Assembly: GCA_029547805.1 (NCBI GenBank)
Contig: JAKPOP010000014.1
Span: forward strand, 1-64,000
Origin: Deltaproteobacteria bacterium
GTDB lineage: Bacteria; Myxococcota_A; UBA9042; DTJE01
DNA length: 64,000 bases
Direction: 5' to 3'
Shown: positions 1-64,000 of the stretch, one piece after another
Layout: each line of letters opens with the position of its first letter
Position numbering within the stretch: the first letter of the stretch is position 1
The notes under the pieces: model-generated
What the model saw: the letters and a program-made list of their open reading frames with translations, nothing else
The model's database searches: none
Told to the model about the DNA's origin: nothing
Translations under genes and position numbers: made by a program

Positions 1-425
1 TGGGCCTCGGCGTCCTCGATGCGTTTCAGCGCCGCGAGGAAGTCGCCCCATCCGACCTCATCGATGGCCCGGCGAGCGCAGAGCCTCGCCACCTCGGCTT
101 CCTCCTCGATCTCCTCCAGGTGCTTGGCGAACTCCAGCCAGTCGCCCTCGTAGGACTCCACGATGCCCTGAACCTCCTCGGCCAGAGCGCCGAGGTCGGG
201 CTCCAGGGAGGCCCGGACCTCCAGGCCGTCCTCGGCGACGGCCAGGATATCCAGTCCAGCCTCCTTGTAGCCGTATCCGGGGATCCAGCCGGCCACGGCA
301 TCCAGATGGCAGCGCCCGATTTCCTCGGCCTTCTGCAAGGCCTCGGACATATCCGAGGCCTCGATATCGGCCGAGAACAGCTCCGGATTCGCACAACGCT
401 CACGGAACTGGACGTGGAACTTCAT
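1..425 (-). CDS. Unknown acidic protein, 3' end cut by window edge
   Basis: The minus-strand frame opens with ATG at 425-423 and stays open to the left edge, so at least 141 residues are seen and the C-terminus is missing. A good ribosome binding site (GGAGG, 6 bases upstream) supports this start. The protein begins MKFHVQFRERCANPELFS and is rich in Glu and Ala, with a probable helical stretch near residues 85-115. I recognise no domain. It lies 13 bases downstream of the 79-residue gene at 439-678 on the same strand, so the two probably form one transcript. Small acidic genes of this kind are common accessory cargo of phages and integrative elements, and its position beside an attachment-like repeat fits that, but no function can be given. 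Confidence 0.7.
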   Translation of the reverse strand, partial: MKFHVQFRERCANPELFSADIEASDMSEALQKAEEIGRCHLDAVAGWIPGYGYKEAGLDILAVAEDGLEVRASLEPDLGALAEEVQGIVESYEGDWLEFAKHLEEIEEEAEVARLCARRAIDEVGWGDFLAALKRIEDAEA

Positions 426-438
426 GGCAGCCTCCTCC

Positions 439-678
439 TCACGCCCTGGCCTGAAGAAACTCGATCACCATGGAAGCCCGGCCCCGAGAGAGGCCACCGA
501 TCGGATTCTTTCCCAAGCAGGCCTTCACGGCCTCCGCCGAGGAGCGGTAGCCAGCCCTCCTGGCGAGGGCCTCGATGTAGGCCATCTGTCGTTCGGTCGC
601 CGGGGCGCCCTCACGGACGACCCCGGGAGCGCCCGACCGCCGGACCTCATCCATTCGCCGCTGTTCGTGCTTTGTCAT
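439..678 (-). CDS. Small accessory protein with ATERQ...LSRGRAS motif
   Basis: A 79-residue protein starting at ATG 678, chosen over the longer frame because GGAGG sits 5 bases upstream and the extra upstream residues look non-coding. The C-terminal two thirds (ATERQMAYIEALARRAGY ... GLSRGRASMVIEFL) resembles a small helical module seen in many phage and integrative-element proteins, with the pattern 'Q..(Y/F)I..LA...G' followed by 'LS...AS.LI..L'. The match is by eye to a known pattern, not a database result. The function of that module is not established. It is the first gene of a two-gene minus-strand unit with the gene at 1-425 and transcribes away from the integrase. Confidence 0.7.
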   Translation of the reverse strand: MTKHEQRRMDEVRRSGAPGVVREGAPATERQMAYIEALARRAGYRSSAEAVKACLGKNPIGGLSRGRASMVIEFLQARA

Positions 679-824
679 CTCAGCCTCCTCAATCTCCCCC
701 GGCCCCCATGCCAGGGGTCCGGGGTCGTCGCCCCGGACAAACCCATCTTGCCACCCTTTTTCGGCCAGCGCAAGCCCGGTCAACCCGCCTTTTCGGACGC
801 CAGTGATTCCGGTGAGTTACAGCG

Positions 825-843
825 GTCGGATCCGAAGTCCGAT
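825..843 (+). repeat. Left attachment-site copy (att core)
   Basis: The 19 bases GTCGGATCCGAAGTCCGAT are identical to 8274-8292 inside the tRNA-Arg(TCG) gene and contain the 10-bp palindrome TCGGATCCGA. The integrase gene begins 131 bases to the right. This is the expected arrangement for a tyrosine-recombinase element inserted in a tRNA anticodon region. The bases to the left of this copy do not look like the displaced 3' half of a tRNA. Immediately to its right, overlapping by one base, is TTGACA (843-848) with a weak TTTACT (868-873), which may serve as an integrase promoter. Confidence 0.85.
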
Positions 844-900
844 TGACATATCGTAAAAAGCCTTTGCTTTACTTGCCTTTGGCGTCTGCTTTGACATGCC

Positions 901-921
901 GCTACCCCGTTTGCTACCCTT
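901..921 (+). repeat. GCTACCC direct repeats, left end
   Basis: Two copies of GCTACCC(C/T) start at 901 and 913, 12 bases apart, between the left att core and the integrase start. The same motif recurs in groups near the right end of the element. Helical-turn spacing and placement at both ends suggest integrase arm-type binding sites. Their presence here is one reason to reject the upstream ATG at 896 as the integrase start. Confidence 0.6.
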
Positions 922-973
922 CGGGTGTTTCGGTCGCTTTCGACTGGAACGGGTTGCAACCGGGGGTGCCGAT

Positions 974-2206
974 ATGGCGAAACGGCATGACGAAGGCAGA
1001 CAGATAGGCGGGATTCTCAACCGCAACGGCCATTGGTACGTGAAGATCAAGATCCGTGGCCGCCAGGTATGGAGGTCCGCCCCGACCAAGGAAGACGCGC
1101 AACTGCTGTTGGGTCGCCTGCGGGAAGACGCCGCCAGGGAACGGGTCGGGCTCCCGAAGGTGCAACGGGATCGGCTGGCTGACTTCGTCCCGAAATACCG
1201 GGCATGGGCGAAGGCGCACAAGCGTTCGTGGGACCGGGACGAATTGAGCCTGCGGCCCTTGCTGGCGGCCTTCGGGTCCCTGCGACTGTCCGAAATCACC
1301 AAGTCGCGGGTGGAAGCCTACATGCGCGACCGTCGCCAGACGGAAACCCTTGTGAGCATCGCCCGGAGGGAAGCCTTCGCCCGTCGCAAGGCCGCCGGAA
1401 TCCTGCCCCGGAACGCGAAGCCGCCCGCCCCGGCCACTTTCTCCCCCGCGTCGGTCAACCGCGAGGTCGCCTGCCTGCGAAAGATTCTGTCCTACGCGGT
1501 GGAATGCGGCGAACTGCAAGAAAACCCCCTGCGGGGGATGCGCATGTTCCCCGAGGCTCCGGGGCGGGTGCCCACGTTGGGGCCGGAAGATGAGGCCGCC
1601 TTGGTCGCCGCCATGCCCCCTTGGCTCCGCCCTTTGTACCGCCTTGCGGTCCTGACGGGTCTTCGCCAGGGGGAAATCGTTTCCCTTCGTTGGCGCCATG
1701 TCGATTTGGACGGGGGAATCCTGATGGTCGAGGATTCCAAGTCCGGCGAGTCGCGGCGCGTCCCATTGCACCCGTCCCTTGTGGACATGTTGCGGACTCT
1801 CCGCGCGGCTTCGGAAGCCGCGATCCTGGTGCGCGTCAAGGGCGACGAACTGACGGCCCGGCGCGAACTCCCCGATGCCTACGTTTTCGCCATGCCCCGG
1901 GGGAACCCGCCGGAGTCGTCCAGTATTTCGCACGCATTCAAGCGCGCCGCCCGGAAGGTCGGGCGACCCGACCTGCGTTGGCATGACACGCGACACCTGG
2001 CGGGGTCCGCGTTGCTCGGAACGGGGGCGTCTCTCCCCGAGGTCGCCGTGATGCTTGGACACAAAACGCTTGTAATGTCCAGGCGCTATGCCCACGTGAA
2101 CCCGACCCGCCTTCGGGACCTGGTCGCCCGGATGCCCGCGCCCGCGGCGGCGACCGGGCCGGATACGCCCCCCGTGAAAGCCGCCCGGCAGGAGGTGACA
2201 CCATGA
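974..2206 (+). CDS. int: Tyrosine recombinase (integrase)
   Basis: A 410-residue site-specific recombinase of the phage integrase family that would insert and excise the element at tRNA-Arg(TCG). The catalytic domain shows the full set: Arg231 (TGLRQGEIVSLRW), His337 and Arg340 (WHDTRH), His363 (LGHK) and nucleophile Tyr372 (RRYAHVN). The N-terminal 190 residues form the arm-binding and core-binding (SAM-like) regions. I chose ATG 974 (MAKRHDEG) because the frame upstream, from ATG 896, overlaps the GCTACCC repeats and has no ribosome binding site; a GGGGGTG lies 7 bases before 974. The next gene starts inside the stop codon (ATGA), implying coupling. Identity as an active integrase is very likely; directionality control is presumably by the HTH protein at 3190. 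Confidence 0.95.
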   Translation: MAKRHDEGRQIGGILNRNGHWYVKIKIRGRQVWRSAPTKEDAQLLLGRLREDAARERVGLPKVQRDRLADFVPKYRAWAKAHKRSWDRDELSLRPLLAAFGSLRLSEITKSRVEAYMRDRRQTETLVSIARREAFARRKAAGILPRNAKPPAPATFSPASVNREVACLRKILSYAVECGELQENPLRGMRMFPEAPGRVPTLGPEDEAALVAAMPPWLRPLYRLAVLTGLRQGEIVSLRWRHVDLDGGILMVEDSKSGESRRVPLHPSLVDMLRTLRAASEAAILVRVKGDELTARRELPDAYVFAMPRGNPPESSSISHAFKRAARKVGRPDLRWHDTRHLAGSALLGTGASLPEVAVMLGHKTLVMSRRYAHVNPTRLRDLVARMPAPAAATGPDTPPVKAARQEVTP

Positions 2207-3081
2207 CGCAGGAAAAGCGCCGCCACCCGTGGAAGGAACGCATCGAAGCACCGTTAGAGCAACCGGAGGTCAAAAAGGCGCTGTTGGAGGTCAACTACAA
2301 CATGGGGGTCCGAATCCTGGTCCCCGAGGAAACGCTGGAGTTGACCTGGGAGGTCGCGAGACTCGCCCGGGAGATCCTGGCCCTGGTGACCTGCATTGAC
2401 CCCGGCAAGGCAGGCACTGTCGAAAAGCTTGAGGCCGCCGCTGTCCTTGCTGGGGTCATACCAAGGGTTGATATTGACCCGTACGCCCCCATGCCTGCGG
2501 ATCGTTGGCAGTCCAACGAAGGCTACCGCGCCATGGTGAAGCGACATGACATGCTGACCCTTGAATTGCGGACGCGAGAGGTTCACCGGGTATCTCGTAA
2601 TGGGGTGCCCCCTTGGGTCGCCAAGGCTACCCAGCACAACGGTTGGCTCTTGATTGTCAATCGGATGGTGGAGGCGGTCGAGGAACTGGCGGCCCTGCGC
2701 CCGCGGTTGCGGAACTTCCGGTACAAGGTCAAGGACCGCGCCAGAGTGTTGAAGCCCGGTTGCGCACGGCCGGGCGTGAAAATGCCCGTTGAAAGGCAGG
2801 GGGGGAACAAGCAAGAGGGGGATCGTGCCTTCGCGGCGGACCTTGCCCTCTACCTTCGGGATCCTGGCGTTCTGCCCGCCCCGGAATGGTGGACGCCCGC
2901 GGAGTTGGCGGCCCTTTTTCGCGCCCTTCGCTTGGAGAGGCTCGCGACCGCGGAAGCGGTGAAGGCCCTCATTCGACAACATGAACCCGCCGAGGAACAC
3001 CGAGCCCGACGCCGCCGCGACCCCCTCTACTTCCCGCACATTCCCAAGCCGCCCGCCCCGCAGGGGGTAAACCCCCCCTGA
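2203..3081 (+). CDS. Unknown element protein
   Basis: A 292-residue protein whose ATG overlaps the integrase stop by 4 bases. I recognise no family. It is mostly helical in appearance and basic towards the C-terminus, which ends in a Pro-rich tail (HIPKPPAPQGVNPP). The sequence includes a charged segment near residues 165-210 (RNFRYKVKDRARVLKPG). It has no signal peptide and no clear transmembrane segment, so it is probably cytoplasmic. Coupling to the integrase suggests a role in recombination, maintenance or element regulation, but that is inference from position only. Confidence 0.8.
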   Translation: MTQEKRRHPWKERIEAPLEQPEVKKALLEVNYNMGVRILVPEETLELTWEVARLAREILALVTCIDPGKAGTVEKLEAAAVLAGVIPRVDIDPYAPMPADRWQSNEGYRAMVKRHDMLTLELRTREVHRVSRNGVPPWVAKATQHNGWLLIVNRMVEAVEELAALRPRLRNFRYKVKDRARVLKPGCARPGVKMPVERQGGNKQEGDRAFAADLALYLRDPGVLPAPEWWTPAELAALFRALRLERLATAEAVKALIRQHEPAEEHRARRRRDPLYFPHIPKPPAPQGVNPP

Positions 3082-3189
3082 AAAAATCTGAAGTTGGCCC
3101 TCTTTTTCGGATTGATTGGCAACCCTAGCCTCAAGGCATGGATGCCGCCCGCGGTGGACGGCAACCGCACCCTAACCAGAGGTTGGAAC

Positions 3190-3408
3190 ATGACGAATCA
3201 AGCCCCGAAGGACTTCGGAACCCTGTTGACCACGAAGGAAGCGGCGGCCCGGATGCGGGTGTCTGTTGACTACCTCGTGACGCTCGCCCTCCGGGGAGAG
3301 ATTGCGAGCATCAAACTCGGGACCAAGCCCGGGCAGCGGGGCGGACGACGCCTGTTCCCGGAGTCCGAGATCAACGCCTGGCTGGCGCGGAACCTGCGGA
3401 CCGCCTGA
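3190..3408 (+). CDS. Helix-turn-helix excisionase-like protein
   Basis: A 72-residue protein. ATG 3190 is preferred over 3094 because AGAGG lies 7 bases upstream. The core reads LLTTKEAAARMRVSVDYL ... RGEIASIKLGTK ... RRLFPESEINAWLARNL, the MerR-like winged-helix layout of excisionases and 'helix-turn-helix domain 17' proteins: recognition helix, wing with a basic hairpin, and a terminal helix. Such proteins bind DNA, often the arm sites of the cognate integrase, and act as recombination directionality factor or repressor. About 108 non-coding bases separate it from the gene upstream and 110 from the next, so it may have its own promoter, though I see no clear -35/-10 pair. Confidence 0.8.
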   Translation: MTNQAPKDFGTLLTTKEAAARMRVSVDYLVTLALRGEIASIKLGTKPGQRGGRRLFPESEINAWLARNLRTA

Positions 3409-3518
3409 AGGACAGACCCCGGCCGGTGGCAACGGCACGGGGGACGAACATTGAACCGGTGAATCGATTCTACCGTCCCCCCGTGACTTCTGCAACCGCC
3501 CGGGAACGAGGTGACGCC

Positions 3519-4529
3519 ATGCCCCGCGGCGATCGTGCCTTCCTCGAGGTGACGGCCCGGAACCCCTGCCCAATCTGCGGCGGAAACGGATGGTGCCGGG
3601 TGTCCCGAGAGGGGGCCGTTGCCCTGTGCCGGCGAGAGGCCCGGGGAGGCCGCGCCCGGGTGGACCGTGCCGGAGTCGTCTACTACGTCCACCGGCTCCG
3701 CGGCGGCGACCCCGTCCCGATCGGGGACCTGGTCTCCCGTCGGGTGGATGCCCTGTTGGCCGGCCGGGTCCCCTTCCTGGCACCGGTGGAGGTCCGGGCG
3801 GAGGTCTACGCCGCGACCCTCCGCGCCATGACCCTGGACGCGGCGCATCGGGACGCCCTGCGAACCCGAGGACTACCGGACACGGAGATCGACCGGCGCG
3901 AGTATCGGACCCTCCCGCCGGCCGGCCCCCCCTGGACCCGGGAGGCCCTGGCGCGCGCCCTCGAGGACCGCTTCTCCCCCGAGGTCCTGGCGGGCGTCCC
4001 GGGCTTCGTCCGCCGGGAGTCGCGACGCACGGGCCGGGGATACCTGACCCTGACCGGCTCGCCCGGGCTGTTGGTGCCGGTCCGCGACCTGGTCGGGCGG
4101 ATCGTCGCCCTGCTGTCCCGCCCCGACACACCCCCAAGATCCGGGGTCAAGTACCTGTGGGTGACCTCCAACATGCCTGGATGCCCGGGACCGAGTCCGG
4201 GAAACCTGGCGCACGTCCCGTTGCCCATGTCCGACAGTCCCGAGGCGCGGGGCGGGACCGTTGCGGTCTACGAGGGGATCTTGAAGGCCGATATCGCCGC
4301 CGCCCTGGACGCCGCCCGCCTGCCCGCCGTGGGCATTCCCGGGCACAATGGGTGGTCTGCCGCCCTGCCCATCCTTCGCGACATGGCACCGCGAACGGTC
4401 CGCTACTTCCCGGACCCCGACGCCTGGCAGAAGCCGGAGGTCGGGGCGAGCCTGCGGGCGTTCTGGCATGCCTTGAAGGCCGAAGGCTTCACCCCCGAGA
4501 TTGGGAGGTTCCCCGATGCAGAAGCCTGA
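3519..4529 (+). CDS. Primase-like protein with zinc finger and TOPRIM (DUF3854-like) domain
   Basis: A 336-residue protein starting at ATG 3519 (GAGGTG 6 bases upstream). The N-terminus has a Cys cluster CPIC-x5-C-x10-C (Cys17, 20, 26, 37) resembling the zinc-binding head of DNA primases. The C-terminal part carries a TOPRIM-type fold signature: the acidic VYEG(I/L)LKAD element around residues 249-257, then VGIPGHNGW, then the acidic YFPDPDAWQKPEV. This layout is typical of DUF3854 proteins of phages and integrative elements, thought to prime DNA replication or to assist a partner helicase. The last 14 bases overlap the helicase gene, so the two are very likely translationally coupled and act together in element replication. 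Confidence 0.8.
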   Translation: MPRGDRAFLEVTARNPCPICGGNGWCRVSREGAVALCRREARGGRARVDRAGVVYYVHRLRGGDPVPIGDLVSRRVDALLAGRVPFLAPVEVRAEVYAATLRAMTLDAAHRDALRTRGLPDTEIDRREYRTLPPAGPPWTREALARALEDRFSPEVLAGVPGFVRRESRRTGRGYLTLTGSPGLLVPVRDLVGRIVALLSRPDTPPRSGVKYLWVTSNMPGCPGPSPGNLAHVPLPMSDSPEARGGTVAVYEGILKADIAAALDAARLPAVGIPGHNGWSAALPILRDMAPRTVRYFPDPDAWQKPEVGASLRAFWHALKAEGFTPEIGRFPDAEA

Positions 4530-6528
4530 TGATGCACGCGCCGCGGGCGCAACCGAGGAAGTCCTGTCCGGCGAGGTCGCGGAGGCCGTCGTTGCCGCGA
4601 CGCCCCGCGCCCCCGGCACACCCCTTTCCGTCCCCGAGATCAAGGCCCTGATCGATGCGATCGGGCAGGAAGGGGACACGGCCCGGCAAGGGCAACGAAT
4701 CAACGCCGAACTGGTCCCCGTCCTTGCAACCCTTGACCCGATCGAAGCAGAAGCCCTCATGGACCGCGTGTGCCAGGTTGCGCCGTTCCTGAAACGCGCG
4801 ACCTTGGACCGTGAGGTTTCCAAGGCCCGGAAGGCCCAGACCCTCTTGGTCGCGACCAGCGGCGAGGTGGAGATCGAAAACGCCCGGGAATTGACGGGGA
4901 TCCTGACCCTGGACAACGGGACAGTCTACGCCCTGGCCCGGCGGACCCTCCGGGTCGGGACCGACACGGTCCGCGCCATGTCCGTTCTGACGTGGAACGG
5001 GACCGAGGCCCGGATCCTGGACGGGACCGGTGACAACCCCGTGCCGGTCCTGCCGGACGGTGCCGAAATCCTGTTGACCCCCGGATCCCTCCCCGAGCGG
5101 TGCCCGACCCTGGCGACCCTGCGGCGGTTTGCTGACGGCGAACGGGTCCCCGGACCTGTCGTCTTTGACCGCGTACAGCGCTTCGTTCGGCACTTCCTTG
5201 ACCTCGGGGCGTTCCCCGGGGGACAGGACACCGCGGAACTGGTGTTGACCGCATGGTGTCTGTCGACATGGTGGCAGCGCCCGGCCCGCCTTGTCGCATC
5301 CTATGTTCAATTCACCGGACCGAAGGGTTCTGGCAAGTCGCGCGCCCTGGCCGTGGCGGCCGAGGTGGTCCTTGCCGGCGAACTTGTCCTGTCGTCGACC
5401 TCGAATGCGGCCCTCCGCGACCTGTGCGCCGCTGGCGCGTGCCTGCTGTTGGACGAGGCCGAAGACCTGGCGCACGGACGCCCTCAAAACGAATCGGGGC
5501 AGGATCGCCGGGGGCTGTTGCTCGGGGGCACGCGCCCGGGGATGAGTTGGGCACTCAAAGAGGCGACCCCGGATGGCCGGTGGGAGACACGCCGAATCCC
5601 GATTCACGGCCCCCGCGGGTTCGCATCCATCGCGATTCCCGAGGCCGTCCTTGGGTCCCGCGCCCTGCGGATCCCGATGGTACGAACGGCGGACCCCGCC
5701 CGCGCCCGCCGCGACCCTGCCCTTGAAGGTGACTGGCCGGAAGGCGAAACGCGCGAAGACCTTCGGGACGCCCTGGCCCTGTGGGCGCTCGGCACCCTCC
5801 GGGACGCCCCCATGTGGTACGGCAAGGCTCGGGAACGCCTGCCGGTCTTCGGCCGCGACGCGGAGCCCTGGCTACCCCCCGCCGCCGTGTGTCTCGCCGT
5901 TGACGCCGAAGACGGGGGCGACCGATTCGGGCGCATCATGGAGGCGATTCAAGGGGAGTCACAAGAAGACACCCCGGACCGGGAACGTGAGGTCCTGGCG
6001 GCCCTGGTCCGCCTGTGGGAATCCGGCACCCTGGCACCCGGCCCCAACGACACGCGGATCGTGCCTGTCTCCGAGGTCGCGGAGAAACTGGACGACCGAC
6101 GCGAAGACGAAGACGGCCCCCCTGACGAAGATGCGAGGCGGCGAAGGCATAGGCTTCGCATCGCCGTCGGGAAGACGCTTCGTGACTTGCGCATCGGAGA
6201 GATTGGACGGTTGCATGGAGGCAAGTCGGCGTTCTACGTCGAAGGCCCGATCCTCCGCGAGAGGTGCGAAGCCTACGGGGTCCCCCCTCCCCCCGACCTC
6301 ACCAACCTCACCCGACCAATCCCCATGCGGGATTCCGGCTTTTCTTTGACCTCTCCCGAGTCCGATGATGGAGAGGTAGGGAAAAGTGCCGCAGACCCGC
6401 GCCAGAAGCGGCCGGGTGAGGTCGGTGAGGTTGACCCAAGGGGGGATCCGGGCAAAGACGAAGTTTCCGGCCTGGCGATTCCTGACCCGTCCCTGAAACC
6501 CGGCCCCCGCCTGGAGGTGGTCCTATGA
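4516..6528 (+). CDS. P-loop ATPase, element replicative helicase-like
   Basis: A 670-residue protein. Walker A is GPKGSGKS at 268-275 and Walker B is LLLDEAED with Asp313-Glu314. Downstream is a segment containing LLLGGTRPGMSWALKE, which resembles the sensor region of DUF3631/DUF927-type helicases used by phages and integrated plasmids. The N-terminal 100 residues are helical and charged. The C-terminal 100 residues resemble a winged-helix region followed by a disordered tail. ATG 4516 is chosen, with GGGAGG 7 bases upstream. It overlaps the primase-like gene before it and the TubC-like gene after it (ATGA). Together with the primase-like protein it probably melts and replicates the excised element; this is inferred from family and context. 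Confidence 0.8.
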   Translation: MQKPDDARAAGATEEVLSGEVAEAVVAATPRAPGTPLSVPEIKALIDAIGQEGDTARQGQRINAELVPVLATLDPIEAEALMDRVCQVAPFLKRATLDREVSKARKAQTLLVATSGEVEIENARELTGILTLDNGTVYALARRTLRVGTDTVRAMSVLTWNGTEARILDGTGDNPVPVLPDGAEILLTPGSLPERCPTLATLRRFADGERVPGPVVFDRVQRFVRHFLDLGAFPGGQDTAELVLTAWCLSTWWQRPARLVASYVQFTGPKGSGKSRALAVAAEVVLAGELVLSSTSNAALRDLCAAGACLLLDEAEDLAHGRPQNESGQDRRGLLLGGTRPGMSWALKEATPDGRWETRRIPIHGPRGFASIAIPEAVLGSRALRIPMVRTADPARARRDPALEGDWPEGETREDLRDALALWALGTLRDAPMWYGKARERLPVFGRDAEPWLPPAAVCLAVDAEDGGDRFGRIMEAIQGESQEDTPDREREVLAALVRLWESGTLAPGPNDTRIVPVSEVAEKLDDRREDEDGPPDEDARRRRHRLRIAVGKTLRDLRIGEIGRLHGGKSAFYVEGPILRERCEAYGVPPPPDLTNLTRPIPMRDSGFSLTSPESDDGEVGKSAADPRQKRPGEVGEVDPRGDPGKDEVSGLAIPDPSLKPGPRLEVVL

Positions 6529-7076
6529 CGACCTGGGAGTTGATCGGCCAGATGCGAGACCGGGGCGTGACCCTCGTTCTGGAAGGGGGAAGCCTGCGGT
6601 GCCAGGGACCCGGCGAGGTCCTGACCCCCGAGGTCCTTGCCGAACTGCGGGCGCACAAGCAAGCCGTCCTGGAGGCCCTGGCCGGCGAATGTGAGGGGTC
6701 CCCCGGACCGTGCCTGCGATGTGGGCGGGCGGCCCGGCCCGATTGCGGCGCTGAACGCCTGCTGACCGGCGAACTGGTCTGCGGCGATTGCCTGACTCCC
6801 GAAGACCTGGTGGCCGGGTCCGTGCCGGTCGCCGGCGGAGGCGCCCCGGGAGACAACCCCCACGGTCCCCGAAGACCGGCTGACCCCGGGAGTATGGCCG
6901 GGTCCTCCCCGGAGGTCATGGAGGGGGGTAGACCTCGCGGGCGCGTTCCGTCGCCAGACACGACCCCAAAAGCACGATTGACGGGAGAACCCCCGGCGAG
7001 GTCCAGGGGGTCGGAGGTCGGAGGTCAAGGCATTCATGCCCTCGGGGCGACGATGGAGGTTGGACCATGCGTGTGA
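6525..7076 (+). CDS. TubC-like docking-domain protein with Cys-rich segment
   Basis: A 183-residue protein starting at the ATG overlapping the helicase stop. Residues 1-50 (ELIGQMRDRGVTLVLEGG ... LTPEVLAELRAHKQAVLEAL) match the pattern of TubC N-terminal docking domains, which are best known from NRPS/PKS assembly lines but also occur as stand-alone or leader modules in mobile-element genes. Residues 62-90 hold a possible zinc-binding segment (CLRCGRAARPDCG ... CGDCL). The remaining 90 residues are Pro/Gly/Arg-rich and look disordered. No biosynthetic genes are nearby, so a docking role between element replication proteins is more plausible than secondary metabolism. That role is speculation. 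Confidence 0.7.
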   Translation: MTTWELIGQMRDRGVTLVLEGGSLRCQGPGEVLTPEVLAELRAHKQAVLEALAGECEGSPGPCLRCGRAARPDCGAERLLTGELVCGDCLTPEDLVAGSVPVAGGGAPGDNPHGPRRPADPGSMAGSSPEVMEGGRPRGRVPSPDTTPKARLTGEPPARSRGSEVGGQGIHALGATMEVGPCV

Positions 7077-7891
7077 AGCGTTCCGAACTGCCCCGGATTC
7101 TCGGGGTGTCGCGTCAACAGGTTCACGCCGACATCAAGGAAGGATTCTACGGTCCCGGAGACGACGGGCTGTTTGACCTGGCGGAAGTCCTCCGCGGGCG
7201 GTCGGCCAGGGACCCTTTCCGCGGGGGTCCCCACAAGGCCCCGGCGACCCCTCACCCGGTCCTTCCGGGCGGCAGGCGCCGCACCTTCGACCCTGACGCC
7301 TTGGCCGTCGCTGCTTTCCGTTCGCTTGTGGAGGCCGTGGGAAGATACCTGGACGCTCGGTTTCGGGACCCTCCCGCGCCCTGGGGGACCGAGTTTCGGG
7401 AACTTCGGGAAGCCGCCGCGGAGGCCATCGCCCTGTTCCCCGCCGGCCCGGAACCCTTGCGTCGTCCCCTCTACACCCTGGCCGGGCTTGTCCAAACAAT
7501 CGGGGATACCACGGATCGGATGCTGGAATGGCTGGAGGTCTACGAAGACAATGGGGGCGGCCCCGCGGCGATGGTCTTCCCCGCGGAGTTGGGACACTTC
7601 CTGGACCTGGTCTTGTGCGCCTGGCGCGGGTTCTTCGAGCGGGTCCTGAAAGGCGCCGAAGCCGGACGGTTGCCCGAGGTCCCTTTGGGAAATGGGAAAT
7701 GGATGACCTTGCCCTTCGCGCCGAAGGACCTGGACGAAGTCCTTGACCTGTTCCGGCTCGCCCTGGCCGCCATGGAGGATGCGGAAATGGAGGGGGACAC
7801 CAGGCCGCCGGGTCCCGACCGGAAGCCTGACCGACCCCCCGCCCCGCTGCTACCCCCTTGCTACCCCGAGACCCCGGAAGTCCAGTCCTGA
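7067..7891 (+). CDS. Unknown element protein with N-terminal HTH
   Basis: A 274-residue protein starting at ATG 7067, overlapping the previous gene by 10 bases. The first 45 residues (RSELPRILGVSRQQVHADIK ... LFDLAEVLRG) look like a helix-turn-helix of the kind found in phage Nu1-like or MerR-like proteins. The middle and C-terminal parts are helical and unrecognised, and the last 30 residues are Pro-rich. The 3' end of the gene contains two GCTACCC repeats. It is the last gene before the right attachment site. A DNA-binding role, possibly at the repeats, is a reasonable guess but not shown. Confidence 0.7.
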   Translation: MRVKRSELPRILGVSRQQVHADIKEGFYGPGDDGLFDLAEVLRGRSARDPFRGGPHKAPATPHPVLPGGRRRTFDPDALAVAAFRSLVEAVGRYLDARFRDPPAPWGTEFRELREAAAEAIALFPAGPEPLRRPLYTLAGLVQTIGDTTDRMLEWLEVYEDNGGGPAAMVFPAELGHFLDLVLCAWRGFFERVLKGAEAGRLPEVPLGNGKWMTLPFAPKDLDEVLDLFRLALAAMEDAEMEGDTRPPGPDRKPDRPPAPLLPPCYPETPEVQS

Positions 7892-8148
7892 CACCATTTT
7901 CGTTCCTGGAGCCCGTAGACGGCCCGAGAAGGCCCGGGACCGGCGGGGCGATGGATTTCCCCGTCCCCGCCCGACAAAGGGCTTCCAGGAGGCACCGGGA
8001 CCCTTCCCAGGCCCGATTCCTTCCCGATAGGTCGGGTTGCTACCCCGAGGGGGTAGCAGTTTCGGACCATCGGACTTGCTGATTGCTGGAATATCAATCC
8101 CTTACATGGGGAAAATCTGCTACCCCGCTGCTACCCCTTTTGCTACCC
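7849..8148 (+). repeat. GCTACCC repeat cluster, right end
   Basis: Direct copies start at 7849, 7860, 8119, 8130 and 8142, spaced 11-12 bases within each group. A further pair at 8037-8059 is arranged as an inverted repeat (TTGCTACCCC, then GGGGGTAGCAG, two bases apart). With the two copies at 901-921, the motif brackets the element. Arm-type integrase sites are the simplest reading. Iterons of a replication origin are an alternative, because the element encodes primase-like and helicase-like proteins. Apart from these repeats and a hairpin at 8159-8184, the gene-free stretch 7892-8241 shows nothing I can interpret. Confidence 0.6.
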
Positions 8149-8158
8149 TTTGCCCCCC

Positions 8159-8184
8159 GAAAACGCCCTTTTTGGCCGTTTTTC
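8159..8184. terminator. Possible bidirectional terminator hairpin
   Basis: An imperfect inverted repeat, GAAAACGCCC then GGCCGTTTTTC around a T5 loop, ends in a T run on the + strand and in TTTTC on the - strand. It sits 58 bases beyond the 3' end of tRNA-Arg(TCG) and 268 bases after the last element gene, so it could stop both transcripts. One mismatch and one bulge weaken the call. Confidence 0.4.
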
Positions 8185-8241
8185 AGACGAAACGGGTTCG
8201 GGATGGGTAGGAAGGACTTGCAGGAAATCATTGAACTTTTC

Positions 8242-8317
8242 TGGCGCGCCCGGAGGGACTCGAACCCCCAACCGTCGGATCCGAAGTCCGATGCTCTATC
8301 CATTGAGCCACGGGCGC
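8242..8317 (-). tRNA. tRNA-Arg (anticodon TCG)
   Basis: A 76-base cloverleaf with encoded CCA. The acceptor stem GCGCCCG pairs with CGGGCGC. The anticodon loop is CTTCGGA with anticodon TCG (reads CGA). The T arm contains GGTTCGAGTCC-type bases. The anticodon stem-loop coincides with the 19-bp att core at 8274-8292, so the 3' half is supplied by the integrated element. It is the last of three tRNAs transcribed leftwards. Confidence 0.95.
8274..8292 (+). repeat. Right attachment-site copy inside tRNA-Arg
   Basis: This copy is identical over 19 bases to 825-843 and covers the anticodon stem and loop of tRNA-Arg(TCG). The match ends exactly at 8273/8293, which defines the crossover region of the element. 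Confidence 0.85.
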
Positions 8318-8361
8318 CGGCAGATGGCAGGGGGCGGGGTCGCCTTCCGATCCACTCGGAA

Positions 8362-8437
8362 TGGGGTGCCTGGAGGGATTTGAACCCACGACACCTGGAG
8401 CCACAATCCAGTGCTCTGCCAACTGAGCTACAGGCAC
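8362..8437 (-). tRNA. tRNA-His (anticodon GTG)
   Basis: The acceptor stem GTGCCTG pairs with CAGGCAC, and the 3' CCA is encoded. The anticodon loop is TTGTGGC with anticodon GTG. The base at 8438 would supply the G(-1) that is characteristic of tRNA-His. It lies between the two tRNA-Arg genes in the same leftward transcript. Confidence 0.95.
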
Positions 8438-8482
8438 CATCGAAACGCCGCCGTCACCCCTCCCTCGCCGGGAGAGAGCAGG

Positions 8483-8557
8483 TACGCCTGAGAGGATTTG
8501 AACCTCCGACCGGCGGATTAGAAGTCCGCTGCTCTATCCAGGCTGAGCTACAGGCGC
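8483..8557 (-). tRNA. tRNA-Arg (anticodon TCT)
   Basis: The acceptor stem GCGCCTG pairs with CAGGCGT (last pair G-U). The anticodon loop is CTTCTAA with anticodon TCT (reads AGA). The genome does not encode the CCA end here (the discriminator A is followed by CCT), unlike the two tRNAs downstream. It is the first gene of the tRNA operon. Confidence 0.93.
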
Positions 8558-8630
8558 ACGGCATCCTCGACGCCACCACGCTGACGACCCCTGCCCCCTG
8601 CGATGCCAAAGATCCTCGAAAACGGCGCCG

Positions 8631-8660
8631 ATTATCACGGCGACCCGCCAGCCCTGTCAA
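8631..8660 (-). promoter_or_regulatory. Promoter of the tRNA operon
   Basis: On the minus strand, TTGACA (8660-8655) and GATAAT (8636-8631) are separated by 18 bases. They lie about 75 bases upstream of tRNA-Arg(TCT). This is a near-consensus housekeeping sigma site. Confidence 0.65.
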
Positions 8661-8675
8661 GGGCCCGCACCGACA

Positions 8676-9083
8676 CTACGCCGCCACCGATCGGTCGGAG
8701 GGGGCCATGTAGGCCTGGGCCTCGGCGACCTCCCGCTGGCTCAGCTGCCCCCGGGCGATCTCCCGCAACTCCACCCGGCTGGCCCCGAAGGCCTTCTTGA
8801 CGAACTCGAAGGCCTTCCAGGTGTCCACGGAGGTGCCGCAGGTGAAGAGGTCCACCGCGGCGTACCGGTACTCCGGCCAGGTGTGCACCGCCAGGTGCGA
8901 CTCGGCGATCACGACCACCGCGGTGACCCCGTAGGGACTGAAGTGGTAGCCCGTCCGGCTGATGATGGTGGCCCCGGAGACCTCACAGGCCCCCTCCAGC
9001 CCCTTCATCACCAGTTCGGGATTGTTCAGGTCCGCGGTGCAGCCATGAAAATCGGCCACGAGGTGTCGGCCCAGCGCGTTCAA
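8676..9083 (-). CDS. speD: S-adenosylmethionine decarboxylase proenzyme
   Basis: A 135-residue prokaryotic AdoMet decarboxylase of the short (SpeH) class. It makes decarboxylated S-adenosylmethionine for spermidine synthesis in the cytoplasm. The self-cleavage site is Glu61-Ser62 in IAESHLAVHTWPEY; Ser62 becomes the pyruvoyl cofactor. The conserved DLFTCG block follows. The start is taken as TTG 9083 (MNALGRHLVADFHGC) because AGGAGG sits 9 bases upstream and the family normally begins just here; a longer frame reaching 9179 has no family-like sequence. The length matches the family. No spermidine synthase gene is adjacent. A TTGACA-containing promoter lies at 9209-9237. Confidence 0.95.
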   Translation of the reverse strand: MNALGRHLVADFHGCTADLNNPELVMKGLEGACEVSGATIISRTGYHFSPYGVTAVVVIAESHLAVHTWPEYRYAAVDLFTCGTSVDTWKAFEFVKKAFGASRVELREIARGQLSQREVAEAQAYMAPSDRSVAA

Positions 9084-9208
9084 TTTGGATGCCCTCCTTT
9101 GACACGAGGCCGGGCATCCAGCGCCCGACCTCAACCTACATGACCCACCTCCCTGGCCGTTCAGGACGGCCACAATCACCCGGGGTCAACCCCCGGAAAA
9201 CGGACGGA

Positions 9209-9237
9209 ATGATGCGGGGATCCTGCCTTCCTGTCAA
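9209..9237 (-). promoter_or_regulatory. Probable speD promoter
   Basis: On the minus strand, TTGACA (9237-9232) is followed after 17 bases by CATCAT (9214-9209), about 125 bases upstream of the speD start. The -35 is perfect and the -10 is weak. It overlaps the stop codon of the gene upstream. Confidence 0.4.
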
Positions 9238-10856
9238 GGGCTTTTTTGCGAGCCGCCGACGCCTTGGGGAAGGCGTCCCCGGAACCCGGCGGAACCCCGA
9301 GATCTCCACCAGACCATTCCCAACAGGACCAGCAGCAGCACGATCAGACCATCGCCCCTGGCCCCGGCCCGGCACCCGCCGCCGGACCCGCCGCCAGGAC
9401 CGCAGTCCCCCTGGCAGCCCCCCCCATCGGGAAGCACCACCAGGTCGGCCCCACTCCCGACCTCGGGCCCCTCCACCGCGTCCCGGGTCCCGACCACGTC
9501 GCTCCCGCCGCCGGTCTCCCCGGTGCCGCCATCGGGGGCACCCCCGACGGGATAGCAGCGGGGATGCTCGTCGCCCTCCCGCTTCTCGCACCGGTACCCC
9601 CCCAGGCACTGGCTCTGCTTGATGCACTTGTAGTCCCACCACCAGGCGTTCCCCTTCTCCCCCACCAGCCAGGCGGTGTACCAGTCCAGGAACTTCGCCC
9701 GGAGCGGCCGGGGATCCCCCTGGGGCATCGTGCCGCCGCCCATGTTGAAGGAGATCTCGCCGACGTCGGTCTTGTCCCAGGTCCGTCCGCCATCCAGCGT
9801 GATCATGTCCACGGCACGGTAGATCGGCTGGTCTCCCCCGCCCCCGCCGCTGGACCCCGACAACCCGGTGTCCGCCGCCCCGACCAGGTGGCCGTGGTCC
9901 GCGTCCTGCCAGAACATCCCCGCCAGATAGGACACCCGGATCGGCACCTTCATGAACATGTTGAGCGTGCCCACCTGGAAGTCGGTGCCGGTGTCCTGCC
10001 AGGATCCCCCCCCGTCGGTCGTCCGGTAGAGCAGCACCTCCTTGGCCCGGCCCTTCTCCTGGTCATAGCGGCCCATCGCCAGGAACCCCGTCCGGTCATC
10101 CTCCAGGAAGAAGATCGGACAGGCCAGCCTGCCCCCGGGACCATCGGCCTGGGAATCGGGCGGCAGCGTGGCCAGCACCCTCCAGGAGGCCCCCCCGTCG
10201 GTGGTCCCCAGCACCACCACGTCGCCGTAGGAGACCAGGGTCTGCATCTCCTCGGTCTCCTGCTCCGACACGACGGCCCCGGCCGCCCACCCCCGAAGCC
10301 GGTCCCGGAAGAACAGGCAGCCCAGGTCTGCCCGGGTCCCGGTGGAGACCTGGGTCCAGGAGGCCCCTCCATCGGTGCTTCGCCAGGCCCCGCCGCCCGA
10401 ACCGACGGCCACCCCCTGCCCGTCGCCGAGGGCCGCCAGGGCGCCGACCTCGCCGTCGCCAATCCCCGGCAGGGCGACCTTCTGCCAGGTGCCACCGTTG
10501 CGGGTGAACCAGATGTCCCCGCCCAGGGCCACCATGCCGCTGGTCAGGCTCTCCATCCCGATGGCGGCCACGAAGGACCCCATCGGCCCCGACAGGTTGC
10601 CCTGGATCGACTGCACGGTGGCCCCGCCGTCCTGGCTCCGGTAGAGGACCGGCTTCATGGACGGGAACATGCCGCCGGTCATCTTGACCTGGACGCCCCC
10701 GGTGAAGAACAGCCGCGGCGACAGGGCATCGACGGCCATCAGCATGTCGTCGGGATCGGTCGGTCGCGGAATCGGCTTCCAGTCGGTCCAGGCCCCCCGG
10801 GCCTCGACCCCACCCAGCAGTGCCATGGTCAGGATGATCACAGACCAGCGCCTCAT
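9234..10856 (-). CDS. Secreted BNR/Ycf48-like repeat protein with MYXO-CTERM-like tail
   Basis: A 540-residue exported protein. Residues 1-20 ([20 protein letters not shown]) are a signal peptide. The body holds repeated 'S.DGG.(S/T)W' Asp-box motifs ([49 protein letters not shown]) typical of beta-propeller BNR/Ycf48-like proteins. A Cys-containing segment ([19 protein letters not shown]) follows, then a Gly/Asp-rich linker. The end, [12 protein letters not shown] then [14 protein letters not shown] then RSRG, has the Gly-Cys/TM/Arg layout of MYXO-CTERM sorting signals, followed unusually by about 20 more residues. The role is unknown, probably surface-anchored. The start at ATG 10856 has GGAGG 11 bases upstream. 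leuS is divergent. Confidence 0.85.
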
Positions 10857-10931
10857 GGGTTTCTTCCCCTCCTGGAGACCTCACATCCCCCCACGCACAC
10901 GATCCGGGCATCCGCCCGGCGAACAACGGTC

Positions 10932-10937
10932 TATAAT
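10932..10937 (+). promoter_or_regulatory. Possible leuS -10 box
   Basis: A perfect TATAAT lies 52 bases before the leuS start in an otherwise GC-rich spacer. No convincing -35 is seen 16-18 bases upstream, so this is a tentative promoter. Confidence 0.35.
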
Positions 10938-10989
10938 ATGCCGCTTTCGCGGGGGGATCGCCCCTCCGACTTCCTGCAGCGGGGTGGAG

Positions 10990-13416
10990 ATGGACGCCGA
11001 GGAGACGACCTGGGACCCTTCGGTCATCGAGCCGAAATGGCAGCAGTACTGGCTGGAACACAAGACCTTCCGGGCCCGGGACGACTCGGACCGCCCGAAG
11101 TTCTACGTGCTGGACATGTTCCCCTACCCCTCGGGGGCCGGCCTCCACGTCGGGCACCCCGAGGGCTACACCGCGACGGACATCGTGGCCCGGTACAAGT
11201 GGATGCGGGGCTTCGAGGTCCTGCACCCGATGGGCTGGGATGCCTTCGGGCTCCCGGCGGAGCAGTATGCCCTCCAGACGGGCATCCATCCGGCCATCAC
11301 GACCCGCCGGAACATCGACAACTTCCGTCGGCAGATCCGGATGCTGGGGCTCGCCTACGACTGGGACCGGGAGATCGCCACCTGCGACCCCTCCTACTAC
11401 CGGTGGACCCAGTGGATCTTCCTGCAGTTGTTCCGCCGGGGGCTCGCCTACCAGACCGAGATCCCGGTGAACTGGTGCCCGGCCCTGGGAACCGTGCTGG
11501 CCGACGAGGAGGTGACTCCCGAGGGCCTCTCGGAGCGGGGAGGCTTCCCCGTGGAGCGGCGCCCCATGCGCCAGTGGATGCTCCGGATCACCGCCTATGC
11601 CGACCGGCTGCTGGAGGACCTGGAGGGACTGGACTGGCCGGAGCCCATCAAGGAGATGCAGCGGAACTGGATCGGCCGGTCCGAGGGCGCCGAGGTGGAC
11701 TTCCCCCTGGAGGGTCACCGGGAGACCCTCCGGGTCTTCACGACACGGCCCGACACGCTCTTCGGCGTCACCTACATGGTGCTGGCCCCTGAGCATCCCC
11801 TGGTCTCCCGGATCACCACGGCGGACCGCCTGGCGGAGGTCGAGGCCTACCGGCAGGCCGCCGGCCGGATGAACGACCTGACCCGGACCGACGCCACCCG
11901 CCCGAAGACCGGCGTCTTCACCGGCGCCTTCGCGGTGAACCCGGTGAATGGCCAGCGGGTCCCGGTCTGGGTGGCCGACTACGTGCTGATCTCCTACGGG
12001 ACCGGGGCCATCATGGCGGTCCCGGCCCACGACCAGCGGGACTTCGAATTCGCTCAGGCCCACGGGCTGCCCATCGTCGAGGTGGTCTCCCCCGACGGCC
12101 GCCCCCGGGGCATCGGGGACGCGGCCTTCTGCGAGGAGGGGGTCGCGGTGAACTCGGGGCCCTACGACGGACTGCCCACCCGGGAGTTCCAGCAGCGCAT
12201 CACCGCGGACCTGGAGGCCCGGGGGATCGGGACGCGGGCCGTCAAGTACCGCCTCCGGGACTGGGTCTTCTCCCGGCAGCGCTACTGGGGCGAGCCCTTC
12301 CCCCTGATCCATCGCCCCGACGGCACCGTGGAGGCCCTGCCGGAGTCGGACCTGCCGCTGACGCTGCCGGAGGTGCCCTCCTACCGGCCCGCGGGCAACG
12401 GCGAGTCGCCCCTGGCGACGATCCCCGAGTGGGTCGAGGTCCGGGACCCGACCACCGGCCAGGTGATCGGCCGCCGGGAGACCCACACGATGCCCCAGTG
12501 GGCCGGCTCCTGCTGGTACTACCTGCGCTACCTGGACCCCCACAATGACCAGCGGCTGGTGGACCCCGAGAAGGAGCGGCGCTGGATGCCCGTGGACCTC
12601 TACGTCGGGGGGGCCGAGCACGCGGTCCTGCACCTCCTCTATGCCCGCTTCTGGCACAAGGTGCTCCACGACCTCGGGGTCGTCTCGACGCCGGAGCCAT
12701 TCCGGAAACTGGTCAACCAGGGCCTGATCCTGGGCGAGAACGGCCAGAAGATGTCCAAGTCCCTGGGCAACGTGGTGAATCCCGACGACGTGGTCCGAAC
12801 ATATGGGGCCGACGCGATGCGGGTCTACGAGATGTTCATGGGGCCCCTGGAGGTGGTGAAGCCCTGGAGCACCCAGGGCATCGTGGGCGCCCGGCGGTTT
12901 TTGGACCGGGTCTGGCGGGTTGCGACGGGTCCTCTCACGGACGAGGAGGCGCCATTGCCCCTCCAGCGACTGGTGCACCAGACGGTCCGGAAGGTGACCC
13001 AGGACATCGAGCGGATGCGCTTCAACACCGCCATCGCCCAGATGATGACCCTGGTCCACGAGGTCCAGAAGACCGAGGTCCGGCCCCGGGAGGCCGTCGA
13101 GACCCTGGTGCTGCTGCTGTCGCCCTTTGCCCCCCACCTGGGGGAGGAGCTCTGGCAGCGCCTGGGCCACGAGCCGCCCATCGTCCGGGTCCCCTGGCCG
13201 ACCTGGGACGAGGCCCTCTGCGCCGAGGACGAGGTCGAGGTGGTGATCCAGGTCAATGGCAAGGTCCGGGACCAGGTGAAGGTCCCCCTGGACACCCCCG
13301 AGGAGGACCTGGAGCGTCTGGCCCGGGCCAGCGAGAAGGTGCAGAGACACCTGGGGGGACGGGAGCCCCGGAAGGTGATCGTGGTGAAGAACCGTCTGGT
13401 CAACCTGGTCGGCTGA
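10990..13416 (+). CDS. leuS: Leucyl-tRNA synthetase
   Basis: An 808-residue class I aminoacyl-tRNA synthetase that charges tRNA-Leu in the cytoplasm. The HIGH signature appears as HVGH at 53-56 ([13 protein letters not shown]) and the KMSKS loop as KMSKS at 587-591. The CP1 editing domain lies between them (for example [14 protein letters not shown] and [15 protein letters not shown]). The C-terminal anticodon-binding helices and the end [10 protein letters not shown]-type motif ([13 protein letters not shown]) are present. The start at ATG 10990 (MDAEETTW) is chosen because the longer frame has no homologous residues. Slightly shorter than the E. coli enzyme (860), but all domains are seen. 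It is followed 50 bases later by a PHP-domain gene on the same strand. Confidence 0.97.
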
Positions 13417-13465
13417 CGGCCGTCGGCGGAGGGGACCGGAGCGGACCTTGCATGGAGGAGCGACG

Positions 13466-14320
13466 ATGCTGGTGGACCTGTACCTGGTCATGCCCCGGGA
13501 GATCGAGGGCCCGGGGATCGACCGCCTGCTGGAGGCCTGCGTCGAGGCAGGCCTGGACGGCGCGTGCCTGGTGGGCCAGGGGGAGTGCCCCCCGATCGAG
13601 GCGGCCCGGCGAAGCCGCTTTGCCGACCGTCTCTTCCTGGCCTTCGGCGTGGAGATCCCCCTGAACCGCGGACGGCTGGTCTGGATTCCCCCGGACCCGG
13701 AGGTGCTGCGGGGCATCGACGGCCCGGCCTTCATGGACGGGGGCATCGAGGGGGCCAGGGCCCTGCGGGAGCGCCACGGAGGGGCCCTGGTAGCCTCGCA
13801 CCCCTATGACCGGGCCGGAGGGGCGCCGTTCGTGGACGGGGTGATGACCCTCCGGTTCCTGGACGGGGTCATGGCGGGTTCGGGGGCGGCGGACCACACC
13901 CGGAACCTGATGGCCTGCACGGCGGCCCAGCGCCTGGGCGTGCCCACGCTGGGCGGCACGGGACCGGGATGCGATTCGGCCCAGGTCGGGGCCTCGGCGA
14001 CGGCCTTCGTGGAGACCCTCTCCTCCCAGGAGGCCCTTGTGCAGGCCCTGCTGTCGAAGGATGCCTGGGCCGTGGAACTGCTGGCCCGGCCCGATTCCTG
14101 GATGAGCGAGGGCAGCGGGGCGGCCTCCGAGGGCCGGCAGCCCCCCCGCAGCGGACCGTCCCCGGAGCGTCGTCCCCAAGGAAGGGAGGATCGGCGCGGA
14201 CGGGGGCCCGGCGGGCCCTCCCGGGACCGCCCCTTCCGCAATGATTCCCGCCCCCGGGGCCACCGGCCGGGACCCAGACCTCCCCGGGGACCCGGGGGGC
14301 CCGATCGAGGTGCCCGATGA
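13466..14320 (+). CDS. PHP-domain putative metal-dependent phosphoesterase
   Basis: A 284-residue protein. Residues 1-220 follow the PHP pattern: an N-terminal strand [10 protein letters not shown], a 'GVEIPL' metal-site region ([10 protein letters not shown]), 'ASHPYDR' (His), and '[19 protein letters not shown]' near residue 170, corresponding to the usual 'GSDAHS...G..TRF' segment. Several canonical His residues are not obvious, so catalytic activity is uncertain. Residues from about 220 to the end are Arg/Pro/Gly-rich and disordered. ATG 13466 has GGAGG 7 bases upstream. The stop overlaps the next gene's ATG by 4 bases, implying coupling to the glycosyltransferase fusion. Confidence 0.75.
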
Positions 14321-15798
14321 AGACCCTCTCCATCGTGATCCCGGTGTACAACGAGCGCCGGACGCTCCGGGCCATCCTCGCCCGGGTCCTGAAGGTGGAC
14401 CTGGGACCGGACCTCCGGAAGGAGATCCTGCTGGTGGACGACTGCTCCCGGGACGGCACCCGGGAACTGGTCGATCGCCTCCAGACCTCCTGGAAGACCG
14501 AGATGGCCGGACTGGGCGTCCCGAAGAAGCGCCTGGACCAGGCCGACCTGCGCTGCCTGTTCCACCCGGTGAACCGGGGCAAGGGGGCGGCCCTCCGGAC
14601 CGGGTTCGAGGCCGTCACCGGGGACTTCGTGCTGGTCCAGGACGCGGACCTGGAGTACGACCCCAACGACTATCCCCGCCTGCTGGCCCCGCTGCTGGAG
14701 GGAAAGGCCGACGTCGTCTATGGGTCGCGCTTCGCCGGGGACACCCGGCGGGTCCACTTCTTCTGGCACTCCCTGGGCAACCGCTTCCTGACCTTCCTGA
14801 GCAACGCCTTCACGGACCTGAACCTGACCGACATGGAGACCTGCTACAAGGCCTTCCGGGCCGACGTGATCCGGGACCTGCACCTGACGTCGGAGCGCTT
14901 CGGAATCGAGCCGGAGATCACTGCGAAAATCGCCCGGATGCGCTACCGCATCTACGAGGTCCCCATCGCCTACCATGGGCGGTCCTATGCCGAGGGAAAG
15001 AAGATCGGCGTGAAGGACGGCTTCGAGGCCCTCTACGCCATCATCCGCTACTCCTGGTTCGACAGCGACTTCCTGAAGGGTCGGGTGGTCGAGGAGACCC
15101 TCTCGAAGATGAACGCCCTGGAGCGCTTCAACACCCACCTCTTCCGGACGATCCGCCCCTATCTGGGACGGCGGATGCTGGAGGTGGGGTCCGGGACGGG
15201 GAACATCACCCGCTTCCTGCTGTCCCAGGGGGACGTCACGGCGACGGACATCTCCGCCGACAGCATCGCCCGGCTCCAGGAGTCCTTCGCCGAGCACGAC
15301 GGGTTCAAGGCCCTGGTCTGGGACTGCGCCAGCCCGCCCCCGGAAGGTCTCGCTGACGAGGCATTCGACACGGTGGTCTGCCTCAACGTGCTGGAGCACG
15401 TCGAGGACCAGGACGCGGCCCTGCGGCACATGGAGCGTCTCCTCCGACCCGCGGCAGGACGGCTCGTGCTGCTGGTCCCCGCCCACCCGGCCCTGTACTC
15501 GCCGCTCGACCAGAGCCTCGGACACTTCCGCCGCTACGCCCGGGAGGACCTGGAGGCCCGGGTCCGGCAGGCCGGCTTCGTCATCGAGAAGACCTTCGCC
15601 TTCAACCTGCTGGGGGTGGCGGGGTGGTTCGCGAACGGGCGCCTGCTGAAGAAGAACCGCCTGCCCATCGGCCAGCTGTCCCTCTACGAGAAGATGGCCC
15701 CGGTGGCCCTGGGCCTCGAGCGGCGGTTCGGGGAGGCGCTGCCCCTGGGGCTGTCGTGGATCGTCGTGGCCCGGAGCGGGGCGGGAGGTGTCCCGTGA
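14317..15798 (+). CDS. GT2 glycosyltransferase fused to SAM-dependent methyltransferase
   Basis: A 493-residue bifunctional protein. Residues 1-235 are a family 2 glycosyltransferase of the dolichol/polyprenyl-phosphate mannose synthase type: [33 protein letters not shown] (metal-binding acidic motif) and VVYGSRF. Residues about 265-430 are a class I methyltransferase with motif [15 protein letters not shown] near residue 289 and post-motif [13 protein letters not shown]. The likely substrate of the first half is a polyprenyl-phosphate or lipid-linked sugar; the methyl acceptor is unknown. There is no TM segment in the GT half; a weakly hydrophobic stretch lies near the C-terminus. It is coupled to the PHP gene upstream (ATGA) and its stop overlaps kal downstream. 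Confidence 0.9.
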
Positions 15799-16232
15799 CG
15801 ATGCCCTCGGAGGAGGTCCTGGTCCGGCTCCGGATGTCCCAGGCCGATGCCCACTACGGGGGGGACCTGGTGGACGGGGCGCGGATGCTGGCCCTGCTGG
15901 GAGACGTGGCCACCGAACTGCTGATCCGCCGGGACGGCGACGAGGGGCTCTTCCGGGCCTATGACCAGGTGGAGTTCCTGGCGCCGGTGTACGCCGGCGA
16001 CTACGTCGAGGCCCGGGGACGGATCGTGGCCGAGGGCCGGACCTCCCGGCGCATGACGTTCACGGTCCACAAGGTGATCGCAGCCTCCCGGGACCCGGCG
16101 ACCCCGTCCCGGGCGGAGGTGCTGGACCCGCCGGTGCTGGTCCTCCGGGCCTCCGGGACCTGCGTGACCCCCCTGGAGTGCCAGCGGAAGGGAGTTCCGG
16201 GCGGTCCGACGGGACCGGCCGGAGCCCCGTGA
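15795..16232 (+). CDS. kal: 3-aminobutyryl-CoA ammonia-lyase
   Basis: A 145-residue hotdog-fold enzyme that eliminates ammonia from 3-aminobutyryl-CoA to give crotonyl-CoA in lysine fermentation. The sequence closely follows the Kal pattern ([36 protein letters not shown]). The last 20 residues are a Gly/Pro extension beyond the usual 128. I favour GTG 15795, which overlaps the preceding stop, because GGAGG lies 6 bases upstream; ATG 15801 is the alternative. It is followed 12 bases later by kce, the enzyme that makes its upstream precursor, which supports the assignment. Other lysine-fermentation genes (kamA, kamDE, kdd) are not in the window. Confidence 0.85.
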
Positions 16233-16244
16233 GAGGAGGTGCCG

Positions 16245-17069
16245 ATGGCCGACCCCCTGATCATCACCGCCGCGATCTGCGGCGCCGAGGTCACGAAGGA
16301 ACAGAACCCCGCCGTGCCCTACACGGCTCAGGAACTGGCCGCCGAGGCGGCCCGGTGCTTCGCCGAGGGCGCCCGGGTGGTCCACCTGCACGTCCGGCGA
16401 CCCGACGGCACGCCGACCCAGGACCGGGAGACCTTCCGGGCGGCCATCGAGGCCATCCGGAGGGAGGCCCCGGAGGTGATCCTCCAGGTCTCCACCGGCG
16501 GCGCCGTCGGGATGACCGTCGAGGAACGGACCCAGCCCCTGGACCTGGACCCGGAGTTCTGCACGCTGACCACCGGCACCTGCAACTTCGGGGACGAGGT
16601 CTTCCTGAACTCGTTTCCGATGATCCGCGCCATCGCCGAGAAGGCCCGGATCCGGGGCGTCCGGATGGAGGTGGAGGCCTTCGACGCCGGGCATGTGGAC
16701 AATGCCCTGCTGCTGCTCCGCCAGGGGCTCCTGCCGGCCCCCCTGCACGTGGACTTCGTGCTGGGGGTGCCCGGGGCCCTCTCGGGCGGCGAGGACCGGC
16801 TGGACTTCCTGCGGTCGATGCTGCCCCCCGATGCCACCTGGATGGTCGCGGGGGTCGGCCGCTTCGAACTGCCCCTGGCCCGGGCGGCCATCGCCCGAGG
16901 GGGACACGTCCGGGTGGGCCTGGAGGACAACCTCTGGCTGGCGAAGGGACGCCTGGCCCAGGGGTCCTGGGAACTGGTCCGGGAGGTGGCCCGCATGGCC
17001 GCCGAGGCCGGCCGCCCCCTGGCGACCCCGGGCCAGGCCCGGGCGATCCTCCGCATCCCGACTCGCTGA
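16245..17069 (+). CDS. kce: 3-keto-5-aminohexanoate cleavage enzyme (BKACE family)
   Basis: A 274-residue TIM-barrel enzyme of the BKACE (DUF849) family. Kce condenses 3-keto-5-aminohexanoate with acetyl-CoA to acetoacetate and 3-aminobutyryl-CoA. Seen: the N-terminal strand PLIITAAICGAEVTKEQNP, the zinc-site motif VVHLHVRRPDG, STGGAVGMT, and GHVRVGLEDNLW near the end. The family is broad in substrate, but the adjacent kal gene makes the lysine-pathway role likely. Length fits. The start at ATG 16245 has GAGGAGGT 5 bases upstream. The stretch 17070-17182 after it holds no gene. Confidence 0.88.
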   Translation: MADPLIITAAICGAEVTKEQNPAVPYTAQELAAEAARCFAEGARVVHLHVRRPDGTPTQDRETFRAAIEAIRREAPEVILQVSTGGAVGMTVEERTQPLDLDPEFCTLTTGTCNFGDEVFLNSFPMIRAIAEKARIRGVRMEVEAFDAGHVDNALLLLRQGLLPAPLHVDFVLGVPGALSGGEDRLDFLRSMLPPDATWMVAGVGRFELPLARAAIARGGHVRVGLEDNLWLAKGRLAQGSWELVREVARMAAEAGRPLATPGQARAILRIPTR

Positions 17070-17182
17070 TCCCCCCGTTCCGGAGAGGTCGTTGACGGCG
17101 ACACTCCCCCGGGCGCAGAATGGCCTCGACGAGGGCATCCATCCCTGCCTGCCTGTCGTTGCCCGGTGAGAGGAGGTGTCCC

Positions 17183-18508
17183 TTGTCCGCTCGGCCTGTC
17201 GTGCATGCCCGGCGCCTTCCCGCCCGGGTGGCCCCGCTCCTGGTCGGACTCCTGTCCATGATGGCCGGCGCCTGCGGCGGGGACGATGGCACCCGGCTCG
17301 CGTCCCTGCCCCTGGTCGAGGGGGAGTTCGGCGCGATGCTGGCCGCCAGCACCGGCGAACAACTGCTCCCGGTCGTCCAGCGGAACGACTCCGGCGACCC
17401 GGTGGCGGTGACCGGCGCCGTGTGGATGAACGCCGACGGGAGCGCCCTCGTGCTGGACCTGGACCCGGCGACGGGCCTCCCCCGAAAGATGGTGTTCGGG
17501 GACTTCATCGTGCTGTTCACGAACTGGAGTCCGGACGGCCAGACGGCGGATGTGGCCCGGATCTACGGGCCGACGGGCTTCCTGGAGGTCCTGCGGCAGC
17601 AGCCCCTGGGGGCACCGACGCCACCGGCGGACGGGCCCACCCCGCCCGGGGCGCGCATGATGTCGGCCGTCACCTGCCTGCCCCACTGCCCCTCGAAGGA
17701 ACGGAACGAGGCCGAGATGCTGAAGGTCGCGGGCCTGGGGCTCTCCCTGGCCTCCTGCGGGCTGGCCGGGGTGGCCAGCTGGGGGGCGATGGTGCTGCCG
17801 TGCACCGGCGCGGTGGTCTCGGCGGCCCGGATGGCGACCCCCGAGGAGTCGTGGATCAACGCGCCGCTGGAACGGGCCGCGCGCCTGCTGGGAGGGATCG
17901 ACATCCTGCAGTGCCTGGGCGGCGACGTGTCCGGCTGCGTCTCGGCGGCACTGGATCGGGCCAGCGGTGAGCGGGAGAAGGCCGCCGCCCGGGAGGAGGC
18001 CTACCAGGCCCTGGTCCGGGCCGCCGAGGACCGGCTGTTGAACGGGGAGATCCCCTCGGGCCATCAGGAAGGGGACCCGCCGGACTGCCTCGATCACTAC
18101 GCCTGCACCCCGGGCCTGACGCTGCACTGCATCGAGGGCGGCGAGAAGACCTGCCGGGCCGACTGCACCTGGGGGGACTGCCCCGGCAGGTCCGGCGGCG
18201 GGTGCTCGGTGGCCGACGACGGCGACCAGGTCTGCGAAGGCCTGGTCCGGAGCGTCGAGGCCCAGTGCGCCGCATCGGGAGGCCGGATCGTCGGCTGGAC
18301 GAAAAGCAAGGCGGACTGCGTGAGGGCCTACGACTGCTGGCGCAGCGGGTGCCCCTGCCTGCTCTCCTGCGCGATGCGGTGCGGCAACGACTCGGGCTGC
18401 ACCCAGTCGTGCTTCGCCGCCTCCGGGGCCGACGCCCAGGCCGAGGCGGGCGCTTGCGCCGCCTGTGCCGCTCCCGAGGTCTACGGACAGTGCCAGACGG
18501 GCGGGTGA
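17183..18508 (+). CDS. Cys-rich lipoprotein of unknown function
   Basis: A 441-residue protein, best started at TTG 17183 because AGGAGGTG lies a few bases upstream and the resulting N-terminus (about 30 residues ending LSMMAGAC) is a lipoprotein signal with lipobox AGAC. The mature half has beta-rich sequence (VMLAASTGEQLLPV region). A central helical segment (residues about 180-290) includes two hydrophobic stretches. The C-terminal 130 residues contain about 20 Cys in spaced pairs (CPCLLSCAMRCGNDSGC). I recognise no family. It probably sits in the outer membrane or periplasm. It runs convergently into the lipase gene, with only 3 bases between the stops. Confidence 0.75.
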   Translation: MSARPVVHARRLPARVAPLLVGLLSMMAGACGGDDGTRLASLPLVEGEFGAMLAASTGEQLLPVVQRNDSGDPVAVTGAVWMNADGSALVLDLDPATGLPRKMVFGDFIVLFTNWSPDGQTADVARIYGPTGFLEVLRQQPLGAPTPPADGPTPPGARMMSAVTCLPHCPSKERNEAEMLKVAGLGLSLASCGLAGVASWGAMVLPCTGAVVSAARMATPEESWINAPLERAARLLGGIDILQCLGGDVSGCVSAALDRASGEREKAAAREEAYQALVRAAEDRLLNGEIPSGHQEGDPPDCLDHYACTPGLTLHCIEGGEKTCRADCTWGDCPGRSGGGCSVADDGDQVCEGLVRSVEAQCAASGGRIVGWTKSKADCVRAYDCWRSGCPCLLSCAMRCGNDSGCTQSCFAASGADAQAEAGACAACAAPEVYGQCQTGG

Positions 18509-18511
18509 CCC

Positions 18512-19677
18512 CTACGGGCCCCCGGGCCGAGGTCGGCCCCGGGACCGGATGGCGGCCCACAGCAGGACCGGCCAGAGGACGACCGGAGACCCTGCCGGGG
18601 CCCCGTGGGCACAGCCCCCGGCCTTCCGGGGACGGGGTTCCGGCGGGACCTTCCTGGGGTCCCCCGGGTCGGAGCCGGCCTCCGGGCCCTCGACCCCCTG
18701 GGCCTCAGCGTCCCGTTCCCCTGGATCCGCCTCCTCCATCCCGCCGTCCTCGCCCTCGGGAGGCCCGACCTCCCAGGCGTCCCTGGCCGGGGAGAGATCG
18801 TCGGCCGTCCCGGCGTCCGGGGCATCCCCCCCGCCTGGACCATCGGCCAGGTCGGCCACCTCCCCGTCCTCGGGCCTCTCGGGCGGGGGTCGGCAGGCCT
18901 CGGGCAGGCACTCCCACCCCGGGCCGTCGTCGTTCTGCCCGGTGCCCTCCAGCAGGGCCTCCCGGGTCCGGTCCCAGCACTCGTCGCACAGGAAGATCCC
19001 CCCATGCTCCACCCAGGGGGTGTCCAGTTCGAGGTTCCGAGCCCCGGCCAGCGTGGACCCCGACGGCGGCACGATGATCTCGTCGTACTCGCTCCAGAGG
19101 CAGGTGTACTGCACGTCTCCGGGGGTCCGTCGCAGGCGTTCAGGTCCGCCAGGAACGGGTTGTCCCGCCAGGCCCCGTCCCGGCTCCCGATGCACATGTG
19201 CTTCGCCCCGCAGGAGAAGGGGTCCAGGCAGGCCACCGTGGTGCCGTGCATGGCCCCGGCCAGCGTGACCACCCGCCGGACCCGCCGGGCCCCGCAGTGG
19301 TCCGACTTCATCCAGGACAGCAGGTTCAGGCACCCCATGCTGTGGCAGACCACGTCCACCTGGTCGAAGCCCGTCGCCGCCACGAGTTCCCGGACCCAGC
19401 CCTCGATCTCCTCGACGTGGTCGTCGTTGCACCCCCGAACGTCCCGGAAGGAGGGGGTCCGAAGGTACTCCTCGGGCCACCCGTCCTCGCTGGCCCGCTT
19501 GACGAAGTTGGCCCAGGTGGCGTCACCGGCCTGGGAGATCACGAAGTAGCCGTGGATGAACAGGATCGGGGTCCGACCGTAGTCCCACTGGCCGCCCTGG
19601 ACCGGCCTCCCGATCAGCAGCGCCGCCAGGACCCCCCACAGGACCCGACGGGTCACGGCGGCGGGAAGGCGACTCAT
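18512..19677 (-). pseudogene. Secreted lipase (alpha/beta hydrolase), single-base frameshift
   Basis: The gene starts at ATG 19677, overlapping the stop of the large lipoprotein gene upstream (ATGA). Residues 1-25 are a signal peptide. The N-terminal frame has TPILFIHGYF and the nucleophile elbow VVCHSMGCLNLL, as in class 2 (LipA/EstA-type) lipases. At about 19121-19125 (five C on the coding strand) the frame breaks: the conserved continuation PGDVQYTCLWSEYDEIIVPP lies in another frame that runs to the stop at 18512. One extra C restores one protein of about 388 residues. It ends in an acidic linker and a Gly-Cys/TM/RSR tail of MYXO-CTERM type. It may be a sequencing error, slippage, or a recent mutation. 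If read without the shift, the frame runs to 18481 with nonsense sequence. Confidence 0.85.
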
Positions 19678-22600
19678 CGCCCGTTCGAGATCTCGAGGGC
19701 GTAGTCGGTCTGGCTGCACTGGGTCGCGGCGCCTGCGGCCCGATAGACCCGGATGTAGAAGGTGTCCTGGTTGTCGGAGCAGAACCGGACGTTCTTCGTG
19801 TCGTCCGTGCAGGGGACGCCGCTGCCGCCCTCGCCACCGACGCTGTTGCCGGCGCAGCATGTGTTTCCCGCCGGATCGTCTTGCGCCGGACACTCCCCGG
19901 GCAGGCAGCAGCTCCAGAGCTGCCCCTGCTGGCTCGGCCGCGTCACGCAGGGGTTTTCGCCGACGGTGCCCCACCGGCCGGCCACGGACCACTGCCAGGT
20001 GACCCCGCCGCAGGACTGGGCCACATTGCAGCTCCCCTTCCGGATGTCCACCATCAGGGACCCGTCGGTGGGGCTCAGCAACCGGGCCACCACGTTGAAC
20101 CGGTCATGGCCGGGGCTCGCCAGGGTCCCGCCGTCCACGGTGTCGGTCGCCCGGACCTTGTACCAGTCCACGTCGCTGTCGGGGACCACCCGGCCGTAGC
20201 GCACCGTCGCGGTGCCATCGTCGGCCAGCACACCGACGTCGATGGCCGACACGCAGGTGTTGCCGGTGTTGTCGCTGGCGTCCTGCTGGCACTCGCAGCC
20301 GTCGCCGGTCACCCCGTTCACGTTGTAGAAGCCCCCGTTGCAGATCTTGATCACGCACTGGGCCGCCTGGCAGGTGGTGGAGGCGTTGGGCAGCGCCCCA
20401 CAGAGCGTGTCGGGGTTCTCGTCGGTCCGGGTGTCGCAGTTGTCGTCGATGCCGTTGCACTTCTCGGCCACGCCGGGGCTGATGTTCCCGTTGCTGTCCT
20501 GGCAGTCGCCGCCATCCCGGGCAGTGTACTTGCCCGAGGCGCTGCAGAGGCACTTCTCGTTGCCGGTCACGCCGTATCCGTCGCCATCGTTGTCGAAGAA
20601 GTAGGTCACGCAGCCCGAGGCGTTCTCCGTGTCCTGGAAGCCGTCGCAGTTGTCGTCCTTGCCGTTGTTGCAGACCTCGCTGCGCTGGGGATAGACCTCC
20701 GGGTCTGCGTCCTCGCAGTCCACCTGGGGCTTCTCCCCGGCCCGCCAGTTGCCCTCGGCGTAGCAGAGGCACTGGAACTGGCTGGTCCCCCAGCCGTCGC
20801 CGTCGGCATCCCAGAAGAAGCGCTGGCAGTTCGTGGCGTTCTGGTCGTTCTGGCTCCCGTTGCAGTTGTCGTCCTTGCCGTTGAAGCAGATCTCGGTCCG
20901 GTTGGGGTTCACCTGGGCGTCGCCGTCGTCGCAGTCCCCGGTGAAGCGACTGGTGAAGACATTGCCCACCGGGTAGCAGCGGCACTCGAACTCGGCGGTC
21001 CCGAAGCCGTCGCCGTCCTGGTCCCGGTAGTACCGCGTGCACCCCGAGGCGTTCAGGTCGTTCTCGGACCCGTTGCAGTTGTCGTCCCGTCCGTTGTTGC
21101 AGACCTCCTGGACGCCGGGGTTGATCGTGTCGTCGTTGTCGTTGCAGTCCCCGGCGACCAGGGCCCGGAAGTAGCCCGCGGCGGCGCACAGGCAGCGGCT
21201 CTGGTCGATGCCGTAGCCGTCGCTGTCGAGGTCGTAGAAGAAGTTCTGGCATCTCTGGGCGTCCTGCTCGTCGATGTCGCCGTTGCAGTTGTCGTCGATG
21301 CCGTTGCACTGCTCCCGGGCCAGGTGGCTGACGGCCGGATTGTAGGGGTCGCAGTCCTCGGGGACCGGGGTGGGGCAGTCGAAGTTCGGCTGCGGGTCGC
21401 CGTCACCGTCGATGTCGCAGTCACAGGCGTCGCCGATGCCGTCCCGGTCCAGGTCCTCCTGGCCCGGGTTCGCGATGCGCAGGCAGTTGTCCCGGGGGTC
21501 GGCCACCGGGCACTGGGTCCCGTCGCGCCGGAAGCCGTCGTTGCCCAGGCCGTCCCCGTCGGCGTCGCAGTCGCAGACGTCGCCGTCGCCGTCCAGGTCC
21601 ACGTCGGACTGGTCCTGGTTGGGCTGCCGGGGGCAGTTGTCCTCCTCGTTGCGCACCCCGTCGCCGTCCCAGTCGAAGTTGCACGCGTCGCCGTACTCGC
21701 CGCCGGTGGTGTTCGTCTGGTCCGGGTTCGGCACCGTGGGGCAGTTGTCCTTGGGGTTCGCCGGCGGGCAGACGGCGGCGTCGTTGGCCACCCCGTCGGC
21801 GTCGATGTCGCAGTCGCAGGCGTCCCCGAGGCCGTCGCCTCCCGGCAGCAGGGCATCGGTGTTCCGCTGGTCCGGATTGGCCACCGTCGGACAGTTGTCC
21901 TCGACCGTCAGCACCGGGCAGCCGGGGTTGTTGTTGCCCACCTGGTCGTTGTCGATGTCGCAGTCGCAGGCATCCCCGGTCCCGTCCAGGTCCAGGTCGG
22001 TCTGGTCGGGGTTCGGCACGAAGCGGCAGTTGTCCGGGCGGTCCACGGTGGGGCACCCGGGGTTGTTGTTGGCGACCGTGTCCCCGTCGATGTCGCAGTC
22101 GCAGGCGTCCCCGACGCCGTTGCGGTTTGTGTCCTCCTGCAGGGGGTTTGCGACCAGCGGGCAGTTGTCCCGGCTGACCCCGGGGTCGGGGCACTTCTGG
22201 CCCAGCATGTCCAGGTTCGCGGTGTTCGGGAAGCCATCGTCGTCGGCGTCGCAATCGCAGGCGTCGCCCTTGCCGTCCAGATCCGCGTCGGCCTGGCTCA
22301 CGTTCTTGACCGTCGGGCAGTTGTCCGAGGCATCGGGGATGCCGTCGTTGTCATCGTCGTCGTCACAGGCGTCCCCCACCTTCGTGCTGCCCTCCTCCCC
22401 GGCGTCGTTGTTCGACTGGGAGGGGTTCGGCACCAGGGGGCAGTTGTCCTGGGCATTGGCCACGCCGTCGCCGTCCACGTCGGGGTCCACGCAGTCGGCC
22501 AGACCGTCCACGTCCATGTCCGGGAAGCCCTCGTCGGTGGTCCCCTCGCAGTTGTCGTCGAGGCCGTTGCAGACCTCCGGGGCCGGGTAGGCGCCCTGGC

Positions 22601-23537
22601 ACTGGTTCTGCTGGCCGTTGATGCAGTAGGCCAGTCCCTCGCAGGTCCCGTAGGCGTTGGTCAGGGGACAGGGCTTCGGGGCCACGTTGTCGTCCACGCG
22701 GCCGTTGCAGTCGTCGTCCTCCAGGTTGCAGGTCTCGGCCGCCGGGGTCTTGGCCTGGCAGGGCTCGGCGCAGGACCGCTTGCCGGTGCACCGCCCGAAC
22801 TCGTTCTCGTTGTAGCAGGTGGTCAGGTACTCCCGCTGCTCGTACTTCGGGGTGCAGGGGCACTGGCCATCCTTGGGGCGGCACTGCTTCACGTCCCCGG
22901 TGGAGGTCGTCACGGGCACGCAGACGAAGTTCTCGGGACAGTCGGCGTTCCGGTCGCACTGAGCCCCGCAGAACTTCCCCTCGGGACCCGACTCGATGCA
23001 GAGGAACTTCTTGTTCGCGGCGCCGGTCTTCGGCAGGCAGTCCTCGTTCGTGTCGCAGGGGCGGCAGAGGTTCGGGAAGGGATAGATGCACCCGTAGATC
23101 TTCTCCCCGCCGACGGTCACCTCGTCGCAGGTCCACCCCTGGGGGCATTCGATCCCCAGGCCGCACTGCTTCGTGCAGATGTTCTGGTCCATCGTCTCGA
23201 TGCAGATGCCCGAGTAGCAGTCGCTGGCGTAGTTGCAGGGACACAGGAAGTTGCCAGGGCACTCCGGCGGGACGTCCACGAAGGCGTCCGCGTCCCCCGG
23301 GAGGTCCGTCGAGAGGTCGGCCGAAGGGTCGGTCCCCGGGTCCTCTGGGCCCCCCGGGTCCCGGGTCTCTGCCGCGCCCGGGTCTTCGGCCAGATCCGGC
23401 TGCCCCAGGTCCTGGGGAATGGTCGTGTCCCGCCCGGGATCGGGCAGGCCGGTGTCCTCGGTGCCGACGCCACCGCCGCCGCACCCCGCCGCGAGTCCGA
23501 CCGCCACCACCAGCACCGCCGTCCACCGCCGACTCAT
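19674..23537 (-). CDS. Giant Ca-binding-type lipoprotein with thrombospondin-3 and MopE-like repeats
   Basis: A 1287-residue lipoprotein starting at ATG 23537 (AGGAGG 7 bases upstream), with lipobox LAAGC and then a long Pro/Asp acidic tether (residues about 25-80). Next is a Cys-rich region (about 85-270). Eight thrombospondin type 3 units follow (DNCP.VPNP.Q, ...GDACDCD), which bind calcium in known proteins. Around and after them are seven MopE-like 'CNG.DDNCNG' units, of the family linked to metal binding. The C-terminal 250 residues look like a beta-sandwich domain (DVDWYKVRATDTVDGG). It is presumably displayed on the cell surface. It is translationally coupled to the lipase downstream and has a strong promoter at 23584-23613. 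Confidence 0.9.
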   Translation of the reverse strand: MSRRWTAVLVVAVGLAAGCGGGGVGTEDTGLPDPGRDTTIPQDLGQPDLAEDPGAAETRDPGGPEDPGTDPSADLSTDLPGDADAFVDVPPECPGNFLCPCNYASDCYSGICIETMDQNICTKQCGLGIECPQGWTCDEVTVGGEKIYGCIYPFPNLCRPCDTNEDCLPKTGAANKKFLCIESGPEGKFCGAQCDRNADCPENFVCVPVTTSTGDVKQCRPKDGQCPCTPKYEQREYLTTCYNENEFGRCTGKRSCAEPCQAKTPAAETCNLEDDDCNGRVDDNVAPKPCPLTNAYGTCEGLAYCINGQQNQCQGAYPAPEVCNGLDDNCEGTTDEGFPDMDVDGLADCVDPDVDGDGVANAQDNCPLVPNPSQSNNDAGEEGSTKVGDACDDDDDNDGIPDASDNCPTVKNVSQADADLDGKGDACDCDADDDGFPNTANLDMLGQKCPDPGVSRDNCPLVANPLQEDTNRNGVGDACDCDIDGDTVANNNPGCPTVDRPDNCRFVPNPDQTDLDLDGTGDACDCDIDNDQVGNNNPGCPVLTVEDNCPTVANPDQRNTDALLPGGDGLGDACDCDIDADGVANDAAVCPPANPKDNCPTVPNPDQTNTTGGEYGDACNFDWDGDGVRNEEDNCPRQPNQDQSDVDLDGDGDVCDCDADGDGLGNDGFRRDGTQCPVADPRDNCLRIANPGQEDLDRDGIGDACDCDIDGDGDPQPNFDCPTPVPEDCDPYNPAVSHLAREQCNGIDDNCNGDIDEQDAQRCQNFFYDLDSDGYGIDQSRCLCAAAGYFRALVAGDCNDNDDTINPGVQEVCNNGRDDNCNGSENDLNASGCTRYYRDQDGDGFGTAEFECRCYPVGNVFTSRFTGDCDDGDAQVNPNRTEICFNGKDDNCNGSQNDQNATNCQRFFWDADGDGWGTSQFQCLCYAEGNWRAGEKPQVDCEDADPEVYPQRSEVCNNGKDDNCDGFQDTENASGCVTYFFDNDGDGYGVTGNEKCLCSASGKYTARDGGDCQDSNGNISPGVAEKCNGIDDNCDTRTDENPDTLCGALPNASTTCQAAQCVIKICNGGFYNVNGVTGDGCECQQDASDNTGNTCVSAIDVGVLADDGTATVRYGRVVPDSDVDWYKVRATDTVDGGTLASPGHDRFNVVARLLSPTDGSLMVDIRKGSCNVAQSCGGVTWQWSVAGRWGTVGENPCVTRPSQQGQLWSCCLPGECPAQDDPAGNTCCAGNSVGGEGGSGVPCTDDTKNVRFCSDNQDTFYIRVYRAAGAATQCSQTDYALEISNGR
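20430..22460 (-). repeat. Protein-level tandem repeats (MopE units then thrombospondin-3 units)
   Basis: Within the giant lipoprotein, MopE-like units fill about 20430-21330 and thrombospondin-3 units about 21380-22460 (two more MopE-like units lie near 22540-22730). The MopE units are about 65-70 codons long, with near-identical 'DDNCNG' DNA cores. The thrombospondin-3 units are 35-50 codons. Such arrays can change copy number by recombination. They are coding, not CRISPR, because units are in frame and unevenly spaced. Confidence 0.8.
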
Positions 23538-23583
23538 CGTGGCCTCCTGGTGAAACCCGAGCGCTCCAGCCGCACACTGCGGC

Positions 23584-23613
23584 ATTATAGGCAAAAGGGA
23601 AAGCCCCTGACAA
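23584..23613 (-). promoter_or_regulatory. Strong promoter for the giant lipoprotein-lipase unit
   Basis: On the minus strand, TTGTCA (23613-23608) and a perfect TATAAT (23589-23584) are separated by 18 bases, about 47 bases upstream of the lipoprotein start. The sigma factor gene at 23786 is divergent. Confidence 0.65.
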
Positions 23614-23785
23614 TCGGCACGATCGCCTGCTTCTCCGGGAAGAGGGGAAGGGCTCCGCCCATCCGGGCGGGCGACGCCGGCCCTCCTCCTTGCTGGACCG
23701 GGATGGCCGTCCGTGGCCGTCGGCGCGTCGTGCGTTTTGGGTACGGCCGTCCGGCGGGATATCATGGCGCCCCGGAGGGATCCCC

Positions 23786-24490
23786 TTGCTCTGCATCGAC
23801 GTCCAGGAGTACCTGCCCCTGGTCCGGAGAGTGGCCCTGCGGATGGCCGCCCGCCTGCCCCCGGGCACGGACCTCGACGACCTGATCGGAGCGGGGTTGC
23901 TGGGCCTCCTGAGCGCCTCGCGCCAGTATGCCCCCGAGAAGGGGGTTCCCTTCCACTGCTATGCCGAGATCCGGATCCGGGGGGCCATCCTCGACGAGTT
24001 GCGGGCCCAGGCCCCCTCCTCCCGGTCCGCCCGCCGCCAGTCGGGGGAGATCGCCGAGACGGTCCGCGACCTCGCAGCACGCCTGGGCCGCGCCCCCTCC
24101 CCGAAGGAGGTCGCCACCGAACTGGGGATCAGCCCGGAACGCTATCGGGAACTGCTGGACCGGGTCGCCCCGGTGGTGGTGCTGGGGTTCGACGACCTCC
24201 AGGGGTCCTCCGACGAAGACCCCCGGGACCCCCTCCAGGTGATCCGGGACCCCGACGGGACCGACCCCTCCGCCGCGACGGCCGACCGGGAGCAGACCCT
24301 GCGTCTGGCCGAGGCCATCGAGAGCCTCACCGAGCGGCAGCGGCAGGTGGTCAAGTTCTATTACCTCGAGGGTCTCAACACCCGGGAAATCGCCGAGATG
24401 CTCGGGATCACCGAGGGCCGGGTGTCCCAGCTCCACGGTTCTGCCCTGACGCGCCTGAAAGGCATCTTGCAGGAGACCTTCCAGGTCTGA
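23786..24490 (+). CDS. RNA polymerase sigma factor, FliA/WhiG type
   Basis: A 234-residue alternative sigma factor of the sigma-70 family, group 3. Region 2: DLDDLIGAGLLGLLSASRQY ... GVPFHCYAEIRIRGAILDELR, the pattern of FliA/WhiG/SigB-like factors. Region 3 follows (AARLGRAPSPKEVATELG). Region 4: LTERQRQVVKFYYLEGLNTREIAEMLGI. TTG 23786 is preferred as start, with GGAGG 7 bases upstream and the conserved N-terminus immediately after. No flagellar genes are nearby, so a role in a development, stress or surface-related regulon is possible. It lies 66 bases before the glycan locus, on the same strand, and might control it. Confidence 0.88.
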   Translation: MLCIDVQEYLPLVRRVALRMAARLPPGTDLDDLIGAGLLGLLSASRQYAPEKGVPFHCYAEIRIRGAILDELRAQAPSSRSARRQSGEIAETVRDLAARLGRAPSPKEVATELGISPERYRELLDRVAPVVVLGFDDLQGSSDEDPRDPLQVIRDPDGTDPSAATADREQTLRLAEAIESLTERQRQVVKFYYLEGLNTREIAEMLGITEGRVSQLHGSALTRLKGILQETFQV

Positions 24491-24556
24491 TATCCAGCAG
24501 CCTCCGGGCGTTTGACAGGTCGGCTCGGAGTTCCAGGCCGTCGACAGGGGTCCTCC

Positions 24557-27427
24557 ATGAACCGTTCGCCACTGCGCCGGGTCTTTCTTGTCACATTGTG
24601 CCTCATTGGCTGCTCGGGGGACCCGCGGGACGCACCGCTGCCCCTCTCCCGGCCGGTCATCGATCGGAACTATCTGGTCGATGCCCACGGACGCTACCTG
24701 TCGTTCCACGGGGTCAACGTCTCGGGCAGCAGCAAGGTGCCCTACTGGATCCGGCTCCCGGGCCAGGACTGGCGGGCCCTGACCACCCAGGACCTGGGCC
24801 TGCCGCCCCACACCTACGACGTCTCCTTCGTGGGGCGCCCCTTCGCCCTGGACCCCGGATGGAAGCCCGGGGACGGGGTCGAGGCGATGATGGACAAGTT
24901 CCAGAACGCCCGGACCCAGATCCGCAGGCTCCGGGACGCCGGGTTCGACTCCTTCAGGCTGTTGTTGATCTGGGAGGCCGTCGAGCCAAACCGCCGCGGG
25001 GAGTATGACCGGGAGTTCCTGGCCTACTATCGGAAGATCGTCGAGATCTGCAACGAGACGGGCATCCAGGTCCTGGTGGACATGCACCACGACATGGTGA
25101 GCCGCCTGCTGTCCTCCCGCTACTCCGACCGGCCCACCTACCGGACCGCCGACGGGCGGACCGTCACCGCCGAGCCCGAAAGCCTGGAAGGCATCGTGCT
25201 GGCCCTCTTTCCGCCCTACACGGACCACGTCCGGGGCGATGGAATGCCAAAGTGGGCCGTCCAGGCGGCCCTCCCGGAGAAGGACCTGCGGCCCGAAAAC
25301 CCCTACTGGGGCATCCCCCGCATCGTGAGCCAGTTCACCCCCTCGCTGCTCTGCAAGGCCTGGGGCGTCTATTCGTGGGCCACGGGCGAGGAACCGGACG
25401 CCCTGATCGAGTTCGCGTGCAGCACGCTGGACCCCGCGAGCCCCAACTACGACCCCATCGACGGCCGGTCCTCGGTCTGTCAGGCCGTGGAGACCGTTTC
25501 GGACGACGACCTGCCGCCGTGGCTCAAGCACATCGCCCGGTTCGCCTGCAATGAGGAGTTCCCCATCGGGGAGCCTGGCACGGACCTGGCCTTCGGCCCC
25601 GAGAAGTCCTCGGACATGCTGCCCTTCTCCCAGTGGAGCATCGGCAGCATCACGAGCCTCGACGCCGAGCGGACCAACGTCGCCTTCTTCGGGTCCGACC
25701 GGGCCTTCCCGGGCCTCTATGCCCGGGAGTGCCGGGACGGCAGGTTCAACCCCAACGACCTCTACGGCTGCCCTCCGGACAAGGTCTTCTACCCCACCCA
25801 CCGGGTCTGCCGGGACCCGGACCGGGAGACCTGGCAGGTCGAGGGATGCAAGGACGTCCGGGAGGAGTTCTGGTCCCTCCGGGACTACCTCCAGGACGCC
25901 TTCGTCGGGGCCTGGCTGGAGGTGGTCCGATCGGTGAAGGACCTGCCCAACGTGATTGGCTACGACCTGCTCAACGAGCCGGTGGGCTACAACATCATGC
26001 TGGCGATCCAGGCCCTGGTGCAGATGGGTGGCGTGGACCAGGCGGCCATCGGCAATCTGGTCCGGGGCCTGGTGGCGGACCCGGCGGTCGCGGAGCGCAT
26101 CGAGCACCTGGTGCCGGCCCTGGGCCTGATCCCGGACCTGCCGCCGCTGCCCCCCGAGCCCGTCGCCCCGGTGCCGCCGGTGGCCCCCGTGGACCCGGGA
26201 CCTGACGCCGACCCCGAGCGGCAGCAGCGCTACCAGGTGGAGCGGGCCCTCTACCAGCGGGATCTGGAGGCCTACCTGCAGCAGCGGGCCGACTACGATG
26301 CCCGGATGGCCGCCTACCCGGCGGAGAAGGCCGAGGCCGAGGCCCGGCGCAAGGCCATGCTGAAGGCCTGGGGGCTCGTCTGGGAGGGCCCCACGTCGGC
26401 GGAGCCGGCCCTGGCCGATCGGGACGATGCCGGCGGCTGGAAGATGCAGGAGTTCCAACCGGACCTCTTCGCGGTGGTGGAACTGAACACCTCCTTCGAC
26501 TGGTCCTTCCTGCGCCCGATGTACCATCGCCTGGGCAACGCGATCCTGAAGGAGGACCCCGGTGCGATGCTGTTCCTGGAGGGGTCGATGGGCATTGGCA
26601 GCGTGGGCTACGACCTGGGCATGCCGACCCCCGACGGGCTCCAGGGCCACGTGGTCTTCGCGCCGCACCACTACGAGGACATCTTCCCGTTCCTGGGGTT
26701 CAACATGAACCCCCGGTTCTTCCAGGTGGAGGAGGTGGCCTTCCGGGACTACACGGAGGGGATGAAGGCCGCGGCCCAACTGGCGGTCCAGTCCCTGGGC
26801 AATGCCCCGGTGGTCTTCGGCGAGTTCGGGTCCTACTTCAACTTCAACGGCCTCGACCAGTCCATCGCCGACGACTACGTGATCACGAAGCACATCCTCG
26901 ACAACTACTACGAGGGCTTCGAGTCCCTGTTCGCGAGCCGGATGGTCTGGTGCTGGACCGAGACCAACGACGCCCGATTCGGGGACCTGTGGAACAAGGA
27001 GGACTTCAGCATCCTGGGCTTCGACGGGAACTTCCGGGGCCAGGAGGTCTGGGCCCGTCCCCATGCCCGGGCCCTGGCCGGCAAGCCCATCCGGACCCAC
27101 TTCTTCAGTCCGTTCCACTACTTCGACCGGGACAAGGGCGTTCCGAACCCTGTCGGGGAGTTCGAGGTGGTGTACCAGTCCAAGGAGACCACGGCCCCCA
27201 CCGAGATCCAGATTCCCTACGAGATCCAGTATCCAAATGGATTCTTCGTCTGGGCATCGGACGGGTCGGTGTGGTACGACCATGACCGGAGGATGCTGTT
27301 CCACCTGCCCGAGCGCGACGATCCGGGCGCCGAGCACTGGGTGCGCATCCGGCCCCCCATCGAGGGGTCCCCGGCGGTGGGCTGGCGCTACTTCTTCCGG
27401 GAGCACGAGGTCATCGAGGGGGATTGA
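24557..27427 (+). CDS. GH5 endoglycoceramidase-like lipoprotein, copy A
   Basis: A 956-residue surface lipoprotein (lipobox LIGC). The N-terminal part has the endoglycoceramidase opening (VDAHGRYLSFHGVNVSGSSK, then IQVLVDMHHDM). Catalytic acid/base Glu474 is in YDLLNEP and nucleophile Glu756 in VVFGEFGSYFNF. The C-terminus ends in the beta domain typical of GH5 endoglycoceramidases (SPFHYFDRDKGV ... QYPNGFFVWASDGSVWYD). An insertion at about residues 530-610 is Pro-rich then a charged, probably coiled-coil helix. Known relatives cut the glycan-ceramide bond of glycosphingolipids or galactosylceramides; the true substrate here is unproven. It is longer than most family members (about 490). The locus continues with a porin-like gene and a second copy. 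Confidence 0.85.
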   Translation: MNRSPLRRVFLVTLCLIGCSGDPRDAPLPLSRPVIDRNYLVDAHGRYLSFHGVNVSGSSKVPYWIRLPGQDWRALTTQDLGLPPHTYDVSFVGRPFALDPGWKPGDGVEAMMDKFQNARTQIRRLRDAGFDSFRLLLIWEAVEPNRRGEYDREFLAYYRKIVEICNETGIQVLVDMHHDMVSRLLSSRYSDRPTYRTADGRTVTAEPESLEGIVLALFPPYTDHVRGDGMPKWAVQAALPEKDLRPENPYWGIPRIVSQFTPSLLCKAWGVYSWATGEEPDALIEFACSTLDPASPNYDPIDGRSSVCQAVETVSDDDLPPWLKHIARFACNEEFPIGEPGTDLAFGPEKSSDMLPFSQWSIGSITSLDAERTNVAFFGSDRAFPGLYARECRDGRFNPNDLYGCPPDKVFYPTHRVCRDPDRETWQVEGCKDVREEFWSLRDYLQDAFVGAWLEVVRSVKDLPNVIGYDLLNEPVGYNIMLAIQALVQMGGVDQAAIGNLVRGLVADPAVAERIEHLVPALGLIPDLPPLPPEPVAPVPPVAPVDPGPDADPERQQRYQVERALYQRDLEAYLQQRADYDARMAAYPAEKAEAEARRKAMLKAWGLVWEGPTSAEPALADRDDAGGWKMQEFQPDLFAVVELNTSFDWSFLRPMYHRLGNAILKEDPGAMLFLEGSMGIGSVGYDLGMPTPDGLQGHVVFAPHHYEDIFPFLGFNMNPRFFQVEEVAFRDYTEGMKAAAQLAVQSLGNAPVVFGEFGSYFNFNGLDQSIADDYVITKHILDNYYEGFESLFASRMVWCWTETNDARFGDLWNKEDFSILGFDGNFRGQEVWARPHARALAGKPIRTHFFSPFHYFDRDKGVPNPVGEFEVVYQSKETTAPTEIQIPYEIQYPNGFFVWASDGSVWYDHDRRMLFHLPERDDPGAEHWVRIRPPIEGSPAVGWRYFFREHEVIEGD

Positions 27428-27474
27428 CGGCCCTCCCGGAAGGGAATGGGTCGCATCACGCAGGAGGGCATTGC

Positions 27475-28983
27475 ATGGCAACAAGGCACGTTGGACGGGG
27501 GTTCCTGGTCGCCCTGATGGTCATTCCCGGCCTGGCCATCCTCCCGACCGCGGTCCGGGCCGACGAGGCGGCGGATCGCATCCAGGCCCTGGAGGAGTCG
27601 GTACGGGCCCTCCAGCAGGAGGTCACGGCCCTCAAGGAGGCCCGGCCCTCCGGGGAGGAGGCCCCGGCCGCCGTCCGGGGGGTGGACGGGTCGCCGCTGC
27701 ACAGGCCGGCCTTCGAGGCCCACATGCAGCTCCACAACCTGCTGATCTTCCGCAACGACACCGACTTCGACCGCCGCAAGCCCCTCTACAACGAGAACGG
27801 GCAGACCAGCGGGGCCTTCGCGACGGTCTTCGGCCCGACGCTGACCTGGAACCTGACCGATGACATCCGGGTCTTCTACGAGGCCGAGGTCGGGCTCAAC
27901 TACTGGTCCAAGAACAACCCGGACCAGGAGAATGCCCTGGGGGCCGACATCTTCGTGCTCAAGCACCGGCAGATCTACGCCGAGGGGGCCCTGGCCGACG
28001 GGCGCTTCGGCTTCAAGGTCGGCTACCAGTACGCGACGGACTCCACCGCCCTGTTCCTGGGCCACTGGATCGGCGCGGCCCAGATCTGGTGGGCCCCGAA
28101 GAAGGACTGCCGGTGGTCCCTCCGGGCCGGCATGATCCCCGACCTGACCTACGAGGGCCTGTCCATCGTCGAGAACAACTTCCGCCACGACATCTTCACC
28201 TTCGGGATCGGGTGGGACCGCCAGTGGAACGACCACTGGTCCTGGAAGTTCGCGGTGGACAGCCTCTACGACACCCACGTGGTGGGTCGGCCCCGATGGC
28301 TCGTGGTCCCGAACCTGCACCTCGAGGGGCGGACCGGCTGGATGCGGGACGGGGCGGTCCGGGTCAGCGGCTTCGTGGACGCGGTGGTCCAGGGGGGCCG
28401 CAGCGAGAACAGCGCCCTCGACGGCGGCGACCAGACCCTGCTGGCCTGGGCGGCCCAGGGCAACCTGAAGGTCGAGACGCGGCCCGTGACGCTGGCCCTG
28501 AACGCCCTGGCCCTCTCCCCCGACGACGACTGGCAGGGCAACAACCGGGAGGGGTCCTTCTTCTACAGCAGCAAGTCCCAGAGCGCGACGCTCTACTTCA
28601 CTGAGGACGAGGTCCGGAACTGGTACGACCAGCTGGACCGCCGCATGGGCCGCTACGAGGGGGGCTTCTGGCAGCACCGGGCCGGGCTCTTCGTGGCGGA
28701 CCTCAAGGCGACGCTCACCGTCCTGCCCTGGTTCCGGCCCAGCGTGATCCTGGGCTACGGCATCGTGCTGAATCCCCACAACGCCCTGGGCGAGCGCCAG
28801 GTGGGCTTCGAGGGCAACCTGGACCTGGCCTTCCAGTGGACCCGGCACCTGGTGGCCCGGGTGCTGGTGGGCGGCATGGCCCCGGGGAAGGCCGCGGCGG
28901 CCCTGATGAACCAGATCGCCCCCCAGGACAAGGTGACCGACGGGCTCTGGTGGACCGAGGCGGCCCTGTCGCTGGTGTTCTGA
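27475..28983 (+). CDS. Outer-membrane porin-like beta-barrel protein
   Basis: A 502-residue protein. ATG 27475 has GGAGGG 6 bases upstream. Residues 1-29 are a signal peptide ending AVRADEA, followed by a short coiled coil (AADRIQALEESVRALQQEVT), the layout of OprP/OprO-like and other trimeric porins. The rest is alternating amphipathic strands rich in Trp/Tyr/Gly and ends in a terminal Phe (ALSLVF), the outer-membrane insertion signal. It lies between two GH5 lipoproteins, so it probably imports the sugars they release. A specific substrate cannot be read from sequence. Confidence 0.82.
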   Translation: MATRHVGRGFLVALMVIPGLAILPTAVRADEAADRIQALEESVRALQQEVTALKEARPSGEEAPAAVRGVDGSPLHRPAFEAHMQLHNLLIFRNDTDFDRRKPLYNENGQTSGAFATVFGPTLTWNLTDDIRVFYEAEVGLNYWSKNNPDQENALGADIFVLKHRQIYAEGALADGRFGFKVGYQYATDSTALFLGHWIGAAQIWWAPKKDCRWSLRAGMIPDLTYEGLSIVENNFRHDIFTFGIGWDRQWNDHWSWKFAVDSLYDTHVVGRPRWLVVPNLHLEGRTGWMRDGAVRVSGFVDAVVQGGRSENSALDGGDQTLLAWAAQGNLKVETRPVTLALNALALSPDDDWQGNNREGSFFYSSKSQSATLYFTEDEVRNWYDQLDRRMGRYEGGFWQHRAGLFVADLKATLTVLPWFRPSVILGYGIVLNPHNALGERQVGFEGNLDLAFQWTRHLVARVLVGGMAPGKAAAALMNQIAPQDKVTDGLWWTEAALSLVF

Positions 28984-29008
28984 GGCATCGGGAGCCAAGG
29001 AGGGAACC

Positions 29009-31591
29009 ATGCATGCACCTCGACGCCCATGGATTCTTGCGGCGCTGCTGATCCTGCTGCCCGGCTGCGCCGGGGAGGAACCGTCTTCGCCTCTGCCTCC
29101 CTCCGGGAGGGTCCGGACGCACCTGACCTGGCTCAAGGACTCGGAGGGCCGGTATCTCTACCTGCACGGCGTGAATCTCTCGGGAAGCACGAAGGTCCCG
29201 AAGGCCGTCGATGGGAAGGTCCTGACGCCCCAGGACCTCCGGGAGGCCTTCAACCGGGGGGTCCCCTCCTACGTGGGCAAGCCCTGGGACATCCAGGGCT
29301 GCTCGTTCCAGGCCGACGGGCGCTTCGACCCCTCCTCCGAGGCGACCTGCCAGGCGGCCCAGGAGATCCGGAAACTGCGCCGGGTCGGGTTCAACGTCTT
29401 CCGCTTCCTGCTGAACTGGGAGGGCGTGGAGCCCACCGCGCCGGGAAGATACGACGAGGCCTACCTCGACAGCATCGCGAAGCACGTCCAGGTGGCCCGA
29501 TACTATGGGGTCTACCTGTTGCTGGACATGCACCAGGACTCCTTCAGCCGCCATCTGGTCGTGCGGTACAACGAGAAGCCGTCCTACAAGGATGACCAGG
29601 GGCGCACCGTGTACCCCCCCCGGGGCAGCCTCGAGAACATGGTCCTGTCGCTGGTGGAGCCATACACCGACGCGGTCCGGGGCGAGGGCGCCCCCCGGTG
29701 GGCCGTCGAGGCCTGCCTCTACGAGAAGCGCCTCGATGCCGATACCTGGGGCGTGCCCCGGCTGATCTCCGGCATCAGCGAGGCCAACCTCTCGTCGATC
29801 ATCGACCTGCTCAAGAAGGTGATGCCCGGGTCCGGGGACGGCGGAGGTCCGGCGGTGCCGCCCTGGGTCAACGAACTGCTGGCCAAGATTCCCGATCCCG
29901 CGGTCCCGGTCACCGACACCTCGGACCTGCTGCCCTTCACGAACTGGGGCCTCATGTCCATGACCTCGATCGACACCGCCCGGTGCTTCGCCTGCCTGCT
30001 GTCGGGCTACTTTGGCGAGGACGACCCCTACCGGCGGGGCGGGGCCTTCAAGGGCCTCACGAAGGACGGGGTGCCCATCAGCCGATGGATGCAGGAGGCC
30101 TATGGGAAGATGTGGCGCCGGGTCGTGAAGGCCCTGAAGGACCAGAACGGCGGCACGGTGCCCGAGAACGTGATCGGCTACGACATCATCAACGAGCCCA
30201 ATGGCAACTTCATCACGATGACCGCCGCGGCGGCGATCTTCAACACCGGCTTCTACCAGTCCGCGAAGAGCTCGCTGGTGGACCTGCTGGGCAAGGACAC
30301 TGGCGAGCAGGTCTTCGACCTGTTGACGGCCCTGCGGCTGCTGCCGGTGGTGCCCGAGAAGCCCGGGGAGGGGGCCTCCCAGGCCGAGAAGGACGCCTGG
30401 CAGGCGGAGATCGACCGCCTGGCCCGGGACTGGGGCTTCCAGTATGCCGATTTCCTGGGGATCGCCGGCCTCAACGTCGGCTATGACCGGAACTTCATGA
30501 CCCCCTTCTACGAGGTCGTCGGCCGGGAGATCTTCGAGGAGGACCCCGACGCGGTGATCTGGTTCGAGCCGGCCATGAGCATCTCGATGGTCCTGGGCGG
30601 CGTGACCCAGGGGATGTGGGACATGGGGATGCTGAAGCCCCGGATCTGCCGCTGCGAGGACGAGAAGTCGGCGCTCCACGGCAAGGCCGTTGCCTGCGAC
30701 CTGCCGGCGGACCAGTGCGGCACGATCCGGGAGGCCGATACCGTCTATGCCCCCCACTACTACGCGGACATCTATCCGTTCCTGGGGTTCAACTACCCCT
30801 CCCGGGACTTCTCCCCGGAGGAGGTCCGCCACCGGGACTACGACGACGGGATCCGGGGGGTCCTCAAGGTGGTGGACTGGAACCTCGAGAAGATCCCGGC
30901 GGTGCTCGGGGAGTTCGGCACCTACTACAACTTCGGCGGCATCGAGAAGTCCCACGGGATGGACTATCTGGTGTCCTCCCACATCCTGGACAACTACTAC
31001 GAGAGCCTGGAGCGCCTGGGGATGCACCGGATGCTCTGGTGCTACACGCCCGACAACGACCCCCGGTACGGCGACTGGTGGAACAAGGAGGACTTCAGCA
31101 TCTGGCGGGGCTGGAAGGACCTGACCATCGACCGGGACATCGGGCTGGCGGAGCCCACGGTGACCACCACCGAACGGGCCCTGGCCGAGGGGGCCTTCCG
31201 GGCCCAGCAGGCCTGGTCGCGGCCCTACCCGAAGGCCCTGGCCGGCAAGCTCCTCTCGCTGCACTTCTACAGCCCCTATCACTACTTCGACCCCGACAAG
31301 GGGGAGGTCCCCCCGGAGCGGGAGTTCGAGGTGACCTACGCCGCCAAGGAGACCTCGGCCCCGACCCTGATCTTCGTGCCGGAGGTCCAGTACCCCGACG
31401 GCTTCTACGTCTGGCTCTCGGACGGCTACGCCTACTGGGACGAGGAGACCCGGACCCTGCTCCACTTCCCGACCAACGACGACCCGGGGGCCCGGCACTT
31501 CGTCCGGATCCTGCCGCCCCTGGAGGGCCGCCCGGCCACCGGCTGGAACTACTTCGTCCGGGGCGCGGACATCGTGGCCAAGGGACCGTGA
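29009..31591 (+). CDS. GH5 endoglycoceramidase-like lipoprotein, copy B
   Basis: An 860-residue lipoprotein (lipobox LPGC) paralogous to the enzyme at 24557. Same order of features: HGVNLSGSTKVP opening, LLLDMHQDSFSRH, acid/base Glu396 in YDIINEP, nucleophile Glu635 in LGEFGTYYNFGG, and the C-terminal beta domain (SPYHYFDPDKGEV ... QYPDGFYVWLSDGYAYWD). It lacks the long coiled-coil insertion of copy A. ATG 29009 has GGAGGG 6 bases upstream. Two diverged copies side by side suggest different glycan chains as substrates, an inference only. It is followed 43 bases later by an SSS symporter. Confidence 0.85.
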   Translation: MHAPRRPWILAALLILLPGCAGEEPSSPLPPSGRVRTHLTWLKDSEGRYLYLHGVNLSGSTKVPKAVDGKVLTPQDLREAFNRGVPSYVGKPWDIQGCSFQADGRFDPSSEATCQAAQEIRKLRRVGFNVFRFLLNWEGVEPTAPGRYDEAYLDSIAKHVQVARYYGVYLLLDMHQDSFSRHLVVRYNEKPSYKDDQGRTVYPPRGSLENMVLSLVEPYTDAVRGEGAPRWAVEACLYEKRLDADTWGVPRLISGISEANLSSIIDLLKKVMPGSGDGGGPAVPPWVNELLAKIPDPAVPVTDTSDLLPFTNWGLMSMTSIDTARCFACLLSGYFGEDDPYRRGGAFKGLTKDGVPISRWMQEAYGKMWRRVVKALKDQNGGTVPENVIGYDIINEPNGNFITMTAAAAIFNTGFYQSAKSSLVDLLGKDTGEQVFDLLTALRLLPVVPEKPGEGASQAEKDAWQAEIDRLARDWGFQYADFLGIAGLNVGYDRNFMTPFYEVVGREIFEEDPDAVIWFEPAMSISMVLGGVTQGMWDMGMLKPRICRCEDEKSALHGKAVACDLPADQCGTIREADTVYAPHYYADIYPFLGFNYPSRDFSPEEVRHRDYDDGIRGVLKVVDWNLEKIPAVLGEFGTYYNFGGIEKSHGMDYLVSSHILDNYYESLERLGMHRMLWCYTPDNDPRYGDWWNKEDFSIWRGWKDLTIDRDIGLAEPTVTTTERALAEGAFRAQQAWSRPYPKALAGKLLSLHFYSPYHYFDPDKGEVPPEREFEVTYAAKETSAPTLIFVPEVQYPDGFYVWLSDGYAYWDEETRTLLHFPTNDDPGARHFVRILPPLEGRPATGWNYFVRGADIVAKGP

Positions 31592-31634
31592 CGGGCCCGG
31601 GACGAGGCCCGGGAATCCTGTCGAGGAGGAACGG

Positions 31635-33326
31635 ATGGGGACGACGCAGCGGCTCGTGGAACTGGGGGTGCTGGACTGGGCCATCGTGGCCCTCTACTTC
31701 GTCGCGATCATCGGCATCGGCCTCTACCTGAAGGCCTTCACGAAGACCGGCGATGACTTCTTCCTGGCGGGCCGCCGGAACTCCTCCTGGGTGGCCGGGC
31801 TGGCCTTCCTGTCGGCCAACCTCGGGGCCCTCGAGATCCTGGGCTGGACCGGCGGCACGATGAAGTATGGGATGTTCGTCTCGCACTTCTACTGGGTGGG
31901 GGCCATCCCGGCGATGCTGTTCCTGGGCCTCTACATGATGCCGTTCTACTACTCGTCCAAGATCCACAGCGTGCCGGGATACCTGAAGCTGCGCTTCGAC
32001 GAGCGGACGCGGCTCCTCAACGCCTTCGCCTTCGCCATCATGACGCTCCTGATGAGCGGCATCAACCTCTACCTGATGGCCCTGGTGTTCAACGTGCTGC
32101 TGGGATGGGACTGGCACGTCAGCATGTGGGTCTCGGCGGCGGCCATCGGCTGCTACATCACCCTCGGGGGCCTCCTGAGCGCGATCTTCACCGAGATCGT
32201 CCAGTTCTTCCTGATCTGGGCGGGGCTCTTCCTGGTGTCGATCCTGGGCCTCGTGGAGATCGGCGGGCCGGCCCACCTGATGGACCAGTTGCCGGCGACG
32301 ATGACCTCCCTCTGGGCGACCACCGGGGACCCCTCCCAGAACGCCATGGGAGTCACCTGGCTGGGCCTCGCGATGGGCCTCGGGTTCGTGCTGTCCTTCG
32401 GCTACTGGACCACGGACTTCCTGGTCGTGCAGCGGGCCTTCAGCAGCAAGGACCTCCGGTCTGCCCGGCTGACGCCCATCACCGCCTCCTTCTTCAAGAT
32501 GGCGCTGCCGTTCATCGTCGTGGTGGCGGGTCTGGTGGCCTACAAACTGGGCATGGACCCGGCCAGCGGCTTCCACCTCCCGGAGGACCCCCAGAACCCG
32601 GGCAAGGTCTGGAACGACGCGGCGCTGCCCCTGCTGATCGCCCGCTACTACCCCACCGGCCTTGTGGGCCTGGGCATCACCGCGCTGCTGGCGGGCTTCA
32701 TGGCCGGGCAGGCCGGCAACGTGAGCGCCTTCAACACCGTATGGACCTACGACATCTACCGGGTGATCTTCCGCCCGAAGGCCTCCGACGCGCACCTGCT
32801 CTGGGTCGGCCGGGTCACCACGGTCGTGGGCATCCTGCTGTCGGTGGCCACGGCCTACGTGGCCATGCAGTTCAACACGATCATGGACTACATCCAGGCC
32901 ATCTTCTCCTGGGTCAACGCCCCCCTCTTCGCGACGATGCTGCTGGGGATGTTCTGGAAGCGCACGACCTCCGCGGGGGCCTTCTGGGGGCTGCTGGCCG
33001 GGATGCTGGTCTCCTTCGCCATCTTCCTGGGCTTCCGCTTCGGGTGGATCTCCGGGGACCTGGCCCGGTGGCTGACCTTCGCCGAGAACCCCTCGGACAT
33101 GAGCCGCAACCTCTGGCAGGCCTCCTGGGCCTGGGTCGTCTGTTTCCTGGTGACCATCGGGATCTCGCTGGTGACGCCCCCGAAGCCCGACTCGGAACTG
33201 GTGGGGCTCGTGAAGGGCCTGACCCCGGCGGTCGACGACGGCAAGGTGGCCTGGTGGGGCCGGCCGGCCTTCTGGGCGGCCCTGTCCCTGGCGGTGCTGG
33301 TGGCGCTGAACGTCTGGTTCTGGTGA
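31635..33326 (+). CDS. Sodium/solute symporter (SSS family), likely sugar
   Basis: A 563-residue inner-membrane protein with about 13-14 hydrophobic helices. The opening is AIVALYFVAIIGIGLYLKAF, followed by SSS hallmarks: DDFFLAGRRNSSWVAGLAFLSANLGALE, a GWTGG-type turn, and VPGYLKLRFDERTRLLNA. The SglT/SGLT-like sequence around LGGLLSAIFTEIVQFFLIWAG is also seen. Sodium-driven uptake of galactose or glucose is the likely role given galK downstream, but specificity is inferred. GAGGAGG lies 6 bases before ATG 31635. Probably one operon with the GH5 and porin genes. Confidence 0.92.
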   Translation: MGTTQRLVELGVLDWAIVALYFVAIIGIGLYLKAFTKTGDDFFLAGRRNSSWVAGLAFLSANLGALEILGWTGGTMKYGMFVSHFYWVGAIPAMLFLGLYMMPFYYSSKIHSVPGYLKLRFDERTRLLNAFAFAIMTLLMSGINLYLMALVFNVLLGWDWHVSMWVSAAAIGCYITLGGLLSAIFTEIVQFFLIWAGLFLVSILGLVEIGGPAHLMDQLPATMTSLWATTGDPSQNAMGVTWLGLAMGLGFVLSFGYWTTDFLVVQRAFSSKDLRSARLTPITASFFKMALPFIVVVAGLVAYKLGMDPASGFHLPEDPQNPGKVWNDAALPLLIARYYPTGLVGLGITALLAGFMAGQAGNVSAFNTVWTYDIYRVIFRPKASDAHLLWVGRVTTVVGILLSVATAYVAMQFNTIMDYIQAIFSWVNAPLFATMLLGMFWKRTTSAGAFWGLLAGMLVSFAIFLGFRFGWISGDLARWLTFAENPSDMSRNLWQASWAWVVCFLVTIGISLVTPPKPDSELVGLVKGLTPAVDDGKVAWWGRPAFWAALSLAVLVALNVWFW

Positions 33327-33359
33327 AATGGGGGGCCCCTGGGCCCCGGGAGGGTGTCC

Positions 33360-33569
33360 ATGTCCGAACCGCGAGAACCCTTGCCCATCTGGTTCTTCGT
33401 CGGGGTGATCCTGCTCGTCTATGGGGGTCTGGTCATCCTGGGGGATGCCACGAACCTCCGGGAGATCCGGCTGTCCCATCTCCATCCGGGCCTCTGGTGG
33501 GGCGGCGGCATGGTGGTCTTCGGGGCCCTCTTCACGGCCCTGGGCCTCTGGACTCACCGGCAGGGCTGA
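33360..33569 (+). CDS. Small two-helix membrane protein
   Basis: A 69-residue protein starting at ATG 33360 (GGAGG 6 bases upstream; the GTG at 33354 is too close to it). Two hydrophobic segments (IWFFVGVILLVYGGLVIL and GGGMVVFGALFTALGLW) flank a short polar loop. Small proteins of this form are commonly encoded next to SSS symporters in this type of locus. Its function is unknown; an accessory role for the transporter is possible. Confidence 0.75.
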   Translation: MSEPREPLPIWFFVGVILLVYGGLVILGDATNLREIRLSHLHPGLWWGGGMVVFGALFTALGLWTHRQG

Positions 33570-33645
33570 CCCGCAGCGACCCCTCCCCGGGCGCCCGGAC
33601 GGGTCGCCATGCACCAGCACGGAGGCGCCCCGCTGGGAGGATGCC

Positions 33646-34059
33646 ATGCGCACCGTCTCGACCCGCCCCCCGTCCTTTCCCGACGCCCCGACGAACGTCC
33701 CGTTGGTCCCGGTGGAACCCGAACGCTGGCAGGTCCTCTGCGGCGATGGGGGCCACTGGCGGGTGGGAGTCTATTCCCCGCCAGAGGACCGCCTGGGAGC
33801 CTGCCGGGAACTGGAGTGGCACGACTGCCCCGAACTCTTCCTGCTGATGTCGGGACGGGTCACGCTGGTCCTCTCCGACGGGGCCGGAGGGGTCCGGGAG
33901 ATGCCCCTGGAGCCGGGCCGGCCGGTGCTGGTCACGGTCCCCCACTCGGCCTATTGTCCCGACGGGCCCCACGGCGGGACCTGCCTGGTGGTCGAGCGGG
34001 ACTCCTTCGACACCGAGTACCGGGAGGTGGAGGCCTGGAAGGCCCCCTTCCCGACCTGA
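33646..34059 (+). CDS. Cupin-like small protein
   Basis: A 137-residue protein. ATG 33646 has GGGAGG 5 bases upstream. The middle has a cupin-like strand order with 'EWHDCPELFLLMSGRVTLVL' and, later, PLEPGRPVLVTVPHSAYCP, similar to motif 1 and motif 2 of small cupins. The usual metal ligands (two His, Glu, His) are only partly present. The end is FDTEYREVEAWKAPFPT. A role as a sugar-binding or isomerase-type cupin of the glycan locus is possible but unproven. Confidence 0.65.
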   Translation: MRTVSTRPPSFPDAPTNVPLVPVEPERWQVLCGDGGHWRVGVYSPPEDRLGACRELEWHDCPELFLLMSGRVTLVLSDGAGGVREMPLEPGRPVLVTVPHSAYCPDGPHGGTCLVVERDSFDTEYREVEAWKAPFPT

Positions 34060-34069
34060 GGAGCATGCC

Positions 34070-35245
34070 ATGGAGTGGAGGGATCGCGCACGACAGGGCT
34101 TTCGGGAGGCCTTCGGCCGGGACCCGGCCTTCGTGGCCGATGCCGGCGGCCGGGTCAACCTGATCGGGGAGCACACGGACTACCACGAGGGGTTCGTCTT
34201 CCCGGCGGCCATCGACCTCCGGACGCTGGCCGCGGCGGCTCCCCGGGCCGACGGACGGATCCGGATCCGGTCCGGCAACGTCGAGGAGGTGCGGGAGTCG
34301 TCGGTGGACGTCCTGCAGCCCCCCGGGGGGTTTCCCCCCTGGTGGGCCTACGCCGAAGGGCCCTTCTGGGCCCTCCGGGAGGCCCGCGTGCCGATCCCCG
34401 GCGCCGACGTCTGGGTCCGAGGCGAGGTCCCCCTGGGGGGCGGCCTCTCCTCCTCGGCGTCCATCCAGGTGGCCCTGACGGCCCTCGGGGCGGCCCTGGC
34501 CGGCCAGGCGCTGCCCCCGATGGAGGTCGCCCGGCTGGCCCGCCGGTCCGAAAACCTCTACTGCGGCGTGCCCTGTGGGGCGATGGACCAGGTGGCCTCG
34601 GCCTGCGGACTGGCCGGTCACGCCCTGCTGCTGGACTGCCGGACCCTCGCCATCGACCCGGTGCCCTTCCCCGGGCCCTGGGCCCTGGTGGTGGCCGACT
34701 CGGGGGTCCGGCACGCCGTCGCCGGGTCCGAGTACGCCCGACGGCAACAGGAGTGCGCCCGGGGCCTGGCGGTGGCCCGGAAGGCCTTCCCGGAGGTCCG
34801 GACGGCCCGGGACCTGACCCTGGATCACCTGGCGTCCATCCGGGCCGACCTGGACGAGACGGCCTTCCAGCGCCTGCGGCACGTGGTCACCGAGAACGAC
34901 CGGTGCCTCCAGGCCCGGGAGGCCCTGAAACGGCAGGACGGGTCGGCCCTGGCATCGCTGCTGGCGGGGTCCCACGAGTCCCTGGCCCGGGACTACGAGG
35001 TCTCCTGCCCCGAACTGGACCTGCTGGTGGAGATCGGCACGGGACTGCCCGGCAGCCTCGGCGCCCGGCTCACGGGGGCCGGCTTCGGGGGCAACACCGT
35101 CCATGTCGTCGACGGCGAGGCCGCCGAGGCCTACCGGGAGGCCCTCTTCCGTCGCTATCGGGACCGGACCGGCCGCGAGACCCCGATGCGCATCGTCCAC
35201 CCGGACCAGGGCGTCCGCTGCCTCCCGCTGGCCACCGGAGAGTGA
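34070..35245 (+). CDS. galK: Galactokinase
   Basis: A 391-residue GHMP kinase that makes galactose-1-phosphate from galactose and ATP (Leloir pathway). Seen: the galactokinase signature GRVNLIGEHTDYHEGFVFP near residues 25-43, the ATP-binding PLGGGLSSSASIQ motif, and the C-terminal GTGLPGSLGARLTGAGFGG motif. Length and motifs fit GalK, though related sugar 1-kinases (N-acetylgalactosamine, arabinose) share them. It is followed 7 bases later by a UDP-sugar pyrophosphorylase gene and preceded by a cupin gene, which links it to the sugar-uptake genes upstream. The start at ATG 34070 is supported by GAGGAG. Confidence 0.92.
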   Translation: MEWRDRARQGFREAFGRDPAFVADAGGRVNLIGEHTDYHEGFVFPAAIDLRTLAAAAPRADGRIRIRSGNVEEVRESSVDVLQPPGGFPPWWAYAEGPFWALREARVPIPGADVWVRGEVPLGGGLSSSASIQVALTALGAALAGQALPPMEVARLARRSENLYCGVPCGAMDQVASACGLAGHALLLDCRTLAIDPVPFPGPWALVVADSGVRHAVAGSEYARRQQECARGLAVARKAFPEVRTARDLTLDHLASIRADLDETAFQRLRHVVTENDRCLQAREALKRQDGSALASLLAGSHESLARDYEVSCPELDLLVEIGTGLPGSLGARLTGAGFGGNTVHVVDGEAAEAYREALFRRYRDRTGRETPMRIVHPDQGVRCLPLATGE

Positions 35246-35252
35246 GGACGCC

Positions 35253-37040
35253 ATGAACCTGCCACCGATCCTCTCCCGCCTGCCATCGATCGCGATCGAT
35301 CGCCTGGACCCCGACACGCTCGGGCGCCTGGAGGTCCTCCACCAGGCGGGCTTCCTGGAGCCCGCCCTGGCCCAGGTGCCTCCCGATGCCCCTCCCGAGA
35401 CCTGGGAGACCCTGATCGTGGACCTGGCCTCCTGCGACCTGGACTGGATCTCGGGCCTGCGACAGGCCCTCCAGAGCCCCCCGGCCCGGTGGGACCCCGG
35501 GGACCTGCAGCCCGTCGCAGCCCTGTCCCTGGAGGACCCCCGCAGGGATTCCTGGCGCGACCTCGGAATGCAGGTCCTGGCTCAAGGGGGCGTCGCCTCC
35601 CTGGTCTTCGCCGGCGGGGCCGCGACCCGCTTCTTCTCCGAGGCCGCCGGCGACCCGGAGGTCGAGGCCCTCCGGGACCGCCTGGGCACCCATCCGCCCA
35701 AGGGGCTGTATCCCCTCTACCCCGTCCTGCGGCGGAACTTCCTGGAGGTCTTCCTGGCCGAGGCCCTGGAGGCGGGTCTGGCGGTCGGGCGCCTGCCGCC
35801 GGTGGTCTGGATGACCTCCCGGCAGACCGACCGGGCCATCCGACGCTGGCTCGAGGAGGACTACCGGGAATCCTTCCCCAGGGACCTCGTCCGGCTGATC
35901 CCCCAGCAGGAGCACCCCCGCCTGGACCCCCAGGGGCGACTGGTGGTGGACCCCGAGGGCCACCTGGTCCGGACCGGGGACGGCCACGGCGGCGTCTTCC
36001 GGGCCCTCTGCCGGACCGACGACGGCCCGGCGCCGCGGGACCTCCTGCGGCAGCAGGGGATCCGGACCCTCGTGATGCACAACGTGGACAACGCCCGGTC
36101 CCGGCCCTTCGAGCCCTCTCGCCTGGGGGTCCATGGGTCCTTCGGTTTCGCCTTCACGATGACCGTGGCCCCCCGGGCCCACGTCCGGGAGAAGGTCGGC
36201 CTGGTGGTCCGCCACGCCGGTACGGGCCGCATCGAGGTCATCGAGTACTCGGTCTGCCCGCCGGAGGTCGCCGACGCCCGGGACCCCGACGGCCGACCGC
36301 GGTTCCGCCTCGGGCACCTCAACACGAACCTGGTGGACCTGGCCGCGATCCGCCCCGACCTCCCCCGGACCCTCTACACCGGCAAGAAGGTCGCGGTGGG
36401 GGACCGCCAGGTCGAGACCGCATCCCACGAGATGCTGAACCAGCACCTCTCGGGCCTGCTTCCGCCGGACCGGGTCGGGGTGCTGGAGGTCCCCCGGGAG
36501 GACTTCTTCCTGCCCACCAAGAGCCTCCGGGGAGAGGACAGCCTCGCGAGAACCCGGGAGGCCCTGGTCCAGGGGCACCGGGACCGACTGCGAGATGCCG
36601 GGGCCCAGGTGGACCCCTCGGCCTGGATCGAGCTGCATCCCTGCCTGGCCGAAGGCCCCTGGCCCCTGGGAACGCTTCGGGACTGGGAGGTCGGTCCCGG
36701 AAGCACGCTCGCCCTGGCGGCAGTTCACGGCCCCTCGGGAGCCCCGCCGCTGGGTGCCGGGTTGCGCCTCGGGGAGGGAGCGACGCTGGTGGTCGATGCG
36801 GATCGGCCCCGGGGCCCCCTGGCGATGGACCCCGAGACCCGGCAGGTCCGGGAGGACCCCGCCGAGGCCGGGCATCTGGCCCTGGGCCGGGGGGTCGTCG
36901 TGGCGCCCGGGGCCCGCATCCGGGTCCGGATCCGCGGCGACGGGTGCCTGGTGATCCCCGACGGAGCCCTGCTGTCCGGAGAGGCGGACCTGGTCGTCCC
37001 GGAGGGGGAGACCCGGATCTGGTCCTCGGGGATAGAATAG
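35253..37040 (+). CDS. UDP-sugar pyrophosphorylase (UDPGP family)
   Basis: A 595-residue nucleotidyltransferase of the UDPGP/UAP family, which forms UDP-sugar from UTP and a sugar-1-phosphate. Seen: the nucleotide-binding loop LVFAGGAATRFF (canonical 'L.GG.GTR(L/M)'; one Gly changed to Ala here), PKGLYPLYPV, VWMTSRQTDRAI, GDGHGG, and LVMHNVDNARS. The C-terminal third, beyond the catalytic domain, carries sequence resembling a left-handed beta-helix (GAPPLGAGLRLGEGATLVV). Coupling to galK (7 bases) suggests that the natural substrate is galactose-1-phosphate, giving UDP-galactose without GalT. This is inference. It is longer than simple UGPases, and resembles plant-type USP in extent. Confidence 0.82.
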   Translation: MNLPPILSRLPSIAIDRLDPDTLGRLEVLHQAGFLEPALAQVPPDAPPETWETLIVDLASCDLDWISGLRQALQSPPARWDPGDLQPVAALSLEDPRRDSWRDLGMQVLAQGGVASLVFAGGAATRFFSEAAGDPEVEALRDRLGTHPPKGLYPLYPVLRRNFLEVFLAEALEAGLAVGRLPPVVWMTSRQTDRAIRRWLEEDYRESFPRDLVRLIPQQEHPRLDPQGRLVVDPEGHLVRTGDGHGGVFRALCRTDDGPAPRDLLRQQGIRTLVMHNVDNARSRPFEPSRLGVHGSFGFAFTMTVAPRAHVREKVGLVVRHAGTGRIEVIEYSVCPPEVADARDPDGRPRFRLGHLNTNLVDLAAIRPDLPRTLYTGKKVAVGDRQVETASHEMLNQHLSGLLPPDRVGVLEVPREDFFLPTKSLRGEDSLARTREALVQGHRDRLRDAGAQVDPSAWIELHPCLAEGPWPLGTLRDWEVGPGSTLALAAVHGPSGAPPLGAGLRLGEGATLVVDADRPRGPLAMDPETRQVREDPAEAGHLALGRGVVVAPGARIRVRIRGDGCLVIPDGALLSGEADLVVPEGETRIWSSGIE

Positions 37041-37076
37041 ACCCGGCCCCTGCCTCGTCGAACCCTTGGAGTCGTC

Positions 37077-37658
37077 GTGGAGCCGCTGGAACGGGACCTG
37101 GTGCTGGCCGCGAAACGGGGCGACCGGAAGGCCTTCCAGGACCTGGCCCAGCGATACTACGGGAGGATCTACCGGATGCTGCTGGCCCTGACCCATCGTG
37201 AGGAGGAGGCCCAGGACCTGGCCCAGGAGACCTTCGTCCGGGCCCTCCAGGGCATCGGGTCCTTCCAGATGGGGTCGGGCTTCTACACCTGGCTCTACCG
37301 CATCGCCCACAATGTCTTCGTGGACCGCTACCGGCAGCAGCGGAACCAGCGGGAAACCAGCGACTACGAGGACGGCCGGAAGGTGCAGCCGGCCCTGGGG
37401 GCCGAGACTGACTCGCGGCCCCTGGAGCCGTCCCGGATGGTGGAGGCCCAGGAGCGCCTGGAGGTGGTCCGCCAGGCCATGGCGCTCCTGAAGCCCGAAC
37501 ACCAGGAGATCCTGGTCCTCCGGGAGGTGGAGGGACTGTCCTACGAGGAGATCTCCGAGACCCTGGGCCTCAAGATGGGGACCGTGATGTCCCGATTGTT
37601 CCACGCTCGGATGCGCCTCCGGGAGGTCCTGGAGGCCCGACTGGGGCGCCACGGTTGA
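37077..37658 (+). CDS. ECF-type sigma factor
   Basis: A 193-residue extracytoplasmic-function sigma factor (RpoE-like). Region 2: YYGRIYRMLLALTHREEEAQ, DLAQETFVRALQ and FYTWLYRIAHNVFVDRYRQQ. Region 4: LKPEHQEILVLREVEGLSYE then EISETLGLKMGTVMSRLFHA. A long acidic linker separates them. The start is GTG 37077 with GGAG 6 bases before. The downstream gene overlaps its end region closely (start 12 bases after the stop) and encodes a membrane-bound anti-sigma-like protein, so the pair is a standard sigma/anti-sigma unit. Confidence 0.92.
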   Translation: MEPLERDLVLAAKRGDRKAFQDLAQRYYGRIYRMLLALTHREEEAQDLAQETFVRALQGIGSFQMGSGFYTWLYRIAHNVFVDRYRQQRNQRETSDYEDGRKVQPALGAETDSRPLEPSRMVEAQERLEVVRQAMALLKPEHQEILVLREVEGLSYEEISETLGLKMGTVMSRLFHARMRLREVLEARLGRHG

Positions 37659-37669
37659 GGGAGGGGACG

Positions 37670-38116
37670 ATGGACCGTCGCAAGGCCATGCGGATCGCCG
37701 ACGGGGAGGCCCCGGAACAGGACCTGGACCCCCGACTGCGGGCCGAGGTCGAGGCCTTTCGGGCCCTGTCGGACGAGGTCCGGGAGGCGGCCACCCCGAG
37801 GCGGGCGCCCCCGGACTTCGAGGCCTTCTTCCGGGGGGTGGAGGCGCGATACGAGGCGGCCCGGGAGGCCCGCTCCGATCGGGGCCTGGCCCGGTGGTGG
37901 AAGGGGATCCGGGAACGGCCCCTCTGGTGGATGGCCCCCGTGGGTGCCGCCCTGGCGGCGGCGGCCCTGCTGGCCCTGACGGTTCCCGGGGAACGGGCCC
38001 CGAACAACGCCTGCTTCGTGGATTCGTACGACCTGGATCGGGGGTCGGTGGTGATCGACCAGGACCCGGACGACCCGTCCCGGGCAACGGTGATCTGGTT
38101 CCTGGAGGAGGGGTGA
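37670..38116 (+). CDS. Putative anti-sigma factor (single-pass membrane protein)
   Basis: A 148-residue protein. ATG 37670 (MDRRKAMRIADGEAPEQ) has GGAGGGGACG before it. The N-terminal 80 residues are cytoplasmic, helical and Arg/Glu-rich. One TM segment lies at about 89-110 (WWMAPVGAALAAAALLALTV). The last 35 residues, outside the membrane, are acidic (DLDRGSVVIDQDPDDPSRAT). No zinc-binding HXXXCXXC is seen. Position between an ECF sigma factor and a secreted-protein gene supports the anti-sigma role. Confidence 0.72.
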   Translation: MDRRKAMRIADGEAPEQDLDPRLRAEVEAFRALSDEVREAATPRRAPPDFEAFFRGVEARYEAAREARSDRGLARWWKGIRERPLWWMAPVGAALAAAALLALTVPGERAPNNACFVDSYDLDRGSVVIDQDPDDPSRATVIWFLEEG

Positions 38117-38117
38117 G

Positions 38118-38582
38118 ATGCTTCGACGCGGGATCAGGGTCTGGGTCTTCGCGGCGGCAACCCTGGCACTGGCAGCCTCGGCGATGCCACGGAAAGCGGC
38201 GGCGGAACCCCGGGCCGAGGTGACCCTGACGGTGATCCTGGCCAGACGGGAGCCGCCGAAACTGCATCCCGGTCTGCAGAAGATGTGGGACACCCTGCGG
38301 CGGTCCTTCGGGGACAAGTTCTCCTTCTTCGACCTGGCCGGGGAGACCTCCCGACGGCTCGCCGAGGGGGAGCGGGTCGAGACGACGCTGCCCAACGGGG
38401 ACCGGTTCGCGGCGATCTTCCAGGGCGTGACCGAGGACAAGGGGCTGCTCCGGATCCACCTGGAGATGGGGGAGTTCCGGACCAAGGTCCGGGTGCATGA
38501 CGGCGGCGTCTTCTTCCAGGCAGGGCGACGGCATGGGGACGCCACCGTGCTCATCGGCGTCCGGGCGGCCCTGGTTCCCTGA
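38118..38582 (+). CDS. Secreted protein of unknown function, ECF unit
   Basis: A 154-residue exported protein starting at ATG 38118, overlapping the anti-sigma stop region. Residues 1-29 are a signal peptide (VWVFAAATLALAASAMPRKAAAEP). The mature part is mixed alpha/beta with 'LHPGLQKMWDTLRRSFGDKF' and 'TTLPNGDRFAAIFQGVTEDKG'. I recognise no family. As the third gene of the sigma/anti-sigma unit, it may be the sensor or the main target of that system. Confidence 0.72.
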   Translation: MLRRGIRVWVFAAATLALAASAMPRKAAAEPRAEVTLTVILARREPPKLHPGLQKMWDTLRRSFGDKFSFFDLAGETSRRLAEGERVETTLPNGDRFAAIFQGVTEDKGLLRIHLEMGEFRTKVRVHDGGVFFQAGRRHGDATVLIGVRAALVP

Positions 38583-38648
38583 CCCCTCCCGGCCCGAGAC
38601 GACCCGTCCCCCCGTTCCCGGGACCCCCTCCGTTGCAAAACCTCCGGT

Positions 38649-38676
38649 TTGACAAGGAAGGTTCCTCGGCTACACT
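38649..38676 (+). promoter_or_regulatory. Promoter of pgk-tpiA-secG
   Basis: TTGACA (38649-38654) and TACACT (38671-38676) are separated by 16 bases, 44 bases before the pgk start. It falls in the 137-base gap after the ECF unit. Confidence 0.6.
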
Positions 38677-38719
38677 TGCGCCTCGGCTCGATCCGCCCGG
38701 TCTGGGGCGAGAGGCCCGG

Positions 38720-39895
38720 ATGGACCTGCTTCGGGGAATTGAGAAACTGGAAGCCCTGCCCCTCGAGGGGCGGCGGCTCCTGCTCCGGGTGGACCTCGAC
38801 TGCCCGGTGGAGGACGGCTGCATCCTCGACGACCGGAAGATCCGCAGCGTGGTCCCGACGGTCCGGCAGGTGCTCGCGGCGGGGGCCCGGCTCGTGCTGG
38901 CCTCCCACCTGGGCAACCCGCAAGGGCGCCGGATGCCGGGGCTCTCGATGGTCCCGGTGGGCCTGCGCCTGGCGGAACTGCTGGACCAGGAGGTCTATCT
39001 CCCGGAGGACGTCGTCGGAGACGGCCCCCGAAAGGTGGTGATGGAGCGCATGGACGGGGAGGTCGTGCTGCTGGAGAACCTGGCCTTCCACGCCGAGGAG
39101 GAGCAGGGGGACGACCTCTTCGCCCAGCAACTGGGGCACCTGTGCGACCTCTATGGGATCGATTCGCTGGCCCTCTGCGACCGTCGCTGGGCCTCCATCG
39201 TGGCCCTCCCGAGGCACGTCCACTCCCGGGGAGCGGGAATGGCGCTCTACCGCGAACTGTCGCAACTGAACCGCCTCTGCGGATCCCTGGACCAGCCGGC
39301 GGGCATCCTCCTGGGCGGAAGCCAGTTGAAGGACCGGATGGCGTTGATCCAGGCCTGGCAGGGCAAGGTCCGGACGATGGCCTTCGGGGGCCGCCTGGGT
39401 TGGATGATGGCCCAGGCGCCGTCGGCGGCGGAACGGGAGGATGCGGAACTGGCCCGGCACCTGCTGGCCCGGGCCCGGGCCCGGGAGATGGACGTCCGGC
39501 TGCCCATCGACCTCCGGGTCGTGCTGGAGGACGGCACCGAGACGGTCGTGGGGGTCCGGGAGGTCCCCGGCGCGGCCCGCATCCGGGACATCGGACCCGA
39601 GACGGCCCAGGACTTCTCCCGGGCCTTCGCGGACCTTCGGACGGTCTGGTGGAACGGAACCCTCGGGGACCCCGGGGAGGAGCCGACGGAGGAGGGCACG
39701 GAACGCCTGGCCCGAACACTGGTCCGGTGCCGCTGCGCCAGCGTCGTGGTGGGCGACGACACGGCGGCGCTGGTGGGCCGCCTGGGGCTCACGCCCTTCT
39801 TCACCCACGTCTCGGCCGGCGGCGATGCGGCCCTGCGGCTCCTGGAGGGACAGGACCTGGACGCCCTCAAGGCGATCCGGGAGGGAGGCAAGTGA
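38720..39895 (+). CDS. pgk: Diverged phosphoglycerate kinase homologue
   Basis: A 391-residue PGK-family protein of normal length (glycolysis: 1,3-bisphosphoglycerate + ADP to 3-phosphoglycerate + ATP). The fold markers are present, but many ligand-binding residues differ. VDFN becomes VDLD (Asn to Asp27), the substrate Arg of 'TRI' is Lys40, HLGR is HLGN (Asn66), LEN.RF is LENLAF (Ala122), and the Lys of GGAK is Gln202 (GGSQ). The C-terminal GGG..E..G motif is GGDAALRLLEG. So it may be an inactive or substrate-shifted relative. Its place directly before tpiA and secG, usual for real pgk genes, argues that it is the main copy's locus. ATG 38720 is preceded by GAGAGG. The stop overlaps tpiA (TGATG). 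Confidence 0.85.
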   Translation: MDLLRGIEKLEALPLEGRRLLLRVDLDCPVEDGCILDDRKIRSVVPTVRQVLAAGARLVLASHLGNPQGRRMPGLSMVPVGLRLAELLDQEVYLPEDVVGDGPRKVVMERMDGEVVLLENLAFHAEEEQGDDLFAQQLGHLCDLYGIDSLALCDRRWASIVALPRHVHSRGAGMALYRELSQLNRLCGSLDQPAGILLGGSQLKDRMALIQAWQGKVRTMAFGGRLGWMMAQAPSAAEREDAELARHLLARARAREMDVRLPIDLRVVLEDGTETVVGVREVPGAARIRDIGPETAQDFSRAFADLRTVWWNGTLGDPGEEPTEEGTERLARTLVRCRCASVVVGDDTAALVGRLGLTPFFTHVSAGGDAALRLLEGQDLDALKAIREGGK

Positions 39896-40662
39896 TGGAT
39901 GCAGCGAACCGGCGGCCCTTGATCGCCGGCAACTGGAAGATGCACCTGGATGCCGCCGGCGCGGCGGCCCTGGCCCGGGAGGTCGTGCAGCGGACCGGCC
40001 GGTTCCGCCAGACGGACGTCTGCGTGCTGCCGGCGTTTCCCCTGATCCCCGCGGTGGCCCGGGTCCTGGAGGGCTCCTCGGTGGGCCATGGCGCCCAGGA
40101 CCTCAGCGCCGAGGAGGAGGGGGCCTTCACGGGCGAGGTCAGCGCCCGGATGCTCACCAGCCTGGGATGCCAGTACGTCTGCATCGGGCACTCGGAGCGG
40201 CGGGAGTACCACCTGGAGTCGGACGAACTGGTCCGGCGAAAACTGGAGCGGGCCCTGGCGGCGGGCCTGACCCCCATCGTCTGCGTGGGGGAGAAACTGG
40301 CCGAGCGGGACCGGGGCGAGACCTTCGCCCGGGTGGAGCGACAGGTGACCGTGGGCCTTGCGGGCATCGATGCGAAGGCCATCGAGCGGGTCGTGATCGC
40401 CTACGAACCGGTCTGGGCCATCGGGACCGGACGCAACGCGACGCCAGCCCAGGCCCAGGAGGTCCACGAGTTCCTCCGGGGCCTGCTGGCCCGGTTCCAC
40501 GGACCGGAGATCGCGCGGCGGATCCGGATCCTCTACGGGGGCAGCGTGAAACCGGGAAACGCCCGGGAACTGCTGGCCCAGCGGGACGTGGACGGGGCGC
40601 TGGTGGGCGGGGCCAGCCTCTCGGGGGAGTCCTTTGCCGCCATTGTCGAAAGCGCGGGGTGA
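39895..40662 (+). CDS. tpiA: Triosephosphate isomerase
   Basis: A 255-residue TIM barrel that interconverts dihydroxyacetone phosphate and glyceraldehyde-3-phosphate. Seen: AGNWKMH (substrate Lys), YVCIGHSERR (catalytic His), AYEPVWAIGTG (catalytic Glu), and the phosphate-binding loop LYGGSVKPGN. All catalytic residues are canonical, in contrast to the pgk relative next to it. The start at ATG 39895 overlaps the pgk stop by one base, so translation is probably coupled. Confidence 0.97.
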   Translation: MDAANRRPLIAGNWKMHLDAAGAAALAREVVQRTGRFRQTDVCVLPAFPLIPAVARVLEGSSVGHGAQDLSAEEEGAFTGEVSARMLTSLGCQYVCIGHSERREYHLESDELVRRKLERALAAGLTPIVCVGEKLAERDRGETFARVERQVTVGLAGIDAKAIERVVIAYEPVWAIGTGRNATPAQAQEVHEFLRGLLARFHGPEIARRIRILYGGSVKPGNARELLAQRDVDGALVGGASLSGESFAAIVESAG

Positions 40663-40665
40663 CAC

Positions 40666-41043
40666 ATGGAATTCCTGTTCGGCCTGATGATCGCGTTTCA
40701 CATCCTGGTGTCGGTGCTGCTGATCGTCGTGATCCTGCTCCAGCCCGGACGAGGTGGCGGGGGCATGGGGGCGGTGTTCGGCGGCGGGTCCTCGACCTCG
40801 ATCTTCGGGGGCCGGGGGGCCACCACGGTCCTGAGCAAGGCCACGGGAATCCTGGCGGCCATCTTCATGGTGTTGTCGGTGGCCATCGCCCTCACGGGGT
40901 CCGAGCGGAGCGTGGTCTCGGAAGTCCAGGAGGCGCCTGCACCCGCGGCACCGGCCCCCGCGGCACCGGCGCCCCAGGCTCCCGCGGCACCGGCGCCCCA
41001 GGCTCCCGCGGCTCCGGCGCCCCAGGCCCCCGAGTCCCCGTGA
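40666..41043 (+). CDS. secG: Preprotein translocase subunit SecG
   Basis: A 125-residue SecG of the SecYEG channel. The first helix is FLFGLMIAFHILVSVLLIVVILL and is followed by QPGRGGGGMGAVFGGGSSTS, the conserved loop. The second helix is TGILAAIFMVLSVAIAL. The C-terminal 40 residues are Ala/Pro repeats (APAPQAPA units, encoded by near-identical 24-base DNA repeats from about 40960 to 41030), a tail longer than usual. It starts 4 bases after the tpiA stop. The tpiA-secG order is a common bacterial arrangement. Confidence 0.95.
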   Translation: MEFLFGLMIAFHILVSVLLIVVILLQPGRGGGGMGAVFGGGSSTSIFGGRGATTVLSKATGILAAIFMVLSVAIALTGSERSVVSEVQEAPAPAAPAPAAPAPQAPAAPAPQAPAAPAPQAPESP

Positions 41044-41067
41044 CCCCATGAGCCGGGAGAGGGGATC

Positions 41068-41580
41068 ATGGACGCCCTCCAGGCCATCCTGACCCGTCGG
41101 AGCATCCGGCAGTACCAGCCGGACCGGCCCATTGCTCCCGAGACGGTCGAGATGCTGCTCCGGGCGGCGATGGCCGCCCCCTCGGCCCGCAACCTGCGCC
41201 CCTGGGAATACCTGGTGGTGGAGGATCGCCAGGTGCTGGATTCCCTGTCCCGGGTCCATCCCCACGGCCGGATGCTGGCCCAGGCGCCCCTCGCCATCGT
41301 CCTCTGCGCGGACCCGGGCCGCCAGCCCCTCGAGGGATACTGGCTCCAGGACCTGTCGGCGGCGACCCAGAACCTGCTGCTGGCCGCCCATGCCCTGGGC
41401 CTGGGGGCCGTGTGGTTGGGGGTGCAGCCCCGGCCGGAGCGGGAGGCCGCCCTCCGGGAGGTCCTGGGGGTCCCGGACCCCATCCGGATCGGGATGGTGG
41501 TGGCCATCGGCCACCCGGCCGAATCGAAGGAGCCTGTGGACCGCTACGATCCCCACCGGGTGCACCGCGAGCGGTGGTGA
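41068..41580 (+). CDS. Nitroreductase-family flavoprotein
   Basis: A 170-residue FMN-dependent oxidoreductase of the nitroreductase family. Seen: ILTRRSIRQYQPDRPI and MAAPSARNLRPWEYLVVED at the N-terminus (FMN-phosphate contacts), then AATQNLLLAAHALGLGAVW and VVAIGHPAES near the end. NAD(P)H-dependent reduction of a quinone, nitro or similar group is expected; the specific substrate is unknown. It is 25 bases after secG and ends 135 bases before glnA. Length is typical of the short subgroup. Confidence 0.9.
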   Translation: MDALQAILTRRSIRQYQPDRPIAPETVEMLLRAAMAAPSARNLRPWEYLVVEDRQVLDSLSRVHPHGRMLAQAPLAIVLCADPGRQPLEGYWLQDLSAATQNLLLAAHALGLGAVWLGVQPRPEREAALREVLGVPDPIRIGMVVAIGHPAESKEPVDRYDPHRVHRERW

Positions 41581-41715
41581 CCCCGGATCGCGACGACGAC
41601 CGCCCCCCGAGGATGCGGATCCAGCACGGCGTTTCGTGGTGCCCTTTCTCCTCGTCCGGTGATATATCTCCGATTCCCTGCAGGGGAACGGCCGCTTCGG
41701 CCCCAAGGAGGCAAG

Positions 41716-43146
41716 ATGTTCTCGACGGTCCGGGAGTTGCTGGCCTACTTGCGCAAGGAGGAGGTCCGGACGGTGGACCTCAAGTTCACCGCCCTCTCGG
41801 GCCGCCTCCACCACGTCAGCCTGCCCGCCTCTCGCTTCGACGACTCGGTCTTCGAGGACGGCGTGGGCTTCGACGGGTCCAACATGCCCGGATTCAAGGG
41901 AGTCGAGTGCGGGGACATGGTGCTGGTTCCAGATCCCACCACCGCCTTCCTGGACCCCTTCTTTTCCGACAAGACCCTGTCGCTGATCTGCGACGTGGCC
42001 GAAGCCGGGACCCTGGCCCCCTTCCCCCGGGACCCCCGGGGCATCCTGCGGCGGGCCGTGGAGGCCCTCGGGACGTCGGGCCTCGCAGACGAGGCGCTCT
42101 TCGGGCCGGAGTTCGAGTTCTACCTGCTGGATCAGGCCCTCTTCGAGAACGGGGTCTGCGTCTCCCAGGCCGTGTTCGGGTCCCGGGAAGGACGCATCCC
42201 CGGCTGCGAGGAGTTCCGCCAGCCCCAGTCGCTGCCCCTGAAGGGAGGCTACCACGCCGCACCGCCCCAGGACGCCTTCTTCAACATCCGGAACGAAATG
42301 GCGCTGCTGCTGGAGGAGGCGGGGGTGGACGTCCGGTACCACCACCACGAGGTCGGCAGCCCGGGACAGCAGGAGATCGAGGTCCACCTGGGGACGCCGC
42401 TGCGGATGGGCGACGTGGCCCTGATGGTCAAGTACTTCGTCAAGATGGTGGCCCGGCGCCATGACCTGGTGGCGACCTTCATGCCCAAGCCCTTCTTCGG
42501 GGAGGCGGGCAGCGGGATGCACTTCCACCAGCACCTGTTCCTGGAGGGACGCCCCCTCTTCGACGACCCCGCCGGGTATGGCGGCCTCTCCCGGACGGCC
42601 CTGGCCTACATCGCTGGCCTGCTGGAACACGGCCCTGCAGTGATGGCCTGGACCAATCCCTCGACGAACTCCTTCCGCCGGCTGGTTCCGGGCTTCGAGG
42701 CGCCGATCAACGCCTTCTTCAGCCTGGGCAACCGGAGCGCCGCGATCCGCATCCCCAAGTACACCCGGAGGCCCCAGGACCGCCGGATCGAGTTCCGGAC
42801 GCCCGATGCCACCTGCAACCCCTACCTGGCGATGGCGGCCCAGATTCTCGCCGGACTGGACGGCATGCGCCGGGAACTGGACCCCTCGACGCTGGGCTTC
42901 GGCCCCTTCGACGAGGACGTCTTCGCAATGCCGGAGGCCGAACGTCGTCGCCTGATCCGGTCCCTGCCGGGGTCCCTGGAGGCGGTCCTGGAGGCCCTGG
43001 AGGCCGACCACGGGTTCCTGACGGAACCGGGGGTCTTCACCGAGCCGTTGATCACCGACTGGGTGCGGATCCTGCGGGAACGGGAGTGCCGGGCCATGCG
43101 GCAGCGGCCCCACCCCTACGAGGTGGAACTGCACCTGGACTGCTGA
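41716..43146 (+). CDS. glnA: Glutamine synthetase, type I
   Basis: A 476-residue GSI enzyme making glutamine from glutamate, ammonia and ATP. The N-terminal Ig-like domain has VGFDGSNMPGFKGVECGDMV. The catalytic domain shows FGPEFEFYLLD, GSPGQQEIEVHLGT, KPFFGEAGSGMHFHQHLF, and NPSTNSFRRLVPGFEAP with NRSAAIRIP. The adenylylation-site Tyr of the beta subclass (NLYDLP in E. coli) is Phe403 here (DVFAMP), so GlnE-type adenylylation at that position is not possible. ATG 41716 has AAGGAGG 6 bases upstream; the GTG at 41659 would add 19 residues not seen in the family. A 13-base hairpin (41690-41702) lies in the leader. Confidence 0.95.
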   Translation: MFSTVRELLAYLRKEEVRTVDLKFTALSGRLHHVSLPASRFDDSVFEDGVGFDGSNMPGFKGVECGDMVLVPDPTTAFLDPFFSDKTLSLICDVAEAGTLAPFPRDPRGILRRAVEALGTSGLADEALFGPEFEFYLLDQALFENGVCVSQAVFGSREGRIPGCEEFRQPQSLPLKGGYHAAPPQDAFFNIRNEMALLLEEAGVDVRYHHHEVGSPGQQEIEVHLGTPLRMGDVALMVKYFVKMVARRHDLVATFMPKPFFGEAGSGMHFHQHLFLEGRPLFDDPAGYGGLSRTALAYIAGLLEHGPAVMAWTNPSTNSFRRLVPGFEAPINAFFSLGNRSAAIRIPKYTRRPQDRRIEFRTPDATCNPYLAMAAQILAGLDGMRRELDPSTLGFGPFDEDVFAMPEAERRRLIRSLPGSLEAVLEALEADHGFLTEPGVFTEPLITDWVRILRERECRAMRQRPHPYEVELHLDC

Positions 43147-43151
43147 ACCGG

Positions 43152-43181
43152 TTGACAAGACCCCTCTCCGTCCGGTACAAA
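43152..43181 (+). promoter_or_regulatory. Promoter of tRNA-Cys
   Basis: TTGACA (43152-43157) and TACAAA (43176-43181) are separated by 18 bases, 22 bases before tRNA-Cys. It lies 6 bases beyond the glnA stop. Confidence 0.6.
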
Positions 43182-43203
43182 TGCCCTGCGTTTCGTCGCC
43201 CCT

Positions 43204-43277
43204 GGCGCCATAGCCAAGCGGTAAGGCAGAGGTCTGCAAAACCTCCATCCCCGGTTCAAATCCGGGTGGCGCCTCCA
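43204..43277 (+). tRNA. tRNA-Cys (anticodon GCA)
   Basis: A 74-base cloverleaf with encoded CCA. The acceptor GGCGCCA pairs with TGGCGCC, the discriminator is U (required by CysRS), and the anticodon loop is CTGCAAA with anticodon GCA. The T loop is GGTTCAAATCC. The bases 43278-43448, up to the kinase gene, show nothing else. Confidence 0.97.
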
Positions 43278-43448
43278 GGACCCCCCGTCATCCCCGCCCC
43301 CGCTCCCGAGTCCCTCCTGCGGCGACCCGTGACATGGCGCCGGAGAGAGAGCGACGCCCATTCCCGCGTCCAGGGGAGGCTGGACCCGTGGCCGCGGGTT
43401 CCGATCCACCGAGCGACCTGCTAGGATCGGCCGGAAGGAGGCGACCCG

Positions 43449-44765
43449 ATGGGCGAAAGGCAGCGCTACCGGATCATCGAGAAGATCGACTCGGGGGGCA
43501 TGGCCGAGATCTACAAGGCCGTCGCCATCACCCTGGACGGCTTCGAAAAGCCGGTGGCCATCAAGCGCATCCTCCCCTCCCTCTGCAACCAGCCGAAGTT
43601 CGTCAACATGTTCCTGGACGAGGCCCGGCTGGCCATGCACCTGAACCACGCGAACATCGTGCAGGTCTTCGACGTCGGCCGGGCCCAGGGCACCTACTTC
43701 ATCGTGATGGAACTGATCGAGGGCTTCAACCTGCGCCGGGTCTTCCAGCGCCTCTCGGAGGTGGGCCAGCGCTTCCCGGTTCCCATCGCCCTCTTCGTGG
43801 TCACCGAGATGCTCAAGGGCCTCGCTCACGCCCACGAGCGCCGGGACGCCAACGGCAACCCCCTCGGGATCGTCCACCGGGACGTGTCACCGCCCAACGT
43901 GCTGATCTCCCGGGCCGGCGAGGTGAAGGTGACGGACTTCGGTCTGGCGAAGGCCATCACCCAGGCGGAACTCACGGACCCGGGGATCGTGAAGGGGAAG
44001 TTCAGCTACCTGTCCCCGGAGGCCATCGATGGCCGGGCCGTGGACCACCGGGCCGACCTCTTCAGCGCCGGGGTGGTGCTGTGGGAACTGCTGGCGAACC
44101 GGCGTCTCTTCCTGGGCAAGACCGAGATGGAGACCGTGGACCTGGTCCAGAAGGCCGAGGTCCCCTCCCTGACCCTTCTGAACCCCGACGTCCCGGAGGA
44201 ACTGGAACGGCTGGTGCTCAAGAGCCTGGCCCGGGACCCCCGGAAGCGCTACCACAGCGCCCGGGAGATGGGCGATTCGCTGATGGCCTTCCTCTTCCAG
44301 GAGGGTCTCAAGGTCACCTCCTACGACCTGACCGAGTTCCTGCGGAGCATCTTCGAGGCCCAGGCCGTGGAGGCCGAGGGGCTCAACCAGGAGCGGATCA
44401 GCCTGCTGATCTCCGACGAGATCCTGAGCCTGTCGATGATGCGCTATGCGGGCCAGCCGCTGCCCATCGAGGGCAGCACCCCCATCCGGCTGGAGACCCT
44501 GAACCGGCTCGGGGGGGGGCACCTCTCCTCGGAGGACCTCCGGGGACAGGCGACCCGGATCGGCGACGGATCGGCCCTTCCCCGGACCCAGGGAACCCCC
44601 CTGGTGGAGATGCTGGAGGGCCGGGAGACGATGGCGATGACGGCGCTGCAGCCCCGGGCGCGGCAGCGCGGTCCGTGGCTGTGGGTGGGAATCGGCGGAC
44701 TGCTCCTGCTGGGCGCCCTCGCGGCCGCCGGATGGTTCCTCCTCGGTCCCGGAGGTGGGGGATGA
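43449..44765 (+). CDS. Hanks-type Ser/Thr protein kinase with C-terminal TM segment
   Basis: A 438-residue kinase. The N-lobe has IDSGGMAEIYKA (Gly-rich loop) and PVAIKRIL (catalytic Lys). The C-lobe has HRDVSPPNVLIS (catalytic Asp; the usual Lys of HRDLKP is Ser, as in many myxobacterial kinases), VTDFGLAKA and YLSPEA. From about residue 290 there is a low-complexity linker, and the C-terminus has one TM helix (WLWVGIGGLLLLGALAAAGWFL), so it is anchored in the inner membrane with the kinase in the cytoplasm. ATG 43449 follows a GGAGG. Its stop overlaps the start of a lipoprotein gene, a possible sensor or substrate. Confidence 0.93.
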   Translation: MGERQRYRIIEKIDSGGMAEIYKAVAITLDGFEKPVAIKRILPSLCNQPKFVNMFLDEARLAMHLNHANIVQVFDVGRAQGTYFIVMELIEGFNLRRVFQRLSEVGQRFPVPIALFVVTEMLKGLAHAHERRDANGNPLGIVHRDVSPPNVLISRAGEVKVTDFGLAKAITQAELTDPGIVKGKFSYLSPEAIDGRAVDHRADLFSAGVVLWELLANRRLFLGKTEMETVDLVQKAEVPSLTLLNPDVPEELERLVLKSLARDPRKRYHSAREMGDSLMAFLFQEGLKVTSYDLTEFLRSIFEAQAVEAEGLNQERISLLISDEILSLSMMRYAGQPLPIEGSTPIRLETLNRLGGGHLSSEDLRGQATRIGDGSALPRTQGTPLVEMLEGRETMAMTALQPRARQRGPWLWVGIGGLLLLGALAAAGWFLLGPGGGG

Positions 44766-45265
44766 AAAGGTCGGTTCCGCGGTTCGAGGTCGTGATCGGG
44801 TTGATGCTGACCCTCGGGGGATGCGATTCCTCGTCGGGAGACCCGGGCGACCCGGGCGACCCGGGGACCTCCCGGCCCGATGTCGGGGACATCGCGACCA
44901 CGTCGGACGAGGCCGAGGGGGAGGACCCGGGGGCCTACGTGGTCCCGAACCCGTCGGGGAAGGGCCACGGCGAGCCGTGCCAGCAGGACGCCGAGTGCCA
45001 GTTCCTGCGATGCATCGCGGCCCCGACCGTGACCGGGGGGCAGTTCCGAATCTGCAGCAAGGACTGCGCCTCGGGGCCCTTCGCCGCCTGCACGCTCGAG
45101 GGTCCCGACTACCTGTGCCTCCGGACCTCCCCGTCGGCGGGCAACGACATCGTCTCGTTCTGCGGGCAACTGTGCAGCGATGCGGGCCAGTGCCCCCCGG
45201 AATACGGCGACTGCCGGGTGGTGGTCGGGGCCCAGAAGACCTGCGCGGTGCCCGCGGTCCCCTGA
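44762..45265 (+). CDS. Cys-rich lipoprotein coupled to the kinase
   Basis: A 167-residue lipoprotein with lipobox LGGC and an acidic Asp/Pro tether (GDPGDPGDPGTSRPDVGD). The mature C-terminal 110 residues have about 10 Cys in the spacing CQQDAEC, CSKDC, CGQLCSDAGQC. Its ATG lies within the kinase stop codon (ATGA), implying coupled translation. The Cys spacing suggests disulfide-bonded repeats like those in many myxobacterial surface lipoproteins. Function unknown; an association with the kinase as an outer sensor is speculative. Confidence 0.75.
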   Translation: MKRSVPRFEVVIGLMLTLGGCDSSSGDPGDPGDPGTSRPDVGDIATTSDEAEGEDPGAYVVPNPSGKGHGEPCQQDAECQFLRCIAAPTVTGGQFRICSKDCASGPFAACTLEGPDYLCLRTSPSAGNDIVSFCGQLCSDAGQCPPEYGDCRVVVGAQKTCAVPAVP

Positions 45266-45318
45266 ACCCATGATCCCACCGGCGTGCCTGCCCTGCCTGC
45301 CACCTCCCGGCGTGCCGG

Positions 45319-46818
45319 TCAGTCGTTGAAGATGTAGTCGTACCAGAAGCGCTTGCTGCGGTCCGCGGTCAGGTCCACGTGGATGTGCTTGACCTGGGTG
45401 TACTCCAGCAGGCCGTGGGGCCCCAGTTCCCGCCCCACCCCCGACTGCTTGTATCCCCCGAAGGGCGCCAGGGCGTTGAGCAGGTGGTAGTCGTTGATCC
45501 AGACGGTCCCGGTCCGGATGCGCTTCGCGATGTCGATGGCCCGGGGCACGTCCCGGCTGAAGACGGCCCCTCCCAGGCCGTAGATGCTGTCGTTGGCCAT
45601 CCGGATGGCGTCGTCCACGTCCTCGTAGCGAATCACCGAGAGGACCGGCCCGAAGATCTCCTCCTGGGCGATGCGCATCCGGTTGTCCACCTGGTCGAAG
45701 ACCGTCGGCTCCACGAAATGGCCCCGATCCAGGTGGGGAGGCCTTCGCCCGCCGCAGAGCATCCGGGCCCCCTCCTGGCGACCGGCCTCGATGTAGCCCA
45801 TCACGGTGTTCCACTGGGCCCGGGAGACGACCGGTCCCATGGTCGTGTCGAAGTCCTGGGGATCCCCGACCCGGATATGGCCGATGCGTTCCAGCATCCG
45901 GGCCACGAAGGTGTCGTAGATGGCCGCGGGGACGAAGCACCGGGTGCCCGACTCGCAGACCTGCCCGGCATGGAAGAAGGTCCCGAAGAGGGCCCCGTCC
46001 ACCGCCAGGTCCAGATCCGCGTCCTCCAGGACCAGCGTGGGGGACTTCCCGCCGAGTTCCAGGGTGACCTTCTTCACCGTGTCGGCGGCCATCCGCATCA
46101 CCTGACGGCCCGTCTCGGTGCTGCCGGTCAGGGCGACCTTGTCCACCATCGGGTTCGTGCAGAGTTCGGGCCCGATGACGCCCCCGGACCCGGTCAGGAG
46201 GTTGAAGACTCCCGGCGGCAGGTCCGCCTCGGCAATCACCTTCGCCATCTCCAGGGCCGAGAGGGGGGTGTCCGTGGCGGGTTTGAGCACCGCGGTGTTG
46301 CCCATGATCAGGGCCGGGGCCGTCTTCCAGACGGCCATCAGGAAGGGGAAGTTCCAGGGGATGATCCCGGCGCAGACCCCGATGGGCTCCCGGTTCACGA
46401 AGTTCCACGAGACGTAGGGAAAGTCGATCCAGGGAAGGGGCTCGTAGGTGGGAAGCCGGGCCCCCAGGTCCACGAGCAGCCGGAAGTGCTCGATGCCCAG
46501 CGGGATGTCCATCAGGGTGGTCTTTCGGATCGTGGCCCCCGAGTCCCGGGACTCCAGGTCCGCCAGTTCCGCCTGCCGGGCCATCAGCCCCTCGACCACC
46601 CGCATGAGGGCGGCGGCACGGTCCTTCGGGGACATCGACGGCCAGGGTCCTTCGTCGAAGGCCTTCCGGGCCGCGGCGATGGCCCGGCGGGCATCCTCCA
46701 CCGTGGCGACCGGGACCTCGGCGATGGGCTCCTCGGTGGCCGGGTTGAAGGTCTCCCGGACCGCGCCGTCGCTGGCGTCGCAGAACTGCCCGTCGATGAA
46801 CAGCCGGTAGCGCTCCAT
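45319..46818 (-). CDS. Aldehyde dehydrogenase
   Basis: A 499-residue NAD(P)-dependent aldehyde dehydrogenase. Seen: the catalytic Glu motif LELGGKSPTLV, the catalytic Cys motif FHAGQVCESGTRCFVP, and the NAD-binding segment IIPWNFPFLMAVWKTAPAL then GNTAVLKPATDTPLS. The family includes betaine-, 4-hydroxymuconic- and other aldehyde dehydrogenases; the substrate is not clear. ATG 46818 (MERYRLFIDG) has GGAGG 6 bases upstream and matches the normal N-terminus; a start at 46845 is less likely. No neighbour suggests a pathway. Confidence 0.93.
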   Translation of the reverse strand: MERYRLFIDGQFCDASDGAVRETFNPATEEPIAEVPVATVEDARRAIAAARKAFDEGPWPSMSPKDRAAALMRVVEGLMARQAELADLESRDSGATIRKTTLMDIPLGIEHFRLLVDLGARLPTYEPLPWIDFPYVSWNFVNREPIGVCAGIIPWNFPFLMAVWKTAPALIMGNTAVLKPATDTPLSALEMAKVIAEADLPPGVFNLLTGSGGVIGPELCTNPMVDKVALTGSTETGRQVMRMAADTVKKVTLELGGKSPTLVLEDADLDLAVDGALFGTFFHAGQVCESGTRCFVPAAIYDTFVARMLERIGHIRVGDPQDFDTTMGPVVSRAQWNTVMGYIEAGRQEGARMLCGGRRPPHLDRGHFVEPTVFDQVDNRMRIAQEEIFGPVLSVIRYEDVDDAIRMANDSIYGLGGAVFSRDVPRAIDIAKRIRTGTVWINDYHLLNALAPFGGYKQSGVGRELGPHGLLEYTQVKHIHVDLTADRSKRFWYDYIFND

Positions 46819-46927
46819 GGGGGTCCTCCAGACAGGGGACTTCATTCTACCGGGTGTCGATGCCCCTGGACAGGCCCCGATTCACCGCCGCGTCCAGCCA
46901 GGTGGGGGACTGGATGCCGGAAGGGCC

Positions 46928-46955
46928 TTGACGCGTCGCGTTACCGCGTTATCTT
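46928..46955 (+). promoter_or_regulatory. Promoter of the patatin-tsaD-lipoprotein-rsmA run
   Basis: TTGACG (46928-46933) and TATCTT (46950-46955) are separated by 16 bases, 27 bases before the patatin start. Confidence 0.55.
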
Positions 46956-46981
46956 GAGGGCGGTCTGTCCGGGAGGTCGGC

Positions 46982-47983
46982 ATGAGACCGAATTCTGACC
47001 AGAGACCGCGAATCGGCGTGGCCCTGGGGGGCGGGGCCGCCCGGGGGTGGGCCCACCTGGGGGTCGTTCGGGCCCTCCAGGAGGAGGGCGTGGAGCCCTG
47101 GTGCGTCGCGGGGACCAGCATCGGGTCCTTCATCGCCGCGGCGTGGATCAGCGGAAGCCTGGATCGACTGACCCGGGAGGTGCTGGACCTGAACCTCCGA
47201 CACCTGCTGCCCTTCCTCCGGGTGCACCTCTCCCGGGCGGGCCTGATCGACGGGAGGAGCCTGGAACCCCTGATCCGGCAGTTCGTGACGGCCGAGCGCT
47301 TCGAGGACCTGCCGCGACCCCTGGCGATGAACGCCACCGACCTCCTGCAGGGAGAGGAGGTGCTGATCCGGGAGGGCGACCTCCTGTCGGGCATCCTGGC
47401 GAGCACGGCGGTTCCGGGGCTCTTCAGCCCCGTGGAGCGGGACGGGAGACTTCTGGTGGACGGCGGGCTCGTGAACCCGATCCCGGTGTCCCTGGCCCGG
47501 GAAATGGGGGCCGAGGTGGTCCTCGCGGTGGACATCAACCATTTCGTGGTCCAGGACGGTCCCTGGCAACGCCGGGAGGATTCCCGGGACGCAGAAGGGG
47601 ATCCCCTGACCGACGGGGGGGCCACCGACGGGGAACCGGACCGGAAGGCCCTCTGGCCCGAGTGGATGCGCCGGTGGCTCCCCTCGACCCGGTCCCCAGG
47701 CGGGGACACGCCCCCGCTTCGCCGACCGGGGCTGCGGGACACGCTCTGGATGGGCATCGCCATCGGGGAGGTGGCCATCGGGAACCTCCGGGTGCGACTG
47801 GATCGCCCGGAGGTGCTGGTCCGCCCCCGGGTCGGCCAGATCCCATTCCTCGATTTCAGCCGGGGCCAGGAGGCCATCGAGGCGGGATACGAGGCAACCC
47901 GGGAGGTCCTCCGCGACCCGTCGGCCCGGGCCACGCTGGGGCTGGCCCCCCGGGAGGATTTCGGGGTACCCTCGGCTCCATGA
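46982..47983 (+). CDS. Patatin-like phospholipase
   Basis: A 333-residue patatin-family acyl hydrolase. Seen: the oxyanion motif GGGAARGWAHLG near residues 17-28, the nucleophile motif GTSIG (Ser about 48), and the catalytic Asp motif LLVDGGLVNP. It belongs to the bacterial RssA/YlbK-like group. A 60-residue low-complexity, Asp/Pro-rich insert (about 195-255) divides the C-terminal part. Cytoplasmic or membrane-associated; the substrate is unknown. Its stop overlaps the tsaD start (ATGA). GGGAGG lies 6 bases before ATG 46982. Confidence 0.92.
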   Translation: MRPNSDQRPRIGVALGGGAARGWAHLGVVRALQEEGVEPWCVAGTSIGSFIAAAWISGSLDRLTREVLDLNLRHLLPFLRVHLSRAGLIDGRSLEPLIRQFVTAERFEDLPRPLAMNATDLLQGEEVLIREGDLLSGILASTAVPGLFSPVERDGRLLVDGGLVNPIPVSLAREMGAEVVLAVDINHFVVQDGPWQRREDSRDAEGDPLTDGGATDGEPDRKALWPEWMRRWLPSTRSPGGDTPPLRRPGLRDTLWMGIAIGEVAIGNLRVRLDRPEVLVRPRVGQIPFLDFSRGQEAIEAGYEATREVLRDPSARATLGLAPREDFGVPSAP

Positions 47984-49008
47984 GGGTCCTGGGAATCGAG
48001 ACCTCCTGTGACGAGACGGCGGCGGCGGTGGTCGAGGACGGCCGCCGGGTCCGAAGCAACGTGATCCACTCCCAGGTGGCCATCCACGCCCCCTTCCGGG
48101 GAGTGGTGCCGGAGGTGGCCTCCCGAGACCACCTGCGACAGATCGTCCCGGTGGTGGACCGGGCCCTCCGGGAGGCCGGCACGCCGCTGGACCAGGTGGA
48201 CGGGATCGCCGTGACCCTGGGCCCGGGCCTGATCGGGTCGCTGCTGGTGGGCATCCAGTTCGCGAAGGGACTGGCCCTGGCCACCGGGAAGCCACTGGTC
48301 GGGATCGATCACCTGGAGGCCCACGTGATGGCCTCCTTCCTGGTGCCGGACCGGGAACCGCCGGCGTTCCCCCATCTGGCACTGGCGGTCTCCGGGGGCC
48401 ATACGAGCCTCTACCGGGTCGCGGCCCCCGGCCGGCTCGAACGACTGGGAAAGACCCGGGACGACGCCGCCGGCGAGGCTTTTGACAAGGCGGCCGCGAT
48501 GCTGGGACTCCCCTATCCCGGGGGCGTCTCCATCGAGCGGGCCGCCGAGGGACACCGGACGGACGCGGTGACCCTGCCCCGGCCCTTCCTGAAGGAGGGC
48601 CTGGAGATGTCCTTCTCGGGGCTCAAGACGGCCCTGCGACGACACCTGGAGATGCTCCGGCATCCCCCGGACCCCCAGGAGACGGGGGAGATCGCCGCGG
48701 CGTTCCAGGAGGCGGTCGTGGACGTGCTGGTCACCAAGACCTGCCGGGCCGCCCAGGAGACCGGGGTGCAGGAGGTGGTGCTGGCCGGGGGCGTCTCGGC
48801 CAACCGGCGACTCCGGGAGCGGATGGCCGAGGCCCTGGAACGGGAGGGGCGACGCATTCACCTGCTGCCCCTCTCCCTCTGCACGGACAACGCGGCGATG
48901 ATCGCCGGCCTGGGAACCCGGTATCTGTTCGGGGACCTGGCAGGGGCCCAGGCCCCCCGGGGCCTGGAGATGGAGCCCTATACCCGCGCCGGTGGAGGCA
49001 CCCGATGA
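47980..49008 (+). CDS. tsaD: tRNA threonylcarbamoyladenosine transferase
   Basis: A 342-residue ASKHA-fold enzyme that transfers the threonylcarbamoyl group to A37 of ANN-decoding tRNAs, with TsaB and TsaE. Seen: MRVLGIETSCDETAAAVVED, the metal-binding HLEAHVMASF (His-x3-His), LALAVSGGHTSLYRV, DDAAGEAFDK, and the late GGVSANRRLRERM. The length is right. The start at ATG 47980 overlaps the patatin stop, and its own stop overlaps the next gene. tsaB/tsaE are not in the window. Confidence 0.96.
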   Translation: MRVLGIETSCDETAAAVVEDGRRVRSNVIHSQVAIHAPFRGVVPEVASRDHLRQIVPVVDRALREAGTPLDQVDGIAVTLGPGLIGSLLVGIQFAKGLALATGKPLVGIDHLEAHVMASFLVPDREPPAFPHLALAVSGGHTSLYRVAAPGRLERLGKTRDDAAGEAFDKAAAMLGLPYPGGVSIERAAEGHRTDAVTLPRPFLKEGLEMSFSGLKTALRRHLEMLRHPPDPQETGEIAAAFQEAVVDVLVTKTCRAAQETGVQEVVLAGGVSANRRLRERMAEALEREGRRIHLLPLSLCTDNAAMIAGLGTRYLFGDLAGAQAPRGLEMEPYTRAGGGTR

Positions 49009-50339
49009 GGACGTGGGCCCTGGGATGGATCGTGCTGACGGCGGGATGCAGCGTGGCCCCGACAACGGACCTGGGATGGGACCCCGGGACCCCGGAGGAG
49101 GCGACGGATGCCCCGAAGGACCTCCTGGAGGCCGAGGGGCCCGAGGACGTCGCGCCGGCGGAGTCCCGGGAGACCGGGGAGGTCGAAGCGTGCCCAGGAG
49201 GAATCCGCCCCTGGCAGTGCCTGGTCCCCGGAGACTGCCCCCCAGGGTCCTCGTGCTCCGGGCCGGCCTCCTGTCTGACGGAGTCCTGCCCGGGCGGCTG
49301 CCCGGACATCGGCGGGAAGGGCCCCGGAGTCCCGGGGGTCTGCCTCTGGGCACCCACGGCGACCCTCTGCTCCGCCACGCAGCGCTGCCCCGCGGGCACC
49401 GGCTGCCTGCCGGCCGGGGTCCCGGACCTGGGAGTCTGCCGCGCCCTGCCCCCGGTGAGCGGGGCATGCTGGAGCGACCTGGACTGTCCGACCACGATGG
49501 GCTGCATCGGCGAGATTCGCTGTCCAGTGACCCGCTGGACCACCTGCGTGGACCATCCGGGACTGTGCCTCCCCCGGCCGGGGCCACCGGCCTGCCTGGA
49601 GGATGAGGACTGCCCGGAGACCGAGTGGTGCGAGGGGGCGATCCTCTGCGCCCTCGGAGACCCCGCCTGCGCCGACCGGCCCGGGACCTGCCGTTCCGGC
49701 CCTGCCCCCGGCTGCACCGGGAACGCCGACTGCAGCGGCGGTTCCGAGGGCCCGGTCTGCATCGCAGTGGCCTCGGGGGGGACGGGCTACTGCTCTCCGG
49801 GGGCCGGGCTGCGGGAGGGGGAGTGCTGGCAGGACGGCGAGTCCTGGTGCGGGGAGGAGGCACCGGCATGCCCCGGCGCGGCCCCCTGTCCCCCAGGCCG
49901 TCGTTGCCGGGCCGCAGGAATGCATGGAGGCATCTGCGCGGCCTTTCCTCCCCCCGGCGAGGAGGGGGTCCGGATCGACGTGCTGCGAAAGGACGACCCG
50001 AACACGGTGCTGTTCATTCGGAACGAGGGATCGCAGGCCATCTTCATCCCGACCTGCGACACCCTGCTGATGGAGACCCAGAAGGACGGGGCGTGGCCCC
50101 AGGACGGGTCCTTCACCGGCACCGCCCAGGACGTCCTCTGTGGGGGCCAGGGGGTTCCCAGCGCCCTCCGAATCCCATCGGGAGGCGCCCGGGTGCTCCA
50201 GGGCCTGGAGGTGTATCTGCCGTTGCCCGCCTGGAAGCGGATGGTGCTCCAGTTCCGGATGGGATGCGACGGCCGGGATCCCGAGGGCGGGGTCTGCACG
50301 GAGAAGGAGCGGGTGGCCTACTCCGAGGCGTTCCAGTGA
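49005..50339 (+). CDS. Cys-rich lipoprotein of unknown function
   Basis: A 444-residue lipoprotein with lipobox LTAGC at about residue 15. An acidic Asp/Pro/Glu tether follows (to residue 60). Residues 60-310 hold about 36 Cys in repeated short modules (CLEDEDCPETEWCEGAI-type), resembling the Cys-rich repeat regions of myxobacterial surface proteins. The C-terminal 130 residues form a beta-rich domain (VDVLRKDDPNTVLFIRNEGS) without Cys repeats. Its ATG overlaps the tsaD stop (ATGA) and its stop overlaps the rsmA GTG, so it lies inside a housekeeping run. Confidence 0.8.
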   Translation: MRTWALGWIVLTAGCSVAPTTDLGWDPGTPEEATDAPKDLLEAEGPEDVAPAESRETGEVEACPGGIRPWQCLVPGDCPPGSSCSGPASCLTESCPGGCPDIGGKGPGVPGVCLWAPTATLCSATQRCPAGTGCLPAGVPDLGVCRALPPVSGACWSDLDCPTTMGCIGEIRCPVTRWTTCVDHPGLCLPRPGPPACLEDEDCPETEWCEGAILCALGDPACADRPGTCRSGPAPGCTGNADCSGGSEGPVCIAVASGGTGYCSPGAGLREGECWQDGESWCGEEAPACPGAAPCPPGRRCRAAGMHGGICAAFPPPGEEGVRIDVLRKDDPNTVLFIRNEGSQAIFIPTCDTLLMETQKDGAWPQDGSFTGTAQDVLCGGQGVPSALRIPSGGARVLQGLEVYLPLPAWKRMVLQFRMGCDGRDPEGGVCTEKERVAYSEAFQ

Positions 50340-51199
50340 ACCCGGAACCCCCTCCTCCCCGGGATCGGCGCACGGCCCGCAAGGAACTGGGCCAGCACTT
50401 CCTGACCCACGAACGGGACGTCCATCGCATCATCGAGACGCTGGGGCCGGGTCCCGGAGACACGGTGCTGGAGATCGGCCCCGGCCCCGGGGCCTTGACC
50501 CGGCACCTGGTGTCCCGGTGCGACCGGCTGCTGCTGCTGGAAAAGGACACCCGGTTCGTCCTGGACCTCCGGGAGCGCTTCCGGGACCATTCCCGGGTGG
50601 AGGTGATCGCCGGTGATGCCACGGACCCCGCCCTGGCCCGGTGGATCACGCCGGGGATCCGGGTGGTGGGGAACCTGCCCTACAACGTCGGGACGGCGAT
50701 CGTGCTGAACCTCCTGAGGTTCCGGGACCGTCTGGCCCGGGTGGTGGTGATGCTCCAGCAGGAGGTCGCGGAACGGATCGTGGCGACCCCGGGCCATCGG
50801 GCCCGGGGAGCGCTGTCCTTGCGGGTGCAGGCCCGAACGGGGGTGTCCCTGCGGTTCCGGGTCCCCCCGGATCACTTCGTTCCCCCGCCGGCGATCTGGT
50901 CGGCCGTGGTGGACATGAACCCCAGTGCGGCGGACCCCGTGGCGGCCGAGGCCGCCGGCCATCCCTCCTTCGATGCCCTGGCCCAGGCCCTCTTCGCCCA
51001 ACCCCGGAAGACGGTGGTCAACAGCCTGATGGCCGGGACCCGCCTGCCCCGGGATCGGGTCCTGAAGGCCCTGGCGGCCGTCCCCATCGACCCGGGCATC
51101 CGCCCGTCGCTGGTGACCCAGGAGGCCTTCGTGGCACTGTGGCGGGAACTGGGTCCCGAGTGGTCCCACGACGGGGACCGGAATCCGGCAGGATCCTAG
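50336..51199 (+). CDS. rsmA: 16S rRNA dimethyladenosine transferase
   Basis: A 287-residue KsgA/RsmA methyltransferase that dimethylates two adjacent adenosines near the 3' end of 16S rRNA. Seen: KELGQHFL, the SAM motif [20 protein letters not shown], the catalytic [11 protein letters not shown], and [12 protein letters not shown]. The start is GTG 50336, overlapping the previous stop by 3 bases; the family has a short N-terminal lead as here. The stop TAG (51197-51199) shares CTAG with the stop of the convergent gyrA gene. Confidence 0.96.
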
Positions 51200-53688
51200 A
51201 GGTCCTCTTCCGGCAGCACCGATCCGCCGTCGTCCTCCAGGGGCATCTCGGGCTCCTCCTCCTTCTCGGCCAGGACGTCCACCGCGACGACGCGCTCGTC
51301 GGAGGCCACGTTCATGACCCGGACGCCCTGGGTCACCCGACCGATGCGGGAGATGTCCTTCACCCGGACTCGGATCACCTGCCCCACCGAGGAGGTCAGC
51401 ATCAACTCGTCGTCCTCCCGGACCTCCAGCAATGCCACGACGGACCCGACCTTGGGGTTCACCCGCATCGCCAGGATCCCGCTGCCGCCCCGACGCTGCA
51501 CCCGGTACTCCTCCGAGGGAGTCCGCTTGCCGTAGCCCTTCTCGGTCACCGCCAGGAGGTCGCAGTCGGGGTGCAGCACCTCCATGCCGACCATCTGGTC
51601 GCCCCGGGCCAGGGTGACCCCCCGGACTCCCCGGGTGTCCCGCCCGATGGGCCGCAGGTCCTCGAGGCTGAACCGGATCGACTTGCCCCGCCGGGTGAAG
51701 AGCAGCACGTGCTGGCCCTCGACGGCGCGGCGCACCGCGATCAGGTCGTCGTCGGGGTCCAGGCGGATGGCGATGATCCCGTTGCTCCGGATGTTCTTGA
51801 ACTGGCTCAGTTCGGTCCGCTTCACGATCCCCTTCCGGGTCCCGAAGACCAGGGACTCGGGGGCGTCGGGGTCCGGCACCGGCAGGATCGCGGCGACCCG
51901 CTCGTCCCCGGCGAGGTTCAGCAGGTTCACCATCGCCCGCCCCTTCGAGGTCCGGGACCCCGGCGGGATGTCGAAGACCCGCAGGCGGAAGACCCGCCCC
52001 TTGTCCGTGAAGAAGAGGACATGGGCGTGGGTGCTGGCGACGAACATGTTGACGACCCAGTCCTCCTCCCGGGTCGCCATCCCCGCCTTGCCCTTGCCCC
52101 CGCGCCTCTGGCTGCGGTACTGGGCCACGGGGGTGCGCTTCACGAACCCCTGGGCCGACACCGTGACGACCATCTCCTCCTCGGGGATCAGGTCCTCCAG
52201 GTCCAGGTCGCCGACGTCCTCGACGATCTCCGATCGCCTCGGGTCGCCGTAGCGGTCCCGGATCTCCTCCAGTTCCTCCGCCACGACGTCCAGCAGCAGG
52301 GCCTCGGACCCCAGGATCTCCTCCAGGCGGGCGATGTTCTTCCGGATCTCCTCCAGTTCCAGCAGGATCTTGTCCCGCTCCATCCGGGTCAGGCGCTCCA
52401 GGCGCAGTTCCAGGATGGCCCGGGCCTGGATCTCCGTGAGCCCGAAGGTCTGCATCAGGCCGGTCCGGGCCTCCTCGGGGTTCCGGGAGGCCCGGATCAG
52501 GGCGATCACCTCGTCGAGGTGGTCCAGGGCGATCTGGTAGCCCAGCAGGATGTGCTCCCGTTCCCGGGCCTTCCGGAGTTCGAAGCGACAGCGCCGGGTC
52601 ACCACGTCCTTCCGGTGGTCCACGAAGGCCTGGAGGACGTCCTTCAGGGTCATCAGGCGAGGCTGGCCGTGGTGAATCGCCAGCAGGATCACGTTGAAGG
52701 TCGACTGCATCGGGGTCAGGGCGTGCAACTGGTTCAGCACGACCTGGGGATCGGCGTCGCGCTTCAGTTCGATCACGATGCGCATCCCATCCCGGTCCGA
52801 CTCGTCCCGGAGGTCGTGGATGCCCTCGATGCGCTTCTCCTTCACCAGCTCGGCGATCCGCTCCAGCAACCGCGCCTTGTTGACGAGGTAGGGGATCTCG
52901 GTGACGACGATGGCCGTGCGCTCGCCCTTCTTGTCCCCCTCGACGTGGCTCCGGGCCTGGATCTTCACCACCCCGCGACCGGTCTCGTAGGCCTCCCGGG
53001 CCCCCCGGAGCCCCAGGATCTTCCCCCCCGTGGGGAAGTCGGGCGCCGGGAGCAGCCGGACCAGTTCCTCGATGGAGATGGCCGGGTCCCGGATCATCGC
53101 CACCAGGGCCCCGATCACCTCGCCCAGGTTGTGGGGGGGGATGTTGGTGGACATGCCCACGGCGATCCCCGAGGACCCGTTGATCAGCAGGTTCGGGACC
53201 CGGGCCGGCAACACCGACGGTTCCTCGAGGGACCCGTCGTAGTTGGGCACCATGTCCACGGTCTCCTTCTCGATGTCGGCCAGCATCTCCTCGGCCAGCC
53301 GGGTCATGCGCACCTCGGTGTAGCGCATGGCCGCCGGGGCATCCCCGTCCACCGACCCGAAGTTGCCCTGGCCGTCCACGAGCAGATAGCGCAGGCTGAA
53401 GTCCTGGGCCATCCGGACCATCGTGTCGTAGATCGCCGCATCGCCGTGGGGGTGGTACTTGCCCATCACGTCGCCGACGATGCGGGCGGACTTCTTGTAG
53501 GGCGTGTTGTGGAAGTTCCGGCTCTCGTGCATCGTGAAGAGCACGCGCCGGTGCACCGGCTTCATCCCGTCCCGGACGTCGGGCAGGGCGCGACCGATGA
53601 TGACGCTCATCGCGTAGTCCACGTAGGACAGGCGCATCTCGTCTTCGATGTTCACCGGGGTCAGGTGCAGGCCCACAGAATCGGACAT
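51196..53688 (-). CDS. gyrA: DNA gyrase subunit A
   Basis: An 830-residue type IIA topoisomerase subunit that cuts and rejoins DNA. The active-site Tyr123 is in AAMRYTE, the quinolone region is [12 protein letters not shown] with Ala84 where E. coli has Ser83 and Asp88 where it has Asp87, and the GyrA box [11 protein letters not shown] identifies gyrase rather than ParC. Six C-terminal beta-pinwheel blades follow. ATG 53688 (MSDSVGLHL) has GGAGG 8 bases upstream and is favoured over 53706. A TAGAAT box at 53772-53767 could be its -10. Convergent with rsmA at the shared CTAG. Confidence 0.97.
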
Positions 53689-53880
53689 TCGGACCACCTC
53701 CCGCATGCGTGCGCGATGGCGGGAGGCCCCTGTCCGGGCGGCTCCGGAACGCCTTCGCGCGCGCGGATTCTACTCCGGATCTTCCTGTCGGAAAAGGCCC
53801 GAGGCCGCCCCGACGATGCCCGCGTCCGCCCGCACCGAATCCGCTATCCTGTCTGTTGTCCCGATCGCAGGAGACCTGCC

Positions 53881-55179
53881 ATGACCCGCCCCGTCCATCT
53901 CTGGATGTGCGCCCTGCTGCTCGCGGCCCCGCCGGCCGGCTGCCTCCTGGACCCCGGACAGGGCACCGACCTGTCAGGCCTGGACGCCGGGCCCGAGGCA
54001 CCGGTGCCGGACCCGGGGAATCGGGACACTCCCCTCCCGGAGGACCCCGGAGTCCTGCGGGACCTGTCGGGCCCCGACGCGGTGCCTCCCGATGGACCCA
54101 CGGACCTGCCCTGGACGGACCCGAATCCCCCGGACCCGGGTCCGGACCCGCTGGGGGACGCCCCTGACCAGGAGGGACCGACCGACGCCCAGACCACCTG
54201 CCAGGCACCGCCGGCCACCTTCGCGACCCTCGAAGTGGCGGGGTTCCCCACGGAGGGCAGCCCGATGCCGCCATGGGGCCAGGGCGTGCTGGACGGGGAC
54301 GCGCGGCTGGAATTCGTGGAGGAGACGTCCTCGGGCCACCGGTGGACCTTCCGGATGGACGAGGGGTTCCCGGTGACCGTGGAGACGGACCTGCCCCTGG
54401 ACCAGTCGCCCCCCTTCCAGGCGGGAGACCGGGTCCACCTCTGGGCGAAACAGCAGGTCCCGTGGTGGCGCGACCTCGTGCTGGTCCTCTGGGATGCCGA
54501 TGGGGTGCCACGGTTCCTCTGGCATGACGCGGCGGACCTCAATGAACAGGAGTCCTGGTTCGACTGTGGAGGTTCCCCGACGACCCGCCTCTGCCCCACC
54601 GTCCGGGCCCTGGCGGACGGGTGTCCCGCCGTGGAGGACACCTGTGGGATGCGGTTCCTTCCGCCGGTGGAACTGCTGGCCTTCGGCGGCGTGGCCAGCA
54701 GCGAGACCCCGGTGACCTTCAGGCGCGGTGAGCAGGGCTTCAACCCCAGCAACGGGGCCATCTTCTACCGGGTCCTGGATGCCTATCGCATCGACCTGTC
54801 CACCTACCCCTGCGCGGACTACCCCACCGAGTGGATCCGGGCCCTGATCCGGGTGGCGCCACCGGAGGCCCTGGAGTGCGACGAGGCCAGGATCGGCTTC
54901 TCCCAGGACAACGCCCCTGGCTACGAGTTCTACGAGATCTGCCTGGCAAGAGGCGACGAGGCGGCGGTGGCAGAGGTGCAGGCCATCGACCCCTCGCTGG
55001 ACTGCGGTGTGTCGGGGGCCTTCGCGAAGTGCGGAGAGATCGGCGCCATCGGATGCCACGGGGACCTGGCCTACGACCCCACGACCCGCCGCATCGACGA
55101 CGACACGTGGAAGCGCCTCTGCGACCTGTCGACGAGAAAGAGCGTCCTGCGCATGGGGGGCGGCCACTGGGTCTTCTGA
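53881..55179 (+). CDS. Lipoprotein of unknown function with long Pro/Asp tether
   Basis: A 432-residue lipoprotein; ATG 53881 has GGAG before it. Residues 1-21 are a signal with lipobox PAGC. Residues 22-105 are almost entirely Pro, Asp, Gly and Glu (a flexible tether). The C-terminal 320 residues are a folded domain with Trp- and Cys-containing segments (GHRWTFRMDEGFPVTVETD, WAKQQVPWWRDLVLVLWD), without a recognised family. It is probably held on the outer membrane. The next gene is convergent, 14 bases away. Confidence 0.78.
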   Translation: MTRPVHLWMCALLLAAPPAGCLLDPGQGTDLSGLDAGPEAPVPDPGNRDTPLPEDPGVLRDLSGPDAVPPDGPTDLPWTDPNPPDPGPDPLGDAPDQEGPTDAQTTCQAPPATFATLEVAGFPTEGSPMPPWGQGVLDGDARLEFVEETSSGHRWTFRMDEGFPVTVETDLPLDQSPPFQAGDRVHLWAKQQVPWWRDLVLVLWDADGVPRFLWHDAADLNEQESWFDCGGSPTTRLCPTVRALADGCPAVEDTCGMRFLPPVELLAFGGVASSETPVTFRRGEQGFNPSNGAIFYRVLDAYRIDLSTYPCADYPTEWIRALIRVAPPEALECDEARIGFSQDNAPGYEFYEICLARGDEAAVAEVQAIDPSLDCGVSGAFAKCGEIGAIGCHGDLAYDPTTRRIDDDTWKRLCDLSTRKSVLRMGGGHWVF

Positions 55180-55193
55180 CCTTGTGGCCTTGA

Positions 55194-57209
55194 TCAGGGA
55201 TTCCCCTCGGCGGCCTTCGCCCGGGCCCGGTCCAGCAACTTGGGGGCCAGAGCGTTGTTCGGATCGACCTTCAAGGCCTCCTCGAACCGGCGGATGGCCT
55301 CGCCGTAGTTCCCATCCTTCATGGCCTGCTGGCCACTGAGGACCAGGGCCTTCGCCCGGGCCTCCCGCTCCTCGGGAGAGATCGACGGGGCCGCGGCGGC
55401 TGGCGCCGACGTCCGGGGCCCGGGGGTCGCCTTGGGCGCAGGCTTCGGGGCCGGGCTCCGGGCCGGAGCGGCATCCGGGGCCGGCTGCGCCGGAGCCGGG
55501 GTCGCCGCCGGGGCAGGCTTCTCAGGGACAGGTGCGGGCCTGGGAGCCTCGGGAGCCGAGGTCGCGGGACGCGTCGGGACCGGTTTCTCCGGAGCCGGGG
55601 CCGCCGCCGGGGCCGGAGCGGGCCGCTCGGGAGCGGGGGCCGCGGGGGCCGGGGCAGGCTTCTCGGGCGCAGGGGCCGGGGTTTCGACCCGGGGCGGGGC
55701 CGGCCGCGGGGGGGGCGGCGTCACCGCCGGGGCCGGAGCCACCTCTTCCGTGGCCGGGACCTCCTCGGGATTCTCGGTGGTACGGCTCTCGAACCAGACC
55801 ACCGCGGCCAGCACCAGCAGGATCGCCACCGCAGCGGCGACCACCCAGAACATCCGGGACTCCTTGGTGGCCTCGGCATCCGAGGGCGGGACCACGACGG
55901 GGCCCTCCGCCTCGGCGCCCTTCTGCTGGAACCAGTCCTCGGCGATGGACGCCTCGGCGGCCGGTGCCGGGGCCTCGCCCGGGACCGGCACCACCTGGGT
56001 CGCCGCCTCCGCCGAAGACTCGGCCGCGGCCGCCGGGGTCCCCTCGGGCACGGCGACCACCCGGGTGGCCTCCTCCTCCGGCGCGACGGCCACCGCCTGC
56101 TGGGCGGCCTGAACGGCCGAGGCCACGAAGGACGGGTCGAAGGCCTCGGTGGGCCGACCCTCGGCGGGGGCCACCGGGGCCGCCGCCGAGGCGGAGATCG
56201 TCCGGGCCTGCTCGATGGCCTCCGCCAGGCCCGTGAAGACCATCGTCTCCCGGCTCTGGGCCGGCTGGGTCGCCTCGGGCGCCGCCTCGGCGGCCACCTC
56301 GCCCTCCAGCGAGGAGAGGATCGCCACCGGGGCCTCCCGGAGGGGCGGAACCGACAGGTCCACCTGGGCATAGGCCTCGGCCTGGAGGGCCTGGATCTGG
56401 TCCATCACCGCCTGGGCGCTCTGTGCCCGGGTCTTCGGGTCCTTGGCCAGCAGCAGCGTCACCAGTCGCTCGTAGGGATCCATCTGCCCCATGCCCGGAC
56501 GGACCAGGTGCAGGGGGAGCGGGCGCTCGTAGACCTGGCGCTTGATGGTGGTCGAGGGAGAGGCCGACAGGAAGGGAGGCTTTCCCGCCACCATCTCGTA
56601 GAGCAGGACGCCCAGACCGTAGAGGTCCGAGACCTCGTCGCCGGCCCGACCCGCGCAGACCTCCGGAGCCAGGTACTCGGGCAGCCCGTGGAACGGCTCG
56701 TTCTTCCGGACGGGATTGTAGCCCGGCAGCAGGTTCGACCAGCCGAACCGGGCGACCCGGACCTCCGGGACCGGGGACAGGGACACGAAGACAGTACCCG
56801 AGGACAGGTCCAGGTGTCGGACACCCAGGGCAGAGGCGTCCCGGAGGGCCAGCGCCACGCGCCAGGCCACCGTCAGGGCCTCGGCGGGACTCAGGGGCCC
56901 CCGGGTCCGGATCAGGGACCGCAGGGAGTCCACCGGAGGCGCCTCGCAGACCAGGTAGAGATTCCCCCCTTCCGTGCGCCCCACCTCGATCGTCAGCAGC
57001 GGGATCGGGTGCCGGCCGTCTGCGAGTCTCCGGGAGGCCACGGCAACCGCATGGAGGTCCGCCGCCTGGATCTTGAGGCCAGGGTCCAGCACCGTCATCG
57101 TCACCGGGAGTCCGTCCTCCTTGCGACGACCCGTCAGGTGACGTCCATACTTGTCCTCCTGGGTCTGGGTCTCGAAGTCGTACCGGCTTGCCAGGGCCTG
57201 ATCCAGCAT
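55194..57209 (-). CDS. Membrane-anchored pseudokinase with Pro/Ala-rich region and TPR
   Basis: A 671-residue protein. Residues 1-240 have the Hanks kinase fold, but key residues are gone: the VAIK Lys is Thr39 (VTMT), the catalytic-loop Lys and Asn are Ser136 and Thr139 (HLDLSSGTVF; Asp134 kept), and the DFG Asp is Arg154 (RFG). The structural parts (YLAPEV, DLYGLGVLLYEMVAGKPPFL) are intact. A TM helix lies around residue 455 (FWVVAAAVAILLVLAAVVWF), then 130 residues of Pro/Ala repeats and one TPR-like unit at the end (AMKDGNYGEAIRRFEEALKV). ATP transfer is unlikely; scaffolding or sensing is inferred. ATG 57209 has GGGGG upstream, and there is a promoter at 57251-57280. Confidence 0.85.
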   Translation of the reverse strand: MLDQALASRYDFETQTQEDKYGRHLTGRRKEDGLPVTMTVLDPGLKIQAADLHAVAVASRRLADGRHPIPLLTIEVGRTEGGNLYLVCEAPPVDSLRSLIRTRGPLSPAEALTVAWRVALALRDASALGVRHLDLSSGTVFVSLSPVPEVRVARFGWSNLLPGYNPVRKNEPFHGLPEYLAPEVCAGRAGDEVSDLYGLGVLLYEMVAGKPPFLSASPSTTIKRQVYERPLPLHLVRPGMGQMDPYERLVTLLLAKDPKTRAQSAQAVMDQIQALQAEAYAQVDLSVPPLREAPVAILSSLEGEVAAEAAPEATQPAQSRETMVFTGLAEAIEQARTISASAAAPVAPAEGRPTEAFDPSFVASAVQAAQQAVAVAPEEEATRVVAVPEGTPAAAAESSAEAATQVVPVPGEAPAPAAEASIAEDWFQQKGAEAEGPVVVPPSDAEATKESRMFWVVAAAVAILLVLAAVVWFESRTTENPEEVPATEEVAPAPAVTPPPPRPAPPRVETPAPAPEKPAPAPAAPAPERPAPAPAAAPAPEKPVPTRPATSAPEAPRPAPVPEKPAPAATPAPAQPAPDAAPARSPAPKPAPKATPGPRTSAPAAAAPSISPEEREARAKALVLSGQQAMKDGNYGEAIRRFEEALKVDPNNALAPKLLDRARAKAAEGNP

Positions 57210-57250
57210 GACGGTTCCCCCTTTCAGTCCACCGACGGCACTTGCGGTCG

Positions 57251-57280
57251 ATTCTAGTCACGCGTCCCGTGCTTTGACAA
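57251..57280 (-). promoter_or_regulatory. Promoter of the pseudokinase gene
   Basis: On the minus strand, TTGTCA (57280-57275) and TAGAAT (57256-57251) are separated by 18 bases, 42 bases before the ATG. The remaining 212 bases to the GH57 gene show no gene; TTGACA on the + strand at 57274-57279 has no good -10. Confidence 0.6.
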
Positions 57281-57492
57281 GCGACCTTGCGGCAGGATTC
57301 CCATTGAGGTCCCGGGAACATCCGCGGCACCGGGCCCCGGGGAGGAACTCCCGACGCACGCCCCGCCTGCACTCGGGAGACCCTCGGATCGCGCAGGCAG
57401 ATCCCCGCCCTTCGAGCCGTCTCCAGGACCCTGGAGCAGGTTGACGGGGCCGGCGGGCTTCGGGAAACTGTGGGCAACCGTAGGGGAGACCC

Positions 57493-60327
57493 TTGACACG
57501 ACCAGACATGAATCGACGGCCTCGCTGGATCTGGTGGCTGCTGGTGGGTTCCCTGGCCGGTTGCCCCGGCACCTGGGAACCCTATCGTCCCGAGACCCTG
57601 GAAGGCGCCGACGGCATCGAGCGGGACTTCGCCGGGGGCCCCGACGTTCCGATCCCGGACCCGGGACCGGACGGCCCGATTCCCGACCCGGGTCGCGACG
57701 CGCCGCCGCCCACCGACGGGCCCTCGCCGGTGGACCCGGGAACCGACCTGCCGACGGACACGGCGCCGGACGTGCCCGACACCACGCCTCCCCGGCTGGT
57801 GTCGGCCTTCAGCACCGACGGGCGCACCATCACGGTGCGGTTCAGCGAGCCGATGGCCCAAGGACCCGCCGAGGCGGTCGGCCACTACACCCTGATCGAG
57901 GGCGGTACGCCGATCCCGGCCCTGCAGTCGGCCTCCTTGCACCATGACCTCTTCGTCACCCTGACCCTGGACCCCGCCCGGACGATCAACCCCTCCCTGA
58001 GCTACCAGGTCCAGGTCCAGGACGTCACGGACCTGGCGGGCAATGCCGTCGATTCTGCCTACCGGAAGGCCCTGGTGCGCCGGAGCGCCTACGTGGCCAT
58101 CGTCTGGCACCAGCACCAGCCCTTCTACGCCGATGCCTCCGGGACCCAGCTGACGGGACCCTGGGTCCGGAAGCACGCCACCAAGGACTACTACGACATG
58201 GCGGCGATCCTCCGGGACTATCCGGACGTGCATCTGACGATCAACCTGACCGCCGTGATGCTGGTCCAGTTGCTGGAATACTACGTGGAGCGCCTCGGGG
58301 ACACGGACGACCAGGGCGTCCCGCTGGTGGACCTGCAGGCCAACCGGGTCCGGGAGGAGGCCTTCCTGGCGAAGTACCGGGGTCGCACCGATCCCTGGAT
58401 CGACCTGCTGCTGGACGACACGCCGGACCCTGAGGGAAACCTGGCCCCCAGGCCCACGGACCGCCAGAAGGAACTCTTCTACAACAGCCCCTGGACGTGC
58501 CTCTCGACGGCGCCCCAGTTGATGCAGTTCTTCCCCGAATACGTCGATCTCCGGAACCGCGCCCCGACGTCCTATACCCGGGACGACCTCCTGGCCCTCA
58601 AGATCTTCTTCGAGATCGCCTGGTTCGATCCGGACTTCCTGAACGGGCCGGTCTCGATGCCCGACGAGACCACGGTGGACCTCTCGGACGTGGTGACCCG
58701 GGACGCGACGGGACATTTTCGGCTGGCCGTGGGGGGCCTCCGAAAGGCCCCGTCGTGCATGTCCGGCTGCGCCTCCCTGTCCGGCGACGCCCGGACTGGC
58801 TGCGAGTCCAACTGCCCCTTCGAGTTCCAGGATCCGGTGGCCGCCGAGGACCTGGCCAATCGCCTGGTCGTGGAGAACTACAAGGTGATGGCCAACGTGG
58901 TGGGGATCCACCGGGCCCTGCGCTATGACCCCGATGCCCGGACCGGGCAGATCGAGATCGCCACGACGCCCTTCTACCACCCGATCCTCCCGTTGATCGC
59001 CGACACCGAGAACATGGCCAAGGGCCAGCCCTTCGATGCCCGGCCGGTCCGCTTCTCCTACCCGGAGGACGCCCGGGCCCAGGTGGCGAAGGCCGTGGCC
59101 TTCTATCAGGACCTCTTCGGCAAGCCTCCCTCCGGGATGTGGCCCGGGGAGGGAAGCGTCGCCGAGTCGGTGGTCGAGGCCTTCCAGAAGAACGGGATCC
59201 GGTGGATCGCGACGGACCAGGCGGTCCTGTCGGCAAGCCTCAAGGACATGGGCCAGTCGGAGCCCTTCTGCGCCCCCTGCCAGCCCTACCGGCTGGACGT
59301 GGACACCGTCCGGGGCGACGGCGGCGATACCTCGGACGAGATGGCCATCGTCTTCCGGCTGACCGACGCCTCGGACCGGATGGGCTTCGCCTATCAGGGC
59401 CAGACCGGCCGGGAGGCGACAGCGGACTTCATGGCCCAGGTGGCCGCGATGGCCCCGAAGTTCGGGGGCAGCGACCGCCTGCTGACGATCATCCTGGACG
59501 GGGAGAACGCCTGGGAGAACTACTCGAAGGAGCACGATGGCAAGGGGTTCCACCGGGCCCTCTACCAGGCCCTCCAGGATGGCTTCCTGGCCGGTGAGGT
59601 GATCCCGGTCACGGTGTCGGAGTACCTGCTGGGGAACCCGGCGCGCAACGTCCCGGCCCACCCGGTCCACGACCTGACCGAACTGGAGCCCCTGTGGCCC
59701 GGGTCCTGGATCGGGGGCACCTTCGCCATCTGGGTCGGCGAGCCCGAGGAGAACACCGCCTGGGGCTACCTGCTGCAGGCCCGAAAGGCCCTGGAGGACA
59801 GCGGCCTGCCCCGGCCCAACCCGGCGGCCCCCCGTCCCGACCCCGCGGTCGATGCCCGGGGATACAGCACCTTCATGGCCTGGGAGGAGATCTACGCCGC
59901 CGAGGGGTCCGACTGGTTCTGGTGGTACGGCGACGACATGACCAGCCCGGCCAACGACGACAGCCCCTTCGACATGGCCTTCCGGTCCCACCTGAACGGG
60001 ATGTACCAGCACCTGAACACGGCGCTCCAACTGGCAGGCAGCCCCACGGTGCCCGTGCCGGACTTCGCCCCGATCGTCCAGGCCAAGGCCAAGGCCCCCT
60101 CGGGCCCCTTCCCCGCCGCGCCGACCCTCGACGGCAAGGAGAATCCGGCCGATGAATGGGCCGAGGGGGGCTCTTCTTCGACAATGACTCGGGGGCCGCC
60201 GCGAACCCCGACGACGACATCGCCTCGGTCAAGTATGGATACACCGCCGACGCCTTCTACGTGGGGGTCGTCGCCAACGAGGACTGGACCCGGGCGGGGA
60301 CGGGATACGGGGTGGCCATCTACCTGA
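57493..60327 (+). CDS. GH57 glycoside hydrolase lipoprotein (N-terminal part of a frameshifted gene)
   Basis: The frame starts at TTG 57493 (GGGGAG 4 bases upstream) or ATG 57508 and gives a lipoprotein (lipobox LAGC) with a Pro/Asp tether (about residues 30-95). A bacterial Ig-like (Big_5) domain follows (about 97-195). The GH57 catalytic domain follows: WHQHQPFY (His206-His208), nucleophile Glu553 in GMWPGEGSV and acid Asp669 in LDGENAWENY. These are the family motifs of alpha-amylase, branching and pullulanase-type enzymes. The natural protein probably continues in another frame: at the G6 run 60165-60170 the reading frame is lost, and the residues up to 60327 are nonsense. One more G joins it to the 60156-61154 frame. 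Confidence 0.85.
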   Translation: MTRPDMNRRPRWIWWLLVGSLAGCPGTWEPYRPETLEGADGIERDFAGGPDVPIPDPGPDGPIPDPGRDAPPPTDGPSPVDPGTDLPTDTAPDVPDTTPPRLVSAFSTDGRTITVRFSEPMAQGPAEAVGHYTLIEGGTPIPALQSASLHHDLFVTLTLDPARTINPSLSYQVQVQDVTDLAGNAVDSAYRKALVRRSAYVAIVWHQHQPFYADASGTQLTGPWVRKHATKDYYDMAAILRDYPDVHLTINLTAVMLVQLLEYYVERLGDTDDQGVPLVDLQANRVREEAFLAKYRGRTDPWIDLLLDDTPDPEGNLAPRPTDRQKELFYNSPWTCLSTAPQLMQFFPEYVDLRNRAPTSYTRDDLLALKIFFEIAWFDPDFLNGPVSMPDETTVDLSDVVTRDATGHFRLAVGGLRKAPSCMSGCASLSGDARTGCESNCPFEFQDPVAAEDLANRLVVENYKVMANVVGIHRALRYDPDARTGQIEIATTPFYHPILPLIADTENMAKGQPFDARPVRFSYPEDARAQVAKAVAFYQDLFGKPPSGMWPGEGSVAESVVEAFQKNGIRWIATDQAVLSASLKDMGQSEPFCAPCQPYRLDVDTVRGDGGDTSDEMAIVFRLTDASDRMGFAYQGQTGREATADFMAQVAAMAPKFGGSDRLLTIILDGENAWENYSKEHDGKGFHRALYQALQDGFLAGEVIPVTVSEYLLGNPARNVPAHPVHDLTELEPLWPGSWIGGTFAIWVGEPEENTAWGYLLQARKALEDSGLPRPNPAAPRPDPAVDARGYSTFMAWEEIYAAEGSDWFWWYGDDMTSPANDDSPFDMAFRSHLNGMYQHLNTALQLAGSPTVPVPDFAPIVQAKAKAPSGPFPAAPTLDGKENPADEWAEGGSSSTMTRGPPRTPTTTSPRSSMDTPPTPSTWGSSPTRTGPGRGRDTGWPST

Positions 60328-61154
60328 GCCAGAAGCACATCGTGGACCCCCAGACCGGCCAGTTCACACGGCTCCCCTTCAATCCCACGGACCGGTGGGG
60401 CAACGACCTGGAGATGGTCACCGGCGGGGCCGCCTTCGAGGTCTTCGTGAACCTCGGGGCCCGCCCGGCCCAGGTGACCGTCTCCCAGGCAAAGGAAGGC
60501 GGGGGCTGGACGACCATCGGCGCCGGACAGGTGATGCTGGGGGCCCCGACGGGCAACGGGCGCTTCCTGGAGGTGAAGATCCCCTTCTCCCTGATCCAGT
60601 TCTCGATGGGGGACCCGCTGGAGTTCCGGGTGGTGGCCGGTGACGGGAGCCGGGCCATCGACCCGGCGCCGAACTTCGGGGGGCGACTGGTCTTCGAGGA
60701 CGTCACCTCGCTGGTCTATGTCACCTTCGTGGTGGACTGCACCGGGACCCAGCAACCCCTGGACACCTACGGGTCGATCCCGAATCCGCCGCCCCCCAGG
60801 GGCCGGGGCATCGCCTACATTGCCGGCAACCAGGACAAGCTGGGCAACTGGGTGCCGAACAAGATCGCGCTGCGGGACGACGGCAAGGGCGGGGACGTGA
60901 CCGCCGGTGACAATCTGTGGACCGGCATCTTCGGGTTCATGCCCGGGACCCAGATCCGCTACAAGTACACGCTGGGCATCCCCACCGACGAGGGGCGCTG
61001 GAACGGCGAGGAGTTCCCGCTCACCGAGCGGGGATTCGACGTGACAAAGGACCCCTCCTGCAAGCGGATGCAGGTGACGGACGTCTTCGCGGACCGGCCC
61101 CAGCCGACCGGCACGCTGGGTCCCCGGAGCCGCCTCCAGGACTGCCTGCCCTGA
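60156..61154 (+). CDS. C-terminal binding modules of the GH57 gene, in a shifted frame
   Basis: An open frame of 332 residues that continues the GH57 protein after the G6 run at 60165-60170; it has no ribosome binding site of its own at 60156. The first 200 residues look like a beta-sandwich module of the kind found at the C-terminus of glucodextranases and pullulanases (VKYGYTADAFYVGVVANEDW). The rest (IAYIAGNQDKLGNWVPNKIA ... DNLWTGIFGFMPGTQIRYKY) has the layout of a CBM20-like starch-binding domain. So the intact gene would be a multi-domain surface alpha-glucan enzyme of about 1220 residues (57493-61154). Confidence 0.75.
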   Translation: MGRGGLFFDNDSGAAANPDDDIASVKYGYTADAFYVGVVANEDWTRAGTGYGVAIYLSQKHIVDPQTGQFTRLPFNPTDRWGNDLEMVTGGAAFEVFVNLGARPAQVTVSQAKEGGGWTTIGAGQVMLGAPTGNGRFLEVKIPFSLIQFSMGDPLEFRVVAGDGSRAIDPAPNFGGRLVFEDVTSLVYVTFVVDCTGTQQPLDTYGSIPNPPPPRGRGIAYIAGNQDKLGNWVPNKIALRDDGKGGDVTAGDNLWTGIFGFMPGTQIRYKYTLGIPTDEGRWNGEEFPLTERGFDVTKDPSCKRMQVTDVFADRPQPTGTLGPRSRLQDCLP

Positions 61155-61220
61155 ATCGGATGAGGCCCCGGCGGACCCGGACGACCTGGTCGCCAGGAGA
61201 CCCCGCCCTGGCAGGCCCGG

Positions 61221-64000
61221 TCAGCGCCAATCCCGGCTCTCCACCAGCGCCGGCAGGGGAAGGTCCACGGGGAAGAGGGCCCGGGCGACCAGGTGGGCCA
61301 CGCCGTCCTGCACCTGGAGACGGCCGGAAACGCCCAGCAGCGCCGCGGTCTTCCACAGGGGCCGCTGTTGGACCTCCCGGAACAGCACCACGTTCAGGAA
61401 GCCCGTCTCGTCCTCCAGGGTCAGGAAGACGACGCCCCCTGCATTGACGGGCCGCTGACGGCAGATGACGAGGCCTGCCGCCTGGACCTCGGCGCCATCG
61501 GGCTGCCGCTGGACCTCGGCGGCGGCCAGGAGGCCCCGGGACCGGAGCAGGGGCCGCAGGGGCTCCAGCAGGTGCCCCCGGGGGCTGTGGCCGGCGTGTC
61601 GATGATCCCAGGTCAGGGTCTCGAAGGTGGACAGGGGAGGCAGTTCCGGTGCGGTGTCCCGGCCTCCGGCCAGCGGCAGGGACTGGTTCCGGCGGGCCAC
61701 CAGGGGGGGGAGGGCCCAGAGGGCCTCCCGGCGGGAGAGGCCGAAGCCCTCGAAGGCCCCGGCCCGGGCCAGGGCCTCCAGGGCCCCGGCCGGCAGGCCG
61801 GTGCGGTCCACGAAGTCCTCCAGCGAGGAGTAGGGCGGCGGGGCGGCCTCCAGGGCCTTCCGGTGGGCAGGCCCCAGGCCCTGGACCAGCCGCAGTCCCA
61901 TCCGGACCCCGAAGGGGTGGGGTCCCCCGGGCGTCTCCTCCAGCGTGCAGTCCCAGTCGCTGTGGCGCACGTCCACCGGCCGCACCTCCAGGCCGTGGCG
62001 GCGGGCGTCCTGGACAATGGTGGCGACGGAGTAGAAGCCCATCGGCTGGGCGTTCAGCAGCGCGCAGATGAACTCCGGCAGGAAGTGGCGTCGCAGCCAG
62101 GCCGTGGCCTGGCAGATCAGGGCGAAGGAGGCCGCATGGGACTCCGGGAAGCCGTACTCCCCGAAGCCCCGGATCTGCTGGAAGACCCGCTCGGCGAACT
62201 CCGGGGCGATCCCCTTCTGGATCATCCGGGAGATCAGGCGATCCCGGTGGGCCTCGATCCGGCCCCCGCGGCGCCAGGCCGCCATGTCCCGGCGCAGCTG
62301 GTCCGCCTCCCCGGGGGTGTAGTCGGCGGCCACCACCGCCAGACGCATCACCTGCTCCTGGAACAGGGGCACCCCCAGCGTCTTTTCCAGCACCGGCCGC
62401 AGGGAGGGGTGGGGAAACTCCACCGGTTCCAGGCCCTGGCGCCGACGCAGGTAGGGATGGAACATCTGGCCGGCGATGGGCCCCGGCCGGACGATGCTGA
62501 TCTCGATCACCAGGTCGTACCAGGTCCTCGGGCGCAGGCGGGGCAGGGTCGCCATCTGGGCCCGGCTCTCCAGCTGGAAGACGCCCACCGTGTCCCCCCG
62601 ACAGAGCATCTCGAAGGTGGCCGGGTCGTCGGGGGGCACCCGGGAGAGGTCCAGGTCCAGGCCCCGGTGATGGCGGACCAGGTCCAGGCAGAGGTCCACC
62701 TGGGTCAGGGCCCCGAGGCCCAGCAGGTCCACCTTGAAGAGCCCCAGGGCCTCCACGTCGTCCTTGTCCCACTGGATCACGGTCCGACCCTCCATCGCTG
62801 CGGGCTGGATCGGGACCAGGTCGCAGACGGGGTCGTGGCCCAGCAGGAAACCGCCGGGGTGGATCGAGAGGTGGCGGGGCACGCCCAGGAGGTCCTGGAC
62901 CCGGTCCCGCAGCACCCGGCCGATGCCGGTCTGGGGGTCCAGACCCGCGGCCCGGTAGAGGTCGTCCTCCGGGGGGTCCCAGTGGGAGGCCAGGCGGGCC
63001 ATGCGGTCCACCACCAGGGGCGGCAGGCCCAGGGCCTTGCCGGCCTCCCGGATCGCCGACCTCGGGCGGAAGCGGACCACGTTGGCCACCATCGCCGCCC
63101 GGTCCCGGCCGTAGGTCCGATAGACGTGCTGGATCACCTCCTCCCGGCGATGATGGGCGATGTCCAGGTCGATGTCCGGAGGCTCGGCCCGCTCCCGGGA
63201 CAGGAAGCGCTCGAAGAGCAGGCCCATCCGCACGGGGTCCACCGCGGTGATCCCCAGGCAGTAGCAGACCGCCGAGTTGGCCGCGGAACCGCGCCCCTGG
63301 CAGAGGATCCCCTGCTGGCGGCACCAGCGGACGATCTCGTGCATGGTCAGGAAGTAGCCGCCGTAGTCCAGTTCCTCGATCAGGGCCAGTTCCCGCTCCA
63401 GTTGAGCCCGGACGTCGTCGGGGACCCGCCCGCCATGGCGTTCCCGGGCTCCCTCCCAGGTCCGGTCCCGAAGATGGCTGGCGGTGGTGGCCCCCTCCGG
63501 GAGGCGCTCCACGGGATAGCGATACCGGAGGTCCGCCAGGGAGAAGGCGCAGCGATCGGCGACCTCCCGGCTGCGGTCCACCGCGGCCGGGTCGTCGGCG
63601 AAGAGGTCCCGGAAGACCTCGGTGGACCACAGGGCGTGGCGGTCGTTGGCCCGGAGGAGACGGCCTGCGGCCTCCAGGGGGACCTGGTGGCGGATGGCCG
63701 TCAGGAGGTCCTGGAGGGGACGGCGGACCGGGTCGTCGTAGAGGACCTCCACCCCGGCCACCACCGGGAGGCCCAGGCGCCGGGCCTGTCGGCGCAGGCG
63801 GGCCTCGGCGGGGACCTCTTCCTCCTGGCGAGACCGGGTCACCAGGGCATACAGTCGGTCCCCGAAGGCCTCCCGGATCGCCAGGGCCTCCGGAGAGGGC
63901 CCCCCGGGACGGGCCAGGGCACTGGCCGGCCCCCCCCACAAGGCCACCAGGCCCTCGGCATGAACGGCCACCTGGGCCCAGGAGGCCCGGGGCCCCCGCG
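61221..64000 (-). CDS. dnaE2: Error-prone DNA polymerase DnaE2, 5' end outside window
   Basis: The frame is open from the right edge (64000) to the stop at 61221, giving at least 925 residues; the usual length is about 1030-1070, so the N-terminal PHP part is incomplete. Seen: GYFLTMHEIVRWCRQQGILC, GRGSAANSAVCYCLGIT, the catalytic PPDIDLDI, FQEQVMRLAVVAADY, GFPESHAASFALICQ, and the C-terminal OB-fold (DETGFLNVVLF). This is the ImuC type, acting in mutagenic SOS-linked lesion bypass with ImuA and ImuB, which would lie beyond the edge. The GTG at 63971 is an internal codon and not a proven start. Confidence 0.95.
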   Translation of the reverse strand, partial: RGPRASWAQVAVHAEGLVALWGGPASALARPGGPSPEALAIREAFGDRLYALVTRSRQEEEVPAEARLRRQARRLGLPVVAGVEVLYDDPVRRPLQDLLTAIRHQVPLEAAGRLLRANDRHALWSTEVFRDLFADDPAAVDRSREVADRCAFSLADLRYRYPVERLPEGATTASHLRDRTWEGARERHGGRVPDDVRAQLERELALIEELDYGGYFLTMHEIVRWCRQQGILCQGRGSAANSAVCYCLGITAVDPVRMGLLFERFLSRERAEPPDIDLDIAHHRREEVIQHVYRTYGRDRAAMVANVVRFRPRSAIREAGKALGLPPLVVDRMARLASHWDPPEDDLYRAAGLDPQTGIGRVLRDRVQDLLGVPRHLSIHPGGFLLGHDPVCDLVPIQPAAMEGRTVIQWDKDDVEALGLFKVDLLGLGALTQVDLCLDLVRHHRGLDLDLSRVPPDDPATFEMLCRGDTVGVFQLESRAQMATLPRLRPRTWYDLVIEISIVRPGPIAGQMFHPYLRRRQGLEPVEFPHPSLRPVLEKTLGVPLFQEQVMRLAVVAADYTPGEADQLRRDMAAWRRGGRIEAHRDRLISRMIQKGIAPEFAERVFQQIRGFGEYGFPESHAASFALICQATAWLRRHFLPEFICALLNAQPMGFYSVATIVQDARRHGLEVRPVDVRHSDWDCTLEETPGGPHPFGVRMGLRLVQGLGPAHRKALEAAPPPYSSLEDFVDRTGLPAGALEALARAGAFEGFGLSRREALWALPPLVARRNQSLPLAGGRDTAPELPPLSTFETLTWDHRHAGHSPRGHLLEPLRPLLRSRGLLAAAEVQRQPDGAEVQAAGLVICRQRPVNAGGVVFLTLEDETGFLNVVLFREVQQRPLWKTAALLGVSGRLQVQDGVAHLVARALFPVDLPLPALVESRDWR

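Follow-up and report, generated by a model that had tools for sequence, protein, structure and literature searches.

A minimal integrative element at a tRNA-Arg gene of Myxococcota and a proposed NRPS-type docking pair in its replication module

What kind of mobile element occupies a tRNA-Arg gene near the end of contig C19 in the Myxococcota genome G000, and why does its replication module include a TubC-like protein? The window, the first 64 kb of that contig, holds a 7.5-kb segment (825-8292) whose sequence features make it almost certainly an integrative element with a tRNA anticodon as its target.

Boundaries and gene content

The exact 19-bp att repeat reported in the preliminary description of the locus, GTCGGATCCGAAGTCCGAT, lies at 825-843 and 8274-8292, and the 4.08-Mb assembly holds no third copy. 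The repeat corresponds to the anticodon stem-loop of tRNA-Arg(TCG) plus one nucleotide on each side, in agreement with the integration into the anticodon loop proposed there. That description also had the element restore the 3' half of the tRNA; the tRNA-Arg(TCG) at the right end is indeed intact, but the displaced 3' half that a normal attL would have is not present 5' of the left core (GGTGAGTTACAGCG), and no intact displaced half was found elsewhere in G000. The contig ends 824 bp beyond the left core. The ancestral enolase flank is found on contig C15 of G000, beside a second tRNA-Arg(TCG) of different sequence; because the anticodon stem of this tRNA differs, C15 could not be joined to C19 with confidence. 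The left end of the element is abnormal in the G000 assembly, which counts against the overall interpretation that we favor below. The arm motif TGCTACCC has nine matches in the window, against 0.69 expected, and eight of the nine fall inside the element. Arm sites are arranged in the same way at the ends of the related elements of G191 and G011; the G176 element (contig C47) shows this arrangement at its left end, the end that is sequenced. The features of the element are as follows.

825-843, + strand: left att core of 19 bp, repeating the anticodon stem-loop of tRNA-Arg
901-919, + strand: left-arm integrase binding sites (CTACCCCGTTTGCTACCC), upstream of int and conserved in an alignment of four elements
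974-2206, + strand: P0001, tyrosine integrase (PF00589, 8e-28), with R in TGLRQGE, HDTRH, LGHK and RRYAHV
2203-3081, + strand: P0002, overlapping int by ATGA, in the position of PICMI iolg
3190-3408, + strand: P0003, HTH_17/excisionase-family protein, AlpA/Xis-like (PF12728, 3.8e-11; TIGR01764, 3e-10)
3519-4529, + strand: P0004, zinc-finger and TOPRIM-like primase subunit
4516-6528, + strand: P0005, helicase-like P-loop ATPase with a proposed C-terminal docking tail, RLEVVL
6508-6525, + strand: codons of the proposed tail RLEVVL, which overlap both the start codon and the Shine-Dalgarno sequence of P0006
6525-7076, + strand: P0006, overlapping P0005 by ATGA (PF18563, TubC_N, 2e-11)
7067-7891, + strand: P0007, N-terminal HTH and helical protein, variable last gene
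7848-7866, + strand: two TGCTACCC sites in the last part of P0007, which may belong to the right arm
8038-8058, no strand assigned: inverted pair of TGCTACCC arm sites
8118-8148, + strand: triplet of TGCTACCC arm sites, right arm
8242-8317, - strand: tRNA-Arg(TCG), the target gene, whose 3' part is supplied by the element
8274-8292, + strand: right att core, 19 bp

The seven genes between the att cores are co-directional, with all frames intact, and run in the order integrase, ATGA-overlapping gene (P0002), HTH_17 excisionase, primase, ATPase and accessory genes. Profile searches of the seven proteins recognized no capsid, tail, relaxase or transfer genes, consistent with the earlier account of seven genes free of structural and transfer functions, and neither of the ICE/AICE/IME hallmarks, a relaxase or an FtsK-like translocase, is among them. 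An Rfam search gave tRNAs only, and PADLOC gave no defense match. In P0004, a CPIC zinc motif occurs together with acidic residues of the TOPRIM-like kind. P0005, which gave no library match, contains the Walker A motif GPKGSGKS and the Walker B motif CLLLDEAED. Both proteins are without a Pfam match at E<=1, and a homologue of P0004 in G176 matches DUF3854 weakly (E 0.24). We consider it very probable that the two proteins act in replication. An alternative upstream GTG start of P0004 is possible at 3426. The N-terminal 110 amino acids of P0005 are common to DUF3631, DUF927 and primase-fused ATPases. When full-length P0005 was compared with its DUF3631 siblings by hhalign, the alignment was confined to this N-terminal domain, and homology of the ATPase domains is therefore not claimed.

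Relatives, empty sites and mode of life

In relatives, the gene set is again found flanked by att repeats of tRNA genes. G191 carries a homologous element in the same tRNA-Arg gene, with a core 81-88% identical, whereas sibling elements occupy tRNA-Lys(CTT) in G011 and tRNA-Phe(GAA) in G176; one integrase family targets the anticodon stem-loops of the Arg-TCG, Lys-CTT and Phe-GAA tRNA genes. Empty sites were found as well. The tRNA-Arg of the sister genome G011 adjoins enolase and lacks the element, where G000 and G191 are filled, and the tRNA-Lys is empty in G000 and filled in G011. Four relatives retain the displaced tRNA half at the left end, namely the elements of G191 (46 and 43 bp), G011 (55 bp), G176 C47 and G079 C111. 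The preliminary description would have been undermined by a gene set not conserved elsewhere or by relatives having the same sequence at this tRNA without the element; since the gene set recurs and an empty site exists, it survives on both counts, and its picture of a minimal integrative element resembling satellites is supported by the gene set, the relatives and the empty site. The two proteins that it took as defining features fared worse: P0002 and P0007 are the least conserved parts. Homologues of P0002 in the same place are 36% (G011) and 25% (G191) identical, and the gene is absent in G176 C47; P0007 has a homologue in G191 only, besides G000, and the last gene of the G011 and G176 C47 elements is a different one. 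The core shared across relatives consists of the integrase, the HTH_17 protein, the primase and the N-terminal 110 amino acids of the ATPase protein. In G176 C200, the homologous N-terminal region is fused to a DnaG-like primase and ATPase. An ATPase in G309 appeared DUF3987-like by eye and was set aside when Pfam gave no confirmation.

The best explanation as a whole, based entirely on in silico evidence and in our view somewhat better than an even prospect, is that the segment is a minimal mobile element in the integrated state and, most likely, a phage satellite resembling the phage-inducible chromosomal minimalist islands (PICMI) of Vibrionaceae (PMC10803314). As the sequences show, its integrase family targets the anticodon stem-loops of tRNA genes, a replacement tRNA 3' half is carried along and arm sites lie at both ends. 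P0003, perhaps with P0002, would direct excision, P0004 and P0005 would form a split primase-helicase replicating the excised circle, and a helper phage would package the element. For dependence on a helper phage, we put the chances at even. Neither a helper phage nor a packaging site or particle came to light, and the element has no DUF3987/DUF5906 primase; both points count against the explanation. IMG/VR queries with P0005, the primase alignment, P0001, P0009 and the P0006 alignment gave no useful relative, the primase query yielding 28-30-residue matches to the primase zinc finger only.

An integrating plasmid-like element, which would excise, replicate and move by transformation or by the conjugation machinery of another element, with no phage involved, is a possible alternative that we rate as rather improbable. 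It would fit the frequent occurrence on plasmids of DUF3854-like primases related to P0004, as well as the lack of phage genes with solid homology and of viral contig relatives; however, both a relaxase and an identifiable oriT are absent, the size and gene order match those of PICMI satellites, and the related primase/ATPase modules of G176 C167 and C200 adjoin phage terminase genes.

A candidate docking pair in the replication module

The TubC-like protein is not peculiar to this element; widely across Myxococcota, replicative ATPases of mobile elements have such a protein as their partner. P0006 comprises a beta-hairpin docking domain (aa 1-55), a zinc ribbon (aa 60-98) and a disordered tail. 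It scores 44.3 bits against PF18563 (TubC_N; cut-off 26), its AF2 model has an alpha-beta-beta-alpha-alpha fold with pLDDT about 90, and beta-hairpin docking domains account for all nine of the best Foldseek matches in the PDB (8aqq, for instance, with an rmsd of 1.0). The C-terminus of P0005, RLEVVL, resembles an NRPS docking peptide; for comparison, docking in the NRPS system Kj12 has a Kd of about 15 uM (PMC6195595). Sequence and model together suggest that the docking domain of P0006 probably binds this tail, by an added beta-strand as in NRPS subunits, and docking would tether the zinc ribbon to the P0005 motor.

In Myxococcota, the phylum that our docking survey covered, replicative ATPase genes of several families are followed by a small TubC_N gene, and the combination of tail and TubC_N neighbor is seen again and again with ATPases unrelated to one another. 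Among D5 and AAA_25 ATPases, a tail motif is present in seven of eight with a TubC_N neighbor and in none of 50 without (D5, 5/5 versus 0/23, p 1e-5; AAA_25, 2/3 versus 0/27, p 0.007), the motif having been framed after the first eleven tails were seen; G092 C238 and G283 were the only new cases, and F was added at the first position of the motif once G092 C238 was seen. The tail in G191 (GRLAL) and those of three other TubC_N neighbors do not match the motif. Near-identical tails occur in NRPS subunits (EIEEGEL, DVEEVVL) and D5 helicases (ELEEGEL, DVEEGHL).

The conserved ATPase tail could instead do no more than reflect the Shine-Dalgarno sequence of the TubC_N gene that overlaps the ATPase gene and whose product would then have another role, although we regard this as unlikely. 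In most cases the TubC_N start codon shares bases with the stop codon of the ATPase gene (ATGA/GTGA), and translation of GAGGAGG or GGAGGTG gives Glu-Glu or Glu-Val; the P0006 Shine-Dalgarno sequence, which the tail codons overlap, can by itself favor Glu/Val at this place, and this counts against docking. Yet other pairs with ATGA/GTGA overlaps have the motif in 0/52 cases and an L/I/V end in 2/52, whereas TubC_N pairs, those of NRPS genes among them, reach 7/12 and 10/12. Moreover, NRPS subunits bear the same tails, and the ATPase of G176 C47 carries the zinc ribbon as a C-terminal fusion. On these sequence comparisons, Shine-Dalgarno overlap does not explain the tail motif.

We propose, from sequence and structure models, that NRPS-type docking operates in mobile-element replication. 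Whether replisomes of mobile elements are assembled quite generally by bhD/SLiM docking of this type, we regard as evenly balanced; ATPases of several unrelated families (window type, DUF3631, DUF927, D5 and AAA_25) would then have acquired their NRPS-like tails independently and recruit exchangeable accessory modules tagged with TubC_N. Megasynthases and mobile elements may have exchanged the docking system. Searches of plasmids and phages with P0006/TubC proteins returned NRPS matches, one unannotated Nostoc match, or nothing, and a literature search covering few subscription papers and no bioRxiv preprints gave no description of docking in mobile-element replication. The docking reading accounts for "TubC docking" genes in mobile elements. 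If true, docking known only from antibiotic assembly lines would also assemble DNA-replication machines, and orthogonal docking pairs could be drawn from a new source.

Comparison with known systems

A PICI-type satellite, in which P0007 would be small-terminase-like and divert helper packaging, is improbable. The N-terminal HTH of P0007 resembles the TerS of G176 C167 (RDP[LF]RGG; pairwise E 3e-4), and phrog_57 is matched weakly (E 0.016), but the similarity is limited to the HTH (about 46 aa), the C-terminal part differs, the structure model is poor (pLDDT 59, no PDB match) and the last gene is not constant among siblings; P0007 was not adopted as a TerS. A decayed prophage remnant, which could lack structural genes while keeping those for integrase, excisionase and replication, is very improbable. 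All seven frames are intact, independent elements at different tRNAs share one compact gene order, the core is conserved in G191, and the small size kept in siblings speaks against random decay.

The PICMI-like satellite that we favor would take this minimal architecture beyond Vibrio into a Myxococcota family without cultured members, in an element with clear boundaries and empty sites. PICMIs likewise have six or seven genes, no capsid genes and a variable last gene (PMC10803314). PICMI115 shares the gene order and the ATGA overlap of the second gene with int (PMC10803314); int, the ATGA-overlapping gene, an HTH_17/AlpA-type excisionase and the primase follow in order, and the int-overlapping gene is missing in some siblings, as in some PICMIs. 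Of the PICMI marker domains, the element has the tyrosine integrase (PF00589) and, of PF05930 or PF12728, the AlpA-like/excisionase domain PF12728. It differs in its target (the tRNA-Arg(TCG) anticodon loop rather than fis), in a split primase and ATPase in place of the DUF3987/DUF5906 primase, in the extra docking-domain/zinc-ribbon gene, and in its Myxococcota host. Unlike P4-like satellites, it has no D5-type alpha primase-helicase or psu/sid-like matches. With phages and islands of tRNA anticodon loops it shares an attB that is the anticodon stem-loop, empty in relatives, the supply of the tRNA 3' part and multiple arm sites, but here one integrase family spans three tRNA genes in one bacterial family. 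The G176 C167/C200 elements have a related primase and N-terminal ATPase region, and C167 also a TubC_N-zinc ribbon protein; they differ in their serine recombinase, TerS/TerL and larger size. Finally, P0006 has the fold of the SLiM-bhD pairs of NRPS and PKS-NRPS systems (TubC, EpoB, Kj12), in which the upstream protein likewise ends in an acidic-hydrophobic peptide and the partner genes are adjacent (PMC6195595, PMC9113145); here, however, a replicative ATPase of a mobile element takes the place of the upstream protein, and a zinc ribbon or short domain, rather than an NRPS catalytic domain, is joined to the docking domain.

Boundaries and mobility of the tRNA-Arg element

The preliminary description proposed an element spanning 825-8292, integrated in a tRNA anticodon loop between exact 19-bp att repeats. 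Both features are present: the repeat is the anticodon stem-loop of a tRNA-Arg(TCG), and its two exact copies are the only ones in the whole 4.08-Mb genome (G000; 32 contigs).

Att cores, target tRNA and displaced tRNA 3' halves in relatives
825-843: left att core, 19 bp, exact repeat of the right core
8274-8292: right att core, 19 bp, exact repeat of the left core
8242-8317, minus strand: tRNA-Arg(TCG)
G191: displaced half, 46/43 bp, at tRNA-Arg
G011: displaced half, 55 bp, at tRNA-Lys
G176 C47: displaced half at tRNA-Phe
G079 C111: displaced half at tRNA-Lys; integrase 43% identical

The GC content of the element is 67.3%, versus 70.4% for the remainder of the window. Nine copies of TGCTACCC occur in the window versus 0.69 expected, and eight of them fall within the element, either upstream of int or towards the tRNA end. 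The paired upstream copies are kept in G191, G011 and G176 C47, and copies near the tRNA end in G191 and G011. Arm sites arranged in this way are typical of a tyrosine-integrase attP, and the distribution of these putative sites matches that layout. A normal attL also retains the displaced tRNA 3' half, as the four relatives listed do; its absence from the left core is the sole departure from the expected anatomy.

In G191:C89 (locus L041, 4217-6034), a second displaced tRNA-Arg 3' half follows the first at a distance of 1.77 kb, and this arrangement is the scar of an earlier integration; G060:C248 holds a similar scar, which ARAGORN misreads as tRNA-Cys. The sibling integrases at tRNA-Phe(GAA) (L087, G176:C47) and tRNA-Lys(CTT) (L088, G079:C111) are on contigs that stop within the element, the far end being outside the sequence.

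In G011, of the same genus, enolase directly follows tRNA-Arg(TCG), which is an empty site, while the G000 tRNA-Lys is uninterrupted where G011 holds its element; this empty site is bordered in G000 by sequence matching the two G011 flanks, 4-2758 (79%) and 9631-13303 (88%). G191, from another genus, carries a homologue in the same tRNA-Arg (integrase 88%, HTH 85%, primase 82%, ATPase 81% and last gene, P0007, 64% identical). These reciprocal sites and the G191 homologue show that the element is mobile and that closely related integrases target different tRNA genes.

The 297-kb contig, C19, begins at window position 1, and 1-824 holds two small minus-strand genes, P0009 (3-425) and P0008 (439-678), for which a weak DUF3072 match was noted; searches of 12 further genomes from the family and of viral contigs gave no relative of P0009. 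Enolase, the ancestral neighbour, sits on G000 contig C15 beside another tRNA-Arg(TCG), which differs from the window copy in its 5' half and anticodon stem and adjoins 1.7 kb of 55%-GC DNA. This foreign-looking stretch (L067, 1-1749), terminating in the tRNA next to enolase, contains a gene resembling sugar isomerases whose product has a Tat-type N-terminus. The alternatives are an intervening second island and a chimeric end on C15 or C19.

Gene content among siblings

All seven genes between the att cores point rightwards, with ATGA overlaps at int/P0002 and at P0005/P0006 (ATPase and TubC_N genes). Siblings conserve the integrase, HTH_17 excisionase, primase and N-terminal 110 aa of the ATPase. 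The exchanged parts are P0002 (36% identical, 25% identical or missing), the last gene, the TubC_N protein and the ATPase domain, which is DUF3631 in G011 and DUF927 in G176 C71. In a 1064-aa protein of G176 C200, a counterpart of this N-terminal region is flanked by a DnaG-like primase (phrog_6444, 5.5e-41) and an ATPase, which supports the idea that P0004 (primase-like) and P0005 would act as a split primase-helicase.

Related elements in G176:C167 (L055) and C200 (L054) carry a serine recombinase-like gene, TerS (phrog_57 in C167), TerL (phrog_15), ATPase and primase, and no head or tail gene was seen in their vicinity; they are possibly phage satellites with their own terminase. On a Thermomicrobiales contig (L076, 6994-9966), a distant primase-helicase fusion precedes an ORF that is terminase-like by eye.

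A docking domain behind a replicative-type ATPase

P0006 matches TubC_N at 44 bits (cut-off 26), and its model (pLDDT about 90) has the order H3-12, E16-20, E23-28, H35-43, H45-55. Its nine top-ranking PDB matches are all docking domains (EpoB, AerJ, enacyloxin, Kj12 and TubC), with E-values of 0.015-0.2 and probabilities of 0.84-1.00 for this short domain. In the Kj12 pair, binding involves only the five C-terminal residues of the partner, which form an extra strand alongside beta2 (PMC6195595). P0005 ends in RLEVVL exactly where P0006 starts.

We surveyed PF18563 across 379 Myxococcota genomes. All non-NRPS TubC_N genes examined, together with those of G191 (detected only by a custom profile built here, with no Pfam match) and G176 C167, lie directly behind replicative-type ATPases. 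The tails of 12 of these 16 ATPases match [LIVMWF][ED][EVA]x(1,2)[LIV]-COOH (RLEVVL in the window, RVEVLL, RVEAVL, EIEEVLL, EIEEHLL, DLEEAIV, EWDEVEL, ELEEGEL, GWEEGEL, FEEGEL, DVEEGHL, AFEVEL); GRLAL (G191), PDWFD (G295), EVFEP (G159) and GGGEA (G176 C167) do not. The first eleven tails served to define this motif; those of G092 C238 and G283 were new, and F entered its first position after the G092 C238 tail was seen. The motif occurs in 5/5 D5 ATPases with a TubC_N neighbour versus 0/23 without (p 1e-5), in 2/3 versus 0/27 AAA_25 ATPases (p 0.007; pooled, p 2.7e-8) and in 0/255 background ORFs, tail p-values being indicative throughout because the sequences are related and G092 counts twice.

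The main confound is translational: most TubC_N start codons overlap the ATPase stop, and the tail codons contain a Shine-Dalgarno sequence, which biases them to Glu-Glu and Glu-Val. Other 4-nt-overlapping pairs in the same loci, however, show the motif in 0/52 and an L/I/V ending in 2/52, versus 7/12 and 10/12 for TubC_N pairs in that scan, NRPS pairs included (p 1.3e-6 and 2.7e-8); the ATPase pairs have the motif in 5/6. Tails of this type are also present on NRPS subunits of these genomes (EIEEGEL, EEEEGEL, DVEEVVL). In G176 C47, a P0006-like zinc ribbon is fused directly to the ATPase C-terminus and TubC_N is absent, as expected if TubC_N just tethers the ribbon. NRPS-type docking is probably used to assemble a mobile-element replication complex, a use undescribed as far as the literature could be searched.

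P0006 itself ends in TMEVGPCV (7046-7073), where AF2 predicts strand pairing of residues 175-179 at low confidence; this tail might compete for the docking domain or dock onto its own protein, or be nothing more than Shine-Dalgarno-encoded sequence.

Comparison with PICMI satellites

PICMI115 of Vibrio has the order int, iolg, alpA, up1, prim, up2, with iolg overlapping int by ATGA; its excision requires int, iolg and alpA, and its replication prim (PMC10803314). The window element, ordered int, P0002, HTH_17, primase, ATPase, TubC_N, P0007, likewise has int, an ATGA-overlapping gene, HTH_17 and a primase. Since P0002 occupies the iolg position, the analogy predicts that it helps excision. The primase, target and host all differ, however, which excludes a PICMI proper by the published definition. 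No helper phage was found for the element, which may belong to a line of minimal satellites parallel to PICMIs or may move by other means. The minimal integrative element at 825-8292 is real and looks intact, and it is most likely a PICMI-like satellite.
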